A DNA stretch of 64,000 nt, from positions 62,001 through 126,000 of the forward strand of contig JAJDTM010000013.1 of the NCBI GenBank assembly GCA_022827185.1, read 5' to 3'. Position 1 is the stretch's first letter. Each line of letters opens with the position of its first letter. This document shows, one piece after another, positions 1 to 64,000 of the stretch. This DNA comes from Candidatus Poribacteria bacterium. GTDB taxonomy: Bacteria > Poribacteria > WGA-4E > WGA-3G. A program made the translations under genes and the position numbers. Under the pieces are notes generated by a model. That model saw nothing but the letters and a program-made list of their open reading frames with translations, was not told the origin of the DNA and did no database searches.

Positions 1-345
1 TTGACAATCTACCATGAGTTCCATATAATATAACTCAAATTGCTACCTAAAGGGTTATAGGCAGCCTAAGTTATTAAGTACGCCCTATTTCGTGCAGTCG
101 AGTCTAAAGAATGCCCCATTTTGTGCAGTGCCTTCTTTGCATTTTGTAGAAAACTCCATCAGTATAGTATTACTCAGGTTGGCACAGAACTTGCTAAATC
201 TAAATAAACAACGTGAGTTCAATGCCAGTGTATAGATCGGTTTGCTTCCACCACAAAAGTTATGTATGGGTGGCGAGTTGGATTAATATAGTTTATCATG
301 ATTGAAAAATAGATGCAATAAAAAACTTAATCGGGGAGGGTTAAA
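1..345. other. Intergenic region at window edge with two short near-repeats
   Basis: No convincing gene is seen here. Two similar stretches of about 17 bases occur at about 82-98 and 113-129 (both read approximately GCCCxATTTyGTGCAGT). They may be degenerate copies of a repeat or a binding site. The 3' end holds the ribosome binding site GGGGAGGG (333-340) of the following gene. Confidence 0.4.
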
Positions 346-1287
346 ATGCAGACGAGAAACTACCTCGCGCTTTTTATTTTATGTGGGAGTCTTGTTTACC
401 TCAGTTGTACGCAAGATTCGGTGCAATTCGAGTGGCGACAGATTGAAAGCGGTACTGGAGAACATCTCTATGGGGTCCATTTTGTAGATACGGAACACGG
501 ATGGGCAGTCGGAACTGCTGGTACGATACTATCTACTGTCAATGGTGGCATGACTTGGACTGCGGAATCTGTGGCGAAAGAGACATTCACGGAAGTTAGT
601 TTCACGACCCCGAATAACGGTTGGCTTGCCAGCATCGGAAAGGTGCAGTATACTGGCAGCGGCGGCAAGACATGGCGCGTGCAACACCAAGCTCGCGGTG
701 TAGGTAAGAGACCTCCGGGCATTTTGGATCTATACTTTGTGAGTACAACCGAAGGTTGGGCAGTTGGGGGTTCAGGGACTATCCTCCACACGAAAGACGG
801 TGGCAGTCGTTGGGAAAGTCATCGAGACCTTTCAGATAAACATCTCTGGGGTGTCTATTTTGTCGATCCGCAACACGGATGGATTGTTGGTGAAGAGGGT
901 GAAGTGCTCCATACGCGAGATGGTGGCGGACGGTGGGTTCGCCAGAGAAGTAATGTCGAGCAACCTCTATTTGCTGTCCACTTTGCGAATCCGACGCATG
1001 GATGGATTGTCGGTACAAATGGATTGATCCTGCATACCGCTGACGGTGGAAAAGTGTGGCATCGACAGAAAACGCCTGTGAATCAGAGTTTACGAGATAT
1101 AGCGTTTCGTGATGAGAGACGTGGCTGGGCAGTTGGTGAAAAAGGGTTAATTCTTCATACAACAGATGGTGGTAACCTCTGGAGCCGCTATCCTACACCG
1201 GCACAACATAACTTGCAGGACATCCACCTTCACAAAAACGCGGGTTGGATCGTCGGTGCGAAAGGGACTATTCTGCGGAGTTATTAG
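346..1287 (+). CDS. YCF48/Asp-box repeat beta-propeller lipoprotein
   Basis: A 313-residue protein that begins with a lipoprotein signal (hydrophobic stretch, then the lipobox-like LVYLSC around residue 21), so it is probably anchored in the envelope. The rest is made of about six Asp-box type repeats of the form T-x-D-G-G-x-x-W (for example HTKDGGSRW, HTADGGKVW, HTTDGGNLW), each near a GWxVG strand. This pattern is typical of the YCF48/HCF136-like BNR superfamily of bacterial propellers. The start is fixed by GGGGAGGG five bases upstream. It stands alone on the plus strand and converges on the WD40 lipoprotein gene. A photosystem role is not implied; the family in heterotrophs is generally of unknown function. 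A related Asp-box propeller is fused to a sigma factor at the other end of the window. Confidence 0.85.
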   Translation: MQTRNYLALFILCGSLVYLSCTQDSVQFEWRQIESGTGEHLYGVHFVDTEHGWAVGTAGTILSTVNGGMTWTAESVAKETFTEVSFTTPNNGWLASIGKVQYTGSGGKTWRVQHQARGVGKRPPGILDLYFVSTTEGWAVGGSGTILHTKDGGSRWESHRDLSDKHLWGVYFVDPQHGWIVGEEGEVLHTRDGGGRWVRQRSNVEQPLFAVHFANPTHGWIVGTNGLILHTADGGKVWHRQKTPVNQSLRDIAFRDERRGWAVGEKGLILHTTDGGNLWSRYPTPAQHNLQDIHLHKNAGWIVGAKGTILRSY

Positions 1288-1329
1288 ACAGCACAGCACA
1301 ACGAGAAAATTGGCGAGATAGGTCTCTAT

Positions 1330-3273
1330 TTAGTCCGCTTCCATCCGCAAAACTTCGTCAATGTCCCAGAGAAAAATTCCGCCGGACTCACCACTGGCAA
1401 GCGTTCTACCATCTGAAGAGAACGCGACTACTGAAACAGAACTCTTATTTTCCGTTAAAGTAACCAATCCCTGACCTGTGGTTGGATTCCACAAACGGAG
1501 TCCATCTATTCCGCCAGTCGCAAGTAAAGTTCCATCCGGAGAAAAGGCTACAGAATAGATATCGCTGGTGTGGGCAGTCGTTGGGTTTTTCTCATGACCT
1601 GTCAGCGTCAACCGTTTCTCACCAGTAGGGACATGCCACAAACGGATTGTAGGATCCTTAAATCCACCGCCGCTTGCCAGAACCTGTCCATTTGGCGAAA
1701 ATGCGAGGGTCTCAACACCGTATTTCTCTGGAAACGTGTTTAGCAAACTACCGGTCTCAACATTCCATAAATGAATTTTTGATAACCACCCGCCAGTTGC
1801 AAGCAGCTGTCCATCTGGCGAAAACACGACTGTCCTAAATTCCCTATCGTTTCCCTTGAAAATTTTCAGCAATTCACCTGTCTCTACATCCCACAGTTGA
1901 ACTGTTGCGTCTCTACCGACACTCGCAAGTGTTTGGCCCTCCGGAGAAAACGCGAACGCATTGATCCTTTCATGTTCTGAAATGGTTTTCAGGAGCCCAC
2001 CGGTTTCAGGATTCCACAAACGAAGGGTGTTATCAGGAAAACGCGCGCTGCTCGCAAGTATCCGACCATCGGGAGAAACAGCTACAGCAGTAACTGGGCC
2101 TGTGTGCCCGCTGATAATTCGCAACAGGTGTCCCGTGTGTCTATCCCACAAGCGAATTTTATCGTCTTGGCTTGCACTTGCAAGCCACTGTCTATCTGGA
2201 GAGAACGCGACATCACTACCCCAACTTATATGCTCCAGGAAGATTTTCTTTTCCTGACCGGTTTCGGCATTCCACAACCGCATCGTGTTGTCAGAACTTG
2301 CGCTAGCAAGGGTATCACCGCTTGGAGAAAATGCAAGTGCGCGAACCAGGTCCGTATGCCCTTTGAGCGTTTTCAGCAAATCTCCAGTGTGCGTATCCCA
2401 CATCCGCAGCGTCCTATCACCCTCACTACCACCCGCCACCACACGACCATTTGCAGAAAAGGCTAAGGCGTAGATTGAACCCGTGTGTCCTATAAGTTTA
2501 TGGAGGCGTTCTTCGGTGTGAACATCCCATACATAAAGGTCCTTATCGTCGTACCCAGTAACAGCGGCGAGTATCTGACTATCCGGAGAAAACACCATGG
2601 AAACAGGTTGACCAGACCCTAAGATATCTCGGTGTTCACCCGTTTCAGCATTCCATAAATTAATGTATCCGAAACGCCAATCCCCAACGCCAAGCGCGAG
2701 TATTTGTCCATCAGGAGAAAACGCCGCCGCCTCGCCTATCCCCTCTCTGAAGGTTTTGAGCAAATTACCAGTGTGCACATCCCATACTCGGAGGGTGTCT
2801 TCGTAACGTGCAAAACTCATGAGGTTGTGGCCGTCTGGAGAAAATGCTACGGAAGCCACCTGCACGGGTCCCCCTACGACTTCCGGATGGCTTTTCTCCA
2901 AACCAAAGGTTTTCAAGAGATTTCCAGAACGGGCATCCCACACAGATAACGTATAGTGTCCACTGCCACATGCAAGCCTGCGTGAGTCATCAGAAAAGGC
3001 GATCGCGGTGATACCGCCCTGATCTGCTGCAATTAAGTTATGTGGTGCATAAGTCTCTGTATCGTAGAGCCAAATTCCGACTGAAGTTGCTACTGCAAGC
3101 AGCTTACCATCAGGTGAGAACTTTAGATCCTCCACCCTGCCCATACCGATGCGTAAGTTAGCACCTTCAGGCAACCCCCACCGCGTATAATCCGTGTCTT
3201 GCGTACACCCACTGAACAGAAGGAAAATACACGTGAATAGATGAATAACCGTTAAGAAACGCAACTGTTTCAT
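1330..3273 (-). CDS. WD40-repeat lipoprotein, 14 repeats
   Basis: A 647-residue protein with a lipoprotein signal peptide (lipobox LFSGC near residue 22) followed directly by WD40 repeats. I count 14 blade-ending motifs (GIWLYD, TLSVWD, TLRVWD and so on to GIFLWD), enough for two seven-bladed propellers. The first blade (LPEGANLRIGMG... then SPDGKLLAVA, GIWLYD) closely resembles the first blade of the sigma-factor-fused propeller at 7621-10059, so one propeller family is used here on a lipid anchor and there on a sigma factor. WD40 propellers are protein-interaction scaffolds; the partner is unknown. The ribosome binding site is weak (AAAAGG). Confidence 0.88.
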   Translation of the reverse strand: MKQLRFLTVIHLFTCIFLLFSGCTQDTDYTRWGLPEGANLRIGMGRVEDLKFSPDGKLLAVATSVGIWLYDTETYAPHNLIAADQGGITAIAFSDDSRRLACGSGHYTLSVWDARSGNLLKTFGLEKSHPEVVGGPVQVASVAFSPDGHNLMSFARYEDTLRVWDVHTGNLLKTFREGIGEAAAFSPDGQILALGVGDWRFGYINLWNAETGEHRDILGSGQPVSMVFSPDSQILAAVTGYDDKDLYVWDVHTEERLHKLIGHTGSIYALAFSANGRVVAGGSEGDRTLRMWDTHTGDLLKTLKGHTDLVRALAFSPSGDTLASASSDNTMRLWNAETGQEKKIFLEHISWGSDVAFSPDRQWLASASQDDKIRLWDRHTGHLLRIISGHTGPVTAVAVSPDGRILASSARFPDNTLRLWNPETGGLLKTISEHERINAFAFSPEGQTLASVGRDATVQLWDVETGELLKIFKGNDREFRTVVFSPDGQLLATGGWLSKIHLWNVETGSLLNTFPEKYGVETLAFSPNGQVLASGGGFKDPTIRLWHVPTGEKRLTLTGHEKNPTTAHTSDIYSVAFSPDGTLLATGGIDGLRLWNPTTGQGLVTLTENKSSVSVVAFSSDGRTLASGESGGIFLWDIDEVLRMEAD

Positions 3274-3342
3274 TTTTGCCTTTTCAATCTTTGGAAGATT
3301 TAAGGACGAACGAGGTCTCTTGTACCGTAACTATCGCTGACA

Positions 3343-4392
3343 TTACTCGCGAGGAAGTGAAATTGTATTGGGAACAACAATTTCACCCGCAATAATTTTT
3401 GCTTTCAACGATTCAACGGTTGCTATGATGTCGTCCGAGAGCAGAGCCTGATTGTGTTCGTCAACGGCATAACTAACCCCGCCATCTTCGAGTCCAAAGT
3501 ATCGGACACCTGCCATAAAACTGCCCTCAACGGCTTCTCGGATGATGCGCTGTACAGAGGTTGGAATCTCTTTTGTCATACTTGTCAAGACAATTCCAGG
3601 GGCCAGATAGTTACCGTTGGCATCAACCCAAATGATGAACTTTTGTTGTTCTTGTGCTGCTTCAAGCACCCCTTGACCGGATCCGCCGGCAGCGGTGTAA
3701 ATTACATCGATCCCGTTTGTATATTGTGCTAAAGCCAGTTCTTTTGCTTTTTCAGGTTGACCGAAACCCGTTGCGTCCTTGCTAATATATTCTACAGTGA
3801 CTTCCGCATCTGGATTGACTGCGTAAATTCCAGCAACATAGCCTGCTTCAAATTCGTGTAATAGCGGGACATCCGCACCTCCGATATAACCGATTTTGTT
3901 AGTTTTCGATTTTAAAGCTGCAATTGCCCCGACCAGAAACGATCCTTCGTTGGATTTATAGTTCACAGAAGCCACATTTGGAATATCAAGGACAACATCA
4001 AAGATTGCAAAATTGACATCAGGAAATTCCGGTGCGACGCGAGCAACCACGTCTCCCATTTGGTAACCTGCTGTCAAAACAAGTTCTGAATTCTGTGCTG
4101 CATCTCTTAGGAGCATCTCCGTGGCTACAGGATCGTTTTCTATTCCGTTGACTTCGGTTAGTGTAATGCCAAGTTTTTCCTCAGCAGTCCGGACACCGAT
4201 ATGGAAGGCATCACAGTAAGCCGCAGAGCCAACGCAATCGCTTGGATATATCATGGTTACGCGAGGTGGCGTAATATCCGTTTCAGTTGACGGTTCAGAA
4301 AGGACTACCTTCTGAATTGTGCCACAACCAGAAATTAAAAAGAGTCCGAATGCTAAGAAAAGGTATTTGCTCAAAACACGTAAACTTTTCAT
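3343..4392 (-). CDS. BMP family ABC transporter substrate-binding lipoprotein
   Basis: A 349-residue lipoprotein (lipobox LISGC) with the fold signature of the BMP/Med/PnrA family: DAFHIGVRTAEEKLG, then VLTAGYQMGDVV, VNYKSNEGSFLVGAIAAL, KIGYIGGADVPLLHEFEAGY, VIYTAAGGSGQGVLEAA and WVDANGNYLAPG. Members bind purine nucleosides or related small ligands in the periplasm and deliver them to an ABC importer. No permease or ATPase lies beside it, so it is an orphan component here. A strong ribosome binding site, GGAGGAAAC, precedes the ATG. It is transcribed in the same direction as the WD40 lipoprotein gene downstream, with about 70 bases between them. Confidence 0.88.
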   Translation of the reverse strand: MKSLRVLSKYLFLAFGLFLISGCGTIQKVVLSEPSTETDITPPRVTMIYPSDCVGSAAYCDAFHIGVRTAEEKLGITLTEVNGIENDPVATEMLLRDAAQNSELVLTAGYQMGDVVARVAPEFPDVNFAIFDVVLDIPNVASVNYKSNEGSFLVGAIAALKSKTNKIGYIGGADVPLLHEFEAGYVAGIYAVNPDAEVTVEYISKDATGFGQPEKAKELALAQYTNGIDVIYTAAGGSGQGVLEAAQEQQKFIIWVDANGNYLAPGIVLTSMTKEIPTSVQRIIREAVEGSFMAGVRYFGLEDGGVSYAVDEHNQALLSDDIIATVESLKAKIIAGEIVVPNTISLPRE

Positions 4393-4464
4393 GTTTCCTC
4401 CGTAAAATTTTTATCATAAATATGAAGTTTGAAAAATTTATCGGTAATTAAAAGCAGCCACAGA

Positions 4465-6084
4465 TTATACGCCTATCGCATATCCATCACGGCGTGGGTC
4501 AGCACCGCCCATGAAACTTCCTTCTTCAGGATCAAAGGCGATACCGTGCCCGCCCCCGACAGTCGCTGTCCAATCATCTAACACCTCTACCTCATGCCCG
4601 CGCGCTGTTAAGGCTGCACGTACCGCAGCCGGGATGCGTCCCTCCATACTGACATGTGTGCCGGGGTTTATCAACCGAACGCGTGGTGCCTCAATCGCTG
4701 CCTGAACGTTCATCCCGTGTTCAATCAGATTCAGAACCATCTGCAGTGTTGTCTGAAGGATACCGTGGCTTCCGGGTGTGCCAATTGCTGCGAATGGATT
4801 TCCATCTTTCCACACTTGGCACGGCGCCATGCACATCTCTATCCGTTTATGCGGTCCAACAGCGTTTGGACTCTCTGGCATTCTATCAAACCAGTTCATG
4901 AAGTTGTTGAGGAACATTCCTGTTGAACCGAGAATCACACCTGAGCCGAAGGGTTGCCCAAGACTCTGTGTCACAGCGACGATATTGCCCTCAGCATCCG
5001 CAGTGTCAAAATGGGTTGTGCATTCGGTTGTCCAGTCGTTAGCGACGATCTCACCCGGAAGTTTGTCCCTTGACCAGCGTTCACCGCCACTGACTGCAGC
5101 CTGTTCGCCGATGCGTTCGCGTTGGGCACGGGCATAGTCTTTAGATAACAAGCGTTCAATTGGTGGGTTCGGACGCGGGGCGTATTCGGCTCTATCTGCA
5201 CTCGCCAGTTTAATCGCTTCAATCAGTAGATGCAAGTATTCCGGCGTATTGTGTCCAAGTTCACCGAGCGGATCATTTTCTAAAATATTGAGGGTTTCCA
5301 GGTATTGAAAACCTGAACACGGTGGGGGTGGACAGTAGACTTCATAATCTTTGTAGGTAACAGAAATAGGTTCTTGCCACTCCACCTCAAAGTCAGCCAA
5401 ATCTTTTTCGGTAATCAGTCCATCGGTTTCTTCGGAAAAACGGACAATCTCTTTGGCAATGTCGCCGCGATAGAATGCCTCTGCGCCGCCTTCAGCAACT
5501 TGTCGAAATGTGTTTGCCAAATCCGCTTGCACCAATATTTCGCCGGGATGTGGGGTTCTCCCTCGCGAGGCGATCACCTCTGCAGCCCTTTCCGAAAAAT
5601 AGTGGTACGCGCCTGCGATGAATTCCGCATTCTTGACGGTGACGGCGTATCCGTTTTCTGCGGATTCAATCGCTGGGGCAAAGATGTCTGCGCGATCCAT
5701 GCTCCCGTAGCGATCTAAAAGTGCCAGCCATCCGCCACATCCACCCGGGACCATACCGGCACGGATGCCAATCTGCTGACTTTCGAGTGTCGGGTAGACA
5801 TCCAGCGTCGCTGCGTAAGGTGCAGTGCCCAGATAATCTATCACACGGTGCGCTTTTTCCTTTGCACTGTAAATCAGCATATACCCGTTGCCAGCGATCC
5901 CGGACATGTAAGGCTCAACAACGTTGAGTGTTGAGGCGACTGCGACCGCTGCATCAAATGCGTTACCGCCCGCAAGCAATATACGTGCACCCGCGAGGCT
6001 TGCGAGTGGATGTGCACTTGTCACCATTCCGCGTGTCCCTGTTACTGTGGATCGGTGCGTTGTACCATGAGATGGAAAAGCCAT
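4465..6084 (-). CDS. ggt: Gamma-glutamyltransferase family protein
   Basis: A 539-residue member of the gamma-glutamyltranspeptidase Ntn-hydrolase family. It shows GMVTSAHPLAS, GGNAFDAAVAVA, the GNG substrate-binding loop (SGIAGNGYMLIY), and TTHFDTADAEGN around residue 356. In the family the first Thr of the TTH motif becomes the N-terminal nucleophile of the small subunit after autocleavage. The late GGGHGIAFDPEEG segment is also typical. No signal peptide is evident, so it may be cytoplasmic, as in several environmental relatives that act on gamma-glutamyl amides or cephalosporin-like substrates. The start is supported by AAGGAG upstream. The next gene, 34 bases upstream on the same strand, is a glutaredoxin-like protein, which suggests a thiol-related pair. 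Confidence 0.9.
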   Translation of the reverse strand: MAFPSHGTTHRSTVTGTRGMVTSAHPLASLAGARILLAGGNAFDAAVAVASTLNVVEPYMSGIAGNGYMLIYSAKEKAHRVIDYLGTAPYAATLDVYPTLESQQIGIRAGMVPGGCGGWLALLDRYGSMDRADIFAPAIESAENGYAVTVKNAEFIAGAYHYFSERAAEVIASRGRTPHPGEILVQADLANTFRQVAEGGAEAFYRGDIAKEIVRFSEETDGLITEKDLADFEVEWQEPISVTYKDYEVYCPPPPCSGFQYLETLNILENDPLGELGHNTPEYLHLLIEAIKLASADRAEYAPRPNPPIERLLSKDYARAQRERIGEQAAVSGGERWSRDKLPGEIVANDWTTECTTHFDTADAEGNIVAVTQSLGQPFGSGVILGSTGMFLNNFMNWFDRMPESPNAVGPHKRIEMCMAPCQVWKDGNPFAAIGTPGSHGILQTTLQMVLNLIEHGMNVQAAIEAPRVRLINPGTHVSMEGRIPAAVRAALTARGHEVEVLDDWTATVGGGHGIAFDPEEGSFMGGADPRRDGYAIGV

Positions 6085-6118
6085 ATTAATCTCCTTAGAT
6101 TCTGAATCTGTGTCGGGA

Positions 6119-6415
6119 TTACAAATCCCTCCTACCGACGAAGTGCCTCCGAATCCGATGCCATCGGAGTTGCCACATCAACTTCCAATAGGTGGCACGA
6201 TGCACAAAAAGCCGTTGTCCATCTAACTCAAGCACAGGAATCAGATGTTTATATTTTGTGAATAACCCCATATTTTTCGTGATGTCAATTTCCTGTACTT
6301 CAATAAACGCTGTCTTTGTTTCGATATTTTGCAACACCGCTTTTGCCTCGTCACAGAGCGGGCAATCTGATTTCGTGTAGAACTGGAGTTGCATCGGTTC
6401 GGTTTTCAACAGCAT
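6119..6415 (-). CDS. Glutaredoxin family protein (DUF836-like)
   Basis: A 98-residue thioredoxin-fold protein beginning LQFYTKSDCPLCDEAKAVL, with a CPLC active-site motif at the end of the first strand. A later IPVLELDGQRLF segment supplies the cis-proline typical of glutaredoxins. Small proteins of this kind (DUF836) are presumed thiol-disulfide reductases of unknown partner. It lies immediately upstream of the gamma-glutamyltransferase gene on the same strand, so both may act in low-molecular-weight thiol metabolism. The C-terminal end is basic (RWHRIRRHFVGRR), which is unusual for a glutaredoxin. The start could be the ATG used here or the second Met a few codons on. Confidence 0.8.
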   Translation of the reverse strand: MLLKTEPMQLQFYTKSDCPLCDEAKAVLQNIETKTAFIEVQEIDITKNMGLFTKYKHLIPVLELDGQRLFVHRATYWKLMWQLRWHRIRRHFVGRRDL

Positions 6416-6614
6416 CGCCTAAAGCTAAAATGAGACGCATCAAAAAAAGTAATATCGGAAAATCCATACGTTAGAGTTTAGCACAAGTCGCCAAAAATCG
6501 CACGCATTTTTTGCATGAACCAATATGGATTATATGATAGAATCATGTCAGACCTTATCCAATGTTTTAGATAATCACAGATTTTAAAAATGGTACGATC
6601 TAAGGAGAAAAGAC

Positions 6615-7607
6615 GTGAAAATGAGACTTGCACAATACGGTATTTCCCACGACCACGCTTCGGGAAAAGCCCGCGTGATGAAGGAAAGCGATGAAATTGA
6701 TTTCGCCGGTGTCTTTGAACCACTACCGGAAGTCCGAGAGACCCTTGGTCAAAGTTCGGTCTATGAAGGCGTTCACTGGTTTGAATCTAAGGAAGAAATG
6801 CTCAATGATGAAACAATCGTTGGGATTGCAGCGCAGGGACGTGTATCGCAGAATCTTACCTTCGCGCGGGAGATTCTTGAGCACGGCAAGCATGTTTGGT
6901 TTGATAAACCGGCGGGTGATAATCTTGGGACGTTTCGTGAGGTTTTGGAGCTTGCCCGCGACAGAAACCTGCTGGTTCAACTCGGTTATATGTTCCGATA
7001 CAATGCTGGCTTTCAGTTTATCCTTGATTGGGCGAATTCCGGCAAACTGGGTGATATTTTTTCAGTGCGGGGGCGAATCTCATCAAGCATTTCAAGTGAA
7101 GCCCATTGGCAACGCTGGGATTCACTCGGTGAACACTCAGGCGGTATTATGTTTATCCTCGCCTGCCATCTCACCGATATTATCGTCGCGTTGCTGGGAC
7201 GACCGACACGGGTGACACCCTTTTCGAGGCACGACGGACACGACGTGCCGTGGTATCGGAACAATACGGCGGCTGTATTTGAATATCCGAGAGCCTTGGC
7301 GATTCTGGAGTCAACGGCGTTGGAAGTCGATTCGGGGAAAGCGAGGCGATTGGAAGTCTACGGGACCCGCGGTAGCGCGATTCTTGAACCGCTTGAACCG
7401 CCAGCGTTGCGGTTGTGTCTTGACGAAGAACGGGATGGGTATGCTAAAGGCTGGCAGACAGTACCTGTGGAGCCGAGACCGCGTTATGTCGAGAGCCTTC
7501 GCGCGTTTGTTGCCGATATTCGGGGTGAGAAATCTCCTGATCGTTCACTTGACCACGAGTTCGCCGTTCAGGAAACGGTGCTGCGAGCGGCGGGATTACA
7601 ACAATAA
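6615..7607 (+). CDS. Gfo/Idh/MocA family oxidoreductase
   Basis: A 330-residue protein with the Gfo/Idh/MocA layout: an N-terminal Rossmann domain (GVFEP at the end of strand two, then GKHVWFDKPAG, equivalent to the family EKP motif) and a C-terminal substrate domain (YMFRYNAGFQFI). The usual GxGxxG loop is replaced by YGISHDHASG, which is seen in a divergent branch of the family. Such enzymes oxidise or reduce sugars and cyclitols with NAD(P). I keep the GTG start at 6615 because AAGGAG lies seven bases upstream; an ATG two codons later is possible. It converges on the sigma-WD40 gene with only 13 bases between stop codons. Confidence 0.85.
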   Translation: MKMRLAQYGISHDHASGKARVMKESDEIDFAGVFEPLPEVRETLGQSSVYEGVHWFESKEEMLNDETIVGIAAQGRVSQNLTFAREILEHGKHVWFDKPAGDNLGTFREVLELARDRNLLVQLGYMFRYNAGFQFILDWANSGKLGDIFSVRGRISSSISSEAHWQRWDSLGEHSGGIMFILACHLTDIIVALLGRPTRVTPFSRHDGHDVPWYRNNTAAVFEYPRALAILESTALEVDSGKARRLEVYGTRGSAILEPLEPPALRLCLDEERDGYAKGWQTVPVEPRPRYVESLRAFVADIRGEKSPDRSLDHEFAVQETVLRAAGLQQ

Positions 7608-7620
7608 TCCAAGTTGCTAT

Positions 7621-10059
7621 TTAGGGATTCATCTCCCAGAGAAGCACAGAACCGTCATGACCACCACTTACAAGGATTTTGCTATCTGGACTGAACGCGA
7701 GGCTATTGACCCAAGATGTATATCCAGTCAGTGTTTTCTTGCATTCGCCAGTGTGGACATCCCATACATGGATCACGGCGGCAGCACAGCCACTTGCGAG
7801 GATTTTTCCATCAGGACTGAACGCTAAACTATATACACACTCTGTATCTACGGTGAAAGTCATCTTGGGTTGCCCTGTTTCTATATCCCATAGATGGATT
7901 ATCCCGTCGTAGTCGTCTCCACTTGCGAGGATTTTACCGTCTAGACTGAACGAGACACCTCTGACCCCTCCTTTATGTCCGGTAAGTACCATTTTATTTT
8001 TCCCAGTTGCAACATCCCAGAGACGAATAGTTCCATCTTCAAGATCGCCACTTGCGAGGATTTTTCCATCAGGACTGAACGATACGGTTGCAACTACGCC
8101 TGTGTGTCCAGTCAGTATTTTTTTCTGTTCGCCGGTGTGTGTATCCCAGAGGCGGATGGTAGTATCTCCACTCCCACTCGCGAGTATATTTCCATCCGAA
8201 CTGAGTGCTATGGTCGCAACCCAACCCGTATGCCCAGTCAGCGTTTTTTTCTGTTTGCCGGTGTGTGTATCCCAGAAGTCAATGCCATTGTCAGTGCCAC
8301 AAAAAAGCGTTTTTCCATCAGGACTAAACGCCAGACTGCGAACAGTATCCTCAAACCCCTCTTTAGACCCATTGAGCGTTTTTATGGGTTGCCTTGTGTC
8401 CACATCCCAGAGACGAATAATTCCCTCGTAGCATCCACTTGCGATAATGCCGCCATTGGGGTTGAACGCTACACTAATGCCCTGCCCCGAATGTCCAGTG
8501 AATGTATGTTTTTCGTCGCCTGTGCGTGCATCCCAGAAGTGGATAGTGCCATCGCCACTGCTACTTACGAGGGTTTTACCATCCGGACTGAACGCTAAAC
8601 CCCAGACATATCGCGTGTGTCCAGTGAGGGTTAACTTGTGTTGCCCCGTGTGCGCATCCCAGAGGCGAATTGTTTCATCTTCAAATGATGAAGTAGCAAG
8701 TATTTTCCCATCAGGGCTAAACGCTAAGCGGCACACATGCTCCTTATACACGGAGAGGCTCATCTTGAACTCGCCTGTGTTTAAGTCGTGGAGGTAGATA
8801 GTGCCACTGGAACTGCCAATAGCGACTGTTTTCGCATCCGGACTGAACGCTGCGGCTACGCCCCCAGTGGAACTGGAGCAATCAGAGTGCATATCGAATG
8901 TTTTCTTGTGTTCACCTGTGTCTGGATTCCACAGCCTGATTTTGTCGTCCCAATTCACACTCACAAGTGTTTCCCCGTCTGGCGTGAATGATAACTTAAT
9001 AGCCCAATCCGAATCATTTGGGAGTGTATACTTCTCTTCTCCAGTGATAGCATCCCATAATAGGATAGGGCCTCGATGACCACCCGCCGCAATTGTTTTT
9101 CCATCGGGACTGAATGCTATGCTTCTGATATAATCTGTTGTAAGCCCAATGAGCGTTTTCCGCGTCCCTGTGATTCTATCATGCAGGGTAATAGTGCTAT
9201 CGCCATTTCCACTCGCTAAGATGCGTCCATCTGGACTGAAGGCAAGGGACAAGACTCCACTCGTATCTCCTGTGATTAGACTGACCTCTTGATGTGCTGT
9301 TACATCGTAAAGCCAAATACCGATATCACTCGCGACAGCGAGAAATTTACCATCAGGCGAATATTGTATATCAGTTACATCCGCTTTACCGAGACGCGCT
9401 TTGGCATCTTCCGGTAGATTCCATTTAGCTATCTGCTGCATAATGTTTTCCGTGAGGTTAGCAGGGAGTTCGACCCCGCCAAGGGTTTTACTAATTATAT
9501 GTTCTTGATCCTTTAAATTTTTTCGGGCACGTTGTAGTCGACTTTTAATGGTGTTCGCGGACACCTCTAAAAATTTGCTAATCTCTTCACAACTCATTTC
9601 CCCAAGGTAGTAAAGGACCATCACCGTACGTTCACTCTCAGGCAGTTTTTCCATGAGTTTTTGCACGATCTGACGTTGATGCTCAACGGCTTCTTTTTCA
9701 CGCTGTTCAGCCGTGTAGTGGACATAATCAGTTTTCTCCAATATTTCTTCACTGGTGGCTTCCAGCGATTGCATATCCAATTGTTTCTTCAGCTGCTTCT
9801 TTCGGAACCATGCTTTGCAAAGCCGGTCTGTGATAACGTAAAGCCATCCGGCAAACTGATTTGGATTTTTTAGCGAGGCAAGTTTTCTGTGTGCCTGCAG
9901 GAAAGCGTCTTGGGTAATCTCTTCCGCGATATGGAAATCCCCGATTTTCCGCCACGCGAGTGCGTGAACGCTTTTTTGGTATTTTTTAACTAACGTGCTG
10001 AACGCAGCCTCATCCCCAGCCAATATACCGTAAATCAATTCAACATCGTCTCTTTCCAT
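7621..10059 (-). CDS. ECF sigma factor fused to 14 WD40 repeats
   Basis: An 812-residue fusion. Residues about 1-90 are sigma-70 region 2 (FHIAEEITQDAFLQAHRKL, GWLYVITDRLCKAWFRKK) and about 134-187 are region 4 (LPESERTVMVLYYLGEMSCEEISKFL, VSANTIKSRLQRARK). A linker with LTENIMQQI leads at about residue 222 into 14 WD40 repeats (GIWLYD to SVLLWE), enough for two seven-bladed propellers. No transmembrane segment is visible, so the propeller should be cytoplasmic. The sigma part is a close paralogue of those at 57307 and 60399, and the propeller resembles the lipoprotein at 1330. C-terminal WD40 extensions are known for some planctomycete ECF groups. The propeller probably replaces an anti-sigma factor as a sensory or interaction module (inference). 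Confidence 0.92.
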   Translation of the reverse strand: MERDDVELIYGILAGDEAAFSTLVKKYQKSVHALAWRKIGDFHIAEEITQDAFLQAHRKLASLKNPNQFAGWLYVITDRLCKAWFRKKQLKKQLDMQSLEATSEEILEKTDYVHYTAEQREKEAVEHQRQIVQKLMEKLPESERTVMVLYYLGEMSCEEISKFLEVSANTIKSRLQRARKNLKDQEHIISKTLGGVELPANLTENIMQQIAKWNLPEDAKARLGKADVTDIQYSPDGKFLAVASDIGIWLYDVTAHQEVSLITGDTSGVLSLAFSPDGRILASGNGDSTITLHDRITGTRKTLIGLTTDYIRSIAFSPDGKTIAAGGHRGPILLWDAITGEEKYTLPNDSDWAIKLSFTPDGETLVSVNWDDKIRLWNPDTGEHKKTFDMHSDCSSSTGGVAAAFSPDAKTVAIGSSSGTIYLHDLNTGEFKMSLSVYKEHVCRLAFSPDGKILATSSFEDETIRLWDAHTGQHKLTLTGHTRYVWGLAFSPDGKTLVSSSGDGTIHFWDARTGDEKHTFTGHSGQGISVAFNPNGGIIASGCYEGIIRLWDVDTRQPIKTLNGSKEGFEDTVRSLAFSPDGKTLFCGTDNGIDFWDTHTGKQKKTLTGHTGWVATIALSSDGNILASGSGDTTIRLWDTHTGEQKKILTGHTGVVATVSFSPDGKILASGDLEDGTIRLWDVATGKNKMVLTGHKGGVRGVSFSLDGKILASGDDYDGIIHLWDIETGQPKMTFTVDTECVYSLAFSPDGKILASGCAAAVIHVWDVHTGECKKTLTGYTSWVNSLAFSPDSKILVSGGHDGSVLLWEMNP

Positions 10060-10206
10060 CAGATATCTCCCTTAATCAATTTAAATAAGGTGACGCGATT
10101 TTACGGTGGGCAGGTTGCATGATTGTCATAAATCGGAAAAAAAGGAGAAAGTAGGCGGTAATTTCTGAATCGCGGATGGTTACAATTACAGATACACTAT
10201 AAATCT

Positions 10207-10270
10207 GCGAGGTTGGGAAACCTCGCCTACCGAGAGGAGCGAGGTTGGGAAACCTCGTCTACCGAGAGGA
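10207..10270. repeat. Two tandem copies of a 32-bp hairpin repeat
   Basis: The unit GCGAGGTTGGGAAACCTCG followed by CCTACCGAGAGGA (first copy; the second has TCTACCGAGAGGA) occurs twice with a 32-base period. Each copy folds into a CGAGGTT...AACCTCG hairpin. It lies between the start of the sigma-WD40 gene and the end of the next minus-strand gene. The hairpin followed by CCTACC is shared in form with repeats at 16.8, 13.7, 38.0 and 60.1 kb. Confidence 0.75.
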
Positions 10271-10314
10271 AAACTATTTCCGAGTTTCCGCGTTTAAAAG
10301 GACTATTATCCCTA

Positions 10315-11262
10315 TTAATCTTCATCTTCGATAGGGATGATGGGAACAACTGTAACAGGAAATGCCGATGGTTTGTAGTTTCCATCTGGTGCTTTTTTGA
10401 TCGGGAATCCGTACTGAGGGTCTGTCAGGAGTTCATAGACTGCAGCATCCTTAGTTCTAACCCGTTCTCTGGTATTCAATTCCCATTCGACTTCGAGTGC
10501 CTCATGTCGTCCTGGAAAGTCCTGTGTCCCCAATATCGATGTCAAAGCCCAGTAGATATACTCCGTAACCATGCAACTATAGTCGCAGGTTTCATCCGTA
10601 TAGTGATACCACGCTTCTGCCGGGTACCCGCTCTTGGGACCACCTTTTGGCACTCGCTTGAAATATCCACCGCGGGCGGCATCCATGCAGTTTGCTAACG
10701 TGGATCCCCGTTCCTCTCCGAACACTTCGGGGTAAGCGTTGGCATAACCGTGTTGTGTGATGGGATGCAGAATTTCCTCTAATGCGCCGTCGTAGTAGTG
10801 GCCATTGGGTGCGTTGATTTTACCATCAACAAGGAAATCCGGTTTGGTTTCTTCGCCATACAAATCTTGACCAAAGTGATAACCTGCCTCTCTTACGAGT
10901 TCCATTTCTAACCGTTCCATCTCCGCCTCTGTTCCGGGCATAATGATGAAGACGTTTCGGCTCACCAAGTGGCTGAGAACCCGCGTGTTGTCAGGAACAC
11001 CATCTTCGTCGTTATCAAGGTATTGTGCCAAAACGCCCGCGGCGTGAGAGAGTTTATTTTCAGGGGTCGTTTGGCTTGCGAAGATGTGCACGCCGAAAAC
11101 GTTGGCATATTTGTCACAGCCGACTTGTCCGAAAGCAGAAAATTCGACCGGTATCTCTGCAATTTGGATTCTCGGTGTTACTTCAATGCTTTCCATTACG
11201 TTGTCGCCAATAATTTGGGATGCTGCAAGGCTCATTAAAGCCAGCATGATACCAGTAGTCAT
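10315..11262 (-). CDS. Secreted protein of unknown function
   Basis: A 315-residue protein I do not recognise. The first 15-20 residues (MTTGIMLALMSLAAS) look like a signal peptide. A segment YLDNDEDGVPDN around residue 85 resembles the acidic Dx[DN]xDG calcium-binding loop found in thrombospondin type 3 and dockerin-like repeats. Later parts are rich in Tyr, His and acidic residues (FGQDLYGEE, HYYDGALEEILHPITQHGY), which suggests a globular extracytoplasmic domain, perhaps metal binding. GGGGAG lies just upstream of the ATG. It is about 50 bases downstream of the MDR dehydrogenase gene on the same strand and could be co-transcribed with it. Confidence 0.7.
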   Translation of the reverse strand: MTTGIMLALMSLAASQIIGDNVMESIEVTPRIQIAEIPVEFSAFGQVGCDKYANVFGVHIFASQTTPENKLSHAAGVLAQYLDNDEDGVPDNTRVLSHLVSRNVFIIMPGTEAEMERLEMELVREAGYHFGQDLYGEETKPDFLVDGKINAPNGHYYDGALEEILHPITQHGYANAYPEVFGEERGSTLANCMDAARGGYFKRVPKGGPKSGYPAEAWYHYTDETCDYSCMVTEYIYWALTSILGTQDFPGRHEALEVEWELNTRERVRTKDAAVYELLTDPQYGFPIKKAPDGNYKPSAFPVTVVPIIPIEDED

Positions 11263-11310
11263 GGCTCCCCTTTCCGCTAAACTTACGCTTTTGCTTATCC
11301 AAAATAGGAG

Positions 11311-12342
11311 TTATGCGAATCGAACACCTAATTTTACATTCTCACCTGGGTCAGTTGCGATCTTCGGATACTCGTCCAACAGATCGTCGAAATCGACAAC
11401 AGGATAGATAACAGGCTCAGACTTCAAGCTGCCATCATAAAGGAGCCGCAAACTGATTTCAAAGAGTCTGCCTTCATTCCAATTTGGGTATTCGGGATTC
11501 GGTTCGCTACAGGCGCGTGAAAAGATAATCGTCGGTCGATTGAAATGCGCTTCGGCACCGAGATCTAACCCAGCTGGGTAGATACCGGGCCATGCACCGG
11601 CAACGACCGTTCCTAAATACGTTACACCGCGGATCGCCGCTTGTAGTGCAGTATGGTGCCCGCTATATTCGATACAAACATCAGCACCACGCTTGTTGGT
11701 CGCTTTTTTAATCTCCAAACCGGCATCGTCTGTTGCGGGATCAATCACCATGTCAGCCCCACATTCAAGTGCCACATTGCGGCGTAATTCGAGCGGATCG
11801 ACACCGATTACAGGACAGGCACCCGCGAACTTGGCAAGCTGCAGTGCCATCAATCCGATGCCGCCGAGTCCAAAGACTGCCACGGCATCCCCGATTCGGA
11901 CATTACCGTCGCGCACCGCACCTAAGGCAAAATCTGTCGGGTCGAGACAGACGGCTGCTTGCCAAGGCACACCGTCAGGTAATTTACGGACCCCTGCTGC
12001 ACCCCAAACATTTTCCTCGCGAAAGGAGCTGTGCCGAAAAACTCGCTCTCCGACCTCAAATTCGGTAACGTCCGCCCCAATCTCGGTTACTTCACCGACA
12101 CACATGTTCCCAAGTCCTGAAGGATAGTGTACCATTCCGGAGGTGTCTGCTTGAAAGACCTTATATTCTCCATCGTAGCCCCCGCGTGGGCCGGCATACC
12201 CCTTATATGATGCCATCTCTGAACCGTGTTTGGCTGCACCAAACTGGCTCTTGACCCGTATTTCGTTGGCTTGTAAGGGTTGACTTTCATATTCTCGGAA
12301 AGCGACCTGTTCTTGTGCCGGTGCAATGAGTTCTCTTGGCAT
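11311..12342 (-). CDS. MDR-family (zinc-type) dehydrogenase
   Basis: A 343-residue medium-chain dehydrogenase/reductase. The N-terminal GroES-like domain includes GSEMASYKGYAGP and GNMCVGEVTEIG. The Rossmann domain carries VAVFGLGGIGLMALQLAKFAG (GxGxxG) and then GVDPLELRRNVALECGADMVID. The classical catalytic Cys at the GICGTD position is replaced (FGAAKHGSE) and the four-Cys structural zinc loop is absent, so catalysis may differ from standard alcohol dehydrogenases. The substrate is unknown. It is 30 bases downstream of the serine hydrolase gene, on the same strand. Confidence 0.85.
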   Translation of the reverse strand: MPRELIAPAQEQVAFREYESQPLQANEIRVKSQFGAAKHGSEMASYKGYAGPRGGYDGEYKVFQADTSGMVHYPSGLGNMCVGEVTEIGADVTEFEVGERVFRHSSFREENVWGAAGVRKLPDGVPWQAAVCLDPTDFALGAVRDGNVRIGDAVAVFGLGGIGLMALQLAKFAGACPVIGVDPLELRRNVALECGADMVIDPATDDAGLEIKKATNKRGADVCIEYSGHHTALQAAIRGVTYLGTVVAGAWPGIYPAGLDLGAEAHFNRPTIIFSRACSEPNPEYPNWNEGRLFEISLRLLYDGSLKSEPVIYPVVDFDDLLDEYPKIATDPGENVKLGVRFA

Positions 12343-12372
12343 ATTGTCTAATTTCCTTTTTTTAATTTGATT

Positions 12373-13662
12373 TCAATCGATGATTGCTTGGTAACTGAGG
12401 ATGCGAATTCTCTCAGCAAGATCACTACCGCCTGGATGCAATTGACACATAAAGATACCGAGCATCTGTTCTTGAGGATCGATAAAGAAACTGGTAAAGA
12501 AGAAACCGCCGCCGTTATATGCGCCTACGGAACCGAGTCGCTTAAGGTTTGATTTGCCGAGAACAATACCAAAACCGAAACCGGATCCGTAGTTAATACC
12601 CATCTCATCAAGCTGATGCGTTGTCATCAACTCAACAGTTTTCCGACTCAACAATCGGCCCCCGTCAAATTCTCCGCCGTTGAGTATCATCTGCGCAAAA
12701 CGGGCATAATCAGAGGCAGTAGAGACTAACCCGGCACCGCCAGAAAAATAGGATTTTGGACCGTTGTATGGATAGTCGGTTGAATAGATCACTGAACCGT
12801 TCACTGTCGGTTCTTTGGATTTTCGCATGATTGGGCCGTCACCGGTTCGTTCATAAACTGTTGCGATCCGTTCACGTTTCGCTTCTGGGATAAAAAAGTG
12901 TGTATCTGTCATACCGAGCGGTTGGAAAATACGCTCAGCAAAAAACCGATCCAGGGGCATCCCAGATACGACTTCAACGAGATAACCGAGTACATCTATG
13001 GATAGACCGTATTCAACAGCTTCCCCGGGTTGATGCAACAACGGGATCGTCGCCAACACTTTCATTTTTTCAGCAAGGGTGCTGTTATCCTGCAGAAGTC
13101 CGTGGGTGATACCTGCATCGTTGTATTGCGGACCGAGTCGTTCATTCCAGTGATACGTTAGACCAGACGTGTGGGTGAGCAGGTTCCAGATGGAAATCTG
13201 TCGTGTTGCTGGGACAGGTGATGCCGCGTTTTCGTCATCCTCCGGTGGTAGTACATACATCTCTTTGAAAGCCGGAATGAACTTTGAAACCGGTTCATAC
13301 AACAGGAAATGCCCTTCCTCATAGAGCATCATCACAGCGACACATGTGATCTGTTTCGTCATTGATGCGATACGGAAAATGGTATCGGGCTTCATCGGTT
13401 TTTCTGCTTCGACATCCATCATACCGTGAGCACCGAGATACGCAATCTTTCCGTGCCTCGCGACCAGTGTAACAGCACCCGCGATTTTCTTTTCAGCGAT
13501 GTGCTTTTCCATGACCCTATCAATTCTTGAGAGTCTTTCGGTAGAGAGCCCAACGGTTTCAGGCACCACCATTGGAAGTCCGCGACTGAAGGCAGATACC
13601 GTTAGAATCAACAAGAACGAGATGTGTACGAAGATCCTACTCGTTTTTTTCACATAAGCCAC
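12373..13662 (-). CDS. Serine hydrolase, beta-lactamase class C/S12 family
   Basis: A 429-residue exported hydrolase with an N-terminal signal peptide (FVHISFLLILTVSAFSRG). The S-x-x-K catalytic motif is SMTK in FRIASMTKQITCVAVMML at about residue 98. The second motif, normally YxN, appears as EYGLSIDVLGYLVEVVSG. A GGG segment (GAYNGGGFFFTSFFIDP) occupies the place of the KTG/HxG motif. Family members include D-aminopeptidases, esterases and penicillin-binding-protein-like enzymes; the real substrate cannot be told from sequence. It heads a minus-strand series that continues into the MDR dehydrogenase and the secreted protein downstream. Confidence 0.85.
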   Translation of the reverse strand: MAYVKKTSRIFVHISFLLILTVSAFSRGLPMVVPETVGLSTERLSRIDRVMEKHIAEKKIAGAVTLVARHGKIAYLGAHGMMDVEAEKPMKPDTIFRIASMTKQITCVAVMMLYEEGHFLLYEPVSKFIPAFKEMYVLPPEDDENAASPVPATRQISIWNLLTHTSGLTYHWNERLGPQYNDAGITHGLLQDNSTLAEKMKVLATIPLLHQPGEAVEYGLSIDVLGYLVEVVSGMPLDRFFAERIFQPLGMTDTHFFIPEAKRERIATVYERTGDGPIMRKSKEPTVNGSVIYSTDYPYNGPKSYFSGGAGLVSTASDYARFAQMILNGGEFDGGRLLSRKTVELMTTHQLDEMGINYGSGFGFGIVLGKSNLKRLGSVGAYNGGGFFFTSFFIDPQEQMLGIFMCQLHPGGSDLAERIRILSYQAIID

Positions 13663-13686
13663 CCTGCAACCTCACTCTTTCTGTGT

Positions 13687-13790
13687 TTACGGCACGACGG
13701 AGCGTGCCTACTACTACTGTTGGTTACGGCACGACGGAGCGTGCCTACTACTACTGTTGGTTACGGCACGACGGAGCGTGCCTACTACTT
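13687..13790. repeat. 37-bp tandem hairpin repeat, nearly three copies
   Basis: The unit beginning ACGGCACGACGGAGCGTGCC, continuing CTACTACTACTGTTGGTT, starts at about 13689, 13726 and 13763, with a period of 37 bases and almost no variation. Each unit contains the palindrome GGCACG...CGTGCC. The array ends right at the stop codon of the DUF1501 gene. Single relatives lie at about 23.65 kb and 37.99 kb. Confidence 0.85.
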
Positions 13791-15230
13791 TTAAGCCAGA
13801 ATGTCGCGGACGACGTGTCCGTGGACATCCGTGAGACGGAAATCTCGACCTTGGAAGCGGTAGACGAGTTTTTCGTGGTTGATCCCGAAGAGGTGCAGCA
13901 TCGTGGCGTGGAAGTCGTGGACATGCACGATATTTTCAACGGCGTTATATCCTAACTCATCGGTGTTACCGTAACTGATACCCCCTTTAACACCGCCACC
14001 CGCCATCCACATGGAGAACCCTTGAATATGATGGTCGCGTCCGGTGCCTTGTGCCATGGGTGTCCGTCCGAACTCGCCGCCCCAGATGACCAAGGTTTCA
14101 TCCAACATGCCACGCTGCTTCAGATCGTTGACAAGCGCGGCGGTTGCCTGATCGACATAGCCTGCGGTCGTCTTGATAGCGTTTTCAATACCACCGTGGT
14201 GATCCCAACCGCGGTGATAGAGTTGGATAAATCGCACGCCGCGTTCGGCTAACCGCCGTGCAAGTAAGCAGTTTGAAGCATAGGAACCGTCCCCCGGTTT
14301 CGCGCCGTACATATCGAGAATGTGCTGCGGCTCTTTAGAGATGTCGGTTAATTCAGGGACACTCGTCTGCATTCGGAACGCCATCTCGTATTGACTGATA
14401 CGTGTCGAGATTGCCGGATCATCAACGGTTTCGTCGAGCATACCGTTCAACGATTGGACGGCATCTACAACATCCCGCTGCTGTTCAGTGTTTACACCGT
14501 CAGGGTTGGTGACATAGTGAACAGGATCACCGGTTGAATGGAACTGGACACCTTGAAATTGACCGGGGAGAAACCCGCTATGCCACTGTCGCGTTGCAAT
14601 CGGTTGGTCCTGTCCACCGCCAGAGGAAACAAGGACGACGTACCCCGGCAAGTTTTCGTTTTCGCTCCCAAGTCCATAGAGCAGCCACGACCCCATGCTC
14701 GGTCTACCAGCGATTGCAGTGCCAGTGTTCATGAAGGTGTGTGCCGGGTCGTGATTAATTTGCTCGGTTTTTAGGGATCGGACAATGCAAATATCGTTGG
14801 CGAGGCTTCCGATGTGTGGGAACGCTGTACTCATCTCCTGCCCGGATTCACCCCACTTTTTGAACTCATGTGTGGGACCGAGGCATTTGAGTGAATTTGC
14901 CTGCCTTTGGAGCTGCGCAATTGGCTGCCCTTCGGTGAAAGACTTCGGCATCGGTTGCCCGTGGAGTTCTGCGAGTTTCGGTTTGTAATCCAAAGTCTCC
15001 AGATGCGAGGGACCGCCTGCCATACAGAGATGGATAATGGTTTTTGCTTTTGGTGGCACATGTGGTTCGGCAATAATTCCCTGCCACCGCTCAATCTCTG
15101 GTGCGGCGTTGATAAGCGCTGGTGTTAGTAGGGATGCAAGCGCGAGTGATCCGACACTCCGCACCGTTTTCCCCAGAAATGTTCGCCTCGTAAGGCGAAG
15201 ATTGGTCTCTTCACGAGTATCTATAGCCAT
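13791..15230 (-). CDS. DUF1501 domain-containing protein, Tat-exported
   Basis: A 479-residue protein of the DUF1501 (sulfatase/alkaline phosphatase-like fold) family, abundant in planctomycetes. It has a twin-arginine signal near its start (RLTRRTFLGK followed by a hydrophobic stretch ending LINA), FHLCMAGGPSHLETLDYKP-type metal-site residues near residue 80, and the C-terminal VIWGGEFGRTPMAQGTGRDHH segment characteristic of the family. I choose the ATG at 15230 because AGGAG lies nine bases upstream; the longer reading from a TTG at 15269 has no such site. These proteins are normally encoded beside a PSCyt1-DUF1549-DUF1553 gene. Here that partner lies 1.7 kb upstream, with three unrelated genes between. 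Confidence 0.9.
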   Translation of the reverse strand: MAIDTREETNLRLTRRTFLGKTVRSVGSLALASLLTPALINAAPEIERWQGIIAEPHVPPKAKTIIHLCMAGGPSHLETLDYKPKLAELHGQPMPKSFTEGQPIAQLQRQANSLKCLGPTHEFKKWGESGQEMSTAFPHIGSLANDICIVRSLKTEQINHDPAHTFMNTGTAIAGRPSMGSWLLYGLGSENENLPGYVVLVSSGGGQDQPIATRQWHSGFLPGQFQGVQFHSTGDPVHYVTNPDGVNTEQQRDVVDAVQSLNGMLDETVDDPAISTRISQYEMAFRMQTSVPELTDISKEPQHILDMYGAKPGDGSYASNCLLARRLAERGVRFIQLYHRGWDHHGGIENAIKTTAGYVDQATAALVNDLKQRGMLDETLVIWGGEFGRTPMAQGTGRDHHIQGFSMWMAGGGVKGGISYGNTDELGYNAVENIVHVHDFHATMLHLFGINHEKLVYRFQGRDFRLTDVHGHVVRDILA

Positions 15231-15295
15231 ACTTAATATCTCCTGTTCATTCAAATCGTCCGTGTCCAATTAAATTTCTCACAATGGACTTAACA

Positions 15296-15841
15296 TTACC
15301 TTTTACTTGCAAAACCTTTGTTAACAAAACGGACCATGAAGTAAACTAACCAAGTCAGTCCAAATACAATGAAAAATGCTTCCAAAAAAGGTTCCTTGGA
15401 ATGATATTTATTGAGTTCTGCTACTACATTAAAGATTCCAGCTAAAATGCCAAATAGAATCGCTAATACAAACGTCACTCTTCCCGCCAAATTTTTTATG
15501 ATATAATTTAAAACGAAGTAAACTAACCAAATCAGCCCAAATACAATGCAAAAACTTATCAAAAATCTATCAATGGAATGATGGCCACGGGGTTCTGCAT
15601 TAAGTATTCCGGCAAAAGTGGCAAATAGGATCGATAGGACAAGCGTCAGCCTGGATACCCCTTTTTTCCAATTGATGAACTTCATTTGTCCTTGCATTTC
15701 TGCGTCAGATTCAGCCTCCTTACTCGTAAACCCCCTTATGAAAGAACTGGAGACACCCGGGCGTAGTAGAGCCATAACCACTACAAGGACACAAAACACC
15801 AAAATCGCAATTACAAGTACACCCAAAAGCAAAAGTGCCAT
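15296..15841 (-). CDS. Membrane protein with duplicated TM-hairpin module
   Basis: A 181-residue integral membrane protein of unknown function. After an N-terminal transmembrane helix (MALLLLGVLVIAILVFCVLVVVM) and a charged loop come two copies of one module: a helix with LVLSILFATFAGILN or FVLAILFGILAGIFN, a short polar loop, then a helix with FCIVFGLIWLVYFVLNYIIK or FFIVFGLTWLVYFMVRFVNK. The same hairpin pattern precedes the HicA-like domain encoded at 16361. The ATG at 15841 is preferred because AAGGTG lies nine bases upstream; a GTG three codons earlier is the alternative. It follows the hicA/hicB pair on the same strand and may belong to that unit (inference). Confidence 0.7.
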   Translation of the reverse strand: MALLLLGVLVIAILVFCVLVVVMALLRPGVSSSFIRGFTSKEAESDAEMQGQMKFINWKKGVSRLTLVLSILFATFAGILNAEPRGHHSIDRFLISFCIVFGLIWLVYFVLNYIIKNLAGRVTFVLAILFGILAGIFNVVAELNKYHSKEPFLEAFFIVFGLTWLVYFMVRFVNKGFASKR

Positions 15842-16002
15842 GATAAACACCTTTTTACAAACGGACTTTCCTCATCTCGGCGCGGTTAACAGGATCTTTA
15901 TTATCCACGCGCCATCATGCGCGGGGTTATGAATCAACCTTTTTTTCATGTCAACACAGAACCCCTAATCTGACCGCGACCAGATCGTTCTGATTTGCGA
16001 GT

Positions 16003-16356
16003 TCAATTCGTGTTGTCTGTTCCATTTTTAATGCCCTGCCGGACAGCATGACTGAGAATATCCGCTGCCCATTGGTCAAGATCTTTTCCACTGGCTTCCG
16101 CAGCTTTTGCAATGGCTATATGGATGTCTGGCGGAATTCGTAACCTTAACTTTCCAGAATATGGCTTTTGCGGCGGCTTATTCAGTTTCTTACAGGTTGC
16201 CAGATAATCTTCTACAGATTCTTCAAAAGCCGCTTGAAGTTCAGGAGCAGTGTCGGCGTGAAACCCGACGATGTCGGTGATTCCTGCGATATGGCCGACG
16301 AGGCATCCATCTTCTTCGCTCTGCTCAATATGTGCGATATACCCCTTGTACTCCAT
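16003..16356 (-). CDS. hicB: HicB-like antitoxin
   Basis: A 117-residue HicB-family protein. The N-terminal half is the degenerate RNase H-like HicB fold (YKGYIAHIEQSEEDGCLVGHIAGI, then AFEESVEDYLATCKKLNKPPQKPYSG). The C-terminal half is a ribbon-helix-helix DNA-binding segment (LRLRIPPDIHIAIAKAAEASGKDLDQWAADILSHAV). In HicAB systems this protein neutralises the HicA ribonuclease and represses the operon. It starts four bases after the stop codon of the HicA-like gene, the usual hicA-hicB order. A chromosomal stray copy that regulates something else is the alternative. Confidence 0.9.
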   Translation of the reverse strand: MEYKGYIAHIEQSEEDGCLVGHIAGITDIVGFHADTAPELQAAFEESVEDYLATCKKLNKPPQKPYSGKLRLRIPPDIHIAIAKAAEASGKDLDQWAADILSHAVRQGIKNGTDNTN

Positions 16357-16360
16357 ACGG

Positions 16361-16801
16361 TTACCTCTGTATTTCTAAAAAACGCCGAATATCCCTCACT
16401 TGGTAAGATCGTGCCTCTTTTTGACTGTGAGGCCGGTGAAACGTTATGATAACACCGTTCAATTCAAACCTGCGCCTTGATTCTTTTCCGGGAATGGACT
16501 TTGCTCCGTATCCTGTCAAGAGAGACTTTATCCGCCACCATTTTAAAGTTCCCGGGTCTGGTGTTCTGAGAATAGCGTCTACAGTTTTTTTATACGTAAA
16601 GCGTCTTACGATTAATTCAACGATGCCATAAATGGTTCCAATTATGGGAATTAATAACAAACTCCATAAGGCTATAAAAAATACATCCCAATTATTCCTA
16701 AGAATTCCATTAATTAACCCAAGTGCTAAACAGACACCGATTAAGATGAGCAAAACACGCGCCAGTCCGGATAAAACTTTTTTTAAATTAATGGATTTCA
16801 T
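16361..16801 (-). CDS. hicA: HicA-like toxin domain fused to a membrane hairpin
   Basis: A 146-residue protein with two parts. Residues about 10-70 hold two transmembrane helices (VLLILIGVCLALGLINGIL and FFIALWSLLLIPIIGTIYGIV). Residues about 75-146 match the HicA mRNA interferase fold: a helix with TPDPGTLKWWRIKSLLTGYGA, then RRRFELNGVIITFHRPH with the His of the catalytic strand, and a C-terminal VRDIRRFLEIQ. HicA proteins are normally free 60-90-residue double-stranded-RNA-binding nucleases; a membrane-anchored form is unusual. I use the ATG at 16801, with GGGGG about eight bases upstream; a TTG two codons earlier is possible. The HicB gene follows after four bases. The toxin assignment rests on pattern, not on a search. 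Confidence 0.75.
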   Translation of the reverse strand: MKSINLKKVLSGLARVLLILIGVCLALGLINGILRNNWDVFFIALWSLLLIPIIGTIYGIVELIVRRFTYKKTVDAILRTPDPGTLKWWRIKSLLTGYGAKSIPGKESRRRFELNGVIITFHRPHSQKEARSYQVRDIRRFLEIQR

Positions 16802-16834
16802 TGACAATCCCCCAGAATTACTTCAATACGTAGT

Positions 16835-16910
16835 GGAAGCGCGGTTGAAAACCGCGCCTACCAGTTCTAAATGGAAACGCGGTTGAAAACCGCGCCTGCC
16901 GGTTCTAAAT
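16835..16910. repeat. Two copies of a 38-bp hairpin repeat
   Basis: Copies at 16835 and 16873 read GGAARCGCGGTTGAAAACCG and then CGCCTRCCRGTTCTAAAT. Each folds as CGCGGTT-GAA-AACCGCG. The repeat lies between the stop of the PSD1 gene and the start of the HicA-like gene and may serve as a terminator. Confidence 0.8.
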
Positions 16911-16919
16911 GACCAAAGA

Positions 16920-19900
16920 TCAATAGCGCGTAATCGTCTCATGTAAGTTCAGTATCACCCGTCCGATGGAAGTCCAGGCAGCGAGTTCGGCAGGCTCAAC
17001 ACCTTCCGTTGTGGCTGCTTCACCCGTTGCAACGAGTGCGTTAGCATCATCAAGATTGGCAGTATACTCGGCTTGATGTTTCTCATAGAGACTCGTCATA
17101 ATCTCCAATTCCTTCGGCTGCGGCGTTCGAGAGAGTGCCCATTGATATGCCCAGTTGATACGATCTGTGACAGATTCACCACCGTCGCTAATAATCCGTG
17201 TTGCAAAGACACGTGCCGCTTCAACATAAGTCGGATCGTTGAGCAAAGTGAGTGCCTGCATCGGCGTGTTGGAGGTTGCGCGCTCGGCGGTGCATTCCTG
17301 ACGACTCGGTGCGTCAAACGCCATCATGCTCGGATGCAAAAAGGTGCGCTGCCAATGCGTATAGAGTCCACGGCGATACTGATTTTCCCCCTTGTCATGG
17401 ACATAGGTACGTTTGGGAAAATTCAGGTTAAAATAGTACCCTTTCGGTTGATAAGGTTTCACGCTCGGCCCCCCGATTTTGGAGACGAGAAGCCCACTCA
17501 ATAGCAAAGCATTGTCTCGGACGGTCTCTGCGTTGAGTCGCCAACGTGATTGACGTGCGATTAAGCGATTGTAAGCGTCCTTTTCGCGCAGCACATCCGT
17601 CGCTTTCGAGGATTGACGGTAGGCGTTTGAGGTGACGATAAGTTTCACGATATGTTTGACGTTCCAACCGCTCTCCATAAATTCTACGGCAAGCCAATCA
17701 AGGAGTTCGGGATGTATGGGTGGTTCACCTTGTGCGCCGAGGTCATCCAATACACGCGACAGTCCGGTGCCGAAATAGAGTGCCCAAAGCCGATTGACAA
17801 AGGCACGCGCTGTCAACGGATTATCCTTTGAGACGACCCATCGTGCGAGTTCCAATCGAGTTGGACGACGATTTTTGATACCGAGATCGCCAAGGAACGC
17901 CGGTATCATCGGCTCGACAATCTCACCGGAATCGTCCAGCCAGTTGCCTCTCGGTAGGACGCGTGTTGTGCGAGGGAGTGTAGATTCAGTGGTCAGCGAG
18001 TAGGGAATCTGCTTTTCGATTTCGGTTTTCTGCTTCCGTAAATCCGCCATCTGATTTCGGATACCGTCAAGTGCGGGTGTGATGCGGCGATATTCCGCTG
18101 CAATCTGTTCGCGTTGGCTTGTCGTTCTGACGGAAGCATCTACCTGAATTGACGCTATGACTTGTGGGGTATGCGTGTGTTTTACTGCGGATCCACGCGT
18201 TGTGGCGATGCCAGCAACATCCCAATAAGCGGTGCCGCCAAATTGTGCGAAAGCCATCCCGTTAAGTACACTTTCGGGTTTCAACCCGACCTCTGCGGGA
18301 TCTACCTCAAGTCGAACCCATTCGCCAGCTGCTGGCAAGGGACCCATCGGTTTGTGAGCAGGCGTGTCATTTCCAATTCCACCGAACTCAATTTTGTCTT
18401 CACCCCAAAAGGCGCGGTGATCCCAATTTCCGTCGTTCCATTGGAGCATCACTGTTTTTGGGGGTGATTCGGGGTCGATCCAGACATAAGCAAACAGTTG
18501 ATCGCCTTCAGCGAGGGTAAACTTCCGATTGGCACCTTGGAAAGCGTGCTGGATGGTTTTTTCATCTGTAGTTGTCTGGCGACGTGATAACAATTTACTG
18601 AAAACAGGTGCTTCGTTTTTGCCGACAAACGTCCATGTCCCTTGATTCCTGCCGCCGTTTGCCTGTGCGTCGTCCACCCATGCGAAATCAGTAGGATCCG
18701 TTGATTCGAGAAGTGAACGAATCTCGTTCTCCCACTCCGTCTGTTCTGCTTCCAATCCTGGGGATGATGCCTTGAATATCTGTTCCAATTTTGTTAATTC
18801 GTTGTTAATCTCATGCAGTGCAGACTCCTGTGCGGGTGTAGGTAACATAACGACGGGTTCCCATTTACTACCGCCACCGTATACCCCGGGTCCTTTAACA
18901 TCAGCGAAAAAAGCGGCGAAACTATAGAAATCTTTCGCAGTGTAAGGATCAAACTTATGGTCGTGACACTGTGCGCAGCCGAGGGTCGCGCCTAACCAGA
19001 CGGATGCAGTTGTCCGTACGCGATCTGCGGCATAGATTGCGAGATATTCCTTCGCTTGTGCGCCGCCCTCTGAGGTTGTCTGATTCAGACGATTATAACC
19101 GGCAGCAACCTTCTGTGCAGACGTAGCATTCGGCAGGAGATCGCCTGCGAGATTTTCGAGTGTGAACTGATCAAACGGCATGTTGTCGTTAAATGCTTTT
19201 ATCACGTAATCACGATAGGGCCAGATGCTCACGTTTTCGTCAGCATGGTAACCGCTCGTATCTGCATAGCGGACGAGATCGAGCCAGTACATTGCCAACT
19301 GTTCACCGTACTGCGGTTTAGACAAAAGTCTGTTGACAAGCGATTCATAGGCATTGGGACTTTCATCTCTTAAGAAGTGCTCCACCTCAGCAGGTGTCGG
19401 CAGCAATCCAGTTAGATCAAAGTTCAAACGCCGAACGAGCGTGCGTTTATCCGCTTCCGCTGACGGTGTAAGTCCCTCTGTCTCCAATTTCCCAAGTATA
19501 AACGCGTCAATAGGGTTACGGACCCATGCTGGTTTTTTAACAGTAGGCGGCTCAACCCGCTTGGGTAAATCGTAGACCCAGTGTTCTTCCCATTCGGCAC
19601 CTTCAGCGATCCACTGGATGAGGGTATCAATCTGTTCCTGTGTCGGCTGCCGATTGGATATCTGCGGCGGCATTCGCTCGTCAATATTCTCGTGTGTTAT
19701 GCGGAGGACAAGTTCGCTGTTTTCCGGCTCACCGGGGACGATGATCGGATAGCCACTCGGCGCGGAGAACGCCCCTTCCTTGGTGTCCAGTCGCAGATCG
19801 GCTTGTCGTACCGCCGCATCGGGACCGTGGCACGCAAAGCATTTATCTGATAAGATCGGCAGAATATCTCGGTCAAACCGAAGTTTCTCGGCATTGGCGG

Positions 19901-20003
19901 GTTGTAGTGTGATAGTAAGTCCCAATAGGAATACTATAAGACTTATACATCCGGTCCGAACCCATATCGAAGCATTTAAACGTAATAGCTGTGTCTGTGA
20001 CAT
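16920..20003 (-). CDS. PSCyt1/DUF1549/DUF1553 (PSD1) protein
   Basis: A large exported protein (1027 residues) of planctomycete type. After a signal peptide (CISLIVFLLGLTITLQPANA) comes a cytochrome c-like domain (DRDILPILSDKCFACHGPDA, CxxCH haem motif), a linker, the DUF1549 domain (RNPIDAFILGKLETEGL, then LVRYADTSGYHADENVSIWPYRDYVI), a central carbohydrate-binding-like segment around residues 430-600, and the C-terminal DUF1553 domain (NPLTARAFVNRLWALYFGTGL, TSNAYRQSS). The ATG at 20003 is chosen because GGAGG lies 11 bases upstream, and the reading from 20066 adds residues with no signal-peptide logic. Such proteins pair with DUF1501 proteins; their substrate is unknown, though a role in polymer degradation is often suggested. 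Confidence 0.92.
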   Translation of the reverse strand: MSQTQLLRLNASIWVRTGCISLIVFLLGLTITLQPANAEKLRFDRDILPILSDKCFACHGPDAAVRQADLRLDTKEGAFSAPSGYPIIVPGEPENSELVLRITHENIDERMPPQISNRQPTQEQIDTLIQWIAEGAEWEEHWVYDLPKRVEPPTVKKPAWVRNPIDAFILGKLETEGLTPSAEADKRTLVRRLNFDLTGLLPTPAEVEHFLRDESPNAYESLVNRLLSKPQYGEQLAMYWLDLVRYADTSGYHADENVSIWPYRDYVIKAFNDNMPFDQFTLENLAGDLLPNATSAQKVAAGYNRLNQTTSEGGAQAKEYLAIYAADRVRTTASVWLGATLGCAQCHDHKFDPYTAKDFYSFAAFFADVKGPGVYGGGSKWEPVVMLPTPAQESALHEINNELTKLEQIFKASSPGLEAEQTEWENEIRSLLESTDPTDFAWVDDAQANGGRNQGTWTFVGKNEAPVFSKLLSRRQTTTDEKTIQHAFQGANRKFTLAEGDQLFAYVWIDPESPPKTVMLQWNDGNWDHRAFWGEDKIEFGGIGNDTPAHKPMGPLPAAGEWVRLEVDPAEVGLKPESVLNGMAFAQFGGTAYWDVAGIATTRGSAVKHTHTPQVIASIQVDASVRTTSQREQIAAEYRRITPALDGIRNQMADLRKQKTEIEKQIPYSLTTESTLPRTTRVLPRGNWLDDSGEIVEPMIPAFLGDLGIKNRRPTRLELARWVVSKDNPLTARAFVNRLWALYFGTGLSRVLDDLGAQGEPPIHPELLDWLAVEFMESGWNVKHIVKLIVTSNAYRQSSKATDVLREKDAYNRLIARQSRWRLNAETVRDNALLLSGLLVSKIGGPSVKPYQPKGYYFNLNFPKRTYVHDKGENQYRRGLYTHWQRTFLHPSMMAFDAPSRQECTAERATSNTPMQALTLLNDPTYVEAARVFATRIISDGGESVTDRINWAYQWALSRTPQPKELEIMTSLYEKHQAEYTANLDDANALVATGEAATTEGVEPAELAAWTSIGRVILNLHETITRY

Positions 20004-20162
20004 TATAGGATTTTCCTCCATTTCATCCGGACAGGCGATGCCACAATGCTCGCCGGTTGTCAGCACTTATATCAATGTCGATCCCACTCTTCTCAAGATT
20101 GTTCAATAGTATATCATTAAAATTAAAATATGTGCAAGCACCATTAATTTCATTGGATTTTT

Positions 20163-20204
20163 ATTATACTTTAGAGTATAATACTTTAGAGTATAATACT
20201 TTGA
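20163..20204 (+). promoter_or_regulatory. Tandem palindromic promoter/operator
   Basis: The 15-base unit ACTTTAGAGTATAAT is repeated at 20168-20182 and 20183-20197, with a partial third copy to 20204. The first copy sits in a perfect inverted repeat, ATTATAC-TTTAGA-GTATAAT (20163-20182). Each unit contains a TATAAT box that could serve as a -10 element. The array ends about 25 bases before the ATPase start codon, so repressor binding here would block transcription. Confidence 0.65.
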
Positions 20205-20228
20205 ACCGAACTTTGGGAGAGAAAATTC

Positions 20229-21632
20229 ATGTTCTTTGATCGACATCAGGAGTTAGCCGCTTTAGAGCGAATGTTTCAGTCAAAGGTAGCGGAATTTTTC
20301 GTGTTATACGGTAGGAGGCGGGTTGGGAAAACTGAACTATTGACACAATTCTGTAAGGATAAAAGGAGCATTTATTTTCTCGCCAGTCAATTGAAAGAAC
20401 GTGATCACCTCCAGCAGCTCACCGAAACCGCCCGGCACCTCCTTGATGACCCGTTGCTTCAGAGCCTCGTCTTTGACGATTGGGAAACCGCGCTGATTTA
20501 TTTCGCACAACAAGCACAAGAAGAACGCCTCATTTTGGTCCTTGATGAGTTTCAATATCTCTGTGAGGATAACGCAGCACTCCCTTCACTAATTCAACGC
20601 TTTTGGGACCTACACGGAAAAAACAGCAAACTCTTCTTGATTCTGTGCGGATCGCAGGTAAGTTTTATGGAACAAGAGGTATTGGCGGAACGCTCGCCTT
20701 TATATGGTCGGCGCAGTGGACAACTCCGTTTGATGCCGCTGTCCTATCGCGATAGTGGATATTTCTTTTCAGAATATTTTGCTAAAGAAAAACTAATTGC
20801 TTACGGTATCCTCGGTGGTATCCCAGCGTATCTCAATCAATTTGCGTTGCGTTCCTCAAACGATTCACAAAGAACGCTTGAACAGCATATCAAAGATGAA
20901 CTGCTCACGCCCCAAGGGTACTTATTTGATGAGGTTAATTTCTTGTTACGCACAGAACTCAGGGAGCCGAGAACATACGCAAGTTTGCTGCATGCGATCG
21001 CTGATGGCGCGACGCGATTAAATGAGATTTCCCAACGGGTCGGACTTGACGCAACGAACGTGAATAAATATCTAAGCGTGCTTCGAGAGTTGGGATTGGT
21101 CAAACGCGAGACACCCGTCACTGACCGGGCACCTCAAAAAAGCAAAAAGGGGCTTTATAAAATCGCGGATAATTATGTCAAATTTTGGTTTCGGTTTGTG
21201 CTACCGAATCGAAGCCTCATCGAATCTGGAAACGCAGACTTGGTGTATGAGGAAATGATCGTCCCGAATCTTTCGCATTACATGGGAGAAATTTTTGAAG
21301 ACGTTTGTCGTCAATATATTAGCCTTTATTGGGCAGAAAAATTAAAGCTCGCTCCCAAGCAGGTTGGCGCGCATTGGGCTACCAGCATAGAGATTGATGT
21401 ATTGACAGAAAACGTTGACGGAAGCCATTGGTTTGGGGAGTGCAAGTGGTGGAATGCTCCAGTTGGCGAAAATGTTCTCAACCACCTCATCGAAAATGCT
21501 ACGAAAGTTACTGATCAATGGAAACGTAATCCACGATACATTCTGTTTTCTGCTAACGGTTTCACTGATGCGCTCAAGCGAAGATCAGAAAAGGAGGGAG
21601 TGTTTCTCATTGAGGCAAAAGATCTGTTTTAG
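20229..21632 (+). CDS. Archaeal-type ATPase with DUF234 nuclease-like domain
   Basis: A 467-residue AAA/STAND-like ATPase. The Walker A loop is YGRRRVGKTELL near residue 28, and LILVLDEFQYLCE near residue 98 is Walker B. A winged-helix segment follows (ATRLNEISQRVGLDATNVNKYLSVLRELGLV). The C-terminal domain contains SIEIDVLTENVDGSHWFGECKWW, which fits the D...ExK core of a PD-(D/E)XK nuclease-like domain (DUF234). Proteins of this class are common in archaea and mobile in bacteria; the function is unknown, with a defence or mobile-element role often guessed. The gene sits behind a tandem palindromic operator and 24 bases or so downstream of no other gene, so it is probably separately regulated. 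The Nudix gene follows at once. Confidence 0.9.
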   Translation: MFFDRHQELAALERMFQSKVAEFFVLYGRRRVGKTELLTQFCKDKRSIYFLASQLKERDHLQQLTETARHLLDDPLLQSLVFDDWETALIYFAQQAQEERLILVLDEFQYLCEDNAALPSLIQRFWDLHGKNSKLFLILCGSQVSFMEQEVLAERSPLYGRRSGQLRLMPLSYRDSGYFFSEYFAKEKLIAYGILGGIPAYLNQFALRSSNDSQRTLEQHIKDELLTPQGYLFDEVNFLLRTELREPRTYASLLHAIADGATRLNEISQRVGLDATNVNKYLSVLRELGLVKRETPVTDRAPQKSKKGLYKIADNYVKFWFRFVLPNRSLIESGNADLVYEEMIVPNLSHYMGEIFEDVCRQYISLYWAEKLKLAPKQVGAHWATSIEIDVLTENVDGSHWFGECKWWNAPVGENVLNHLIENATKVTDQWKRNPRYILFSANGFTDALKRRSEKEGVFLIEAKDLF

Positions 21633-21683
21633 TTTACTTATTGAAGGAAAGCATATTTGTCAACAACAGATGGAGGCATGGAG

Positions 21684-22151
21684 ATGGCTAAGATTATCAC
21701 GGAACATCGTATTGGACGAAACGGTACAATTCGGGTCGGGTGTTCAGCTGTTATTTTTCACAAGAATCGCGAAAAAATCCTATTAACAAGACGTGAAGAT
21801 AATAATCAATGGTGTTTGCCAAGCGGCGGGATGGAACCAGGCGAAAGCGCGAGTGAGACGTGTATCCGAGAGGTCGAAGAAGAAACGGGTTTGCAAGTTG
21901 CGATAAAACGCTTAATCGGCATCTACACAACCCCAGATGAGTTAGTTGTGTACCGAGACGGGAACAAAATCCAGTTGGTGGCTCTATGTTTTGAAGGGAA
22001 AGTCGTGGGTGGTGAACTTCGGTTGAGTCCCGAAACAACCGAATACGGGTATTTTTCCTATCAAGAAATACAGGAATTGGATCTGCTCTTGAACCACGCG
22101 CAACGGATCGAAGATGCCTATAGTGGCGAAATGACGACTTTTATCAGATAA
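21684..22151 (+). CDS. Nudix hydrolase
   Basis: A 155-residue Nudix protein. The Nudix box runs GGMEPGESASETCIREVEEE then TGL, matching G-x5-E-x7-R-E-U-x-E-E-x-G-U, with the Glu residues that bind the metal all present. Nudix enzymes cleave nucleoside diphosphates linked to another moiety; the N-terminal segment (CSAVIFHKNREKILLTRRED) does not fix the substrate. I choose the ATG at 21684 because GGAGG at 21672-21676 is seven bases upstream; a longer reading from a TTG at 21657 and an ATG at 21678 are less well placed. It lies 51 bases after the ATPase gene and could be co-transcribed. Confidence 0.9.
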   Translation: MAKIITEHRIGRNGTIRVGCSAVIFHKNREKILLTRREDNNQWCLPSGGMEPGESASETCIREVEEETGLQVAIKRLIGIYTTPDELVVYRDGNKIQLVALCFEGKVVGGELRLSPETTEYGYFSYQEIQELDLLLNHAQRIEDAYSGEMTTFIR

Positions 22152-22205
22152 CAAATTTCTTGGATAGACACGTCCAAATTTTAGTAACACGAAACAGAGG
22201 GAACG

Positions 22206-23624
22206 TTAAAACGTAATGGGACGATGCGGGTCAATGAAACGGTTGTTCTCGTCTTTTCGGCGCGGCGGGGGCAGGGCATCGGCTTTGGCGCGTAACTTCG
22301 AGAGTGCATCGGCATAGGCGGGTGCGTCAATCAGGTTGTTCCGTTCATCTGGGTCTTTGGAGAGATCAAAGAGTTGTTCGGGCCATCCCTTATCGTTGTC
22401 AAATCGGAAATACTTTAAACTACCCTCTTTAACCATGACAGAGGGACCGTTTTGGGCACGCCAAAGTTCACTATAAACGGTATCATGCCAGTCAGGCGCG
22501 TTTCCGTCAATCAGTGGAACAAGCGAACGTCCATCAAGTTCATCGGGGACGGGGATCTCAGCTAACTCACATATAGTTGGAAATAGATCAACCAACGATA
22601 CGTTCTGCTCAATGACCTTCGGTTCGCGTCCAAATCGATTCGGGGACCAGATAGAAAGTGGTACCCGTGCCGAAGCCTCAAAATAACTCTGTTTCTCCCA
22701 GAGTCCTTTCGTGCCGAGCATCTCACCGTGGTCAGAGAGGAAGACGATGATGAAATCGTCCAAGACGTTCAAATGTTCGAGTTTCTCAATAACCCGCCCG
22801 AATTGTGCATCCATCCACTCAATCATGCCGTAATACGCCGCTGTTGCCCGGTGTGCCTGACGATAGGTAACATCTTCACCGACCCGGACCCTGAAAAAAT
22901 CGTCGTATCCAAACTGTTCATTCGGTTCTTCAACAATCGGTTCTACGCGCTGCATGTAGTAGGTAAACAGATCAAGTGGACACTGATACGGATAGTGGGG
23001 TGCGATGAGGCTTACCGCCATACAGAGTGGATTGAACTTCGGACGGTCATAAGAAGCGTTGACGAAATACTCCTCAAGGAACAGCAGCGCGCCATCTACA
23101 TTGTATTGGTCGTGGAGCATCCATTGTCCCAAGCCGGGTTGTGCATCGCGGACTTCCTGAATCACCTTGTTCTGCTTCGGACCCGTACCTGGTTCTCGCT
23201 CAACTTGCGCGTAGTGTTCATCCTTAACAGTGCTGTATGGATAGCCGTTATTGCCAATAATATCACGTCCGATCCGTTCCTGCCAGCCGTGCATCACATC
23301 TGTCCCGACGAAATGCATTTTCCCCGCGCAGCAGGAATAGTACCCGTAATTTCCCAACTGTCCCGGAATCGTTCGGACCTCTGTCGGCATTGGATCGCCG
23401 AAATTGAGACTTCCGCAGTTGCGTGGATAGCGTCCAGAGAGAAAACTTTGGCGTGCAGGTACGCAGATCGGTGAAGGTGTATAGGCGTTGCGGAAGTAGA
23501 TGCCTTCATCCATAAACCGAGAGAGTGCCGGCGTGCGGATAGCCGTGTCTCCTTCAATTGGTAGGATATCGGGACGGTGTTCGTCGTTGATGAGGAATAG
23601 AATGTGCGGTTTATTTTGTGGCAT
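22206..23624 (-). CDS. Type I sulfatase
   Basis: A 472-residue sulfatase of the alkaline phosphatase superfamily. The N-terminus has ILFLINDEHRPDILP, with the metal-binding acidic residues, and the formylglycine signature is C-V-P-A-R (PSPICVPARQSFLSGRYP) at about residue 54. In this family that Cys is converted to formylglycine by a sulfatase-modifying enzyme, which is not encoded in this window. FLSDHGEMLGTKGLWEKQS supplies the second metal-site segment. No signal peptide is visible, so it may act in the cytoplasm on an imported sulfated sugar or ester. It lies just downstream of the PhyH pair on the same strand. Confidence 0.93.
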   Translation of the reverse strand: MPQNKPHILFLINDEHRPDILPIEGDTAIRTPALSRFMDEGIYFRNAYTPSPICVPARQSFLSGRYPRNCGSLNFGDPMPTEVRTIPGQLGNYGYYSCCAGKMHFVGTDVMHGWQERIGRDIIGNNGYPYSTVKDEHYAQVEREPGTGPKQNKVIQEVRDAQPGLGQWMLHDQYNVDGALLFLEEYFVNASYDRPKFNPLCMAVSLIAPHYPYQCPLDLFTYYMQRVEPIVEEPNEQFGYDDFFRVRVGEDVTYRQAHRATAAYYGMIEWMDAQFGRVIEKLEHLNVLDDFIIVFLSDHGEMLGTKGLWEKQSYFEASARVPLSIWSPNRFGREPKVIEQNVSLVDLFPTICELAEIPVPDELDGRSLVPLIDGNAPDWHDTVYSELWRAQNGPSVMVKEGSLKYFRFDNDKGWPEQLFDLSKDPDERNNLIDAPAYADALSKLRAKADALPPPRRKDENNRFIDPHRPITF

Positions 23625-23631
23625 GGCTGCT

Positions 23632-23700
23632 TTCGGTTACGGCATACGGTTTTTATTTTCTATTTTTGGTTACGGCATACGGCGTATGCCTACTACTTTT
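23632..23700. repeat. Diverged GGTTACGGCA hairpin repeats
   Basis: Two copies of GGTTACGGCATACGG lie about 37 bases apart. The second continues into GGCATACGGCGTATGCC and TACTACTTTTAA. It belongs with the array at 13687-13790 and the single copy at about 37986-38015. It lies between the sulfatase start and the stop codon of the PhyH gene. Confidence 0.65.
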
Positions 23701-24457
23701 AATACGGGGACATCAATTCTTCTGCGCCGGGTATGGGTTTTCGCTCAAATTCGGGTGTAATCCACCTTTCACCTGGGTCTTTACCCGGTTTATAATATCC
23801 ATAAACGACTGTCCATCTGGTGTCACTCTCTTGTTTTCTCGGGGTTACGGCATGTGCTGCATGCGTCCACATCAGGACGACCGTTCCTTGAGGGACCGAT
23901 AACGGTTCAATTTCTAAGGGGTCACCCGTCTCGGGATGAGTTTTCCCTGCCAACCAACCTTCTCGTAATGCATCATCTGTTGCGCCCTGAATTTTGGGAT
24001 CGCGGTATAGATGACTTCCGGGAACAGCCTTCAACCCACCATCATCTGCCGCAAATCCGTTGACATAAAAGAAGATACGAACGAAACCGTAGCGCGGATC
24101 GTCTTCAGCATATTGGTGGCTATGCCAATGGGCGCCACCATTACCACCTGGACGATTGAGGCTCACACAGTGATCATAACGCACCTCTTCACCAAGCACT
24201 TGACGGGCGAGTTTAAGCATTTGCGGATGTGGGATTAGACTTTCGAGATAACTGTCGTATTCCGCAGCGAATCTGTTCGGTTCATACCCTTTTTCGCACC
24301 CCGGGATGAGCGATTCAATCCGAGCCAAGGATTCTGTCAATTGTGCCTGAGCATCAATGGTAAGAAGTTGAGGCAGCACAAAATGGCCGACATGATCTAA
24401 TTTTTCGCGTTCTTGATCACCGAAGGTGTAATCATGAAAAATTGGGTTTGGTGACAT
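23699..24457 (-). CDS. Phytanoyl-CoA dioxygenase family protein (copy 1)
   Basis: A 252-residue PhyH-like Fe(II)/2-oxoglutarate oxygenase. It shows the family core: SLNRPGGNGGAHWHSHQY, VRIFFYVNGFAADDGGLKAV, PGSHLYRD, and the distal TVVLMWTHAAHAV with an Arg about ten residues later (SDTRWTVVYGYY). At the place of the HxD iron-ligand pair the sequence reads H-S-H rather than H-x-D, so the metal site may be unusual. The substrate is unknown. The next gene upstream is a close paralogue, and the two form a tandem duplication. Confidence 0.87.
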   Translation of the reverse strand: MSPNPIFHDYTFGDQEREKLDHVGHFVLPQLLTIDAQAQLTESLARIESLIPGCEKGYEPNRFAAEYDSYLESLIPHPQMLKLARQVLGEEVRYDHCVSLNRPGGNGGAHWHSHQYAEDDPRYGFVRIFFYVNGFAADDGGLKAVPGSHLYRDPKIQGATDDALREGWLAGKTHPETGDPLEIEPLSVPQGTVVLMWTHAAHAVTPRKQESDTRWTVVYGYYKPGKDPGERWITPEFERKPIPGAEELMSPY

Positions 24458-24489
24458 TAAAAACTCCGAAGTTTACGCTTTTCCGACAT

Positions 24490-25248
24490 TCAATAAAGAG
24501 ACATTAACCCTTCTGCGCCGGGGATCGGTTTTCGTTCAAATTCAGGATTGATCCAGCGGGCTCCGGAGGGTCTGCCGGGGTTCCGATAGGCGTAAACGAC
24601 ACACCAGCGTGTATCGCTATCCGGTTTTCTCGCGCTCACTGCATGTGCTGCGTGCGTCCACATCAATGCGACTGTGCGCGGGGGCGCAGATAACGCTTCA
24701 ATCTCTAAGGGTTGACCTGTCTCTGGGTGCGTTTTTCCCGCCAACCATCCTTCACGTAGATCGTCATCCGTCCGTCCATGGATTCTTGTATCCCGATAAA
24801 GGTGGCTTCCGGGGACTGCTTTTAAACCGCCATCATCGGGTTCAAAGCCGTTGACATAGAAGAAGATGCGGACGAATCCTAAACTCGGATCGTCATCGGA
24901 ATATCCGTGGCTATGCCATCCGATACCGCCGTTGCCGCCGGGTCTGTTCAGACTCACACAATGATCGTATCGGATATTATCACCCAATACCTGTCGTGCA
25001 AGTTCAAGCATCTGTGGATGTGCAATTATACTTTCGAGATAACTGTCATATTCTGCGGAAAACCGGTTCGGCTCATGCCCTTCTGTCGACGTGCGTGAGA
25101 GTTCAAGAATGCGCGACAGCGAATGGGTCAGGTTTTCCTGTGCATCGGGTGTAAGCACACCGGGCAAAACAAAATGTCCATCCCGATCTAACTTTTCCCG
25201 TTCCCGTTCACCAAACGAATAGGCATGAAAAATTGGAGATTGTGACAT
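24490..25248 (-). CDS. Phytanoyl-CoA dioxygenase family protein (copy 2)
   Basis: A 252-residue paralogue of the preceding gene, alignable end to end without visible gaps (same length, same terminal ERKPIPGAE segment). The core is SLNRPGGNGGIGWHSHGYSD, VRIFFYVNGFEPDDGGLKAV, PGSHLYRD and the distal VALMWTHAAHAV. As in copy 1, the position of the iron-binding Asp appears as His (W-H-S-H). It lies 32 bases upstream of copy 1 on the same strand, so both are probably one transcript that may continue into the sulfatase gene. Confidence 0.87.
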   Translation of the reverse strand: MSQSPIFHAYSFGEREREKLDRDGHFVLPGVLTPDAQENLTHSLSRILELSRTSTEGHEPNRFSAEYDSYLESIIAHPQMLELARQVLGDNIRYDHCVSLNRPGGNGGIGWHSHGYSDDDPSLGFVRIFFYVNGFEPDDGGLKAVPGSHLYRDTRIHGRTDDDLREGWLAGKTHPETGQPLEIEALSAPPRTVALMWTHAAHAVSARKPDSDTRWCVVYAYRNPGRPSGARWINPEFERKPIPGAEGLMSLY

Positions 25249-25271
25249 AAAAAACTCCGCCCATTTAAGTT

Positions 25272-25381
25272 AGGACCTACACAACAGACAATAAAAGGAC
25301 GTGTATTTTCAAAATCGGTGCGGTTCGTAGGTGCGAAATTCTGAAAATGCGACGTGCATTATTGCGCGTTGCGTAAGTCCT
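25272..25381. repeat. MITE-like element, AGGACTTACGCA family
   Basis: A 110-base gap bounded by AGGACCTACACAAC on the left and TGCGTAAGTCCT (25370-25381) on the right, an imperfect terminal inverted repeat. Longer relatives with the same ends lie at 26255, 43842, 58649 and 63416. The inner part carries no gene. Confidence 0.65.
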
Positions 25382-25398
25382 GTAGGTTTGGGAGTAGA

Positions 25399-26196
25399 TC
25401 AATCGGCTTTAATATCAGCCCAGGTCGTTGTGAGTTTACCTGCAGGTTCAATATCAGCGGCTGTTTTTAATCCGTCATTCATGAGAGTTTCAATATCATC
25501 ATCGTCTAACGCCACACTGAAGATAGCAACATCGTCAATTATTGCCCCCATGAACGCACCCCACTGACCGTGCTGTCCAGTGGCAAGATAGATACCTATT
25601 AAAAAGGGTTTATCGGTTAACGGATTCCTTCCTAAGTTTGGTGTCGTTACACCATCACCAATCTGATCAGCGTCCAGATATACGCCAAAGGCATCCCCGT
25701 CCCAAGTAACGGCAACGTGATGCCAGTCCGTATCTGGCCCCCAATTGGCATCTATAAAGTGAAGCGTGCCGCCTGGGTCATGTGTGTGATGTCGGATTCT
25801 AGTCGCATCCCACCAAAATCCGGGTGCCCAATCATCTTTGGTCACAACAGCCATCCCACCCGCGGGAGCCTTATCTAATTTGACCCAAAGGGCAATCGTG
25901 TGTTCACCACCAACGTTTAAAGAATCATCGTGCGGAATTTCGACGTAATCGTCCGAGCCGTCAAGACTCAAACCCTTACCAAATTTGCCATTAACCCATT
26001 TTGCACCACCCTCAATCGTGGCATCATTGCCGGTTCCAGAGGAATCTTCGGCTTTGTTCCCATTCCCCTCATCAAAGAGCCACATGCCGACGCAATCTCC
26101 GAAGTCAATTTTCGCAGAGCTGATCCCTACAAACATCAGACTCATAACCATTAAACTGACACATAATAGGTTTAACCTTGTGACTGTGGTTTTCAT
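25399..26196 (-). CDS. Secreted LamG-like protein with GKLTTxW C-terminal motif
   Basis: A 265-residue exported protein. After a signal peptide (LLCVSLMVMSLMFVGISSA) comes a concanavalin A-like LamG domain: CVGMWLFDEGNGNKAEDSSGTGN, then DYVEIPHDDSLNVGGEHTIALWVKL, DTDWHHVAVTWDGD and DDVAIFSVALDDDDIETLM. These are hallmarks of LamG_3 domains that bind carbohydrate or protein. It ends IEPAGKLTTTWADIKAD; the GKLTTxW segment recurs at the ends of the proteins at 31766 and 40664. I choose the ATG at 26196, with GGAGATAAC just upstream. Confidence 0.87.
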   Translation of the reverse strand: MKTTVTRLNLLCVSLMVMSLMFVGISSAKIDFGDCVGMWLFDEGNGNKAEDSSGTGNDATIEGGAKWVNGKFGKGLSLDGSDDYVEIPHDDSLNVGGEHTIALWVKLDKAPAGGMAVVTKDDWAPGFWWDATRIRHHTHDPGGTLHFIDANWGPDTDWHHVAVTWDGDAFGVYLDADQIGDGVTTPNLGRNPLTDKPFLIGIYLATGQHGQWGAFMGAIIDDVAIFSVALDDDDIETLMNDGLKTAADIEPAGKLTTTWADIKAD

Positions 26197-26254
26197 TGTT
26201 ATCTCCTTCATCGTTTTCAAAGTCAGTGAATTATCCACTGGCTATTACTGAAAC

Positions 26255-26397
26255 AGGACTTACACAAATTTAGCACGCGATGGTAGATTTTTTTAGTTCT
26301 AAACCCCCTAAATCCCCCTTATCAGGGGGACTTTAAGAGTTTAAACCCCCTAAATCCCCCTTATCAGGGGGACTTTAAGAGAGAGTCCGTAAGTCCT
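26255..26397. repeat. MITE-like element with internal duplicated 40-bp palindrome
   Basis: The ends are AGGACTTACACA (26255) and CCGTAAGTCCT (to 26397). Inside are two tandem copies of about 41 bases, built on CCCCCTAAATCCCCCTTATC then AGGGGGACTTTAAGAG, that fold into a strong GC-rich hairpin. It lies directly upstream of the LamG gene. Confidence 0.75.
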
Positions 26398-26521
26398 ATG
26401 AAAAATGAATCTCGCCCGATAGGTATTGGTCACTGAGGCAGCAAGAATAATCTGGCTTCCTCTGTATACGATTATACCATTTAGATGTTTCGTTTGTCAA
26501 GTAGCACTTTCCAATGTTTGA

Positions 26522-27361
26522 CTATTTCAGTTCAGGTCCCGGATTTCGATTCCATTTTAAGGGTTCAACATCGTCTTCACAGATTGGTGCAAGTTCAGCA
26601 ATGCGCGCCCAATCCGCATCCGACCACGCTATACTTTGTCGGAGTCTACCGATATGTGCTTGCATTCCGGCTGGTAATAGCGCGAAAAACGGGTGATACC
26701 AAAGCGTAATCACAGTTCGGTGTTCACCCGATTGATTGCCGTGTGAAGCGTGTAACAACCGAGAATCGCCGATAACCAAGTCTCCCGCTTTTACGGATAT
26801 ATCAATTTCATCTGGAAAGTGTTGATAGGCGGGATGGTCAGCATCATCAACGCGTTGGAGTGCTGCGCCGTGAGCGTCGGGCAGTATGTCATGCAACGGA
26901 TGCCGATTCAGATGCGAACCTTTAATCACACGGAGGCATCCGTTGGACGGGGTTGTGTCAACCAAATAGTACATGAGGAACAGTTGTTGGGGCAATGGCG
27001 TGTAGCTGCACGGATCGTTCCAACCCCACCAATCTTGATGCCAAAATAGGGGTGGACTCTGCGGCGGTTTGCTGATAACATACCCGGACGACCATTTCGG
27101 TCTCAAGAACCCCAAAGCGTCAAGCACCTGTAATGCCCGCGGGTAAACGACGAGTTCCGCGAACAGCGGATGCATATACACGCTAATCATGCTGCCAGAT
27201 GAACGATAGGCATCGCGTTCATCTTCCGTTTGTGCATCAAGCAGTTCGTCAGTCACTGACCGAAGTTGGCTCAACATCTCTTCCTTCAAGACATTTTCAA
27301 TCACACAGTAACCGTCAGCGATTAACTGATCATATTTCTCTTTCGGTTTTTCGACTTTCAT
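26522..27361 (-). CDS. Phytanoyl-CoA dioxygenase family protein (canonical site)
   Basis: A 279-residue PhyH-like oxygenase, clearly different from the tandem pair at 23.7-25.2 kb. The iron site is canonical: FWHQDWWGWNDP gives H-x-D, and LLHASHGNQSGEHRTVITLWYHPF supplies the distal His and the 2-oxoglutarate-binding Arg. Other family signatures are VDTTPSNGCLRVIKGSH and DISVKAGDLVIGDSRLLH. Its substrate is not evident. It follows the methyltransferase gene on the same strand by 17 bases, so the two are likely co-transcribed and may act on the same small molecule. Confidence 0.9.
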   Translation of the reverse strand: MKVEKPKEKYDQLIADGYCVIENVLKEEMLSQLRSVTDELLDAQTEDERDAYRSSGSMISVYMHPLFAELVVYPRALQVLDALGFLRPKWSSGYVISKPPQSPPLFWHQDWWGWNDPCSYTPLPQQLFLMYYLVDTTPSNGCLRVIKGSHLNRHPLHDILPDAHGAALQRVDDADHPAYQHFPDEIDISVKAGDLVIGDSRLLHASHGNQSGEHRTVITLWYHPFFALLPAGMQAHIGRLRQSIAWSDADWARIAELAPICEDDVEPLKWNRNPGPELK

Positions 27362-27378
27362 ATTCGCTCCTGCTGCTA

Positions 27379-28152
27379 TTACTTCCTTGCCACTACAGAA
27401 AAGTCATTATCATTCTTTGGATCAAAGTTTCCTAACCTACGTTTCTTGTGGAAATGGAAATTCATAAATCCTGCTGTCATAAGACAGTCCTTGAGTTCAT
27501 CTGGGGGAAGATGCATAACAAAAAAGTCGCACTTGTAATGTTTCTGTGTCTCTAAATCTATTTTAAGCCAAATGCATTTTTCTATACCATCATTTTCGTC
27601 ATACTCCGCTTTTTGTAAAACAAACACGTTTTTCTTAGTTTGACTCCAATTAGCGATTGGCCCCCCCTGTTTCCATATTGATGGATTTTTATGCACAAAG
27701 TAGACCCTGCCGTTAGGTGTAAGTGCCTTGTGAATTCGGCTTAAGAGCGACACCAAACCTTCTTTGGATTGATAGAAAAATGAGCCTTCAAAAAAGATAA
27801 CATTAAACCTTTCTTCAAAGTTCATTTCGTTATAGTCACCCAGGATAAACTCAATCTCTAAATTATCATGTTGCGTGATTTTTTTTGCTTCGGATAGGAA
27901 GTTAGGCGATAGGTCCATGCCAACAACATGATAGTCACGCCTGGCAAATGCCCGTGAATAACTTCCAATTCCGCAACCTGCCTCTAATATTTTGTCACTT
28001 TTAGAGAGTTGTAGTGCCTTTTCATAGAAACGGAAATGCCTTTCTACAAACTCTGGTGCCTCAAAATTGTAGCTGCCTTGCTCAAGATACCATTTGTCAT
28101 ATACTTCGTGCCCGAAATCTGTTCTAAGAAATTCATTAGGGAGCGTGTTCAT
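27379..28152 (-). CDS. Class I SAM-dependent methyltransferase
   Basis: A 257-residue methyltransferase with motif I ILEAGCGIGSYSRAFARR, motif II GMDLSPNFLSEAKK, and VIFFEGSFFYQ in the motif IV position. The rest of the protein is rich in Lys and Phe and gives no substrate clue. It is the first gene of a short minus-strand pair with the PhyH oxygenase downstream. AGGAGGAAAAC lies just before the ATG. Confidence 0.9.
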   Translation of the reverse strand: MNTLPNEFLRTDFGHEVYDKWYLEQGSYNFEAPEFVERHFRFYEKALQLSKSDKILEAGCGIGSYSRAFARRDYHVVGMDLSPNFLSEAKKITQHDNLEIEFILGDYNEMNFEERFNVIFFEGSFFYQSKEGLVSLLSRIHKALTPNGRVYFVHKNPSIWKQGGPIANWSQTKKNVFVLQKAEYDENDGIEKCIWLKIDLETQKHYKCDFFVMHLPPDELKDCLMTAGFMNFHFHKKRRLGNFDPKNDNDFSVVARK

Positions 28153-28506
28153 GTTTTCCTCCTAAAACGCGCAGCAAACGATATAAGTTTTCGGTCAGAA
28201 ACTTTAGCAAAGTTGTCCACGATAAACAACTATAGGTATTCAGTTAGATAAATTGGATAAGTAAGCGCGATCAATGCAATATGCGCTTCGCGCCGTTGCG
28301 TTTGACTTAATTTTAAGGATTATAAAAAGAGGATGTTTTCGTGCAAGTTCACTCTTGCACCCTATTAATTATACCATATTTATAAACAAATATCAAATGA
28401 ATTTCAGAGCACTATATACTCCTAATCTTGACTTTTTTCTTAGATATGCTATCATTGCATCAATACCAATTAAATCAATTATATTGTACACCGATAGGAG
28501 AAGAAA
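28153..28506. other. Intergenic region between divergent genes
   Basis: This 354-base A+T-rich stretch separates the divergent methyltransferase and CurA-like genes and holds no credible gene. A hairpin GTGCAAG-TTCACT-CTTGCAC lies at 28341-28360. The promoters of both flanking genes must lie here; AGGAG at about 28496 serves the plus-strand gene. Confidence 0.5.
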
Positions 28507-29496
28507 ATGCCGAACATTGTCAGCAGACAAATTCATCTTAAGAACCGGATTGTCGGTATGCCCAAGGAGAGCGATTTTGAACTTGTAGAGGTACCTCTCT
28601 CTGAACCTGGGGAAGGAGAGGTACTCGTCCAAAATCTTTACACGTCAGTAGATCCATATATGCGTGGTGGTATGCGGTCTGCTGAGCTCGGTAAACCCCT
28701 GGAGGGTAGGTGTGTTGGTCAAATTGTGCAATCAAATAGCGATCAGTTTCAGGTTGGGGATTATGTGACGGGAATGTTAGGGTGGCGGGACCATTACATC
28801 GCGTCAGCGGAGAGTGTCACCGCCGTCGATACTTCAATCGCGCCGCTGCAGTCGTTTTTAGGTGCGGTTGGTATGCCCGGACGTACTGCCTACTTCGGTT
28901 TTCTGGAGATCGGTCAACCGAAAGCGGGGGAAACGGTTTTTGTCTCCGCCGCGGCAGGGGCGGTCGGTTCAATTGTGTGTCAGATCGGAAAAATAAAAGG
29001 CTGCCGCGTCGTAGCGAGTGCTGGTTCAGCACAGAAGGTCGCTTGGCTACTGGAAAAGGCAGGTGTTGATGCGGCTTTTAACTATAAACAGATTGACGAT
29101 TTGGAAGCCGAACTCAGGAAGCATTGTCCAGATGGGCTTGACATCTATTTTGAAAATGTTGGGGGTAGACATCTGCAAGCCGCACTGGCGGTGATGAATA
29201 TGCATGGACGTATCCCTTTGTGTGGTATGATCTCTCAATATAACGATGTTGAACCGACTCCCGGTCCGACAAACCTCAGTGCTGCTATTGGCAAACGGAT
29301 TAGATTGCAAGGATTTATTGTCACTGATTTCATGGCGCGGAATCCTGAATTTTACCGTGATATGGGTCAGTGGATATCCGAAGGCAAGATACAGTGGGAA
29401 GAGACAATCGTAGAAGGATTAGAAAACGCACCAAAAGCGTTTATCTCGCTTTTTACAGGTGAAAAACTCGGAAAGGTTATCGTTAAAGTCGAGTAG
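28507..29496 (+). CDS. NADP-dependent oxidoreductase, CurA/leukotriene B4 dehydrogenase type
   Basis: A 329-residue zinc-independent MDR enzyme. NLYTSVDPYMRGGM at residues about 43-56, and VSAAAGAVGSIVCQIGKIKGCRVVASAGS with the AxxGxxG dinucleotide loop, are the signatures of the CurA / YncB / prostaglandin reductase branch. YFENVGGRHLQAAL and CGMISQYN follow as expected. Members reduce alpha,beta-unsaturated carbonyls with NADPH. It is separated by 62 bases from a zinc-type MDR gene on the same strand; the gap contains a small GCGACC...ATCGC hairpin. Confidence 0.9.
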   Translation: MPNIVSRQIHLKNRIVGMPKESDFELVEVPLSEPGEGEVLVQNLYTSVDPYMRGGMRSAELGKPLEGRCVGQIVQSNSDQFQVGDYVTGMLGWRDHYIASAESVTAVDTSIAPLQSFLGAVGMPGRTAYFGFLEIGQPKAGETVFVSAAAGAVGSIVCQIGKIKGCRVVASAGSAQKVAWLLEKAGVDAAFNYKQIDDLEAELRKHCPDGLDIYFENVGGRHLQAALAVMNMHGRIPLCGMISQYNDVEPTPGPTNLSAAIGKRIRLQGFIVTDFMARNPEFYRDMGQWISEGKIQWEETIVEGLENAPKAFISLFTGEKLGKVIVKVE

Positions 29497-29558
29497 GACA
29501 TGGGAAGTCGCGACCAGAGATCGCTCCTACAGTAAAACAGTAGGAAAGGAATTTTACA

Positions 29559-30611
29559 ATGGCAACCAGAACCGCACGCGCCACTGTGATGAGTGGCAAA
29601 GATTTTGAAGTCCGAGAGTATCCGATTGTTGATCCTGCCCCTGGTACAGTACTCGTACGCCAGGAGTTGGGTGGTATTTGCGGGACCGACCTCCACAATT
29701 GGGAATTTCAGCGTATCAACCACGATATTATCCTCGGTCACGAGAACGTCGGTGTGATTGAGACTTTAGGGGAAGGGGTCGAAACAGATTATCTCGGTAA
29801 TCCGGTTAAAGTAGGGGACAGAATCGCGCTCTCTCCGAGCGGCGGTCTCGGTTTTTCGCCGTCGGAGGAAGCACCGTATCTGCGCGGCGGTTTCAGTGAG
29901 TACATCTACCTATCGAATCCGTCAACAAATATGTTTCTTAAAACCGATCTGCCACCTGAAATTGCTGTGCTCGCGGAGCCTGCTTCGTGTGCTGCGCATT
30001 GCATATCGCGTGGAAAAATTGAATTTGGGGATACGGTTGTGATTCAGGGAACCGGTCCGATTGGGCTGCTTGCGCTTAATTGGGCGAGAGTCTCTGGTGC
30101 GGGTAGGCTTATCGTCGTCGGTGGCCCTCCGGGAAGGCTTGAGATGGCGAAAAGGTTGGGCGCGGACCTCACCATCGACATTGCGGAAGTGCCAGACCCT
30201 GAAGAACGAAAACGGATTGTCCGAGAAAACACGTCGCAAGGCGAAGGCGCGGATGTCGTCTATGAATGCACTGGTTTCCTTGCTGCTATTCCTGAAGGTT
30301 TGGATTACATCCGATACGGCGGGACCTATGTTGTATATGGGCATTTCGTGGATGTCGGCAGTTTCGACTGCAATCCGAACCAGATGCTCATGCGCAAAAA
30401 CCTTCGATTGGAAGCCGGATGGGGCTTTGAAAGGAAGCATTTCCTGCGCGCCATCCCGATGCTGGAGAAGCACGCCTCACTCTTTGATGGGTTCGTCAGT
30501 CACATTCTTCCATTAGAGGATGTATCTAAAGGTTTTGACGCACTTCACGGTAGTTATCACTTAGATGGCAGGGATGCAATCAAGATCGCTGTTAAAGGTG
30601 GGACTGCTTAA
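29559..30611 (+). CDS. Zinc-dependent alcohol/polyol dehydrogenase (MDR)
   Basis: A 350-residue MDR enzyme. The catalytic zinc ligands appear as C in GGICGTDLHNWE and H-E in ILGHENVGVIETLGEGV. EPASCAAHC and VVIQGTGPIGLLALNWARVSGA (Rossmann loop) follow. The usual four-Cys structural zinc lobe is replaced by SPSGGLGFSPSEEAPYLRGG. Sequence style is that of threonine/sorbitol/polyol dehydrogenase relatives. It follows the CurA-like gene and may belong to the same transcript. AGGAAAGGA precedes the ATG. Confidence 0.88.
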   Translation: MATRTARATVMSGKDFEVREYPIVDPAPGTVLVRQELGGICGTDLHNWEFQRINHDIILGHENVGVIETLGEGVETDYLGNPVKVGDRIALSPSGGLGFSPSEEAPYLRGGFSEYIYLSNPSTNMFLKTDLPPEIAVLAEPASCAAHCISRGKIEFGDTVVIQGTGPIGLLALNWARVSGAGRLIVVGGPPGRLEMAKRLGADLTIDIAEVPDPEERKRIVRENTSQGEGADVVYECTGFLAAIPEGLDYIRYGGTYVVYGHFVDVGSFDCNPNQMLMRKNLRLEAGWGFERKHFLRAIPMLEKHASLFDGFVSHILPLEDVSKGFDALHGSYHLDGRDAIKIAVKGGTA

Positions 30612-30640
30612 AGCAAGATGCTTTCACTTGAGCAGTGGGC

Positions 30641-30756
30641 GCGGTTGAAAAAAGGATGTTGTCCTAATGGTTTCGCCTTAGAAGAAACCCCTAAATACCC
30701 AACCCCCCTTTATCCCCCTTATCAGGGGGGTTGGGAACTTGTAATGTTTCAACCGC
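30641..30756. terminator. Nested inverted repeat between convergent genes
   Basis: Outer arms GCGGTTGAAA (30641-30650) and TTTCAACCGC (30747-30756) enclose an inner perfect hairpin, CCCAACCCCCC ... GGGGGGTTGGG (30698-30735). The block lies between the stop codons of convergent genes and is a plausible bidirectional terminator. The inner part resembles the CCCCC-TTATC-AGGGGG repeats elsewhere in the window. Confidence 0.65.
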
Positions 30757-30770
30757 GACTACGACTTTGT

Positions 30771-31751
30771 TTAGCCAAATGCGTCTGCTTCCACATCTGC
30801 CAGAAATACGCGTGCATTATTTTGCAAAGCCGATCTATGCACGGCTGCCTCAAACACCAGTTCATTCCACGCGGCTTCACCGTCTGCGGGGAACGCTGTA
30901 TCGGCATGCATCGCTTTGATCACACCATCTGCCATCCGTTTGAAAGACTCTGGCATTTCAGGTTCGCCTTCCTCTGCTTCCCAGACTTCCTCTATTTCAG
31001 AGTTATTCGCTTTTCGGCGGGTGTAAACGCCTTCTAATCCTTTTGCCTCCGCATAAAATTCGTCGCCAATCACTTTAACACGAAGCGGATGATCATCATA
31101 GCCCCAAAGGTTTGTACCGCTCAGGGAACCGATGACCCCGTTTTCCCAACCGATATGAATTAAACGTCCCCATCCGCCGGATTCGCTCGGATCACCAACA
31201 ACACTCACCCACTCCGGTCTGCCGACTGTCCAGAGAATTTGGTCAATGATATGGGACCAGCAGTTGAAATGTGCACGCGCGTGTACCATCCGAATCTCAC
31301 CCAACCGCCCCTCGGCGACATCATCGTGCAGTTTGCGAAAATGGTGCATAAACCGATAGTTGAAATCAATTCCGAATTTAAGACCGGAGTCACGCCATGT
31401 TCCGATAGCAGGTGCTGCGATTCCGAGGTCTTCTTCGCGAACGCGATCCTGTCCCTCCAATCCACAGAGCGGTTTCTCTGTGAATACATTTTGCCCAGCT
31501 TCGATTAACTCTCGTAGCGGTGGAATGCGTCGGGTTTCGTTGACAATGAGAAGTACAAGGTCTGGATCACAGTTCGCTAAGAGTTCTTCAATTGTTGGAT
31601 ACCCCGGTACGCCGAAGTGTTCCTTTGCGTTCGCGAGGAGTTCAGGGTCCATATCACAGACAGCCACTACCTCCGCATCTGGATGGGCGTGGAAGTTTCC
31701 GCCGTGCATCATCCCCATACCTCTACCGCTGATCAGTGCACATTTTATCAT
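30771..31751 (-). CDS. Gfo/Idh/MocA family oxidoreductase
   Basis: A 326-residue oxidoreductase. Its N-terminal Rossmann segment is CALISGRGMGMMHGGNFHAHPDAEVVAVCDMDPELL, followed by NVFTEKPLCG (the EKP motif) and IDFNYRFMHHFRKLHDDV, typical of the family. The position of the GxGxxG loop is recognisable as SGRGMG. I choose the ATG at 31751, with AAGGAACC upstream; the longer reading from 31799 would overlap the upstream gene and lacks a site. The substrate is probably a sugar or cyclitol. It lies 14 bases after the secreted jelly-roll protein gene. Confidence 0.87.
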   Translation of the reverse strand: MIKCALISGRGMGMMHGGNFHAHPDAEVVAVCDMDPELLANAKEHFGVPGYPTIEELLANCDPDLVLLIVNETRRIPPLRELIEAGQNVFTEKPLCGLEGQDRVREEDLGIAAPAIGTWRDSGLKFGIDFNYRFMHHFRKLHDDVAEGRLGEIRMVHARAHFNCWSHIIDQILWTVGRPEWVSVVGDPSESGGWGRLIHIGWENGVIGSLSGTNLWGYDDHPLRVKVIGDEFYAEAKGLEGVYTRRKANNSEIEEVWEAEEGEPEMPESFKRMADGVIKAMHADTAFPADGEAAWNELVFEAAVHRSALQNNARVFLADVEADAFG

Positions 31752-31765
31752 GGTTAGGTTCCTTT

Positions 31766-32524
31766 CTATTGACCAATTTCCAATTTTAGGTGTCCCCACA
31801 GCGTCGTGAGTTTCCCTTCAGATTGAACGGCAAGCCTTGTTGGATCAAAATTATCCGCGAAGATTTCCGCCTCATGTTCAGGTGTAGCAACAATAACATT
31901 ATCAACACCATAAATACCGAATTTCCAGCAGTCAAAACTGATGTTTCCTGACTTGTAAGTATTGTCCTTGACCTCCCACTCGGCGATCTGTATCGGTTTT
32001 TTATCGGTGACATCCCATATATGAATGGTGACGCGCTTTTCCTGTGTCATTAACGCTGCTTTGAGTATAAAATGGTCAGACACCGCCGGATAGTTACTTC
32101 TCGCTTGTCCGCCCTTCACTGGAAAGGGTTGCCAAGCATTAACAGGTCCGTCTTTATTCGTTGTCACTTTGACGTTACTGCGTCCCCACCATCGCATCCA
32201 ATAAGAACCGTTTGGGGTCTGTCGTAACGCGCCGCCGCCGTCTCCCTGTCCACTCCATTCGATGATGAACCATTCGTAATAGATGATGACATCGTTGAAG
32301 TGTTGAACAGACCGAAGACTCACGTAGTCTCCACCGGATTTCCCCTGGTCCAAATAGAGGATACCGTCCTTTGGGTAGACGAATTTGGGAGTGTTTGTTT
32401 GCCATTTAGTGGTTAAGTTCAAATCATCCTCAAAATCTTCTGTCAACAAGATTTCCGCTGGTGCGTCAAACGCCACAAAAGCGAATATCATTAGAATCAA
32501 GGCGCATCTAATCGCATGCATCAT
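31766..32524 (-). CDS. Secreted jelly-roll (DUF1080-like) protein with GKLTTxW motif
   Basis: A 252-residue exported protein: signal peptide (CALILMIFAFVAFDAPAE), then a domain that looks like a concanavalin-type jelly roll (LLTEDFEDDLNLTTKWQTN, YEWFIIEWSGQGDGGGALR, HFILKAALMTQEKRVTIHIWDV, DNVIVATPEHE). Related folds occur in DUF1080 and GH16-like proteins, but I see no catalytic motif. It ends AVQSEGKLTTLWGHLKLEIGQ, sharing the GKLTTxW motif of the proteins at 25399 and 40664. Its position just upstream of a Gfo/Idh gene suggests a role in carbohydrate capture (inference). Confidence 0.78.
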   Translation of the reverse strand: MMHAIRCALILMIFAFVAFDAPAEILLTEDFEDDLNLTTKWQTNTPKFVYPKDGILYLDQGKSGGDYVSLRSVQHFNDVIIYYEWFIIEWSGQGDGGGALRQTPNGSYWMRWWGRSNVKVTTNKDGPVNAWQPFPVKGGQARSNYPAVSDHFILKAALMTQEKRVTIHIWDVTDKKPIQIAEWEVKDNTYKSGNISFDCWKFGIYGVDNVIVATPEHEAEIFADNFDPTRLAVQSEGKLTTLWGHLKLEIGQ

Positions 32525-32776
32525 TTTCTAACTCCTGTGTTAAACGAAAGTTCAGCAAAACGAGGCAAAGTTCACCTGACTGAATGATACTGAAACCAAT
32601 CATCAGCAGTATAACAAATGGGATAAAAAACCGCAAGGAAAACTTCACTGCAGATGTATCAAAACAGGTTTAGGCGTTTCGATTTCGCTTGTCACTTCTC
32701 TGCCAACGTGTTATTATACTCTGATCCTGTATGCTACTTTCAGCGCAGCGAAGAATAGGAGGAAAATTCACGGCAA

Positions 32777-34291
32777 ATGGACGCAACAACTACAATCGAA
32801 AACCTCCAAGAATATATTGGAAACGCTCGTGAATTGCGAGAATTGCTTTCAACGGACCCGCATCGTCCACGCTATCACCTGCTCCCACCTGAAGGGTTCT
32901 TTAATGATGCGAACTGTACCATCTTTTGGAATGGACGGTCCCACGTTTTCTATCTTGGACGGATGCCAAACCCAAACGCGGATGAATGGCTACCAGTGCT
33001 TGATCATTCTTCCAGCTGCGATTTGGTGCATTGGATACACCATCCACCGGCAATAAAACCGCGCACTGATGGCTCGATGCCGCGCGGGATATACAGTGGC
33101 GACGCTATCGAGAACGCCCCAGTTCCGACACTCATTTATCACGTACCGAACCAAGGGACTTGTATCGCAACCAGCGACGATGATGATCTGATTCAGTGGA
33201 CACCTTCACCCGCGAATCCGGTCATCCCGATACCGGACGAACCGCAAGAGTACTACGTTTTTGATCCGTGTGCATGGTACGAAAACGGCACTTATTACGC
33301 GCTCATAGGCAACAAAAACAGTCGTGATGGCTATGAAGGCGATGCTACGAGTCTTTTTCGGTCTGATGATTGTCTCCATTGGGAGTACCGGGGTCCGTTC
33401 TATCAATCTTCACGGCGTTGGACGGATGCGGTTGAGGACTGCGCCTGTCCCGACTTCTTTCCACTTGGTGACAGATATATGCTCCTGATGCACGGGCATC
33501 GTCCTTACGGTATGGCGCACTACTACTTGGGACGTTATGAAGACGAACAGTTCTATCCAGAAACACACGGCCGTATGAACTGGCAAGGCGGACAACTCTC
33601 TGGACCTGAAACGCTTCTTGATGATATGGAGCGGCGTATCTTCTTCGGTTGGATTCGCGAAGCACGTCCTTGGGAGAAACACGGGTGGGCTTCTGTGATG
33701 ACGCTGCCGCGATTGCTATCGTTGAGTGAAGATGGAAATCTCTGTATTGAACCCGTACCGGAACTCGAAAAACTTCGTACCAATCACTACCATCAAGAAT
33801 CTATGCAGCTCAAGGCTGACACTGAGATCAATATTGAAGCGGTAAGCGGCGACTGTCTTGAGTTGCAGTTGGAAATTGAACCGCGAGGTGCGACAGAATT
33901 CGGTGTGAAGGTGCGCAGGTCCCCGGATAGCGAAGAGGAAACGGCAATTGCTTTTTCCACAATCGACGAATGCCTCAAAATCGACCTCACGAAATCAACG
34001 TTAGATAAGGAAGTAAAATATCCGCGCCTTACCCCACGAGACGAAGATGGTGGAGAACGTTGGACGAGTTCGCAGGAAACACCCTTCAAATTGGTCGAAG
34101 GAGAAGCCCTGAAACTCCATATCTTCTTAGACCGTTCGGTTATGGAAGTTTTTGCCAACAGGCGACAGTGCCTAACGCAACGCATCTATCCCACGCGAGC
34201 CGATAGCCTCGGTGTTTCAATCTTCACCAGCGGTGGCGAAGCATTCTTAAACAGGTTGGACGCATGGACAATGACACCAACTGTAGGGTGA
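32777..34291 (+). CDS. Glycoside hydrolase family 32-like protein
   Basis: A 504-residue protein with the GH32 layout: a five-bladed propeller then a C-terminal beta-sandwich. The nucleophile motif WMNDPNG appears as EGFFNDANCTIFW near residue 42, keeping the ND. The RDP motif is seen as YVFDPCAWYENGTYYALIG. The ECP acid/base motif appears as VEDCACPDFFPLGDRYML, with the Glu displaced. FLDRSVMEVFANRRQCLTQRIYP is the typical sandwich segment. GH32 enzymes hydrolyse beta-fructosides; these substitutions suggest another substrate or altered mechanism. No signal peptide is visible. AGGAGG lies 14 bases before the ATG, rather far. Confidence 0.87.
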   Translation: MDATTTIENLQEYIGNARELRELLSTDPHRPRYHLLPPEGFFNDANCTIFWNGRSHVFYLGRMPNPNADEWLPVLDHSSSCDLVHWIHHPPAIKPRTDGSMPRGIYSGDAIENAPVPTLIYHVPNQGTCIATSDDDDLIQWTPSPANPVIPIPDEPQEYYVFDPCAWYENGTYYALIGNKNSRDGYEGDATSLFRSDDCLHWEYRGPFYQSSRRWTDAVEDCACPDFFPLGDRYMLLMHGHRPYGMAHYYLGRYEDEQFYPETHGRMNWQGGQLSGPETLLDDMERRIFFGWIREARPWEKHGWASVMTLPRLLSLSEDGNLCIEPVPELEKLRTNHYHQESMQLKADTEINIEAVSGDCLELQLEIEPRGATEFGVKVRRSPDSEEETAIAFSTIDECLKIDLTKSTLDKEVKYPRLTPRDEDGGERWTSSQETPFKLVEGEALKLHIFLDRSVMEVFANRRQCLTQRIYPTRADSLGVSIFTSGGEAFLNRLDAWTMTPTVG

Positions 34292-34317
34292 TACAATCAA
34301 AGGAATCGTAGGAAATT

Positions 34318-35208
34318 ATGCAATCTCAAGAACTCCCCACAATCGGTTTTATTGGACTCGGCAATATGGGCGGAAGGATGGCGAAGAATCTCCACAATGC
34401 TGGGTACCCGCTCATCGGATATGATATTGATGCCGCAAAATGCACGGCACTTGCTGCGATAGGTGCGACAGCAGGTCAGGATACTGCTGAGGTCGTTAAA
34501 AATAACGATGTCGTTATGACGAGTTTGCGGTCCTCTGATGTTTTTTGCAGTGTCGCAGAACAACACCTTATCCCGAATGCTCGCGACGGTCATGTTTTTA
34601 TTGACTTAGGCACAACCGAAGTAGAGAGGACACGGGAATTTGCGACAGCATTTGCCGAAAGAGGTGCTGCACTGATAGACGCACCTGTGAGCGGTGGCCC
34701 GCACGGTTCTGAGACCGGAACACTCCGTATTTTTGTCGGTGGTGATGCTGCAATTGTCGAAAAATGTCGTCTGATCTTGGAAATCCTCGGGGAGCCGAAA
34801 TATGTAGTCTACTGTGGTCCGAGTGGTTCTGGTCAGATCGTTAAGGGTGTGAACCAATTGGCAATGGGACTCGGTGCTGCGGCGTATATGGAGGCGATGG
34901 CATTTGGGGTTTGTGCTGGCGTGGACCCGAAGGCAATCCGCGAAGTTGTCGGTATGGGGGACGGTTGGCGTGGCGAATTTGATAGCATCGCGAAACGTAT
35001 CATTGACGGTGGCGGCGAAACGCTTGTCGTTAAATATCCTGAATTGCCGTATTTCCTCGCAGCGGCAGAAGCATCAGGGTTTGAAATCCCGTTGACTAAA
35101 GCACTCTACGAATTTTGTAAGAACGGAAATTACGAAATGTTTGACAATATGAACCGCCCCTCGCGCTCGTTTTGGAGAACGTTAACGAAAGATTCGGATG
35201 CGGAATAG
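34318..35208 (+). CDS. 3-hydroxyisobutyrate dehydrogenase-like reductase
   Basis: A 296-residue beta-hydroxyacid dehydrogenase. The N-terminal Rossmann motif is IGFIGLGNMGGRMAKNL, the substrate motif is DAPVSGGPHGSETGTLRIFVGGD, and KGVNQLAMGLGAAAYMEAMAFG contains the conserved catalytic Lys and Asn. Members use NAD(P) on 3-hydroxyisobutyrate, tartronate semialdehyde or similar compounds. It follows the GH32-like gene by 26 bases on the same strand, so both may serve one sugar or uronate pathway. Confidence 0.9.
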   Translation: MQSQELPTIGFIGLGNMGGRMAKNLHNAGYPLIGYDIDAAKCTALAAIGATAGQDTAEVVKNNDVVMTSLRSSDVFCSVAEQHLIPNARDGHVFIDLGTTEVERTREFATAFAERGAALIDAPVSGGPHGSETGTLRIFVGGDAAIVEKCRLILEILGEPKYVVYCGPSGSGQIVKGVNQLAMGLGAAAYMEAMAFGVCAGVDPKAIREVVGMGDGWRGEFDSIAKRIIDGGGETLVVKYPELPYFLAAAEASGFEIPLTKALYEFCKNGNYEMFDNMNRPSRSFWRTLTKDSDAE

Positions 35209-35210
35209 CG

Positions 35211-35981
35211 TTAGTCGGTGTTGAAGACTTGGGACATTTCGACTTGTAATAATTCCAAGAGTTCCCTTTTCAGGTGAATGAGGTCGGTATCCGTGACGTT
35301 CCGCGGGCGGGGTAATGGAACAGGGATCTCTGTCTTCAATGTTGCGGGTCGGGCTGTCAGTACATAGATTTTGTCTGCAAGTAGGAGTGCCTCCTCAACA
35401 TCGTGGGTGATGAGGAGAACGGTTTGCCGTCCTTCTGTCCAGATGTCAAGTAGGATAGACTGCATGACGGTGCGCGTCATTGCATCCAATGCCCCGAAGG
35501 GTTCATCTAAAAGTAAGATTTCCTTCCGAAAGAGAAGCGTTCGGACGAGTGCGACACGCTGTCGCATGCCACCGGATAACTGCATCGGGTAACTATTTTC
35601 AAAGCCGCTCAAGCCGAGTTGTGCCAAACGCTGTTGTGCTTTTTCCTTTGCAGTGTCAAGCGGTTCTCGCTGAATTTCGGGACCGACGAGGACGTTCCTG
35701 AGGACCGTCCGCCACGGTAAAAGGAGATCCTTCTGTTGCATGTAGGCGAAACGCCCTGTATTGCCAAAAATCTGCTCGCCGTTGAGGTAGATTTCCCCAG
35801 TATCGGGCGCGAGTATCCCTGAGATGATATTAAAAAGTGTGCTTTTGCCACAGCCGGAAGGCCCCAGCAAAGCGACAAACTCTCCCTCATCAACAGAGAA
35901 ATTCAAAGCGTCCAGCACCGGTAATTGCCCCCCGTTCTGAACGAAGGTTTGGGTTAAATTTTTTACCTCAAGTCTGCTCAT
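35211..35981 (-). CDS. ABC transporter ATPase, nitrate/sulfonate/taurine type
   Basis: A 256-residue ATPase with Walker A GPSGCGKST, signature LSGGMRQRVALVR and Walker B ILLLDEPFGALD, then a switch His in LLITHDVEEALLLADKI. The spacing and the RxGRFAYMQQKDLLLPWRTV Q-loop match the SsuB/TauB/ThiZ-like group, which energises import of sulfonates, nitrate or pyrimidine precursors. No permease or binding protein lies nearby. It begins 15 bases after the DUF58 gene on the same strand, so the two are probably co-transcribed. Confidence 0.9.
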   Translation of the reverse strand: MSRLEVKNLTQTFVQNGGQLPVLDALNFSVDEGEFVALLGPSGCGKSTLFNIISGILAPDTGEIYLNGEQIFGNTGRFAYMQQKDLLLPWRTVLRNVLVGPEIQREPLDTAKEKAQQRLAQLGLSGFENSYPMQLSGGMRQRVALVRTLLFRKEILLLDEPFGALDAMTRTVMQSILLDIWTEGRQTVLLITHDVEEALLLADKIYVLTARPATLKTEIPVPLPRPRNVTDTDLIHLKRELLELLQVEMSQVFNTD

Positions 35982-35996
35982 AAACGCACAAGGACT

Positions 35997-36872
35997 TTAA
36001 TTTCGGGTGGCACGTTGGCGGAAAAATTGGATAAGCGGTTTTACATACGGTTCATCTGTTCTGATATGGATAGCATCAATCTGGTTTGCCCGGAAAATCT
36101 GCCGACGTTCTGCATCGGTACGCTGATTCAGCTCTGTGTATAACTGTCGCGCCTCCTCGGAACGTGTGTCAACAACCATTGTTTCTCCGGTCTCGGCATC
36201 TTCGAGTTCTATCAGCCCAACATCCGGCAATTCCAATTCGCGTCTGTCTTGTAGTGTGATAGCGATGAGTGAATGCCGTTTGCTGCTCAAACGTAACTGC
36301 TTTTCATAGCCTGTATTCTTAAAATCAGAGATAAGAAACACAACGCTGTGCGGTTTAAGCACCTGATCGACAAACGCTAACGCTGTTTCAATATTCGTTC
36401 CAGGCTGCTTCGGTTGAAAATGGAGGATGTCGCGAACGACGCGTAAGACGTGCCGTTTCCCTTTCCGTGGGGCGACGAAGTGTTCAACGGTATCGGTGAA
36501 ACAGATAAGCCCGACTTTGTCGTTGTTTTTGATGGCGGAAAAAGCGAGGAGCGCTGCGATCTCGGCGGCGATTTCTGCCTTCGTCTCAGCGATACTACCG
36601 AAACTGGTTGAGGCACTCATATCCACGACTAACATTATCACGAGTTCGCGTTCTTCTACGTATTTCTTGATATAGGCTTGTCCCATCCGCGCGGTGACAT
36701 TCCAATCAATGGTCCGGATTTCATCGCCGGCCTGATATTCACGGACTTCATCAAAGGTAATTCCTTGCCCTTTGAAGACACTTTCATATTCACCCGCAAA
36801 GACAGTATTAACGAGGCGATTGGTAAATATTTCGATGCGTTGGATTTTTTTGAGAATCTCTTTTTCGTTCAC
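35997..36872 (-). CDS. DUF58 domain protein (vWA-like)
   Basis: A 291-residue DUF58 protein. The family signature runs YESVFKGQGITFDEVREYQA then GDEIRTIDWNVTARMGQAYI, followed by the MIDAS-like VVDMSASTSFGS of a von Willebrand A fold. Members are usually encoded beside a MoxR AAA ATPase; here no MoxR gene is seen and the downstream neighbour is an ABC ATPase. The role of the family is not settled; metal-dependent protein interaction in assembly is a common view. The gene starts at the left edge of a 230-base gap that faces the HAD gene. Confidence 0.9.
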   Translation of the reverse strand: MNEKEILKKIQRIEIFTNRLVNTVFAGEYESVFKGQGITFDEVREYQAGDEIRTIDWNVTARMGQAYIKKYVEERELVIMLVVDMSASTSFGSIAETKAEIAAEIAALLAFSAIKNNDKVGLICFTDTVEHFVAPRKGKRHVLRVVRDILHFQPKQPGTNIETALAFVDQVLKPHSVVFLISDFKNTGYEKQLRLSSKRHSLIAITLQDRRELELPDVGLIELEDAETGETMVVDTRSEEARQLYTELNQRTDAERRQIFRANQIDAIHIRTDEPYVKPLIQFFRQRATRN

Positions 36873-37104
36873 CAGTTGTGTTCCTACCGTGTTTTTTACA
36901 GCGAGTTCCCGTTCACAAGATACGCCGAAAAGACTTGCTTAACTATCGCAATGCGATTATACTATCACAAAAGAACCGAGGAATTCAAACCTTTTTAATG
37001 GCTGTTGGTGATAACACTCCGTTAGCGTGTAGGCGCGTGAATACGCTAACTTCTGGAAACCGACAGCCGACGGCTGAAAGCCGATAGCCAATTTCAGGAT
37101 ACCC

Positions 37105-37935
37105 ATGGAACACCTTTTTTTAGACAACACTTCGATTGAAATCCATCGCGAGATTCAAACTGGGAATATCCGCCACGTCGTTTTAGATTTTGATGGTACG
37201 ATCTCGCTCATCCGAGACGGTTGGCAGAACGTGATGGTCCCGATGATGGTCGAATGCCTTCAGCAGGAGACGGATACCACCGAGACACAAGCGCAACTTG
37301 AGGCACTTGTGGTTGAATTTGTGGATAGATTGACCGGTAAGCAGACGATCTATCAGATGATTCAACTCAGTGAAGAGATCGAGAAACGCGGTGGGACACC
37401 GAAGGCACCGCTTGCTTATAAAGACGAATATAATCGCCGATTGCTGCCTGTCGTTGAAGCGCGAATCGCTGGACTTGCGGCGGGGACCTTGACTGCCGAA
37501 CCGCTCCGTGTCCCGATGTCTCTTGAATTCCTGAAAAGCCTACGTGAAATGGGAATACACTGCTATCTTGCCAGTGGAACGGATGTTGAATTTGTCAAAA
37601 ACGAAGCGTCACTTCTCGGTGTTGCTGAATACCTTGATGGTGGGATTTTCGGTGCGTTGCGGGAATACAAAAAGTTCTCCAAAGCCATGATTATCCAGAA
37701 AATTATCACAGACTTTGAACTTAGCGGGGATGAATTGCTTATCATCGGAGATGGGTACGTGGAGATCGAAAACGCGAAAGCGGTCGGCGCAATCGCTGTC
37801 GGTGTCGCATCTGTGGAGGCCAATAGGTACAATATGAACGCTGATAAGCGAGAACGTCTTATCCGTGCGGGTGCAGATATTATCATTCCTGATTTTCGGG
37901 AGGGCGCGAAGTTATTAGATTATCTATTCGATTAA
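37105..37935 (+). CDS. HAD superfamily hydrolase
   Basis: A 276-residue HAD phosphatase. Motif I is HVVLDFDGTISLI near residue 28, with both catalytic Asp residues. Motif II is CYLASGTDVEF and motif III/IV is LLIIGDGYVEIENAKAVGAIAVGVAS, which supplies the Lys/Asp metal site. An alpha-helical cap lies between motifs I and II (residues about 40-140). The substrate cannot be told; phosphoglycolate or sugar phosphates are typical. It lies alone on the plus strand. Confidence 0.88.
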   Translation: MEHLFLDNTSIEIHREIQTGNIRHVVLDFDGTISLIRDGWQNVMVPMMVECLQQETDTTETQAQLEALVVEFVDRLTGKQTIYQMIQLSEEIEKRGGTPKAPLAYKDEYNRRLLPVVEARIAGLAAGTLTAEPLRVPMSLEFLKSLREMGIHCYLASGTDVEFVKNEASLLGVAEYLDGGIFGALREYKKFSKAMIIQKIITDFELSGDELLIIGDGYVEIENAKAVGAIAVGVASVEANRYNMNADKRERLIRAGADIIIPDFREGAKLLDYLFD

Positions 37936-37985
37936 AGGTGGCACACATTGTTTAGCGTGTTTTATTGCCCTCTTTTAATCTGTTC

Positions 37986-38015
37986 ACGGCACGCGGAGCG
38001 TGCCTACTACTTTTA
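37986..38015. repeat. Single GGCACG hairpin repeat before the PL22-like gene
   Basis: CACGGCACGCGGAGCGTGCC followed by TACTACTTTTAA is a single copy of the 13.69-kb array unit. It lies immediately before the ribosome binding site AAGGAG of the next gene, so the hairpin may affect its translation. Confidence 0.6.
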
Positions 38016-38026
38016 AGGAGTTTATT

Positions 38027-39154
38027 ATGACAAACTACGTCAAAGCGTCCGTTCACTCTTCAGAACTACACGAATTTCAAGACGACCAAACGGGCGCGCA
38101 TATCTATCAACTTACAAACGATACCTCTATTAACCATAACCTCTATTTTCTTACATCCTCGTTCACACCTGACCAAGAACACCTCATCTTTACCTCCTAC
38201 CGTTCAGGAAAACCGAATTTTTTCAAACTGGGATTCCCTAATGGTGATATTGTGCAGCTGACGGATGCCGAGGACATTCACGGCTACTCTGGCGTGATTT
38301 CTAAAGATGGCACTGAACTTTTTTACACGCAAGCAGATGCTATAAAGGCGATCCATCTTGACACATTTGAGGAACGCGTGCTTGCAGAATTTCCCGGTGG
38401 AGGTCTCGGCGAGTGTAGTGTCAGCGCGGATGAACGGTTTATCGTGACAGCGATGAAGCGCGACGACAAATCGCACATTACGGTGACTGCCACCGATGGC
38501 AGCGGCGGCGAAGTCATCCATACCTCTCCAGATCAGACGATTATCCATCCACAGTTTCATCCGAGGCATCCTGATCTCATTGCATATTCCGGTGACCCCG
38601 CACCCCGGATGTGGACTATTAAACGGGACGGTACAGAAAACCGTTCGCTCTATCAACACGACAATAACGAATTCCTCGTCCACGAAACCTTCCTCGGTGC
38701 ATTAGATGCACTGATTGTGACGCACTGGCCATACTCGCTTCGGCGGATGTCTCTGGAGACCCTACAGATGCAGACGATTGCCGATTTCAACGCGTGGCAC
38801 ATCGCCAGCAATCGCGATGGCACGAAAGTCTTGTGCGATACCGTCCACCCAGACATCGGTTTGCGGTTGGTAGATGTAGAAACTGGAGAACATACGCCTA
38901 TCTGCTATCCCCAAAGTTCATCCAGCGGGAGCCAATGGAAAACGGATCGGTATGCGCTCGCCGAAGATTGGGCAGCCGCACAGCAAGCAGGTGATCGAGA
39001 GAAATCGCTGAGTTGGATGGAGATGAAGGTGGACACCGTCTATGGACCGCAGTGGACGCATCCGCATCCGTCTTTCAGTCCTGATGAAGCGGCTGTCGTG
39101 TATACATCGGATGTTTCGGGGCATTCGCAGGTTTATGTTGCTGTGATTCCATGA
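38027..39154 (+). CDS. Oligogalacturonate lyase-like beta-propeller protein
   Basis: A 375-residue protein with WD40-like/PD40 propeller repeats (YFLTSSFTPDQEHLIFTSYRSGK, ELFYTQADAIKAIHLDTFEE, HPHPSFSPDEAAVVYTSDVSGHSQVYVA). The pattern and length fit the oligogalacturonide lyase family (PL22), cytoplasmic Mn-dependent enzymes that cleave digalacturonate. The metal-binding His residues are plausibly in HPQFHPRHPDL and HETFLG, but I cannot align them safely. No signal peptide is present. I choose the ATG at 38027, with AAGGAG eight bases upstream, over a GTG at 38000 inside the repeat. Confidence 0.8.
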   Translation: MTNYVKASVHSSELHEFQDDQTGAHIYQLTNDTSINHNLYFLTSSFTPDQEHLIFTSYRSGKPNFFKLGFPNGDIVQLTDAEDIHGYSGVISKDGTELFYTQADAIKAIHLDTFEERVLAEFPGGGLGECSVSADERFIVTAMKRDDKSHITVTATDGSGGEVIHTSPDQTIIHPQFHPRHPDLIAYSGDPAPRMWTIKRDGTENRSLYQHDNNEFLVHETFLGALDALIVTHWPYSLRRMSLETLQMQTIADFNAWHIASNRDGTKVLCDTVHPDIGLRLVDVETGEHTPICYPQSSSSGSQWKTDRYALAEDWAAAQQAGDREKSLSWMEMKVDTVYGPQWTHPHPSFSPDEAAVVYTSDVSGHSQVYVAVIP

Positions 39155-39307
39155 GGTGGGAATTTTATAAAAATGAATCGACATTGCTATTTCAATATTG
39201 GCATGATATAATAGACATCGTTGTGATGAAAACTCCTTCACTGTCAAGTGGAAACGAAGTTTTCTTGCATAATAATAGCCCACCAATGTGCAGCTCATAC
39301 ATAGCCC

Positions 39308-39646
39308 ATGCATATCAGAAATGAAGAAAAACTGACCGAATTTGCCCGGAGACATCCGAATACTCGATCAGCACTGAACAGATGGCGTGCATTGATGGAG
39401 CAAGAAAGTTTTGGTTCAATCGTTGAGTTGCGCGAAAAATTCCCGCACGCTGATCTAATCCAAGTGAACGTGCGAGAAAGGCTGCCGACAGGTTCGTACA
39501 CCACTGTAAAGAGAACTTGGACTGCTTTCAATATTGGCGGCAACAAAGTTCGTCTTTTAGTATCTATGCAGTATCAATTCCAACGCGCCACTATTCGTAA
39601 AGTATTCACACACGCGGAATATGATGCTTGGAACAAACGGAGATAG
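39308..39646 (+). CDS. higB: HigB-family toxin
   Basis: A 112-residue protein of the HigB mRNA interferase family (PF09907-like). Diagnostic segments are AFNIGGNKVRLLVSMQYQFQ and IRKVFTHAEYDAWNK, the C-terminal strand and the His/Tyr-containing end that mark this branch of the RelE/ParE-like fold. Such toxins cleave mRNA in the ribosome. The start is preceded by no clear ribosome binding site. The next gene begins six bases on and carries a HigA-like N-terminus, giving the toxin-first order usual for this family. Confidence 0.87.
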   Translation: MHIRNEEKLTEFARRHPNTRSALNRWRALMEQESFGSIVELREKFPHADLIQVNVRERLPTGSYTTVKRTWTAFNIGGNKVRLLVSMQYQFQRATIRKVFTHAEYDAWNKRR

Positions 39647-39652
39647 AAAATA

Positions 39653-40585
39653 ATGTTAACCGATATACAAACTACCCAAAATGTATCATCTCTATTAGCA
39701 CCTTTCGTCCCCGTGGAGCCGGATATGCCTGCACCCGAAAAACAAGATCCTTTTGTAACACAACAGACTCTACTTCAGAAAACTGTGAAGGCTGCTCCTT
39801 ATTCAGAAAGTGATTATCGTTGGCTCTCTAGTGTCTTGGAATTATTAATCGATATCGGGAATCGGGAAGAAACCCTCAGTTTCAATATAATATCAAGAAG
39901 CGACTACCGGCACCTTTCACCCTTACTTGAAGAATTAGTTGACACAGTCGGTGAAAATGCACACCACCCTGCTACCTCCCTGATGATGCTCGTTGGGTTT
40001 CTCGTTGAAAGGTATGAGAAAGAAAACGTTCCAAAGTTATCGGATCTCCCTACAGAGTCGCCAGAGGAAACAGAAGGGACAGAAGAAGCATTGGTCGAAT
40101 GGAACGACGAATGGGAGATCTTGGAGATAAGGGACCTCAATCCCGAAGAGATGAAGGAACTGGAAAAAAAACATCCACCGGCTGCCATCTTAGAATGGAC
40201 TGAAACAGAGGTGACAATTCATGCCTTTTTCTCTATCGGTAATATTCTTTCAGAGGGGGGTTGGATACGAGAAGCCATTTCTGCCTACGACATGGTGCTC
40301 CGCTTGAAACCGGATTTCGCTGAAGCCTACTACAACCGCGGCACAGCGAAAACGTTTGTCGCTGAATATCAACTTGCTATTACTGATTTTGATGAAGCCA
40401 TTCACCTCAAACCAGAATTTGTAGAAGCTTACTATAACCGCGGTCTAACGAAGTTTACCCTTAACCAGAGCGAAGCGGCGGAACACGATTTACGAACCGC
40501 GTTAAAATTGGCTAAACAGCAAGAACATAACAATATCAAAGTTAATATCAAGCAACGTCTCCAGGAACTCAATAACATAGAATAA
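39653..40585 (+). CDS. HigA-like antitoxin domain fused to TPR repeats
   Basis: A 310-residue protein whose N-terminal 130 residues resemble the HigA antitoxin N-terminus: SRSDYRHLSPLLEELVDTV, then ATSLMMLVGFLVERYEKENVP, close to the ExEYxxxLxxxxxL...LLxxLIxxYExxxxP pattern. A partial earlier copy (SESDYRWLSSVLELLIDI) precedes it. An acidic linker follows, and residues about 210-300 are two to three TPR repeats (FSIGNILSEGGWIREAISAY, AEAYYNRGTAKTFVAEYQLA, VEAYYNRGLTKF). The helix-turn-helix domain usual in HigA is missing. The gene starts six bases after the HigB toxin gene. I infer that the TPR part replaces DNA binding or offers another partner site. Confidence 0.72.
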   Translation: MLTDIQTTQNVSSLLAPFVPVEPDMPAPEKQDPFVTQQTLLQKTVKAAPYSESDYRWLSSVLELLIDIGNREETLSFNIISRSDYRHLSPLLEELVDTVGENAHHPATSLMMLVGFLVERYEKENVPKLSDLPTESPEETEGTEEALVEWNDEWEILEIRDLNPEEMKELEKKHPPAAILEWTETEVTIHAFFSIGNILSEGGWIREAISAYDMVLRLKPDFAEAYYNRGTAKTFVAEYQLAITDFDEAIHLKPEFVEAYYNRGLTKFTLNQSEAAEHDLRTALKLAKQQEHNNIKVNIKQRLQELNNIE

Positions 40586-40663
40586 TGGGTTGTAGGAGAA
40601 GCTTTGTATCTTACCGTTTTCGGTCCTGATGAAAACACGTGTTACACGTAAGGAGATTGACTT

Positions 40664-41440
40664 ATGTATCCCCGTCTGTTTGCATGGCTCTGTGTTTTGA
40701 ATCTCGTTTTGAGTGTAACGGCTGTAGAAGCTGCTAAAATTGCTGTTGTTGATTTTGCTGATCAGTGGACAAAGGTCGATGCGTTGCGCCAGACCCTGGA
40801 TGAATTCAAAGTTGAATACGATGATCTGACAAAGGCATTGGAGGATGGACAACTCCGTTTCAAGGCAGAAAATAAAATTTTCTTAATTGGTAGCATGGTG
40901 ACCAACAACGCTGGATTGCACCAAAACCTCGACAAGAATGCAAAAGTGATTCAGGATTTCGTCGAAAATGGTGGTATCGTCTGGGAACCGACCCAAGCGG
41001 ATCAGAACGAAGCGAACGTGGATTGGTTACCGGCTGGATTGAGTTGTGTTCGGAGTGACCGCGATAGTCCAGATTTTGAGATACTACAAGCGGACCATCA
41101 ACTCTTTAACGAACCCAACCGTATGGATCAAAAAACGTTTGAAGGCTGGGGACATCAGGGCTGGCCTACTGTCTGGGAAGTCATCGCTTCTCAAAAGGGC
41201 TTTGATGTGCTGATGGAAAGTTTGGGACAACCTGTTATCATGGAAGCGGAATTCGGGAAAGGTAAGTTTCTAATGATGGCGATTGCTCCTGATAAATACC
41301 ATATCGCAGGTAACGATGACCATACGAAAGATATGGCAAAGCTTTTCATGGAGAATTTGCTGCTCCATGTTGAAGAATTTGCTGCTATCGAGGCAGACGG
41401 TAAGCTCACAACAATGTGGGCAAATCTGAAAATGTGGTAG
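40664..41440 (+). CDS. Secreted GATase1-like protein with GKLTTxW motif
   Basis: A 258-residue exported protein (signal FAWLCVLNLVLSVTAVEA). The body has a Rossmann-like class I amidotransferase-type fold: AKIAVVDFADQWTKVDALRQ, KIFLIGSMVTNN, DFVENGGIVWEPTQ and GKFLMMAIAPDKYH. No catalytic Cys-His-Glu triad is visible, so it is probably non-enzymatic, like ThuA- and BPL_LipA-like relatives. It ends AAIEADGKLTTMWANLKMW, the third example in this window of the GKLTTxW C-terminus. AAGGAG lies upstream of the ATG. Confidence 0.75.
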   Translation: MYPRLFAWLCVLNLVLSVTAVEAAKIAVVDFADQWTKVDALRQTLDEFKVEYDDLTKALEDGQLRFKAENKIFLIGSMVTNNAGLHQNLDKNAKVIQDFVENGGIVWEPTQADQNEANVDWLPAGLSCVRSDRDSPDFEILQADHQLFNEPNRMDQKTFEGWGHQGWPTVWEVIASQKGFDVLMESLGQPVIMEAEFGKGKFLMMAIAPDKYHIAGNDDHTKDMAKLFMENLLLHVEEFAAIEADGKLTTMWANLKMW

Positions 41441-41685
41441 ATGGGATATTGAACATTATTGTAACATCCAGGTTTTCGACGGTCTGTCGGACGCTGCAAC
41501 TATAGTGAATTTTGTAATTACTTATACACTCGTATGGTAGCGCGAACCGTGAAGTTACGTCCTATACTGCCACAGGCTAACAGCCTATGCTACAAAGTTG
41601 ATGCGACAAGTGTAAATTTATTTTTCGATTTTACTACTGGTTTGAGGGCGGGCGGATATGGAGGTCCGCCCTTAAAAATAAAATC
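41441..41685. other. Intergenic gap between convergent genes
   Basis: No gene is seen. An AGGCT-AAC-AGCCT hairpin lies at 41574-41586, within ACAGGCTAACAGCCTATGCT. GGCGGGCGG...GGTCCGCCC near 41647-41672 forms another hairpin (GGGCGG/CCGCCC), a possible terminator for the minus-strand gene that ends at 41686. Confidence 0.5.
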
Positions 41686-42945
41686 CTAACTCCACAATCT
41701 ATCGTGCGAACGCTCGGAATCCCATTCAGTTGTCGGTGCGAAGTATGCTGTTTCATTCGGATGGAGATGCTCTCGGATGACCTCTTCGTTGAGATCAATA
41801 CCTAAGCCGGGTGCCTCTGGAACAGTGATATAACCGTCTTGAATGATTGGGTTCGGTAAACCCGTTACCATTTCATCCCACCACGGGTTATCGACAGAGT
41901 GGTTCTCCAGGACCATGAAGTTCGATGTCGCTGCGGCGCAGTGGACACTCGCCATTGCACAGATAGGTGTCCCCGCCATGTGGAGTGCCATCGCAATGCC
42001 GTGATCCTCTGCGAGATCACCGATTTTCTTTGTCTCCAAAATCCCGCCAGATGTCGCTATATCGGGGTGCGCTATGGCGATGCCACGACTTTCAAACAGC
42101 GGCATAAAGTCCTCTTTGCAGTAGATGTCCTCTCCTGTGCAGATAGGTGTTGCACATGAATTAGAGAGACGCACATATTGGTCAGTGTATTGCCACGGCA
42201 CCATATCCTCCAACCACGCGAGATTGTATTTCTCTAATGCTCTTGCGAGGCGGATACAGTCTTCAATACCGATATGTCCGAAATGATCGACCGCAAGCGG
42301 TATCTCATAGCCGATACTGTCCCGAACGGTTTCTACGTATTCGCAAAGTATAGCGATGCCCGACTCGGTCAAACGGATGCCGGTAAAGGGATGCATCAGG
42401 TTAGAAGTATCCAAATTTCCCTGCGGTGCCGAGAGTGTACCCGGGGTTCCGCGTAGGAGTCCAACACCGATATCCATTTTCAGGAAAGTGAACCCTCTAT
42501 CAATGCGTTCTTGGAGTACCTTCCCCATCTGTTCGGGGTCTCTAAGGGACGGGGTATCGCTATAACATCGGATTTTATCTCGGAATTTACCACCCGCGAG
42601 TTGGTAACACGGCACGCCGTACGCCTTGCCAGCGAGGTCCATCAATGCCATTTCAATCCCACAAACCCCGCCACCTTGTCGCGCATGGTGCCCGAACTGC
42701 TTAATCTGTCGAAAGATTTTATCAACGTTACACGGATTTTCGCCCAAAATTCGACTTTTGAGCATCAGCGCATAGGTCGGACTCGCGCCATCTCGAACTT
42801 CACCGAGACCGTGAATGCCTTGGTTCGTGTCGAGTTTCAAAATGGGTCCGCCTGTTTGCGTCCGAACGATACGCATGTCGGTAATTTTCAGTTCCGAAGG
42901 CTGAGAAGCAGTATTGACATTCGATAGCATCTGTTGATCTTCCAT
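41686..42945 (-). CDS. Mandelate racemase/muconate lactonizing enzyme family protein
   Basis: A 419-residue enolase-superfamily enzyme. Metal ligands appear as Asp in PLAVDHFGHIG, Glu in LAWLEDMVP and Glu in TPICTGEDIY. The catalytic Lys-x-x/Lys region is FLKMDIGVG and the His side is ALHMAGTPICAMA. The N-terminal capping domain includes GIHGLGEVRDGASP. The family abstracts a proton alpha to a carboxylate; sugar-acid dehydration is the commonest role. GGAAG precedes the ATG. The stop codon of the aspartoacylase-like gene directly abuts this start (TAA then ATG), so translation is probably coupled. Confidence 0.9.
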   Translation of the reverse strand: MEDQQMLSNVNTASQPSELKITDMRIVRTQTGGPILKLDTNQGIHGLGEVRDGASPTYALMLKSRILGENPCNVDKIFRQIKQFGHHARQGGGVCGIEMALMDLAGKAYGVPCYQLAGGKFRDKIRCYSDTPSLRDPEQMGKVLQERIDRGFTFLKMDIGVGLLRGTPGTLSAPQGNLDTSNLMHPFTGIRLTESGIAILCEYVETVRDSIGYEIPLAVDHFGHIGIEDCIRLARALEKYNLAWLEDMVPWQYTDQYVRLSNSCATPICTGEDIYCKEDFMPLFESRGIAIAHPDIATSGGILETKKIGDLAEDHGIAMALHMAGTPICAMASVHCAAATSNFMVLENHSVDNPWWDEMVTGLPNPIIQDGYITVPEAPGLGIDLNEEVIREHLHPNETAYFAPTTEWDSERSHDRLWS

Positions 42946-43686
42946 TTATACTTCCTTTCCCGATACAATGTTAAGCGCGGTATCCAGTATCGTTAGATGG
43001 AGTGCTGTGCGTTGTTCAAGCTGCCAGACTGTTGGTGTTTCAGAGATAATAACATGTTCGCTATGAAAATGCAACAGGTAAGGTGTTAACCCTTGCGTTC
43101 CCCATGAATTAGCGACTTTGTAGACACCTTCGGCGAGATCTGGGGCATCTTCGCCGGGGTCTTCCGGATCTATTGGACCGATTGCTTTGGCAGCTGCGGC
43201 GAGTTTAGGACCGATATATTTTTCGTCACGCTTGCCTTCATAGAGGTAAAATCCGGTGGCATCGTAGTCTTCGTGGAAGTCTATCGCGAGTGAAAATTGG
43301 GTCTGACCGAGTGCCTTTTTGATGATAGCGACCTCAGCGACATCATCCGTTTCAAAAGAGCGATTGATGTCTATGCCATCACGGGTCTCACGCGTGTTAT
43401 GAACATAGCCGTAAGGGTTGATACACGGGATTATTAGAAATGAAAAATTTTTCAGAAATGCGGTATTGTCACGTTCGAGGAACTGTAAAACAGCCTCAAC
43501 ACCCGCGGGTTCATCGCCATGCATACCGCCAGTGATAAGCACCTGTTGCGGCTTACGTGCAGATGAATCTAAGCGGATTTGATGGATTGGCAGACTAATA
43601 TTTTCTTTGGCGTGGACGCTACCCATCAATTCTATGGGTACTTCCAAATTGTTCAAGCGTTCGGTGACTTTGGTGTAATCTCGCAA
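42946..43686 (-). CDS. Succinylglutamate desuccinylase/aspartoacylase family protein
   Basis: A zinc carboxypeptidase-like (M14/AstE) protein of 246 residues. GGMHGDEPAGVEAVLQFL supplies the H-x-x-E zinc ligands, INRSF follows PYGYVHNTRETRDG, and LAIDFHEDYD supplies the third ligand region. Such enzymes cleave amide bonds of N-acyl amino acids or act on peptides. I choose a TTG start at 43686, because AGGAG at 43696-43700 lies nine bases upstream and the protein then begins MRDYTKVTERLNN; the longer ATG reading from 43785 has no ribosome binding site. It abuts the enolase-superfamily gene. Confidence 0.85.
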   Translation of the reverse strand: MRDYTKVTERLNNLEVPIELMGSVHAKENISLPIHQIRLDSSARKPQQVLITGGMHGDEPAGVEAVLQFLERDNTAFLKNFSFLIIPCINPYGYVHNTRETRDGIDINRSFETDDVAEVAIIKKALGQTQFSLAIDFHEDYDATGFYLYEGKRDEKYIGPKLAAAAKAIGPIDPEDPGEDAPDLAEGVYKVANSWGTQGLTPYLLHFHSEHVIISETPTVWQLEQRTALHLTILDTALNIVSGKEV

Positions 43687-43841
43687 ACTCTGAAACTCCT
43701 TAGCAGGGTTAGCACAGAATGTTATTATAAGATACCTTAAAGCGGGATGACATGCAACTTGTATTTTAAAATAGGTCAGAGCCATTCAGTTTTCAGTGTA
43801 TTAACCATCAGCAATCACAGCGGTTCCATATTTTACTATAT

Positions 43842-43966
43842 AGGACTTATGGAAAATAAAAAACGGTATATTTTGCTGAAAACACCTTACAGTGAGGGTA
43901 TTTCGTTGTATTTAACCCCCTAAATCCCCTTATCAGGGGGACTTTAAGAGCAAATACGTAAGTCCT
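43842..43966. repeat. MITE-like element, AGGACTTACGCA family
   Basis: The ends are AGGACTTATGG and TACGTAAGTCCT, with a core TTAACCCCCTAAATCCCCTT then ATCAGGGGGACTTTAAGAG. It lies in the 470-base gap between the aspartoacylase-like gene and the first SelN-like gene. The rest of this gap holds no gene. The stretch at 44030-44065 (AAAAAATTAGGCAACCGTTTT) recurs beside the pseudogene at 49.87 kb. Confidence 0.72.
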
Positions 43967-44155
43967 AACTATAGATGAGTGGTTTTGTGTTTTTGCATCA
44001 GAATTGTGTCCGTTTTCTCCGATTTTTTAAAAAATTAGGCAACCGTTTTGTCCCTCCCTCGCGTCTTTATATATTGAAACCCGGATTTACGTGAACGCGA
44101 ACAGAATCCACTAAAGCATCGATCGTTACGTATGTTAATTGTCAGGAGATAAAAG

Positions 44156-45418
44156 ATGAAAAGAAGAAATTGGTTAGTTACCACAGTTTTGATGGCATCA
44201 ATTTTCGGCTTATGCATAAGCCTTCTAAGTTGTGCCACAAATAAAATAAATCTGCGAAAAACACTGGATACGAAGGAAACCCTACAGGTGCAGGCATATT
44301 GGGATCCAATTGCGGATGCCTCGCTCGGTTTACCCGATCATACGCCAAAACATGCCGCGCTATTTAAAAACCTTTCACCCGCGCACCCCAGTCAAGAATA
44401 TGACGTAGACGCTTTCAAAGCCTTTTTTCCGAAAGGATCTGTTCCTGTCGGACACGTGTGGGAACTGGATATGAACGAAGTCCTCCCGTTTCTCCGCCAG
44501 TTTCACGCCGGAGCAACCGCGGAGATGCATATCAACCCAGGTGGAGAAGGTGCCATAGAGGTATTTGGTCGGCGTATAGTTCTGATAAAGGTAGGTTTGG
44601 AGTCAGAGGGTGCGTTCGCATGTCTTCGCGCACTTTCGGCGACTCATGCCGAAATCGTCTTCAGAATTCATGCCGAATTTCTATTGGATGAGGAGGCGCG
44701 TGCCTACTTTACACCCGCACAATTCACCGGACGGTTGATACTCAATCGGAACAGTGGAACGATTCGCGATTTTTGGCTCCATCTCCCACCGCGTAAGACC
44801 AATGTTGACATCAACGCCTTTGGCAGTGCGGATATGGTTTACGTGCCGCGCATGGAACTGATCGCACAAAACGCGCATGACCAGAGTGATATTGCCTGGG
44901 AGACTGCCATTACCGAAAACGAGGTGAAAGACCTGTTAGAGGCTTCCTTCTATAAGTTTTCCGAAATTGAGAGGCTCCCTATTGAGGAGGCTGTTGCACA
45001 AGCACAGGCGGAGAACCGCCCTATTCATGTGATTCTCACCTGGGGTGTGTTTGACGACGAATCGTGCTGAGCGAGCGGTAAAACCTTGAGGACAGTTGTC
45101 CTCTCCGATTCAAAAATCGTAAAATTGCTCAATAAGCACTATGTCAATGTATTCCTTCTGATTCGGGATCTGCGTGAACTTCAGAACGGGACGAAGGACG
45201 AGTTAGTAAGTAAATTCGCAAATACGGTTTCCACAACGTTTGAAGCGGCTGTCGCGCAGGGCGTAGATGGTTCGGTAAACAGTTTTGTACTATCGCCTCA
45301 ATTGGAGTTGATAGGTCATTTACCTTATCAGGATCTAACAAAACCAAACGAGGACATTGAGGTCATTAACGAGACATACCGGACATTTCTAAAGGATGCT
45401 TTGACCAAAAATAGGTAG
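44156..45418 (+). CDS. selN: Selenoprotein N-like lipoprotein, copy 1 (UGA = Sec305)
   Basis: A 420-residue protein if the in-frame TGA at 45068-45070 is read as selenocysteine; otherwise it would stop at residue 304. The N-terminus is a lipoprotein-like signal (lipobox SLLSC, Cys26). The body matches, from memory, human SELENON: VFRIHAEF at about 168-175, FTPAQFTGRLIL, then RPIHVILTWGVFDDESC-U and ASGKTLRTVVLSDSKIVKLL. The SCU motif sits in a thioredoxin-like fold; human SELENON is an ER thiol reductase. Reading continues in frame for 114 codons after the TGA. It lacks the C-terminal domain of copies 2-4, and the residue after Sec is Ala rather than Gly. AGGAG lies before the ATG. It heads the plus-strand array. 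Confidence 0.88.
45088..45103 (+). promoter_or_regulatory. SECIS-like hairpin, SelN copy 1
   Basis: GAGGAC-AGTT-GTCCTC forms a perfect six-pair stem with a four-base loop, beginning 17 bases after the in-frame TGA. This position and a small apical loop with G near its start fit the bacterial SECIS recognised by SelB. A smaller GGT-AAA-ACC stem lies between TGA and the hairpin. Confidence 0.8.
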
Positions 45419-45474
45419 GTGCGATTTGGAAGGAAACACAGAAGTCACACTTAAGCGAAAGGTAGGAAGCTATC

Positions 45475-46947
45475 ATGTTACTAACACTCATACGCCAACA
45501 GTTCCTCTCTCATCTGATGAGTGCTCGCTTTTTTGCTGCCGTTATCATTACTCTCCTTCTTGTTGTTTTCAATACGCTTGTGCTTATTGATGAATACGAG
45601 CGTCGACTCGCTGACTACAACATTCAAAAAACAGTTCATCGCCAGAAAGTGGAGGCGGCAGAAACTTATTCAACTTTAGAACTGTTTATTGAACGTCCAC
45701 CAAATCCGTTGAGTCTCTTTAGTACAGGATTAGAAAAACAGCTTGGAAGTACGGTTGAAATCTATTATAGCCTTGTCCCGTTGATTTCCAATGCTTCCGC
45801 GCGATACTTAGCGAACCCGTTTTTAAACCTTTTTTTAAAGATTGATCTTGCCTTTATCTTTCAAGTGGTACTGAGCCTACTTGCCCTGCTTTTTGGCTAC
45901 GATGCCATTTCTGGAGAACGGGAAACTGGCACCTTGCGGCTCCTTGTCTCCCAGCCAGTATCGCGAAGTTCTCTCCTTGTTGGTACATATATCGGTGCTA
46001 TGATTTGCCTGTTACTGCCATTGCTTTTGAGCCTGTTGTTGATTCTGATTCTATTATCAACAACCAGTTCAATTCAACTCAGTCCGGATGACTTCCTCCG
46101 AATCAGCGGGATTTTCCTAACGACAATTGCGTATGTCTCCATTTTCTATCTGATTGGACTCTTTATTTCCACCATGTCTCAACGGACCGCCACCTCGGCC
46201 ATGCTCTGTATGTTCTCATGGGTAGTTCTGGTCATCCTTTACCCAACCTGGAGTCAATTTACCATGAATCCAGTCGGCGATACGCACGCTGAAAAATCCT
46301 CAGTAGAGCGACAAGTAAATCAGATTTGGGAAGAAGTTGACAGAGAAAAACGCCGGTTCGTAGCAAACAGCCCACTTATGGGCAAGCCACCATGGTTTAA
46401 TCTCACGGGAAAAGGCGCGGTCGCTTGGGGAGACGGACGATATAAGGTAAATCTGGAATTGGATCCACAATCAGAGGAACTCGTTCCTCATGTCCAAGAG
46501 TATTATAAGACCATAAGCGCATTGGAAATCCGCTTAGCCAAAAAAACAGCTCTGATCCGAGAACAAAGTTTGGAAAGGACAGATATTCAACAATCAAGGT
46601 GGGATGAACTTTTGATGAAGCTAAGTCCGGCAAGTCTCTATAGGTTTGCAACAGCCGCTTGGGTGGGAACCGATTTGGATGGCATGCTTGATTTCGCTGA
46701 AGCCACACAGAAGTACCATCAAGCACTCATTAACTATTTTTACCAAGAGGATGCCTTTGCCAGTCGACTCTGGTTTGCTTCTGACAAGGGTATTGTGGAT
46801 TGGTCGAACTTGCCCCAGTTTCACTTTGATCGTAAAGATGTCTGGGTCAACGCACACCGGGCGATTCCTGAACTTTTTGTATTGTTAGTCATGAATCTGG
46901 TTCTCTTTGGCGGCACAGTTCAGGTTTTTATCAGAATGGATGTATAG
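45475..46947 (+). CDS. ABC-2 type permease
   Basis: A 490-residue membrane protein. One helix lies at about residues 18-40 (FFAAVIITLLLVVFNTLVLI), then a polar domain of about 100 residues, then the cytoplasmic motif FGYDAISGERETGTLRLLV, which marks ABC-2 permeases, and a cluster of helices. A second large polar domain at about 260-440 and a final helix ending FGGTVQVFIRMDV complete it. It is homologous to the permease at 48267. No ATPase is encoded nearby. AGGAAG precedes the ATG. The gene follows SelN copy 1 by 56 bases, so it is probably in the same transcript. Confidence 0.85.
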   Translation: MLLTLIRQQFLSHLMSARFFAAVIITLLLVVFNTLVLIDEYERRLADYNIQKTVHRQKVEAAETYSTLELFIERPPNPLSLFSTGLEKQLGSTVEIYYSLVPLISNASARYLANPFLNLFLKIDLAFIFQVVLSLLALLFGYDAISGERETGTLRLLVSQPVSRSSLLVGTYIGAMICLLLPLLLSLLLILILLSTTSSIQLSPDDFLRISGIFLTTIAYVSIFYLIGLFISTMSQRTATSAMLCMFSWVVLVILYPTWSQFTMNPVGDTHAEKSSVERQVNQIWEEVDREKRRFVANSPLMGKPPWFNLTGKGAVAWGDGRYKVNLELDPQSEELVPHVQEYYKTISALEIRLAKKTALIREQSLERTDIQQSRWDELLMKLSPASLYRFATAAWVGTDLDGMLDFAEATQKYHQALINYFYQEDAFASRLWFASDKGIVDWSNLPQFHFDRKDVWVNAHRAIPELFVLLVMNLVLFGGTVQVFIRMDV

Positions 46948-47112
46948 CGTATTAATTTAAATGCTGTAAGAAGGTAAAAGTTTTCACATCTGTAGCAAAT
47001 CACGTGGCATCGAAAAAACCACAAAGATTGAATTTGTGAACCATTTTAAAAGCCAAACGCCACTATTTAACTGGCATATCAACTACCTTTTATACAAGAG
47101 GAGATACGGAAA

Positions 47113-48141
47113 ATGAAGGTACTAAAATTGGCAAGTCTCGTTCTGCTGCTGAGTGTTCCCCTGTTTGAGACAAACAGCGGGGCACAAAGTTTGTCTCAAA
47201 CGGTTAAAGCCCGTATTGATGTTCAGCAAGGGGCAATAAATGATATGGTGTTTTCTACGGATGGCAGACATCTCGCGATTGCGAGTACAAAAAGTCTCCA
47301 ACTCTATGATGCCAAAACTTACAAAGAGCTTATCTCGTTTACCGGACATACAGATTCGGTGTTAGCGGTAGCACTCTCTCCCGACGGTAAGCTTCTGATT
47401 AGCGGCGGTCAGGACGAGACGGTCCGGCTGTGGAGAACTGACACCGGTGAACTCGTTCGCACCCGCGAAGAACATTGGGGACACGTCAATGCTCTCGCAT
47501 TCTCTGCCGATGGCGAAATGTTTTGGAGTGGGTGTAACAACGACAGAGAGATTCGATCTTGGTTTTCGTATGACGGCGGCAAGAGCAGCAAAAGGCAGGG
47601 TACCCTACCCTACATGAAGCCTAAAGATGTATACACTGCAACGGTGTTTTCACCCAACGCCGAAATCTTAGTAAGGGCAAGCACCGCCACTGCCCCCGAA
47701 CTCGGAGATGGGTTCCTTATTTTCTTTATTTCCCTGCACGGCACGAGAACTTCAACTATTTTCAGAGCAACGCATGCCGATCCGGTCAATGTCTTAACCC
47801 TTCATGCCGACGGTAATCTCCTCGCCACTGGCAGCGCGGATAAGACAATCCAGTTGTGGAATATAAAAGACACGACGCAACCGAGCCATATCCTCTCTAA
47901 ACACACCAGAGGTATCACGGCTATAGCATTTTCAGACCCTGGGAAACTGATTGCCAGTGGAAGTTCGGACAAAACCATTCAGTTGTGGGATGTTGAGACA
48001 GGGAAACCTCTTGATACGCTTACAGAACATACAAGCATGATTACTGCTGTAACCTTTTTTGGCGATAAAACACTTGCCAGTGGGAGCTCCAACGGCACAG
48101 TTATCCTGTGGAACCTAAAGGGAACCGATTTAACTGAGTAA
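47113..48141 (+). CDS. Secreted seven-repeat WD40 protein (copy a)
   Basis: A 342-residue exported protein: signal peptide (LKLASLVLLLSVPLFETNSGA), then seven WD40-type repeats (SLQLYD, TVRLWR, EIRSWF, a degenerate fourth, TIQLWN, TIQLWD, TVILWN). A single propeller would result, probably in the periplasm or at the cell surface. It is a paralogue of the proteins at 52607 and 58845: all share the unusual EIRSWx third repeat and the degenerate fourth repeat. AGGAGATACGG precedes the ATG. It is flanked by two homologous ABC-2 permease genes, so it may be part of their complex (inference). Confidence 0.88.
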   Translation: MKVLKLASLVLLLSVPLFETNSGAQSLSQTVKARIDVQQGAINDMVFSTDGRHLAIASTKSLQLYDAKTYKELISFTGHTDSVLAVALSPDGKLLISGGQDETVRLWRTDTGELVRTREEHWGHVNALAFSADGEMFWSGCNNDREIRSWFSYDGGKSSKRQGTLPYMKPKDVYTATVFSPNAEILVRASTATAPELGDGFLIFFISLHGTRTSTIFRATHADPVNVLTLHADGNLLATGSADKTIQLWNIKDTTQPSHILSKHTRGITAIAFSDPGKLIASGSSDKTIQLWDVETGKPLDTLTEHTSMITAVTFFGDKTLASGSSNGTVILWNLKGTDLTE

Positions 48142-48266
48142 CTAAAATGCGGTTTACTGGTCAACAAAATATGCCGATGCTAAAACCTTGGACTTTAGAA
48201 CACGGATACAGACTCCAGTGGGGACAGCGTATGTCAATACATTCAGACAGATTATAAGGCGGATCA

Positions 48267-49703
48267 ATGATGATTTGGCACATCCTTAAAAGAGAATTAT
48301 TTGACCATATCAATAGTTTGCGCTTCGCATTAACTACGTTCATTATGATTGCATTAATGGTAACCAATGCTATTGTGCACCTCCAGAAACACGCAGACCA
48401 AATCCAAGAGTATTCCAAGAACGTTACTGTATCCATCAACAAGTTGAAAGCGCAGACGCGGCTGTACACGTTGATCCAAAGGGGACCTGGTGAACTGTAC
48501 AAACGTCCATCTGCGCTCTCCTTCATTGCCAATGGTGGTGATGCCTTTCTTCCGAAGCTTGTTATAGATGATGATTCTTGGACGGCAGGCGACGTGAAAA
48601 GCATAGCGACTGTAGGTTACCCCGAAACAAAACAGAAATCAAAAAATTTACGGCCGCCGGGCGTACCCTTGGATTGGGTATTTATCATCACGTATTTATT
48701 CTCTTTTATTCCAATTTTATTTTCCTTTGATGCCCTTTCAGGCGAACGAGAACATGGAACGCTCCGATTGTGTCTTGCCAATCCGATTTCTAGGTCCCTG
48801 ATAGTGGTAAGTAAATTCCTGGGGATACTCATCGCCCTCGTTCTTCCATTCACTTTTGCCTTTTTGTTGAACATAACCATTCTTTCTACATCGCCTTGGA
48901 TTCAATTTGCTCCTGCAGACTGGGCACGCCTTGCGCTGGTCTTTCTCATTGTTTGTTGCTATGCCTGCATCTTCATTGCGGTCGGGTTGATGGTTTCTGC
49001 TCGGTTAGAGAGACGAATGAGCCTGGTCGTGCTCCTGTTGATTTGGGTAATAGTGGTGGTTTTTATGCCCCTAACGCTGGGGACACTCGCAGTGAAATGG
49101 TCAACACCCATTCAAACGGTGCATCAGTTTCGCGCGACAAAGAGAGAATTTATAAATAACACCAGAACAGAAAATAGTCGTAAATGGATCCAAATGAAAC
49201 AACACATTGACCGGAATAAAGCTCAGAAAGATGAACTATTGTCTCTCCTGAGGTTCAAGATGGAGTGGGTGAACTTTGATAGAAATATTCGAGAGGATCT
49301 AAATCGGGAGTACTTAATGGCACAAATTAAACAAGTACAGCAAGCACGATTCGTGTGCCGTTTATCTCCAGCAGCGACCGTTCAATACACACTCGAATCA
49401 ATGGCAGCCACTGGATTGAATCGACACCGACAATTCGTGGAAAACGTGCAGCTTTATACAAAACGATTTCGACAATTCATCGTCGAAATCGATAGCATTG
49501 ATTCCGAAAGTCTCCATCTCATTGGTATTCCCGAAGGCATGTCTAATAAGCCAATCACCCCTGAACAGATTCCGATATTTGAGGATAAACTGACTTTTAG
49601 AGACTCGTTCAACTCAGCCTTAGTAGATATGTCGCTGCTCGTTTTATTTGCCGGTGTGTTTCTTTCAGGAGCATGTCTCTTTTTCTTACGCGCAGACGTA
49701 TGA
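48267..49703 (+). CDS. ABC-2 type permease
   Basis: A 478-residue membrane protein, homologous to the one at 45475. It has an N-terminal helix (FALTTFIMIALMVTNAIVHL), a polar loop, a helix (WVFIITYLFSFIPILFSFDA), the motif LSGEREHGTLRLCLANPISRS, several helices to about residue 285, a second polar domain and a terminal helix ending SGACLFFLRADV. ABC-2 permeases move lipids, polysaccharides, peptides or drugs, or anchor gliding machinery. No cognate ATPase lies within the window. Together with its partner it may form a heterodimeric channel around the WD40 protein encoded between them (inference). Confidence 0.85.
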   Translation: MMIWHILKRELFDHINSLRFALTTFIMIALMVTNAIVHLQKHADQIQEYSKNVTVSINKLKAQTRLYTLIQRGPGELYKRPSALSFIANGGDAFLPKLVIDDDSWTAGDVKSIATVGYPETKQKSKNLRPPGVPLDWVFIITYLFSFIPILFSFDALSGEREHGTLRLCLANPISRSLIVVSKFLGILIALVLPFTFAFLLNITILSTSPWIQFAPADWARLALVFLIVCCYACIFIAVGLMVSARLERRMSLVVLLLIWVIVVVFMPLTLGTLAVKWSTPIQTVHQFRATKREFINNTRTENSRKWIQMKQHIDRNKAQKDELLSLLRFKMEWVNFDRNIREDLNREYLMAQIKQVQQARFVCRLSPAATVQYTLESMAATGLNRHRQFVENVQLYTKRFRQFIVEIDSIDSESLHLIGIPEGMSNKPITPEQIPIFEDKLTFRDSFNSALVDMSLLVLFAGVFLSGACLFFLRADV

Positions 49704-49731
49704 ACCGGTGATTGGACAATTTTACGCCAAG

Positions 49732-49873
49732 TTGGGAACCGATTGCGGATGCATCGCTCGGAATACCCAGTTACTCACAGAGGCACGAAATTCTTTTTAC
49801 CGACGCACCCGAGTCAAGAATATGAGGTAGACGCTTTCAAAACCTTTCTTCAAACTGAAAACGCAAAAAATTA
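49732..49873 (+). pseudogene. Decayed fragment of a fifth SelN-like gene
   Basis: The bases GAACCGATTGCGGATGCATC, continuing GCTCGGAATACCC, match the SelN copy 1 coding region around 44300-44330 (peptide PIADASLG). Further on, GAGTCAAGAATATGAGGTAGACGCTTTCAAAACC matches SQEYDVDAFKA of copy 1, but in another frame, with about 11 bases lost between. The fragment then stops. Next to it AAAAAATTAGGCAACCGTTTT repeats the sequence upstream of copy 1. This is a broken duplicate. Confidence 0.75.
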
Positions 49874-50141
49874 GGCAACCGTTTTCTCAATATAGCGCGT
49901 CACTATATATTGAGCGAGTAAATTGTGTTTCCAGCGTTTATTTTCAGCAGCCAGTGCGGGCATATCCAAACCTATTCTGATTGCTGAAAGGGTTGCGTAG
50001 CAACCCGATCTGATCCGGTCTTAATCGTGATGGGCGAATCACTTAATGTCTATGAAATCCGGCAGCTAATAACAGAATTACATTAAAACCTAAAGAGACT
50101 TCAGAAATCTCAGTTGAGTTTCACAATAAAAGGAAAATAAA
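49874..50141. other. Non-coding gap with hairpin
   Basis: No gene is seen. AAAAAATTAGGCAACCGTTTT, found also before SelN copy 1, spans the left edge. A perfect hairpin GGGTTGC-GTA-GCAACCC lies at 49990-50006. The right end holds AAGGAAAATAAA, the ribosome binding site of the next gene. Confidence 0.5.
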
Positions 50142-50654
50142 ATGAAACGCGTTTTGATACTTTTTCTGCTGATGAGTGGAATGCTAAGCTTTATAGCAAT
50201 CTCATTAGAAGGTATACCTGTCCAAGAATCCTCAGAACATCCACAGCGGATCAAAATCCTTCTTGACCTTGCAGGTGAAAGTGAACTTATACCGGTAGCC
50301 CAAGAACAGCTGCGTGAAGCATTTAGTAAAACCGAAGATATAGATGTCGTTACGGACATTGAAGCAGGCGTATCCTATGTGATCTCCGTTGTTCTCGTGG
50401 AAGCACGCGTTGGCGCAAATAAGCAAAAAACCGGAAATATCGCTGCCTGTATTCAGTATATTGACTATTTTGACAATAGTATTCTCAAACCGGATGTTGC
50501 TGTGTCAAATTGGGAACGTGTTAACCATCTCACAGTAAACTTGATTGAACATTCCCAGACAGGTTTGCACTTATTTCCTAAAAACGATTTAGAAAATATG
50601 ATGAGCGGTGTAGTTTCCAAGTTTCAGAAACTATTTTTGGAAAAGGAAGAATAA
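50142..50654 (+). CDS. Small secreted protein of unknown function
   Basis: A 170-residue protein I do not recognise. It has a signal peptide (VLILFLLMSGMLSFIAIS) and then a predicted alpha/beta domain (RIKILLDLAGESELIPVAQEQLREAFSKTEDIDVVTDIEAGVSYVISVVLVEARV). The pattern of a helix, then D-V-x-V-x-D and a Y-V-I-x-V-V-x-V-E strand, resembles small periplasmic domains in stress-response or secretion systems, but I cannot name a family. It lies between the decayed SelN copy and SelN copy 2 and, like them, is on the plus strand, so it may belong to the same transcript. AAGGA precedes the ATG. Confidence 0.7.
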   Translation: MKRVLILFLLMSGMLSFIAISLEGIPVQESSEHPQRIKILLDLAGESELIPVAQEQLREAFSKTEDIDVVTDIEAGVSYVISVVLVEARVGANKQKTGNIAACIQYIDYFDNSILKPDVAVSNWERVNHLTVNLIEHSQTGLHLFPKNDLENMMSGVVSKFQKLFLEKEE

Positions 50655-50806
50655 AACAAGACTTACGCAAACACTCATGGGTAATTCTAATTTCTCAGGG
50701 CCCGGTAGAATTTGCTTTACATTTGTGATCTGCATTCCTAATCGCACTGGACATTGTTCACAAATTAATGAATTAAATTGTTAATCTTCATTTAAGGAGA
50801 CAAGAA

Positions 50807-52501
50807 ATGAAAACCTTTGCTGTTGCTGTCCTTATCCTAATCATGATGAGTGGACAACTCAACGCCGACAACCACTCGGCAGCGAGCAACAAAATTAAAC
50901 TTAAGCTTGATGACACTTCTGAGGTGTCTGTCCAGGGCTTTATTGCGCCGATTGGAGATACTGTGTCCAATTCCGGTAGGGACTGGCCCGCTTTGACAAA
51001 TATGCGGGTTGTTGCACCGGAAAAGCAGTATCCGGCATCGGTTTTTCACGCTTTTCTGCCAAGCCAATTGGCTTTTCTTCCAAGTAAACGGGTTTCGGTG
51101 GGTGAACTCTGGAAGGTCAAGCCGGATGGGGTACTGGAATTGCTGCGGCAGCTGCACCCCAATCCGAGTGTGAATATGCATATTAATACGGGAGATTCGT
51201 ATGGGCTGTGGGCATGCTTACGTGCTTATAATGATGAGTTTGCCGACATCGCGTTTCGTATCCATGCAGAATTTGTCTTTGAGGATGGTTGGTTCACACC
51301 TTCCCAGTTTGCGGGACATCTTGTGATTGATCGAGCGAAAGGGCGCGTCGCGTTTTTCGTAATGCGCGTTCCGGGGGGTCCGGTCAACTTTGATTTCAAT
51401 CGGATAATAGATGGCAGCCGTGTAGCGGGTGCAGGTTTTTGTTCGCAAGTCGAACTTCGCGCTGGCCCGCAGGAGATTCTGGAAAATGTCGAATTCACAG
51501 AAGCGATTACCCAAGAAGCTGCGGAACGCGCCTTGATACTCCGCTTCTATAAATCCCAACAAATTAATTGGGTACAACCGGACCAAGTCTTGGAGATGGC
51601 ACACACCCAACAGAAACCGATTCACGCTATATCTATAGATGGTCCCTTGGATAATGAGTCGTGCTGAGGGAGCGGCAAAAGCCTGAGGACAGGTGTCCTC
51701 AACGATAACCGTGTTATTAAATTCTTGAACGAAAACTTCATCAATGTTTGGATATCGAATGTAGAATTAGAGCGCACGCCCTTTAAACAGAAATTCATGG
51801 GACTCAGACAGCAGCAAGGCTTCAAACCGTTTGACAAAACGCGCCCGTTAGCACAAGCCATCATGAAAGGCTGGAAGAAACACTCACCCGCAGATTCCTT
51901 GGTGCTATCAACGGAACTTGAACTGATGGGAAGACTTCCCGTCAATGAACGTTCTTCACCCTATAATGGTGCCAAAGGGTATCTTGTATTTCTCCAAGAA
52001 TCCTTGGACAGAAAGCTCCCAGGGTTGGTCGAGAAATCCTCAGAACCGCAACCCAAAGATTGGGATGCTCACCTCGAAACCGCCGTCGAATCAGGTGTTA
52101 TTGTAGACACGGGTTTGAGCGTTGTGCTTACCGGTGAACATTCCGAGAAAGAAATTCTCAGTGTTTTTCGGACATCTGAGACTGAGTCTCAAGGTTACAC
52201 ACTCATTGAGATTGATGCGACAGCCTTTAAAGAGGGTGGCGTGCTTATGATTGATGTTTGGGTCGGGGAATCTGAAGTTTCAGGGTCGTTTGACCTGTTT
52301 GCTGCGGATACTACAGAACTTGTGCCTGACAATGCCCTTGTCTCCGTACGGGATATTCCAACGAATCAGAGAGAAGTTATCAAGTATCCTTTTGATCGGG
52401 GTGGAGTCTTTAAGTTAGGTGCTATTGGTAACGCCAGCAAGAAGGGAAAAATTAACGGGTTCCTCGCAAAAATTTCTGTAGAACCGACTGCTGCTAAATG
52501 A
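50807..52501 (+). CDS. selN: Selenoprotein N-like protein, copy 2 (UGA = Sec287)
   Basis: A 564-residue exported protein with the in-frame TGA at 51665-51667 read as selenocysteine. Order: signal peptide (to about residue 20, LNA-DN), N-terminal SELENON-like domain with FRIHAEF at 150-156 and WFTPSQFAGHLVID, then PIHAISIDGPLDNESC-U-GSGKSLRTGVLND. The latter matches the SCUG segment of human SELENON. A thioredoxin-like region follows (IKFLNENFINVW to about residue 400), then a C-terminal domain at about 437-560 (EILSVFRT, YTLIEIDATAFKEGG, SFDLF). This last domain is shared with copies 3 and 4 and the sigma factor at 57307. AAGGAG precedes the ATG. Confidence 0.92.
51685..51700 (+). promoter_or_regulatory. 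SECIS-like hairpin, SelN copy 2
   Basis: GAGGAC-AGGT-GTCCTC, with a six-pair stem and the loop AGGT, begins 17 bases after the TGA. A flanking T-A pair can extend it. The GG in the loop is the base pair pattern expected of bacterial SECIS elements. A GGC-AAAA-GCC stem lies between TGA and hairpin. Confidence 0.85.
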
Positions 52502-52516
52502 CAACTGATAATTGAC

Positions 52517-52585
52517 AGGACTTACGCAGCGTCCTTTGCTGACGAGGTTTTAAACCTCACCAGCGGCGTGTGGGCCGTAGGTACT
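52517..52585. repeat. AGGACTTACGCA element, one clear end
   Basis: AGGACTTACGCA begins 16 bases after the stop codon of SelN copy 2. A GAGGTT-TTA-AACCTC hairpin follows at about 52544-52558. The right end (CCGTAGGTACT) is only a weak match to the inverted end. A similar left end (AAGACTTACGCA) lies at about 50658 just after the small secreted gene. Confidence 0.5.
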
Positions 52586-52606
52586 CAATTGAAAAGGATA
52601 CGAAAA

Positions 52607-53656
52607 ATGAAGATGACCAGATTAACAAGTTTTATGCTCCTTTTAACCCTTGCTATGTTTCTCGTGAACGGTTTTGCCGAGGGGTTGCCTAAATACGCTA
52701 TCACTCAAATTAATACCGGTCAGGGACCTATTAATGCTATGACATACTCTCAATCCACGAATCAACTTGCGATAGCTGCCGCGAATAATATCCATATCCA
52801 TGATGCGGATACCCACAAAGAATTGATGGTGCTTGCTGGACATACGGATTCGGTGCAGGCAGTCGCCTTTTCTTTGAACGGCAAATTGATCGTCAGTGGC
52901 AGCTCAGACAAGACAGTGCGGTTGTGGGAAGCAGAGACGGGAAAACTCAGACGTGCCCGCGACGAACACACAGCACCTGTTAATATTGTCGCCTTTTCTG
53001 CGAAGGGCGATAAGTTTTGGAGTGCAAGTAGCAAAAACAACATGCTTCGGTCGTGGTACTCGCGTGATGGGGGCCGTTGGAGTTCCAGTACCTCCTCATC
53101 AGATATTGAGAAGTCAATCACGGCAGCGGCGTTCTCACAGTCCGGTAAAATTTTTGCAAAGGCTGTTGAACTGACAATGGCTGTTAAAGACAAGTTTCAA
53201 TTCGCTGTTTTCTTATCTGAGATAGACCCTTACAAAGATTTTGAACCTATTCTCACAAAACATAGAGAAAAAATCGTCGCTTTAACGATTTCTCCCTCCA
53301 GCGAGTTTATCGCAACTGGGAGTTCTGACTGGACAATAGAGGTCTGGAAAATTACAGATACGGAGCCACTACGGGCGGATACGGATCTCGGAGATCCGCT
53401 GTGGATTCTCAAAGGACACGCAGGAACAGTCACTACAGTGGCGTTCTCCCCGAACGGCAAAATACTTGTGAGTGGTGGTGCTGACCAAAGGGTCCGATTG
53501 TGGGACCTCACAACTGGACAACACCTTCACACCTTCTCGAACCATACAAGCAAAATCAGTGCTGTCGGATTCGTGAGAGACGATATGCTTGCCAGTGGGA
53601 GTTCAGATGGCACCGTTTTCATTTGGAATCTGGATAAAATCGTCTCAACGGATTAG
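52607..53656 (+). CDS. Secreted seven-repeat WD40 protein (copy b)
   Basis: A 349-residue exported propeller protein: signal peptide (FMLLLTLAMFLVNGFAEG), then seven repeats (NIHIHD, TVRLWE, MLRSWY, a degenerate fourth, TIEVWK, RVRLWD, TVFIWN). It is a paralogue of copy c at 58845 and less closely of copy a at 47113; all share the INTGQGPINAM-type opening and the DEHTAPVNxVAFS insertion. I choose the ATG at 52607, with AAGGA eight bases upstream; a longer reading starts inside the preceding repeat. It lies between SelN copies 2 and 3, so each SelN gene from copy 2 on is accompanied by a WD40 gene or another SelN gene. Confidence 0.88.
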   Translation: MKMTRLTSFMLLLTLAMFLVNGFAEGLPKYAITQINTGQGPINAMTYSQSTNQLAIAAANNIHIHDADTHKELMVLAGHTDSVQAVAFSLNGKLIVSGSSDKTVRLWEAETGKLRRARDEHTAPVNIVAFSAKGDKFWSASSKNNMLRSWYSRDGGRWSSSTSSSDIEKSITAAAFSQSGKIFAKAVELTMAVKDKFQFAVFLSEIDPYKDFEPILTKHREKIVALTISPSSEFIATGSSDWTIEVWKITDTEPLRADTDLGDPLWILKGHAGTVTTVAFSPNGKILVSGGADQRVRLWDLTTGQHLHTFSNHTSKISAVGFVRDDMLASGSSDGTVFIWNLDKIVSTD

Positions 53657-53795
53657 CGTTTATGTTATAATCTACATACGCAGACGTGCAAGATAACAGA
53701 CCTACAGAGTTTTTCACAAACACGACTTTTGTTAGTTAATCTCGCGTGAATCTCTACAATTTTTTCAACGTGTGCTAACTGTAAGGAGATTAAAA

Positions 53796-55502
53796 ATGAA
53801 AACCTTAACCATTATCTCACTCGTTCTAATAGTGATGAGTGGACAACTCTACGCCGATAAGCACTCGGCAGCGAACGATAAAATTACACTTAAACTTACG
53901 GATACTTCAGAAGTCTCAGTAAAAGGTTACATCGCTCCAATTGAGAATACTGGCTCCGATTTCCATGTGAGATGGGACGCATTAGCAAATCTGCGGGTTG
54001 CTGAACCCGAAAAACAGCACCCGACATCGGTTTTCCAATCTTTTCTCCCAACTAAACCGGTATCGGTGGGTGAACTCTGGGCATTAGATGCAACGGGTGT
54101 CCTCGCTTTGCTCAGGCAACTGCATCCGAACCCCAATTTGTTCATGCACATCAATTCAGGGGATTCGTATGGTTTATGGGGGTGCCTGCGTGCTTACAAT
54201 GCTCAATACGCCGACATTGTGTTTCGGATTCATGGGGAGTTCAGACTCGAAGATGGGTGGTTTACACCGTCGCAGTTTACCGGACATCTGGTGATTGACC
54301 GAACCGAGGAGAAGGTCGCTTTCTTTGAGATGTACGTCCCTGAAGGTGTCATAAACTTTGATGTTAACTGGAGGCAAGATAAAAACGACTCCCATTTTCA
54401 TACGACTACCGGTTTTTGCTCGAAAATTGAACTCCGCACTGGGAATCAAAATCTACTTGGAAACACCAAATTTACAGATACCATTACCCAAGAAGCAGCG
54501 GAACGCGCCTTGATACATAAATTCTATAGATCGGAACGCATTAACTGGGTGCCGCCGGAACAGGTATTGGAGATGGCAGAAGCACAGCAGAAACCGATTC
54601 ATGTGATCTCTATAGATGGGCCTTTGACAGATGAGTCGTGCTGAGGGAGCGGCAAAAGCCTGAGGGCAGGTGTCCTCTCCGACAACCGTGTTATTAAATT
54701 CTTGAACGAAAATTTCATCAATGTTTGGGTATCAAACGTCGAATTAGGACGTACCCGGAATAAGCGAGCCTTCATTGCGGCGAGAATCCAGCAAGGCTTT
54801 AAACCATTCGACAAAACGCATCCATTAGCAGAAGCAATCATCACGGGATGGAAACCGAGATCTCCCGCAGACTCTTTAGTAATCTCGACGGGTCTTGATG
54901 TGATGGGCAGGCTATCGGTCAATGAACGAACTTCGCCATACAACGGCGCGAAAGGTTACCTTTTATTTCTTGAAGAATCCTTAGATGAGAAACGTCCCGG
55001 ATTGCCTGAGGTTGCCCGGCAACCGCCATCAATGGATTGGAATACTTTCCTCGAAACTGCCGTCGAATCCGAGGCTATTGCTAATGACGGTTTGCGCGTG
55101 GTGCTTACCCGTGAGCATCCTGCACAAGAGGTTCTCAGCATTTTTCGTGCAGCCGGACAAGGCTTTCAAGACTATACCGTCGTGGAAATTGATACGACCG
55201 CCTTTAAAGAGGGTGGTGTGCTGACGATTACGATCTCAGTAGGCGATGCTGAATCTGCTGGCTCGTTTGATCTTTATGATGGTGAGACTGAACTCCCCAC
55301 AGAAGGGCCACCTCGTGGTGCGCTTACCTCGGCATGGGATGTTCCCGCCAACACGCAGGGTAAAATCGAGTATCCTTTTGAGCAGGGAAAAGTTTTCAAG
55401 TTGGGGGCTACTGGTAGTTGGCTCAGTGAGAAAGGCAAAGTCAACGGTTTCCTCGCTGAATTTTCCGTGGAACCCACACCAGAAACGAGCGACGAAAATT
55501 AA
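53796..55502 (+). CDS. selN: Selenoprotein N-like protein, copy 3 (UGA = Sec283)
   Basis: A 568-residue exported protein with the in-frame TGA at 54642-54644. Signal peptide to about residue 20, SELENON-like domain (FRIHGEF, WFTPSQFTGHLVID, VPEGVINFDVNW), PIHVISIDGPLTDESC-U-GSGKSLRAGVLSD, a thioredoxin-like region (VIKFLNENFINVWVSN), and the C-terminal domain (VLSIFRA, YTVVEIDTTAFKEGG, KVNGFLAEFSVE). AAGGAG precedes the ATG at 53796. The downstream part is open for 285 codons after TGA and conserved among copies, so the TGA is not a decay mark. The next gene is copy 4, 58 bases on. Confidence 0.92.
54662..54677 (+). promoter_or_regulatory. SECIS-like hairpin, SelN copy 3
   Basis: GAGGGC-AGGT-GTCCTC, 17 bases after the TGA. 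Relative to copy 2 one A-T pair... is replaced by G-T (the fifth stem pair), so pairing is kept as a wobble pair while the coded residue changes from Thr to Ala. The loop AGGT is unchanged. Confidence 0.85.
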
Positions 55503-55560
55503 CCATAGGTCCGGTAGGTATAGTTTCATAAATATTTTAGATAATTGTGAGGAGATAAGC

Positions 55561-57228
55561 ATGAAAACCTTAAGCATTGCGCTACTCATTCTCATAGCGA
55601 TGAGTGGACACCTTAATGCCGACAACCCCTCGGCAGTAGATAACAAAATTACACTTAACCTTGATGACACCTCAGAAGTCTTAGTGAAAGGCTCCATCGC
55701 TCTGGCTGAGGAGAGTTTGTCCGATACTTTTAAGCAGTGGGACGCGTTGGTGAATCTTCGGGTTGCTGAACCCGAAAAGCAGCATCCCACCTCGGTTTTC
55801 CAAGGATTTCTTCCAAAACAGCCGGTTTCGGTTGGCGAACTCTGGGTGCCAGATATGATGGGAGTTGTCCCCTTGCTCAAGCAACTGCATCCGAATCCCA
55901 ATTTCTTTCTTCATATCAATTTCGGGGATTCGTTCGGTTTGTGGGCGTGTCTGCGGGCTTACAACGACCAATATGCCGACATCGTGTTCCGGATTCACGC
56001 CGAATTTAGACTCGAAGATGGGTGGTTTACACCTTCACAGTTTACTGGACATCTGGTGATTGACCGAATTGCGGAGAAGGTCGCTTTCTTTGAGATGTAC
56101 GTCCCTAAAGGTGTCATAAACTTTGATGTTAACTGGAAGCGGGACAAGAATGCCTCCCATCATATTACAAGTACCGGTTTTTGCCCGAAAATGGAACTCC
56201 GTGCGGGGGCACAAGACCTTTTGGAACACATTAAATTCACAGCATCCATTACCTCAGCGGAAGCAGAACGCGCACTGATACTGCGCTTCTACAAGTCGCA
56301 ACAAATTAACTGGGTCCCGTTAGCGCAGGTCCTGGAAAGGGCACAAGCAGAACAGAAACCGATGCATGTGATCTCTATAGACGGGCCTTTGACAGATGAA
56401 TCGTGCTGAGGGAGCGGCAAAAGCCTGAGGGCAGGTGTCCTCTCCTACGACGAAAATATTGAATTCATGAACGAAAATTTTATCAATGCTTGGGTGTTGA
56501 ACGGTGAATTAGAACCCTCGCCTCGTAAGAAAGCCTCTATGGCACTGCTACGCGAGCACGACTTCAAACCGCTTGACAAAACGATTCCATTAGCGCAAGC
56601 AATCAAGAAAGGATGGAAGGAACACTCGCCTGCGGATTCTTTGGTGTTCTCGCCGGACCTTGAACTGATGGGTAGACTCCCTGTCAATGACCGCCATCCA
56701 CCATACGACGGTGCAAAGGGTTATCTTTTATTTCTCCAAGAATCCTTGGACGGAAAACTCCCTGGGTTACGTGAGGATGCTCCGATACATTGGGATACAC
56801 TCCTTGAAACGGCTGTCGAATCCGGTGCGATGGTAGATGACGGTTTGCGGGTTACGCTTACGGATGAACATTCCGAGCAAGAGGTCCTCAGCGTCTTTCG
56901 GACATCAGAGACCGACGCGCAAAATTATACCGTTGTTGAGATTGATGCGACAGCGTTTGAAGATGGCGGCGTGCTTGTTATTGATGTTTGGGTTGGGGAA
57001 TCCGAAGTGTCTGGTTCGTTTGACCTGTTTTCCGGTGACGCTACAGAATTCGCGCCTGCCAACGCGCTTGTTTCCGCACGGAATATTCCAACGAACCAGA
57101 GGGAAGTTATCAAGCATTCTTTTGACGGCAGCCAATTCTTTAAGTTAGGGGCTATCGGTAATTCCAGTGAAAATGGAAAAATCAACGGTTTTCTTGCGAA
57201 AATCTCCGTCGAAAGTGATTCAAATTGA
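55561..57228 (+). CDS. selN: Selenoprotein N-like protein, copy 4 (UGA = Sec283)
   Basis: A 555-residue exported protein with the in-frame TGA at 56407-56409. Signal peptide (TLSIALLILIAMSGHLNA), SELENON-like domain (FRIHAEFRLEDGWFTPSQFTG), PMHVISIDGPLTDESC-U-GSGKSLRAGVLSY, thioredoxin-like region (FMNENFINAWVLN), C-terminal domain (VLSVFRTSETDAQNYTVVEI, then DATAFEDGG). It is closest to copy 3 before the TGA and closest to copy 2 in the C-terminal domain, which suggests recombination between copies. GGAGATAAGC precedes the ATG at 55561. A longer reading from 55246 overlaps copy 3 and is rejected. The membrane-tethered sigma gene follows by 78 bases. Confidence 0.92.
56427..56442 (+). promoter_or_regulatory. 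SECIS-like hairpin, SelN copy 4
   Basis: GAGGGC-AGGT-GTCCTC begins 17 bases after the TGA, as in copy 3. Downstream bases diverge from copy 3 immediately after the stem, while the stem and loop are identical. Confidence 0.85.
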
Positions 57229-57306
57229 GGGTAAAAGTGCAAAAGCACGAATAGACCCACTGTCATTCTTAGAGATTCTCCAGGCTCCATTCTTTGGAGG
57301 TAACGA

Positions 57307-58641
57307 ATGAAAAATGATGATGCCCAACTGATCCAACGCGTCCTTGCAGGCGAGCAAGATGCTTTTGCGAAATTAGTGAAAAAATACCAGAAGCCTGTCC
57401 ACGCGCTTGCCTGGCGGAAAGTAGGCGATTTTCACATCGCTGAAGAGATTACGCAGGACACTTTCCTACAAGTCTACAAAAAACTGGGGACCCTGAAGGA
57501 TCCACATCGGTTTGAAGGGTGGCTGTATAGAATCGCTTCGCGCCAATGCCAAGCATGGCTTAGAAAGAAGCGGATGCAAACGCAATCGTTGGATGAAACC
57601 GACATCGACCTGATAGACAACACGACCTATTCTCAATACATCGCTGAAGAACAGGCGAAAGCCGCAACAGAAGCACAGCGCAGTATCGTCCATAAATTGC
57701 TTGCCCGGCTACGGGAAAGTGAACGTACCGTCGTCACACTCCACTACTTCGGGGAGATGACATGTGAAGAGATTAGCCGATTTTTAGGAGTATCCGCAAG
57801 CACGGTTAAGAGTCGCCTCCGTCGCGCACGATTTCGCCTGAAGAAAGCGGAACCGATGATCCGGGAAGCATTGGAAGGGTTCCAAATTAGGGCGAGTCTC
57901 ACCGAGAATATCATGCAAGAGATCTCACGTATTGAACCGGTAATCCCTTCTGGCGGTAAACCGTTTGTGCCGTGGGCGATCGCCGCTTCAACCCTTGCGC
58001 TTGTAGTGATGGCACTTGGTGTCAGCAATCAGTACCAGAAACGCTTTCAACAGCCCTACAACCTTGATGCTACATCAGAAATGAGGGTAGAACTCGTTGA
58101 TGCACCGATTGTTCTGAATCTTGCATTGAAACCGGATGTGCGAAATCAACTCGGTAGATCCACTACATCTAATAAAGGTAGCGGGTTCACTACAAGCACA
58201 AATCAGTCCGAATACGTGCCAAGATTCCTCACCGCACAGACGAAGAAGGTAACACTCAACGATGAGAACCCATCGCAACAGGTTTTGAGTGTCTTCCGAA
58301 CCCCAGAAACCACCTACCAAGATTACACCGTTGTTGAGATTGACACGACAGCGTTTAAAGACGGTGGCACACTCACTATTGATCTCAGGATCGGTCGTGC
58401 AGAGGCAGCAGCGGCTTTCATCCTTTTTGCCAGCGACACGGAACTCAACTCGGACGGGATGCCTAAAGTTATTCTTACCTCAGCATCGGGTATTTCTCCC
58501 GGTAAAGTTGGAAAACTCACGCATAGTTTTGATAGAGGTGCACACTTTAAGGTGGCGGCTACCGGTAATGCATTCAGTGGGAAGGGGAAGGTCAACTCTT
58601 TTCTCGCGACGATCTCCATAGATGCTAAGACTGATAACTGA
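57307..58641 (+). CDS. Membrane-tethered ECF sigma factor with SelN-type C-terminal domain
   Basis: A 444-residue protein. Residues about 1-90 are sigma-70 region 2 (FHIAEEITQDTFLQVYKKL, GWLYRIASRQCQAWLRKK) and about 130-182 are region 4 (LRESERTVVTLHYFGEMTCE, SASTVKSRLRRAR). LTENIMQEIS leads to one transmembrane helix at about 221-239 (PWAIAASTLALVVMALGVS). The part beyond the membrane contains RFQQPYNLDATSEM and, at 313-438, a domain homologous to the C-terminal domain of SelN copies 2-4 (QVLSVFRT, YTVVEIDTTAFKDGG, GKVNSFLATISID). So the sigma domain is cytoplasmic and the shared domain extracytoplasmic. It follows SelN copy 4 by 78 bases. A signalling link is inferred, not shown. Confidence 0.92.
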   Translation: MKNDDAQLIQRVLAGEQDAFAKLVKKYQKPVHALAWRKVGDFHIAEEITQDTFLQVYKKLGTLKDPHRFEGWLYRIASRQCQAWLRKKRMQTQSLDETDIDLIDNTTYSQYIAEEQAKAATEAQRSIVHKLLARLRESERTVVTLHYFGEMTCEEISRFLGVSASTVKSRLRRARFRLKKAEPMIREALEGFQIRASLTENIMQEISRIEPVIPSGGKPFVPWAIAASTLALVVMALGVSNQYQKRFQQPYNLDATSEMRVELVDAPIVLNLALKPDVRNQLGRSTTSNKGSGFTTSTNQSEYVPRFLTAQTKKVTLNDENPSQQVLSVFRTPETTYQDYTVVEIDTTAFKDGGTLTIDLRIGRAEAAAAFILFASDTELNSDGMPKVILTSASGISPGKVGKLTHSFDRGAHFKVAATGNAFSGKGKVNSFLATISIDAKTDN

Positions 58642-58648
58642 TAAGGAC

Positions 58649-58831
58649 AGGACTTACGCAAATTGGACAAATATCAGACATTTAGACGCAAAGAGCGGTA
58701 ATTCCTTTAAACCCCCTAAAGAATCAGAATCAACGGTATGAATGCCTTATGGGCATTCACCGGGTATGAATGCCTTATGGGCATTCCCCGCCCCTTATCA
58801 AGGGGACTTTAAGAGGAAATGCATAAGTCCT
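58649..58831. repeat. MITE-like element with nested hairpin pair
   Basis: Ends AGGACTTACGCA (58649-58660) and TGCATAAGTCCT (58820-58831) are an imperfect terminal inverted repeat. The inner ACCCCCTAAA...CCCCTTATCAAGGGGACTT palindrome is interrupted by two copies of GAATGCCTTATGGGCATTC (58740 and 58768). It lies eight bases after the sigma gene stop codon. Confidence 0.8.
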
Positions 58832-58844
58832 CAAGGATATAAAA

Positions 58845-59867
58845 ATGAAGATAACGAAATTAGGAAGTTTTATCCTATTTCTAACTGTTGCTGTTTTTCT
58901 CACAAATGGGTTTACTCAGGATTTACCTATGGGTGCCATTGCCCGAATTGATGTCGGTGAGGGACCTGTAAACGCTATCGCATATTCTCGATCCGCAAAC
59001 CGACTCGCGATAGCAGCCGCAAACAGTATCCACATCTATGATGCAAGGACCTACAAAGCACTGATAGTACTTGCCGAACATACAGATTCGGTGTTAGCAG
59101 TCGCCTTTTCTCCAGACGGTAAACGGCTCATCAGTGGTGGATTGGACAAAACGGTACGGTTGTGGGACACGGAGACTGGGAGACTCAGACGGGTCCGAGA
59201 GGAACACACGGCACCTGTGAACACTGTTGCGTTTTCTGCTAACGGTAAAAGGTTTTGGAGTGCAAGTCGCGAAAACGATGCAATTCGGTCTTGGCATACA
59301 CGTGATGCAGGTCGTCGGAGTTCGCAATCGTCTTCAAGGGAGGTGGATCTCATAGCCATCGCGTGTTCCTACAGAGGCGAAGTCAAGGCAAGGGTACTCA
59401 GTGGCACACCGCAGCAGTGCTTTGTTCAAGTTCCGAGGCTTGGTGAATGGCGTATTACAACTGGACATAAAGATTCAATTAATGTCCTAACGCTCTATCC
59501 AGATGGGAAAACCCTCGCGACCGGAAGTGCCGACAAAACGATCCAATTATGGAATAATGCGGACACCGACAAGCCGCTTTATACGCTTACAGGGCATACG
59601 GAAGGTATTACTGCTATAGACTTCGCAGTGGACGCTAAACTTCTTGCCAGCGGGAGTTCCGATAAAACGGTTCGGCTGTGGGACCTCACAACTGGGCAGC
59701 CCATCCAGACACTCACAGGACACACGGGTGAAATTGGTGCGGTGACATTTTTGGAAGATAAGGCACTTGCTGGAATGGCACTCGCTAAAGGCAAGGCAGT
59801 TGCGAGTGGCGATTCAGATGGCACGGTTTTCATCTGGGATTTGAATAAAATCGCCGCAACGGATTAG
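58845..59867 (+). CDS. Secreted seven-repeat WD40 protein (copy c)
   Basis: A 340-residue exported propeller: signal peptide (GSFILFLTVAVFLTNGFTQ), then seven repeats (SIHIYD, TVRLWD, AIRSWH, a degenerate fourth, TIQLWN, TVRLWD, TVFIWD). It is closely related to copy b at 52607, with the same N-terminal opening and EEHTAPVNTVAFS segment. It lies between the two membrane-tethered sigma factor genes, which suggests that it is part of the same envelope system. The ribosome binding site AAGGATATAAAA overlaps the end of the preceding repeat element. Confidence 0.88.
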   Translation: MKITKLGSFILFLTVAVFLTNGFTQDLPMGAIARIDVGEGPVNAIAYSRSANRLAIAAANSIHIYDARTYKALIVLAEHTDSVLAVAFSPDGKRLISGGLDKTVRLWDTETGRLRRVREEHTAPVNTVAFSANGKRFWSASRENDAIRSWHTRDAGRRSSQSSSREVDLIAIACSYRGEVKARVLSGTPQQCFVQVPRLGEWRITTGHKDSINVLTLYPDGKTLATGSADKTIQLWNNADTDKPLYTLTGHTEGITAIDFAVDAKLLASGSSDKTVRLWDLTTGQPIQTLTGHTGEIGAVTFLEDKALAGMALAKGKAVASGDSDGTVFIWDLNKIAATD

Positions 59868-60205
59868 CACGCAAAGGTGCTGAAAGGTCATTTTGGCAAA
59901 CGTCAGTTGAGGAAATAGTATCAGAACTTATATAGAAGGTTTTATTGTTCGCCGAGGTCTCCGTGCCTCGGCGAAATGCTGCTTGGGCAATCCGTAATCA
60001 AACAGTCCTAATTCATATAGATTACAGAAATGTGGTATCAGGGCTATTTAGTTTTAAGAAATTCGCGGGTTTTATGCTTTTTGTTACAGCCCCGGTGCGG
60101 TTAGAAACCGCACCTACGGGTCCTGAGGGGCTTCAAATTTGGGTAAAAAACGGACAACTAAATTACTCTGAATGTGGTATGGGTCTGGATTAAAATCTAA
60201 TTTTT

Positions 60206-60250
60206 TTCGGAATTATGCACCCATTTCGCATCCAGCAAGCGTCATTATAG
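60206..60250 (+). repeat. 45-bp direct repeat, copy 1
   Basis: Begins TTCGGAATTATGCACCCATT and ends AAGCGTCATTATAG, followed by CAATCGG one base on. The second copy starts 130 bases later, 63 bases before the start codon of the sigma-Asp-box gene; the two differ at only a few bases. A duplicated promoter or binding site is likely. Confidence 0.8.
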
Positions 60251-60335
60251 GCAATCGGTCAAAATATCAAATTAAATTCTTAAACTTCATACAGTTTATG
60301 CTACAAGCACATTTAGAAATGGTGTAACATTATAA

Positions 60336-60380
60336 TTCGGAATTATGCACCCATTTCGGACCTAACAAGCGTCATTATAG
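60336..60380 (+). repeat. 45-bp direct repeat, copy 2
   Basis: Near-identical to 60206-60250, with CAATCGG again just downstream and then the ribosome binding site GGAGG (60388-60392). The GCGTCATTATAG segment could be a -10 region (CATTATAG) that drives the sigma gene. Confidence 0.8.
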
Positions 60381-60398
60381 AACAATCGGAGGTAATCC

Positions 60399-63300
60399 AT
60401 GAAAAACATTGATGTTGAACTCATCCATCGCGTTCTTGATGGCGATGATAACGCCTTTGAAATCCTTGTAAAAAGATACCGAAAGCCGGTTCACGCGCTT
60501 GTGTGGCGTAAAATTGGAGATTTCCACATCGCTGAGGAAATCACACAGGATACATTCCTAAAAGCATATCAGGAATTGGCAAAGTTGAAGAAGCCACAGA
60601 GTTTTGCGAGTTGGCTTTATGTGATTGCTGCGAATCAATGCAGCTCGTGGCTGCGTAAAAAGCGTTTGCAGACGCAGCCGATTGAGGAAACGAGCAGTGC
60701 GCAGTTAGAAAAAGCGACGTATTCGGGATATATTATCGAAGAGAACGAACGAACAGCGGTAGAAACACAACGCGAAGTCGTAAAAAATCTGCTTGCGAAA
60801 CTTCAAGAGAGCGATAGAACAGTCATCACGCTGCATTACTTCGGTGATATGTCGGCAGCAGAGATTGGTTCGTTTTTAGGTGTCTCCGTGAATACGATTA
60901 AGAGTCGGCTTCGCCGTGCGCAACAGCGATTAAAAAGAGAGGAACCGATGGTAAGAGCGGCTTTGGAGCATTTCCAAATCACGCCAAATCTCACGGAGAA
61001 CATCATGCGCGAGGTTTCACGTATGAGACCTGTTCCGCCATCTGGCGGTAAACCGTTGATCCCAGTGACACTTTCTGCCGCAACAGCAGTTCTTATTTTT
61101 CTAATAATGGGGGTCGGATCTCAATATCTCGCCCGTTTCCAGAAACCCTACAACATAGACGCGCAATCTGAAATGACCGTTGAGATTATTGATGCCTCGG
61201 TTGTCCTTGACATACAGGCTAAGCCCGACTTACGGAACCAAGCTGGACACTTTGATACCATCGGTAAGCGCGGTAGTACCGGACCACAACTCTCGGAGCC
61301 TGTCGCACTCGGTGCAGCACGGATAGAGAAGGAAACGCATCCGTCAACACAGCAGCAGTGGATACAAGCAAGCGGTCCTGAAGACGGAACAGTAATATCA
61401 GGTTTAATGGCAAGTTCTAAAGGCGATATCTATGCGGCTTCGTCGGTCGGTGTTTATAGATTGGCACCAGACGCACCTATGTGGACCCTTGTTAACACCT
61501 CTGTGACGATCGGGAACACTACACGGATGGCAGAACGAGACGATACCCTCTACCTCGTTGCTACCCGTGAGGTGTTGGCTTCAAGTGATAGCGGTGAAAC
61601 GTGGAAGTCACTTGGTGAACGCCCGAAAGGGAGCCCGATTGGACTCGTAACAACGGACGAAGGATTATACCTTGCCCTCGACAATCAGGTTTTTCGTTCC
61701 GAAGATGCGGGTCAGCAGTGGATACCCCTAATTGATGAGAACGCAGCAGGAATTATTCTCGATATTGCTGCTATCGAAAACAGTGTGTTTGTTGGCACAA
61801 ATCAGGGACTTTACCGTGTACATTCAGGTGCATGGGAAAAACTGAGGATTGAAACATCCAAAGCTATCCACTCCTTGACGGTCTCTGAGAACAACCTCTA
61901 TGTTGGGACAGGTTTTGACTTAGCGGAGTTGGAGAGTGCTGATGGTAGAATCGCATACGCCGGACAACTTATGGGACAACTTATGGGGGGCGAAGGTTCA
62001 AGTGCCTGGGAAATTTTCCACTCAACCGATTTAGGAGATTCGTGGACTGAAATAACACCCACGAACATTACACCTATGGACAAAGTATCACCGAGCGTTA
62101 AGATCTTCGCAACTGGTGAGACGCTTTTGGCAATGGGATTGATGACGACCCTCCGCTCAATTGATGGTGGCAAGACATGGGTGAGCTCCGGTTTTAACCC
62201 AGACACGTTCGATGTGAAATCGATGATGGATTCAATGATGCCCACCGGTCTGTTCCCTGCTATAGCTGTGGACGAGAATACGCTTCTCAAATCTGGATTT
62301 TTCGGGGTTACCCGATCAACGGATGACGGAAAATCGTGGCACCCATTTATGAAAGGAATCGTTGGCACCAACGTATCCAACTTAGTGGCATTCAAGAATG
62401 CACTCTACGCGAATACAATCATGTCTATTGCTAAATCCACTGATGGCGGACAGTCTTGGGAAACACTTCGTCTCAATTCTGGCGAATCTACACCAAAATC
62501 GGCAGAAGAAGTGATGCCTAACGATTTTTTAGTTAGTTCTCAGTTAACAATTTCTGACGATATATTTTATGGGATCGCCCTGAAAACGGAAGATGAATTG
62601 ATCATTTTCCGTCTTTCTGCGGATGGTAGCGTCTTAATCCCCATCCCAGGGGTTCCGCTTTTTAGCAGCGGTCCCTCCATAGAGAAACCAAAAGCTGCAT
62701 CGCAGAAAGCGTCGAAAAAAGATATAGTAGATAACACTCCCGACAGTGATGAAGAAGCCGATAGGGTAACCGAAATAGCACAGTGGATGGACCCAGCTCA
62801 ACAGATGGAAAAATACCCAAGTGGATTTGCAGTCAGCGGTGAAACATTCTACGTGGAATATGGGGGGAGACTTTTCAGATGGAAACGCGGTGAACGTGAA
62901 TGGTTCAATACGGGACTTGTGGCTACAGCAGCTATGACTCTGGAAGATATTGCGGAAGACCTCGCGCTTGCCGTTTCAGGTGAAACCGTCTACGTCGGAA
63001 AACGTGATGGGCATCTATTTCGATCGCTTGATGGTGGCAACACATGGAAAGACCTGACTTCAAATCTACCGTTTCGCTTCGAGCATTTCAATGCGATAGT
63101 TTTCGCAGATTCAACTGTATTTGTCGCGACAGATTCGGGGGTATTGATGTCAGCAGACGGTGAACACTGGCGCGGAATAACCGACAAGACAGGCGGACAC
63201 ACCGTCATAGACCGAATGGCTGTGGCTGGTACAACGGTTTACGGTGTCGGCAAGAGTGGCGCACACCTATTGAATAGCCACGGCGAATGGGAAAAAATTT

Positions 63301-63413
63301 CACCAGAGATACCAGACAGTATCATCTCTGCCACTATTAATGCTGATAGGCTTTATGTGGCTACTAAAAAACGTGGGATGTTTCATATTTCGCTTGAAAA
63401 CGAAAACAATTAA
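60399..63413 (+). CDS. Membrane-tethered ECF sigma factor fused to Asp-box propeller
   Basis: A 1004-residue protein. Sigma region 2 (FHIAEEITQDTFLKAYQEL, SWLYVIAANQCSSWLRKK) and region 4 (LQESDRTVITLHYFGDMSAA, SVNTIKSRLRRAQ) fill residues 1-183. LTENIMREVS precedes one transmembrane helix at about 219-241 (IPVTLSAATAVLIFLIMGVG). The extracytoplasmic part carries at least seven Asp-box motifs: SSDSGETW, RSEDAGQQW, HSTDLGDSW, RSIDGGKTW, RSTDDGKSW, KSTDGGQSW, RSLDGGNTW. The juxtamembrane segment RFQKPYNIDAQSEM is shared with the sigma factor at 57307. The propeller would face outside and could sense a ligand (inference). GGAGG lies six bases before the ATG. Confidence 0.92.
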   Translation: MKNIDVELIHRVLDGDDNAFEILVKRYRKPVHALVWRKIGDFHIAEEITQDTFLKAYQELAKLKKPQSFASWLYVIAANQCSSWLRKKRLQTQPIEETSSAQLEKATYSGYIIEENERTAVETQREVVKNLLAKLQESDRTVITLHYFGDMSAAEIGSFLGVSVNTIKSRLRRAQQRLKREEPMVRAALEHFQITPNLTENIMREVSRMRPVPPSGGKPLIPVTLSAATAVLIFLIMGVGSQYLARFQKPYNIDAQSEMTVEIIDASVVLDIQAKPDLRNQAGHFDTIGKRGSTGPQLSEPVALGAARIEKETHPSTQQQWIQASGPEDGTVISGLMASSKGDIYAASSVGVYRLAPDAPMWTLVNTSVTIGNTTRMAERDDTLYLVATREVLASSDSGETWKSLGERPKGSPIGLVTTDEGLYLALDNQVFRSEDAGQQWIPLIDENAAGIILDIAAIENSVFVGTNQGLYRVHSGAWEKLRIETSKAIHSLTVSENNLYVGTGFDLAELESADGRIAYAGQLMGQLMGGEGSSAWEIFHSTDLGDSWTEITPTNITPMDKVSPSVKIFATGETLLAMGLMTTLRSIDGGKTWVSSGFNPDTFDVKSMMDSMMPTGLFPAIAVDENTLLKSGFFGVTRSTDDGKSWHPFMKGIVGTNVSNLVAFKNALYANTIMSIAKSTDGGQSWETLRLNSGESTPKSAEEVMPNDFLVSSQLTISDDIFYGIALKTEDELIIFRLSADGSVLIPIPGVPLFSSGPSIEKPKAASQKASKKDIVDNTPDSDEEADRVTEIAQWMDPAQQMEKYPSGFAVSGETFYVEYGGRLFRWKRGEREWFNTGLVATAAMTLEDIAEDLALAVSGETVYVGKRDGHLFRSLDGGNTWKDLTSNLPFRFEHFNAIVFADSTVFVATDSGVLMSADGEHWRGITDKTGGHTVIDRMAVAGTTVYGVGKSGAHLLNSHGEWEKISPEIPDSIISATINADRLYVATKKRGMFHISLENENN

Positions 63414-63415
63414 TC

Positions 63416-63507
63416 AGGACTTACGCATTTTTCTATGATAACTACGTATTACGCGCACTGCAGGCGGGGTTTCAAACCCCGCCTGCAAGGGGGGCTGCGT
63501 AAGTCCT
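63416..63507. repeat. MITE-like element, best terminal inverted repeats
   Basis: AGGACTTACGCA (63416-63427) and TGCGTAAGTCCT (63496-63507) are perfect 12-base inverted ends of a 92-base element, three bases after the sigma gene stop codon. The inside holds GCAGGCGGGGTTT-C-AAACCCCGCCTGC, a 13-pair hairpin, and it may act as a terminator. Confidence 0.85.
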
Positions 63508-63559
63508 ATTGCTGTTTCAGAATACCATTTCTGAAAGTCCATCCAATGTGAGGTGAATT

Positions 63560-63892
63560 ATGAAAAGAATATGGGCTATACTCTCTTGTCTTTTGACCCT
63601 TGCACTCCTGTCAGGGTGTGGAATACCGCTCCATCCTGAAGACCCAACAGAAGGCCACACAGAAGACTACAAAGTAGGGTATATGAACGGCTATGAAACA
63701 GCAGCCAATTCCGCTGAAGCGTTGGCTGCCGGGATGAGGGGCGATCTTTTTTACACACCATCAAAACTACCTAACGATGTGTTAAAAAAAATTCAGGACG
63801 AGCCTCTTGAATACCAACACGGCTTCACCACGGGTTGGAAGGATCGTGTTGAATCTGACACTATAATGTTCTATTACATATATTCAGACTGA
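63560..63892 (+). CDS. Small lipoprotein of unknown function
   Basis: A 110-residue protein with a lipoprotein signal (MKRIWAILSCLLTLALLSGC, lipobox LLSGC). The mature part is short and polar, with two Y-x-x-G-Y/F-x-x-G-[YW] type segments (YKVGYMNGYE and YQHGFTTGWKD). I do not recognise it. It is the last gene on the plus strand of this cluster and is separated from the sigma gene by a MITE-like element, so it may be transcribed on its own. The start is supported by GTGAGGTG upstream. Confidence 0.75.
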   Translation: MKRIWAILSCLLTLALLSGCGIPLHPEDPTEGHTEDYKVGYMNGYETAANSAEALAAGMRGDLFYTPSKLPNDVLKKIQDEPLEYQHGFTTGWKDRVESDTIMFYYIYSD

Positions 63893-64000
63893 CATTTATC
63901 AAAGTTATTGTCACACTACTAAATGCATTGTCTCAGAGCGTGTCGTGTCAAGCACACCCATAACTATTGATCCAAACAATGTTTTTAGATATATCCGTCA
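63893..64000. other. Window end, no feature
   Basis: 108 bases after the lipoprotein gene. I see nothing that I can name. Confidence 0.4.

What the first reader, a model, noticed from the sequence alone, without database searches (positions are those of the whole stretch)
44156..57228. Array of four selenoprotein N-like genes, each interrupted by an in-frame UGA
Four plus-strand paralogues (44156, 50807, 53796, 55561) each have a long ORF that ends ...ESC-TGA and a second ORF continuing in the same frame with GSGKSLR or ASGKTLR. In all four the frame is kept for 114-285 further codons and the downstream protein is conserved (FLNENFINxW). The segment FRIHAEF ... FTPxQFTGxL ... DDESC-U-xSGKTLR matches human SELENON (recalled sequence DDQSCUGSGRTLR). 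I recall reports of SELENON-like genes in Poribacteria but cannot verify them; a tandem array of four in one locus is striking. A normal annotation splits each into two wrong genes.
Basis: partly seen in the sequence, partly recalled or inferred. Interest (0 to 1): 0.95.

Follow-up and report, generated by a model that had tools for sequence, protein, structure and literature searches.

The report
Bacterial selenoprotein N genes in arrays
A Poribacteria genome carries fifteen genes related to selenoprotein N, a protein known from animals and algae, each with an in-frame UGA codon and a predicted RNA hairpin behind it, so that the selenium machinery encoded in the same genome would likely read the UGA as selenocysteine, while public gene predictions mostly end such proteins at that point.

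Summary
Four plus-strand genes (44156-45418, 50807-52501, 53796-55502, 55561-57228) are each one frame with a single internal TGA. Their core is homologous to vertebrate SELENON (profile-profile E 1.6e-48, 349 columns), with the TGA at the Sec column. The genome has selA, selB, tRNA-Sec and a TGA-containing selD. Of 174 copies covering the site (window plus 76 loci), 173 have TGA, 1 Ser, 0 Cys. A bacterial SECIS-type hairpin follows: 159 of 159 distinct sites meet three structural criteria, 139 a fourth; synonymous codon choice there is the most constrained of the gene. The window holds 4 of the genome's 15 copies; eight more form a second array. In the phylum 64 of 84 genomes carry 1-17 copies, all in one order; 302 genomes outside gave only three marginal hits. 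The predicted fold puts SC-U in a thioredoxin domain. The EF-hand is absent, so I file it as a bacterial branch of the SELENON core family, not SELENON proper. A 2026 inventory of 119 prokaryotic selenoprotein families lists no SelN. Some relatives have replaced Sec by Gly. Function (selenol oxidoreductase, partly exported) is inferred; the direction of transfer between animals and Poribacteria is open.

The parts
44156..45418 (+). SELENON-like gene 1 (420 aa with Sec); hydrophobic, lipoprotein-like N terminus (by eye); no extra C-terminal domain
   Evidence: 152 bits by BLASTP to coelacanth SELENON (gene 4: 139 bits)
45068..45070 (+). in-frame TGA, Sec codon of gene 1
45088..45103 (+). predicted bacterial SECIS hairpin of gene 1 (6 bp, loop AGUU, 23 nt after UGA)
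45475..46947 (+). ABC-2 family permease
   Evidence: Pfam PF12679
47113..48141 (+). WD40-repeat protein
48267..49703 (+). second ABC-2 family permease
49733..49847 (+). decayed 5' fragment of a fifth SELENON-like copy of the gene 1 type, in two frames
   Evidence: tblastn E 3e-11
50807..52501 (+). SELENON-like gene 2 (564 aa with Sec), signal-peptide-like N terminus (by eye), C-terminal beta-sandwich domain; ends in a TGA stop
51665..51667 (+). in-frame TGA, Sec codon of gene 2
51685..51700 (+). predicted bacterial SECIS hairpin of gene 2 (loop AGGU)
52568..53656 (+). WD40-repeat protein, DNA-similar to the 47113 and 58845 genes
53796..55502 (+). SELENON-like gene 3 (568 aa with Sec; GTG start at 53772 also possible)
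54642..54644 (+). in-frame TGA, Sec codon of gene 3
54662..54677 (+). predicted bacterial SECIS hairpin of gene 3 (loop AGGU)
55561..57228 (+). SELENON-like gene 4 (555 aa with Sec); ends in a TGA stop
56407..56409 (+). in-frame TGA, Sec codon of gene 4
56427..56442 (+). predicted bacterial SECIS hairpin of gene 4 (loop AGGU)
57307..58641 (+). ECF-type sigma factor whose C-terminal part (58237-58629) is the same domain as the C-terminal domain of genes 2-4
   Evidence: Pfam Sigma70_r2 and r4; domain match E 3.3e-36

Best explanation
These four genes belong to a bacterial branch of the selenoprotein N core family, and the UGA inside each is predicted to be decoded as selenocysteine by the SelA, SelB, SelD and tRNA-Sec that the same genome encodes, through a predicted hairpin 23 nucleotides downstream. 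Shown here: the homology to SELENON, the TGA at the Sec column, the sel genes, and the sequence constraint on the hairpin. Inferred: the Sec residue sits beside an invariant Cys (SC-U) at the active-site loop of a thioredoxin-fold domain and likely works as a vicinal Cys-Sec selenol-disulfide oxidoreductase on substrate proteins. The four window copies, which start with signal-like stretches, would work in the periplasm or on the membrane, and the eight C38-array copies, which lack such stretches, would work in the cytoplasm. The N-terminal SELENON-specific domain and, in genes 2-4, an added C-terminal beta-sandwich domain would select or hold the substrates, and the tandem copies would be a set of such enzymes with different partners. 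The next-door ECF sigma factor shares that C-terminal domain and may regulate them.
Against: No expression, proteomic or 75Se evidence. No Cys homologue was seen, so the usual Sec/Cys pairing criterion is not met; instead some relatives have lost Sec: 12 of 15 full-length or odd public proteins have Gly and 1 Thr at the site, and one Ser copy is among the 174, so Sec is dispensable or changes role there. selA over the cut-off is also in 15 of 20 genomes without the gene, and 8 of 64 genomes with the gene lack it, two of these (G034, G061) 95-96% complete. A few matches carry further stops (6 rows in the list, and a second TGA in C44:502844), so some copies may be decaying. 20 of 159 sites miss the energy criterion. 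No Pfam or NCBIfam model is over threshold. The place of SC-U on the thioredoxin active site is read from secondary structure, not from a residue alignment. Signal peptides were judged by eye. Substrates unknown.
Confidence: 0.88

Rival explanations
1. The TGA is an ordinary stop: split genes, pseudogenes or sequencing errors.
For: Public gene callers end most of these proteins there. One decayed copy exists in the window, and a few relatives have further stops (6 rows of the list).
Against: 173 of 174 covered copies share the same TGA, and none of these 173 has a second TGA in the core; protein conservation and a constrained hairpin continue past it; five single-contig genomes have 3-13 copies.
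Confidence: 0.02
2. The organism has reassigned UGA generally (for example to Trp or Gly), so no selenocysteine is involved.
For: UGA reassignment is known in some candidate phyla (recalled). Gly-bearing relatives exist.
Against: Genes 2 and 4 end in TGA stops; the neighbouring genes are intact under table 11; tRNA-Sec, selA, selB and selD are all present; the TGA lies at one column with a hairpin behind it.
Confidence: 0.01
3. UGA is mainly a switch: under low selenium the N-terminal half (about 280-300 aa) is the working product, and Sec readthrough is a minor, regulated event.
For: The N-terminal domain is conserved up to the UGA; in Gly-bearing relatives the protein is kept while Sec is lost.
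Against: The half after the UGA is also maintained, and codons behind the UGA are strongly constrained; the UGA lies inside the predicted thioredoxin fold, so the short form would hold a broken domain.
Confidence: 0.06
4. It is a real Sec protein of SELENON ancestry but not a thiol oxidoreductase: for example a selenium store, a structural or adhesion protein of the cell surface, or a partner of the ABC-2 permeases and ECF sigma factor.
Against: Cys next to the Sec column in 174 of 174, thioredoxin fold close to AGR2, ERp19 and DsbH, and the reductase behaviour described for SEPN1 (abstract and passages of PMC7474598).
Confidence: 0.15

Closest known systems
Vertebrate selenoprotein N (SELENON, SEPN1)
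   Same: Core of about 350 columns, FRIHAEF and FTPxQFTG-type motifs, D[QE]SC-U-[GA]SG[KR]xLR, thioredoxin-like domain round the Sec (PMC12839072 and PMC7474598 passages). SELENON is almost only Sec-form in algae as well (PMC7539508, passage).
   Different: No EF-hand region; a bacterial in-frame SECIS-type hairpin; often a C-terminal beta-sandwich domain; many paralogues per genome; some relatives with Gly for Sec.
Known bacterial selenoproteins with bSECIS (FdhA, SelD and others)
   Same: selA, selB, selC and selD; UGA with a hairpin 16-37 nt downstream and G in the loop.
   Different: The family is not among the 119 of Table 1 of PMC13188914 (section 7, parts 1-2) and matches no NCBIfam model; no Cys counterpart seen; 15 copies of one family in one genome.
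DsbH, AGR2/AGR3 and ERp19 thioredoxin-fold oxidoreductases
   Different: Vicinal SC-U in place of CxxC (CxxC recalled as the usual motif), behind a SELENON-specific N-terminal domain; 14-18% identity.
Thioredoxin reductase GCUG motif
   Same: Vicinal Cys-Sec pair, a likeness pointed out for SELENON in PMC12839072 (passage).
   Different: No homology claimed; no flavin or NADPH domain found (Pfam).

Membership tests
SELENON core family | Homology over the SELENON core | tested here: met
   E 2e-45 pairwise and 1.6e-48 by profiles
SELENON core family | Sec codon in the SC-U-[G/A] motif | tested here: met
   TGA in 173 of 174, Cys before it in 174 of 174
SELENON core family | Thioredoxin-like domain round the Sec | tested here: met
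SELENON proper (eukaryotic) | Luminal EF-hand | tested here: not met
   No EF-hand in the four proteins and no counterpart of that region in the alignment. Pfam is a weak test: it finds the vertebrate EF-hand only below threshold, in two of three controls
SELENON proper (eukaryotic) | Type II ER membrane anchor | not testable with these tools
   No ER in bacteria; signal-like N termini of the window copies seen by eye
SELENON proper (eukaryotic) | SECIS in the 3'-UTR | not tested
   A bacterial in-frame element is present instead
Bacterial selenoprotein genes | selA, selB, selC, selD in the genome | tested here: met
   all over the curated cut-off
Bacterial selenoprotein genes | bSECIS downstream of UGA (loop 3-9, stem 4-16, G in first two loop places, spacing 16-37, MFE at most -7.5) | tested here: met
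   All four window copies meet i-iv; 159 of 159 sites meet i-iii and 139 of 159 i-iv; own genome 15 of 15 and 14 of 15
Bacterial selenoprotein genes | Cys homologues at the Sec place (a usual supporting sign, not a definition) | tested here: not met
   0 Cys of 174; 1 Ser; Gly in 12 and Thr in 1 of 15 full-length or odd public proteins
Bacterial selenoprotein genes | Sec found in the protein | not testable with these tools
   Needs mass spectrometry or 75Se
Thioredoxin/DsbH oxidoreductases | CxxC active site (recalled) | tested here: not met
   The site reads [SAVG]C-U-[GA]

The most novel reading that the evidence does not exclude
Animal selenoprotein N descends from (or gave rise to) this Poribacteria family through gene transfer between sponges and their symbionts. 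The recoding hairpin that lies just after the UGA of vertebrate SELENON mRNA (the SRE named in PMC12839072) would then be the fossil of a bacterial SECIS, and the bacterial copies show the ancestral, calcium-independent selenol reductase to which animals added an EF-hand.
Probability: 0.15. Interest if true: 0.96.

Novelty: new variant of a known kind. Interest (0 to 1): 0.86.

Why it matters
SELENON is a human myopathy protein whose biochemistry is hampered by its being a membrane selenoprotein (discussion passage of PMC7474598). [quoted passage not shown] a 2020 survey adds algae (PMC7539508, passages); the 2026 inventory of prokaryotic families has none (PMC13188914, Table 1). A bacterial branch without EF-hand or ER anchor, in many natural versions including Gly ones, gives material for testing what the core does and where the family came from. 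It also offers a candidate substrate for the enrichment of SelA and SelB seen in sponge symbiont bins (PMC5649159, passage). Public annotation mostly hides it, because the proteins are ended at the UGA.

Tried and rejected
Rejected: sequencing error, plain stop and general UGA reassignment (see rivals). Rfam: no family over threshold in the window; three chance-level matches at E 0.66-8 between 44000 and 57300. PDB by sequence: no credible relative. Pfam and NCBIfam: none over cut-off for the four proteins; Thioredoxin_7 at 15.9 of 27 bits for gene 1 was the only fitting hint. Fold search on gene 3 mainly returned the C-terminal beta-sandwich, so gene 1 without that domain was folded as a second job. 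The N-terminal SELENON-specific domain was barely tested by these lists, so I make no statement on its fold. Promoter-like sites were no more than in shuffles (18 against 20.7); terminator-like ones somewhat more (23 against 14.5, sd 4.0); not used. Co-occurrence with selA in the phylum does not single out this family. Distribution outside Poribacteria: one search examined 386 genomes, 302 of them outside the phylum, with 3 marginal hits (E 5.6e-5 to 8.1e-4);'s rows these cover only model positions 235-377 and have no stop inside. (386 genomes round one of these) added one more marginal hit. The genome-contig scan kept 80 of 104 relatives (76 loci), all titled Poribacteria; the other 24 were not seen. 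Only the best 120 of 1264, 386 and 1809 protein hits were listed. I could not obtain sponge, protist or algal SELENON, so the tree has only vertebrates on the eukaryote side and cannot give the direction of transfer. Whether the ABC-2, WD40 and sigma-factor neighbourhood is conserved elsewhere was not tested.

Papers: searches returned none; others returned lists. PMC13188914: passages, sections 5 and 10, and parts 1-2 of 3 of section 7 with Table 1. PMC3473315: passages and section 12. Passages only: PMC4807772, PMC7016017, PMC7539508, PMC9312934, PMC2398784, PMC12839072, PMC7474598, PMC5649159, PMC9999580, PMC3316567, PMC2375036. Searched inside with no occurrence: PMC12013277, PMC8148124. 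PMC12013261 is not held. The library lacks most subscription papers, so an earlier report may exist elsewhere.
Full report
1. Observation. In the window (C16:62001-126000 of a 6.1 Mb draft genome) four plus-strand genes are each one reading frame with a single internal TGA: 44156-45418, 50807-52501, 53796-55502 and 55561-57228, with TGA at 45068, 51665, 54642 and 56407. Lengths with the TGA read as one residue are 420, 564, 568 and 555 aa; 115, 277, 285 and 272 codons follow the TGA. Genes 2, 3 and 4 are 70-73% identical to each other in DNA. Gene 1 is 32-33% identical to them in protein. Its BLASTN matches to them are 58 bases at 86% with gene 4 and 114 bases at 76% with gene 3, both across the Sec site, and none with gene 2. 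A decayed 5' piece of a fifth copy lies at about 49733-49847.

2. Organism. The named relatives found by the genome scan are all Candidatus Poribacteria. One same-genus genome, G079, can be tied to record OX638316.1, an uncultured Poribacteria, because its match at 1404515 falls on locus L043.

3. Homology. BLASTP against coelacanth SELENON: 33% over 316 columns, E 2e-45 for gene 1; E 2e-39 for gene 4. Gene 1 against lamprey: E 2e-42. Profile against profile (42 Poribacteria rows, 6 vertebrate rows): probability 100, E 1.6e-48, 349 columns. The TGA falls at the Sec place of SELENON, after SC and before [GA]SG[KR]xLR. In the five vertebrate records looked at, the Sec itself is missing or replaced; that human SELENON has Sec in an SCUG motif is from PMC12839072 (passage).

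4. Machinery. The genome has tRNA-Sec (77.5 bits, cut-off 47; 5 of 14 control genomes exceed the cut-off), selB (336.5, cut-off 242.25) about 40 bases from it on C25, selA (609.1, cut-off 267.9) and selD (358.6, cut-off 125), the last with one in-frame TGA. In the phylum selA over the cut-off is present in 71 of 84 genomes. Set by hand against this is 56 of the 64 genomes with SELENON-like genes and 15 of the 20 without. The 8 with the genes but without selA are G027, G029, G032, G034, G048, G060, G061 and G076; G034 and G061 are 95-96% complete, the rest 73-89%. The machinery is wider than this family.

5. Conservation of the UGA. A profile of the four cores run over all frames of the window and 76 loci gave 187 domain hits; 174 cover the Sec column, 13 do not. 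Of the 174, 173 have TGA and 1 has Ser; none has Cys. The residue before is Cys in 174 of 174. The 173 sites are 170 distinct sequences. Of 158 public proteins listed in two searches (the best 120 of each), 143 are 260-310 aa long and end in [DN]E[SA]C, as a protein cut at this UGA would. The other 15: 12 have Gly at the site (11 as EAC-G, one as EAS-G), 1 has Thr, 1 is decayed there and 1 is another fusion that also ends at ESC. The five Gly/Thr rows put in the tree fall in one clade of six rows, nested among Sec forms, with one Sec copy inside it, so Sec was lost there once or more. In the group closest to P0001, 8 of the 13 best matches contain a TGA and 5 contain none. My pattern read the site in 6 of these 13 loci (the other 7 were not matched by it): 3 have TGA, 2 have GGA and 1 has GGC; all 6 keep six stem pairs, and the GGC one has lost the loop G. 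This looks like recent Sec-to-Gly loss with the stem still standing. In the phylum-wide lists nearly every row has one TGA, but 6 rows carry further stops.

6. The hairpin. Mean folding energy of 45-nt windows is lowest at the UGA (-14.0 kcal/mol at offset -3; between -2.6 and -10.2 at offsets -117 to -15 and +15 to +99; 170 sequences). Places +18..+23 pair with +28..+33 round a loop A-G-[G/U]-U (158 distinct sequences). The criteria of the bacterial SECIS model, taken from PMC13188914 section 5, were run on 159 distinct sites: i-iii met in 159, i-iv (hairpin alone at most -7.5) in 139. In the same genes 203 of 667 other Cys codons and 489 of 1388 random codons meet i-iii, but only 10 and 27 meet i-iv. 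Window genes 1-4 have spacing 23 and energies -8.3, -9.9, -7.7 and -7.7. Synonymous usage: of 344 scored codon columns the seven most constrained all lie at +1 to +11 after the Sec (Mann-Whitney p 3.8e-7), with Arg AGR in 171 of 171, Leu CTC in 164 of 171 and Ser AGY in 146 of 146. On 63 diverse rows 96.0% of pair cells are standard pairs (92.7 in shuffles), with 11 two-sided changes (2.0 in shuffles, 0 of 500 as high); slid controls reach 45.5-79.1%. Some copies use a register shifted by one base (loop GGUC), also in the C60 and C44 copies of this genome.

7. Extent. The genome has 15 such genes: 4 here, 8 head to tail on C38:59735-72207, 1 on C60 and 2 on C44, plus nine separate matches to the C-terminal domain, several of them parts of the same C38 genes. 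All 15 Sec sites were read and have TGA; 15 of 15 meet criteria i-iii and 14 of 15 i-iv. One C38 copy ends at a TAA 129 residues after the Sec, without the C-terminal domain; the two TAA that one search gives for it lie at or past that end by my reading. In the phylum 64 of 84 genomes have matches, 1-17 per genome, 446 in all (my sum of the table; the first look caps what is scored, so a lower bound): 64 of 72 genomes in the same order and 0 of 12 outside it. Of six single-contig genomes G046, G079, G081, G082 and G083 have 3, 6, 13, 9 and 9, and G023 none. Among 302 genomes outside the phylum there were only three marginal hits at E 5.6e-5 to 8.1e-4.

9. Neighbourhood. Two ABC-2 permeases, three WD40 proteins and an ECF sigma factor lie among and behind the genes. 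The sigma factor's C-terminal part is the same domain as the C-terminus of genes 2-4 (E 3.3e-36). I did not test whether this neighbourhood is conserved. The C38 array lies behind leuC/leuD-like and IMP-dehydrogenase-like genes (my reading of the translations), and its 8 copies start without the hydrophobic stretch seen in the window.

10. Mechanism. Shown: homology, TGA, sel genes, constrained hairpin sequence. Inferred: Sec insertion; an oxidoreductase with a vicinal Cys-Sec pair; export of the window copies; substrate choice by the flanking domains. SEPN1 itself is described as an ER calcium sensor with reductase activity (abstract and passages of PMC7474598); the bacterial proteins lack the calcium-sensing part, so the redox part would be the older or the shared function.

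11. Novelty. In what I saw, SelN is animal-specific (PMC2375036, passage), present in vertebrates and some invertebrates (PMC12839072, passage) and in some algae (PMC7539508, passages). PMC3473315 section 12 does not name it among families shared with prokaryotes. Table 1 of PMC13188914 (119 families and subfamilies, 2026) lists SELENOW-like, SELENOO-like, GPX-like and deiodinase-like families but no SelN; its two 'selenon' words are selenonucleoside and selenoneine, and Poribacteria is not mentioned. Several families in that table bear NCBIfam numbers, and no NCBIfam model matches the four proteins. Searches for Poribacteria with selenoprotein N or with selenoprotein found nothing.

12. Verdict. 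Real, well supported, and wider than reported: a bacterial branch of the SELENON core family, amplified in one order of Poribacteria.

Noticed in passing
window 49733-49847: Decayed 5' fragment of a fifth SELENON-like copy (gene 1 type), split over two frames, behind an ABC-2 permease.
   Followed up: partly
window 57307-58641: ECF sigma factor fused to the same C-terminal beta-sandwich domain that ends SELENON-like genes 2-4; two C38 genes seem to carry this domain twice.
   Followed up: partly
L123 (C38:54501-74500): Array of eight SELENON-like Sec genes head to tail in about 12.5 kb, without signal-like N termini; one copy ends soon after the core.
   Followed up: partly
L020 (C53:60763-61686): selD has an in-frame TGA itself (AG-U-ASKL context), so SelD is probably a selenoprotein here.
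   Followed up: no
L132, L133, L134, L138, L139: Close relatives of P0001 without TGA; the three sites read (L133, L134, L138) have Gly codons GGC, GGA, GGA with the stem still paired: likely recent Sec-to-Gly loss.
   Followed up: partly
window 47113, 52568, 58845: Three DNA-similar WD40 genes interleaved with the SELENON-like genes; they may have been duplicated together with the array.
   Followed up: no
L069 (domain hit L069|+|1|3930): The only one of 174 copies with Ser at the Sec column (EAC-S-ESGKG).
   Followed up: no
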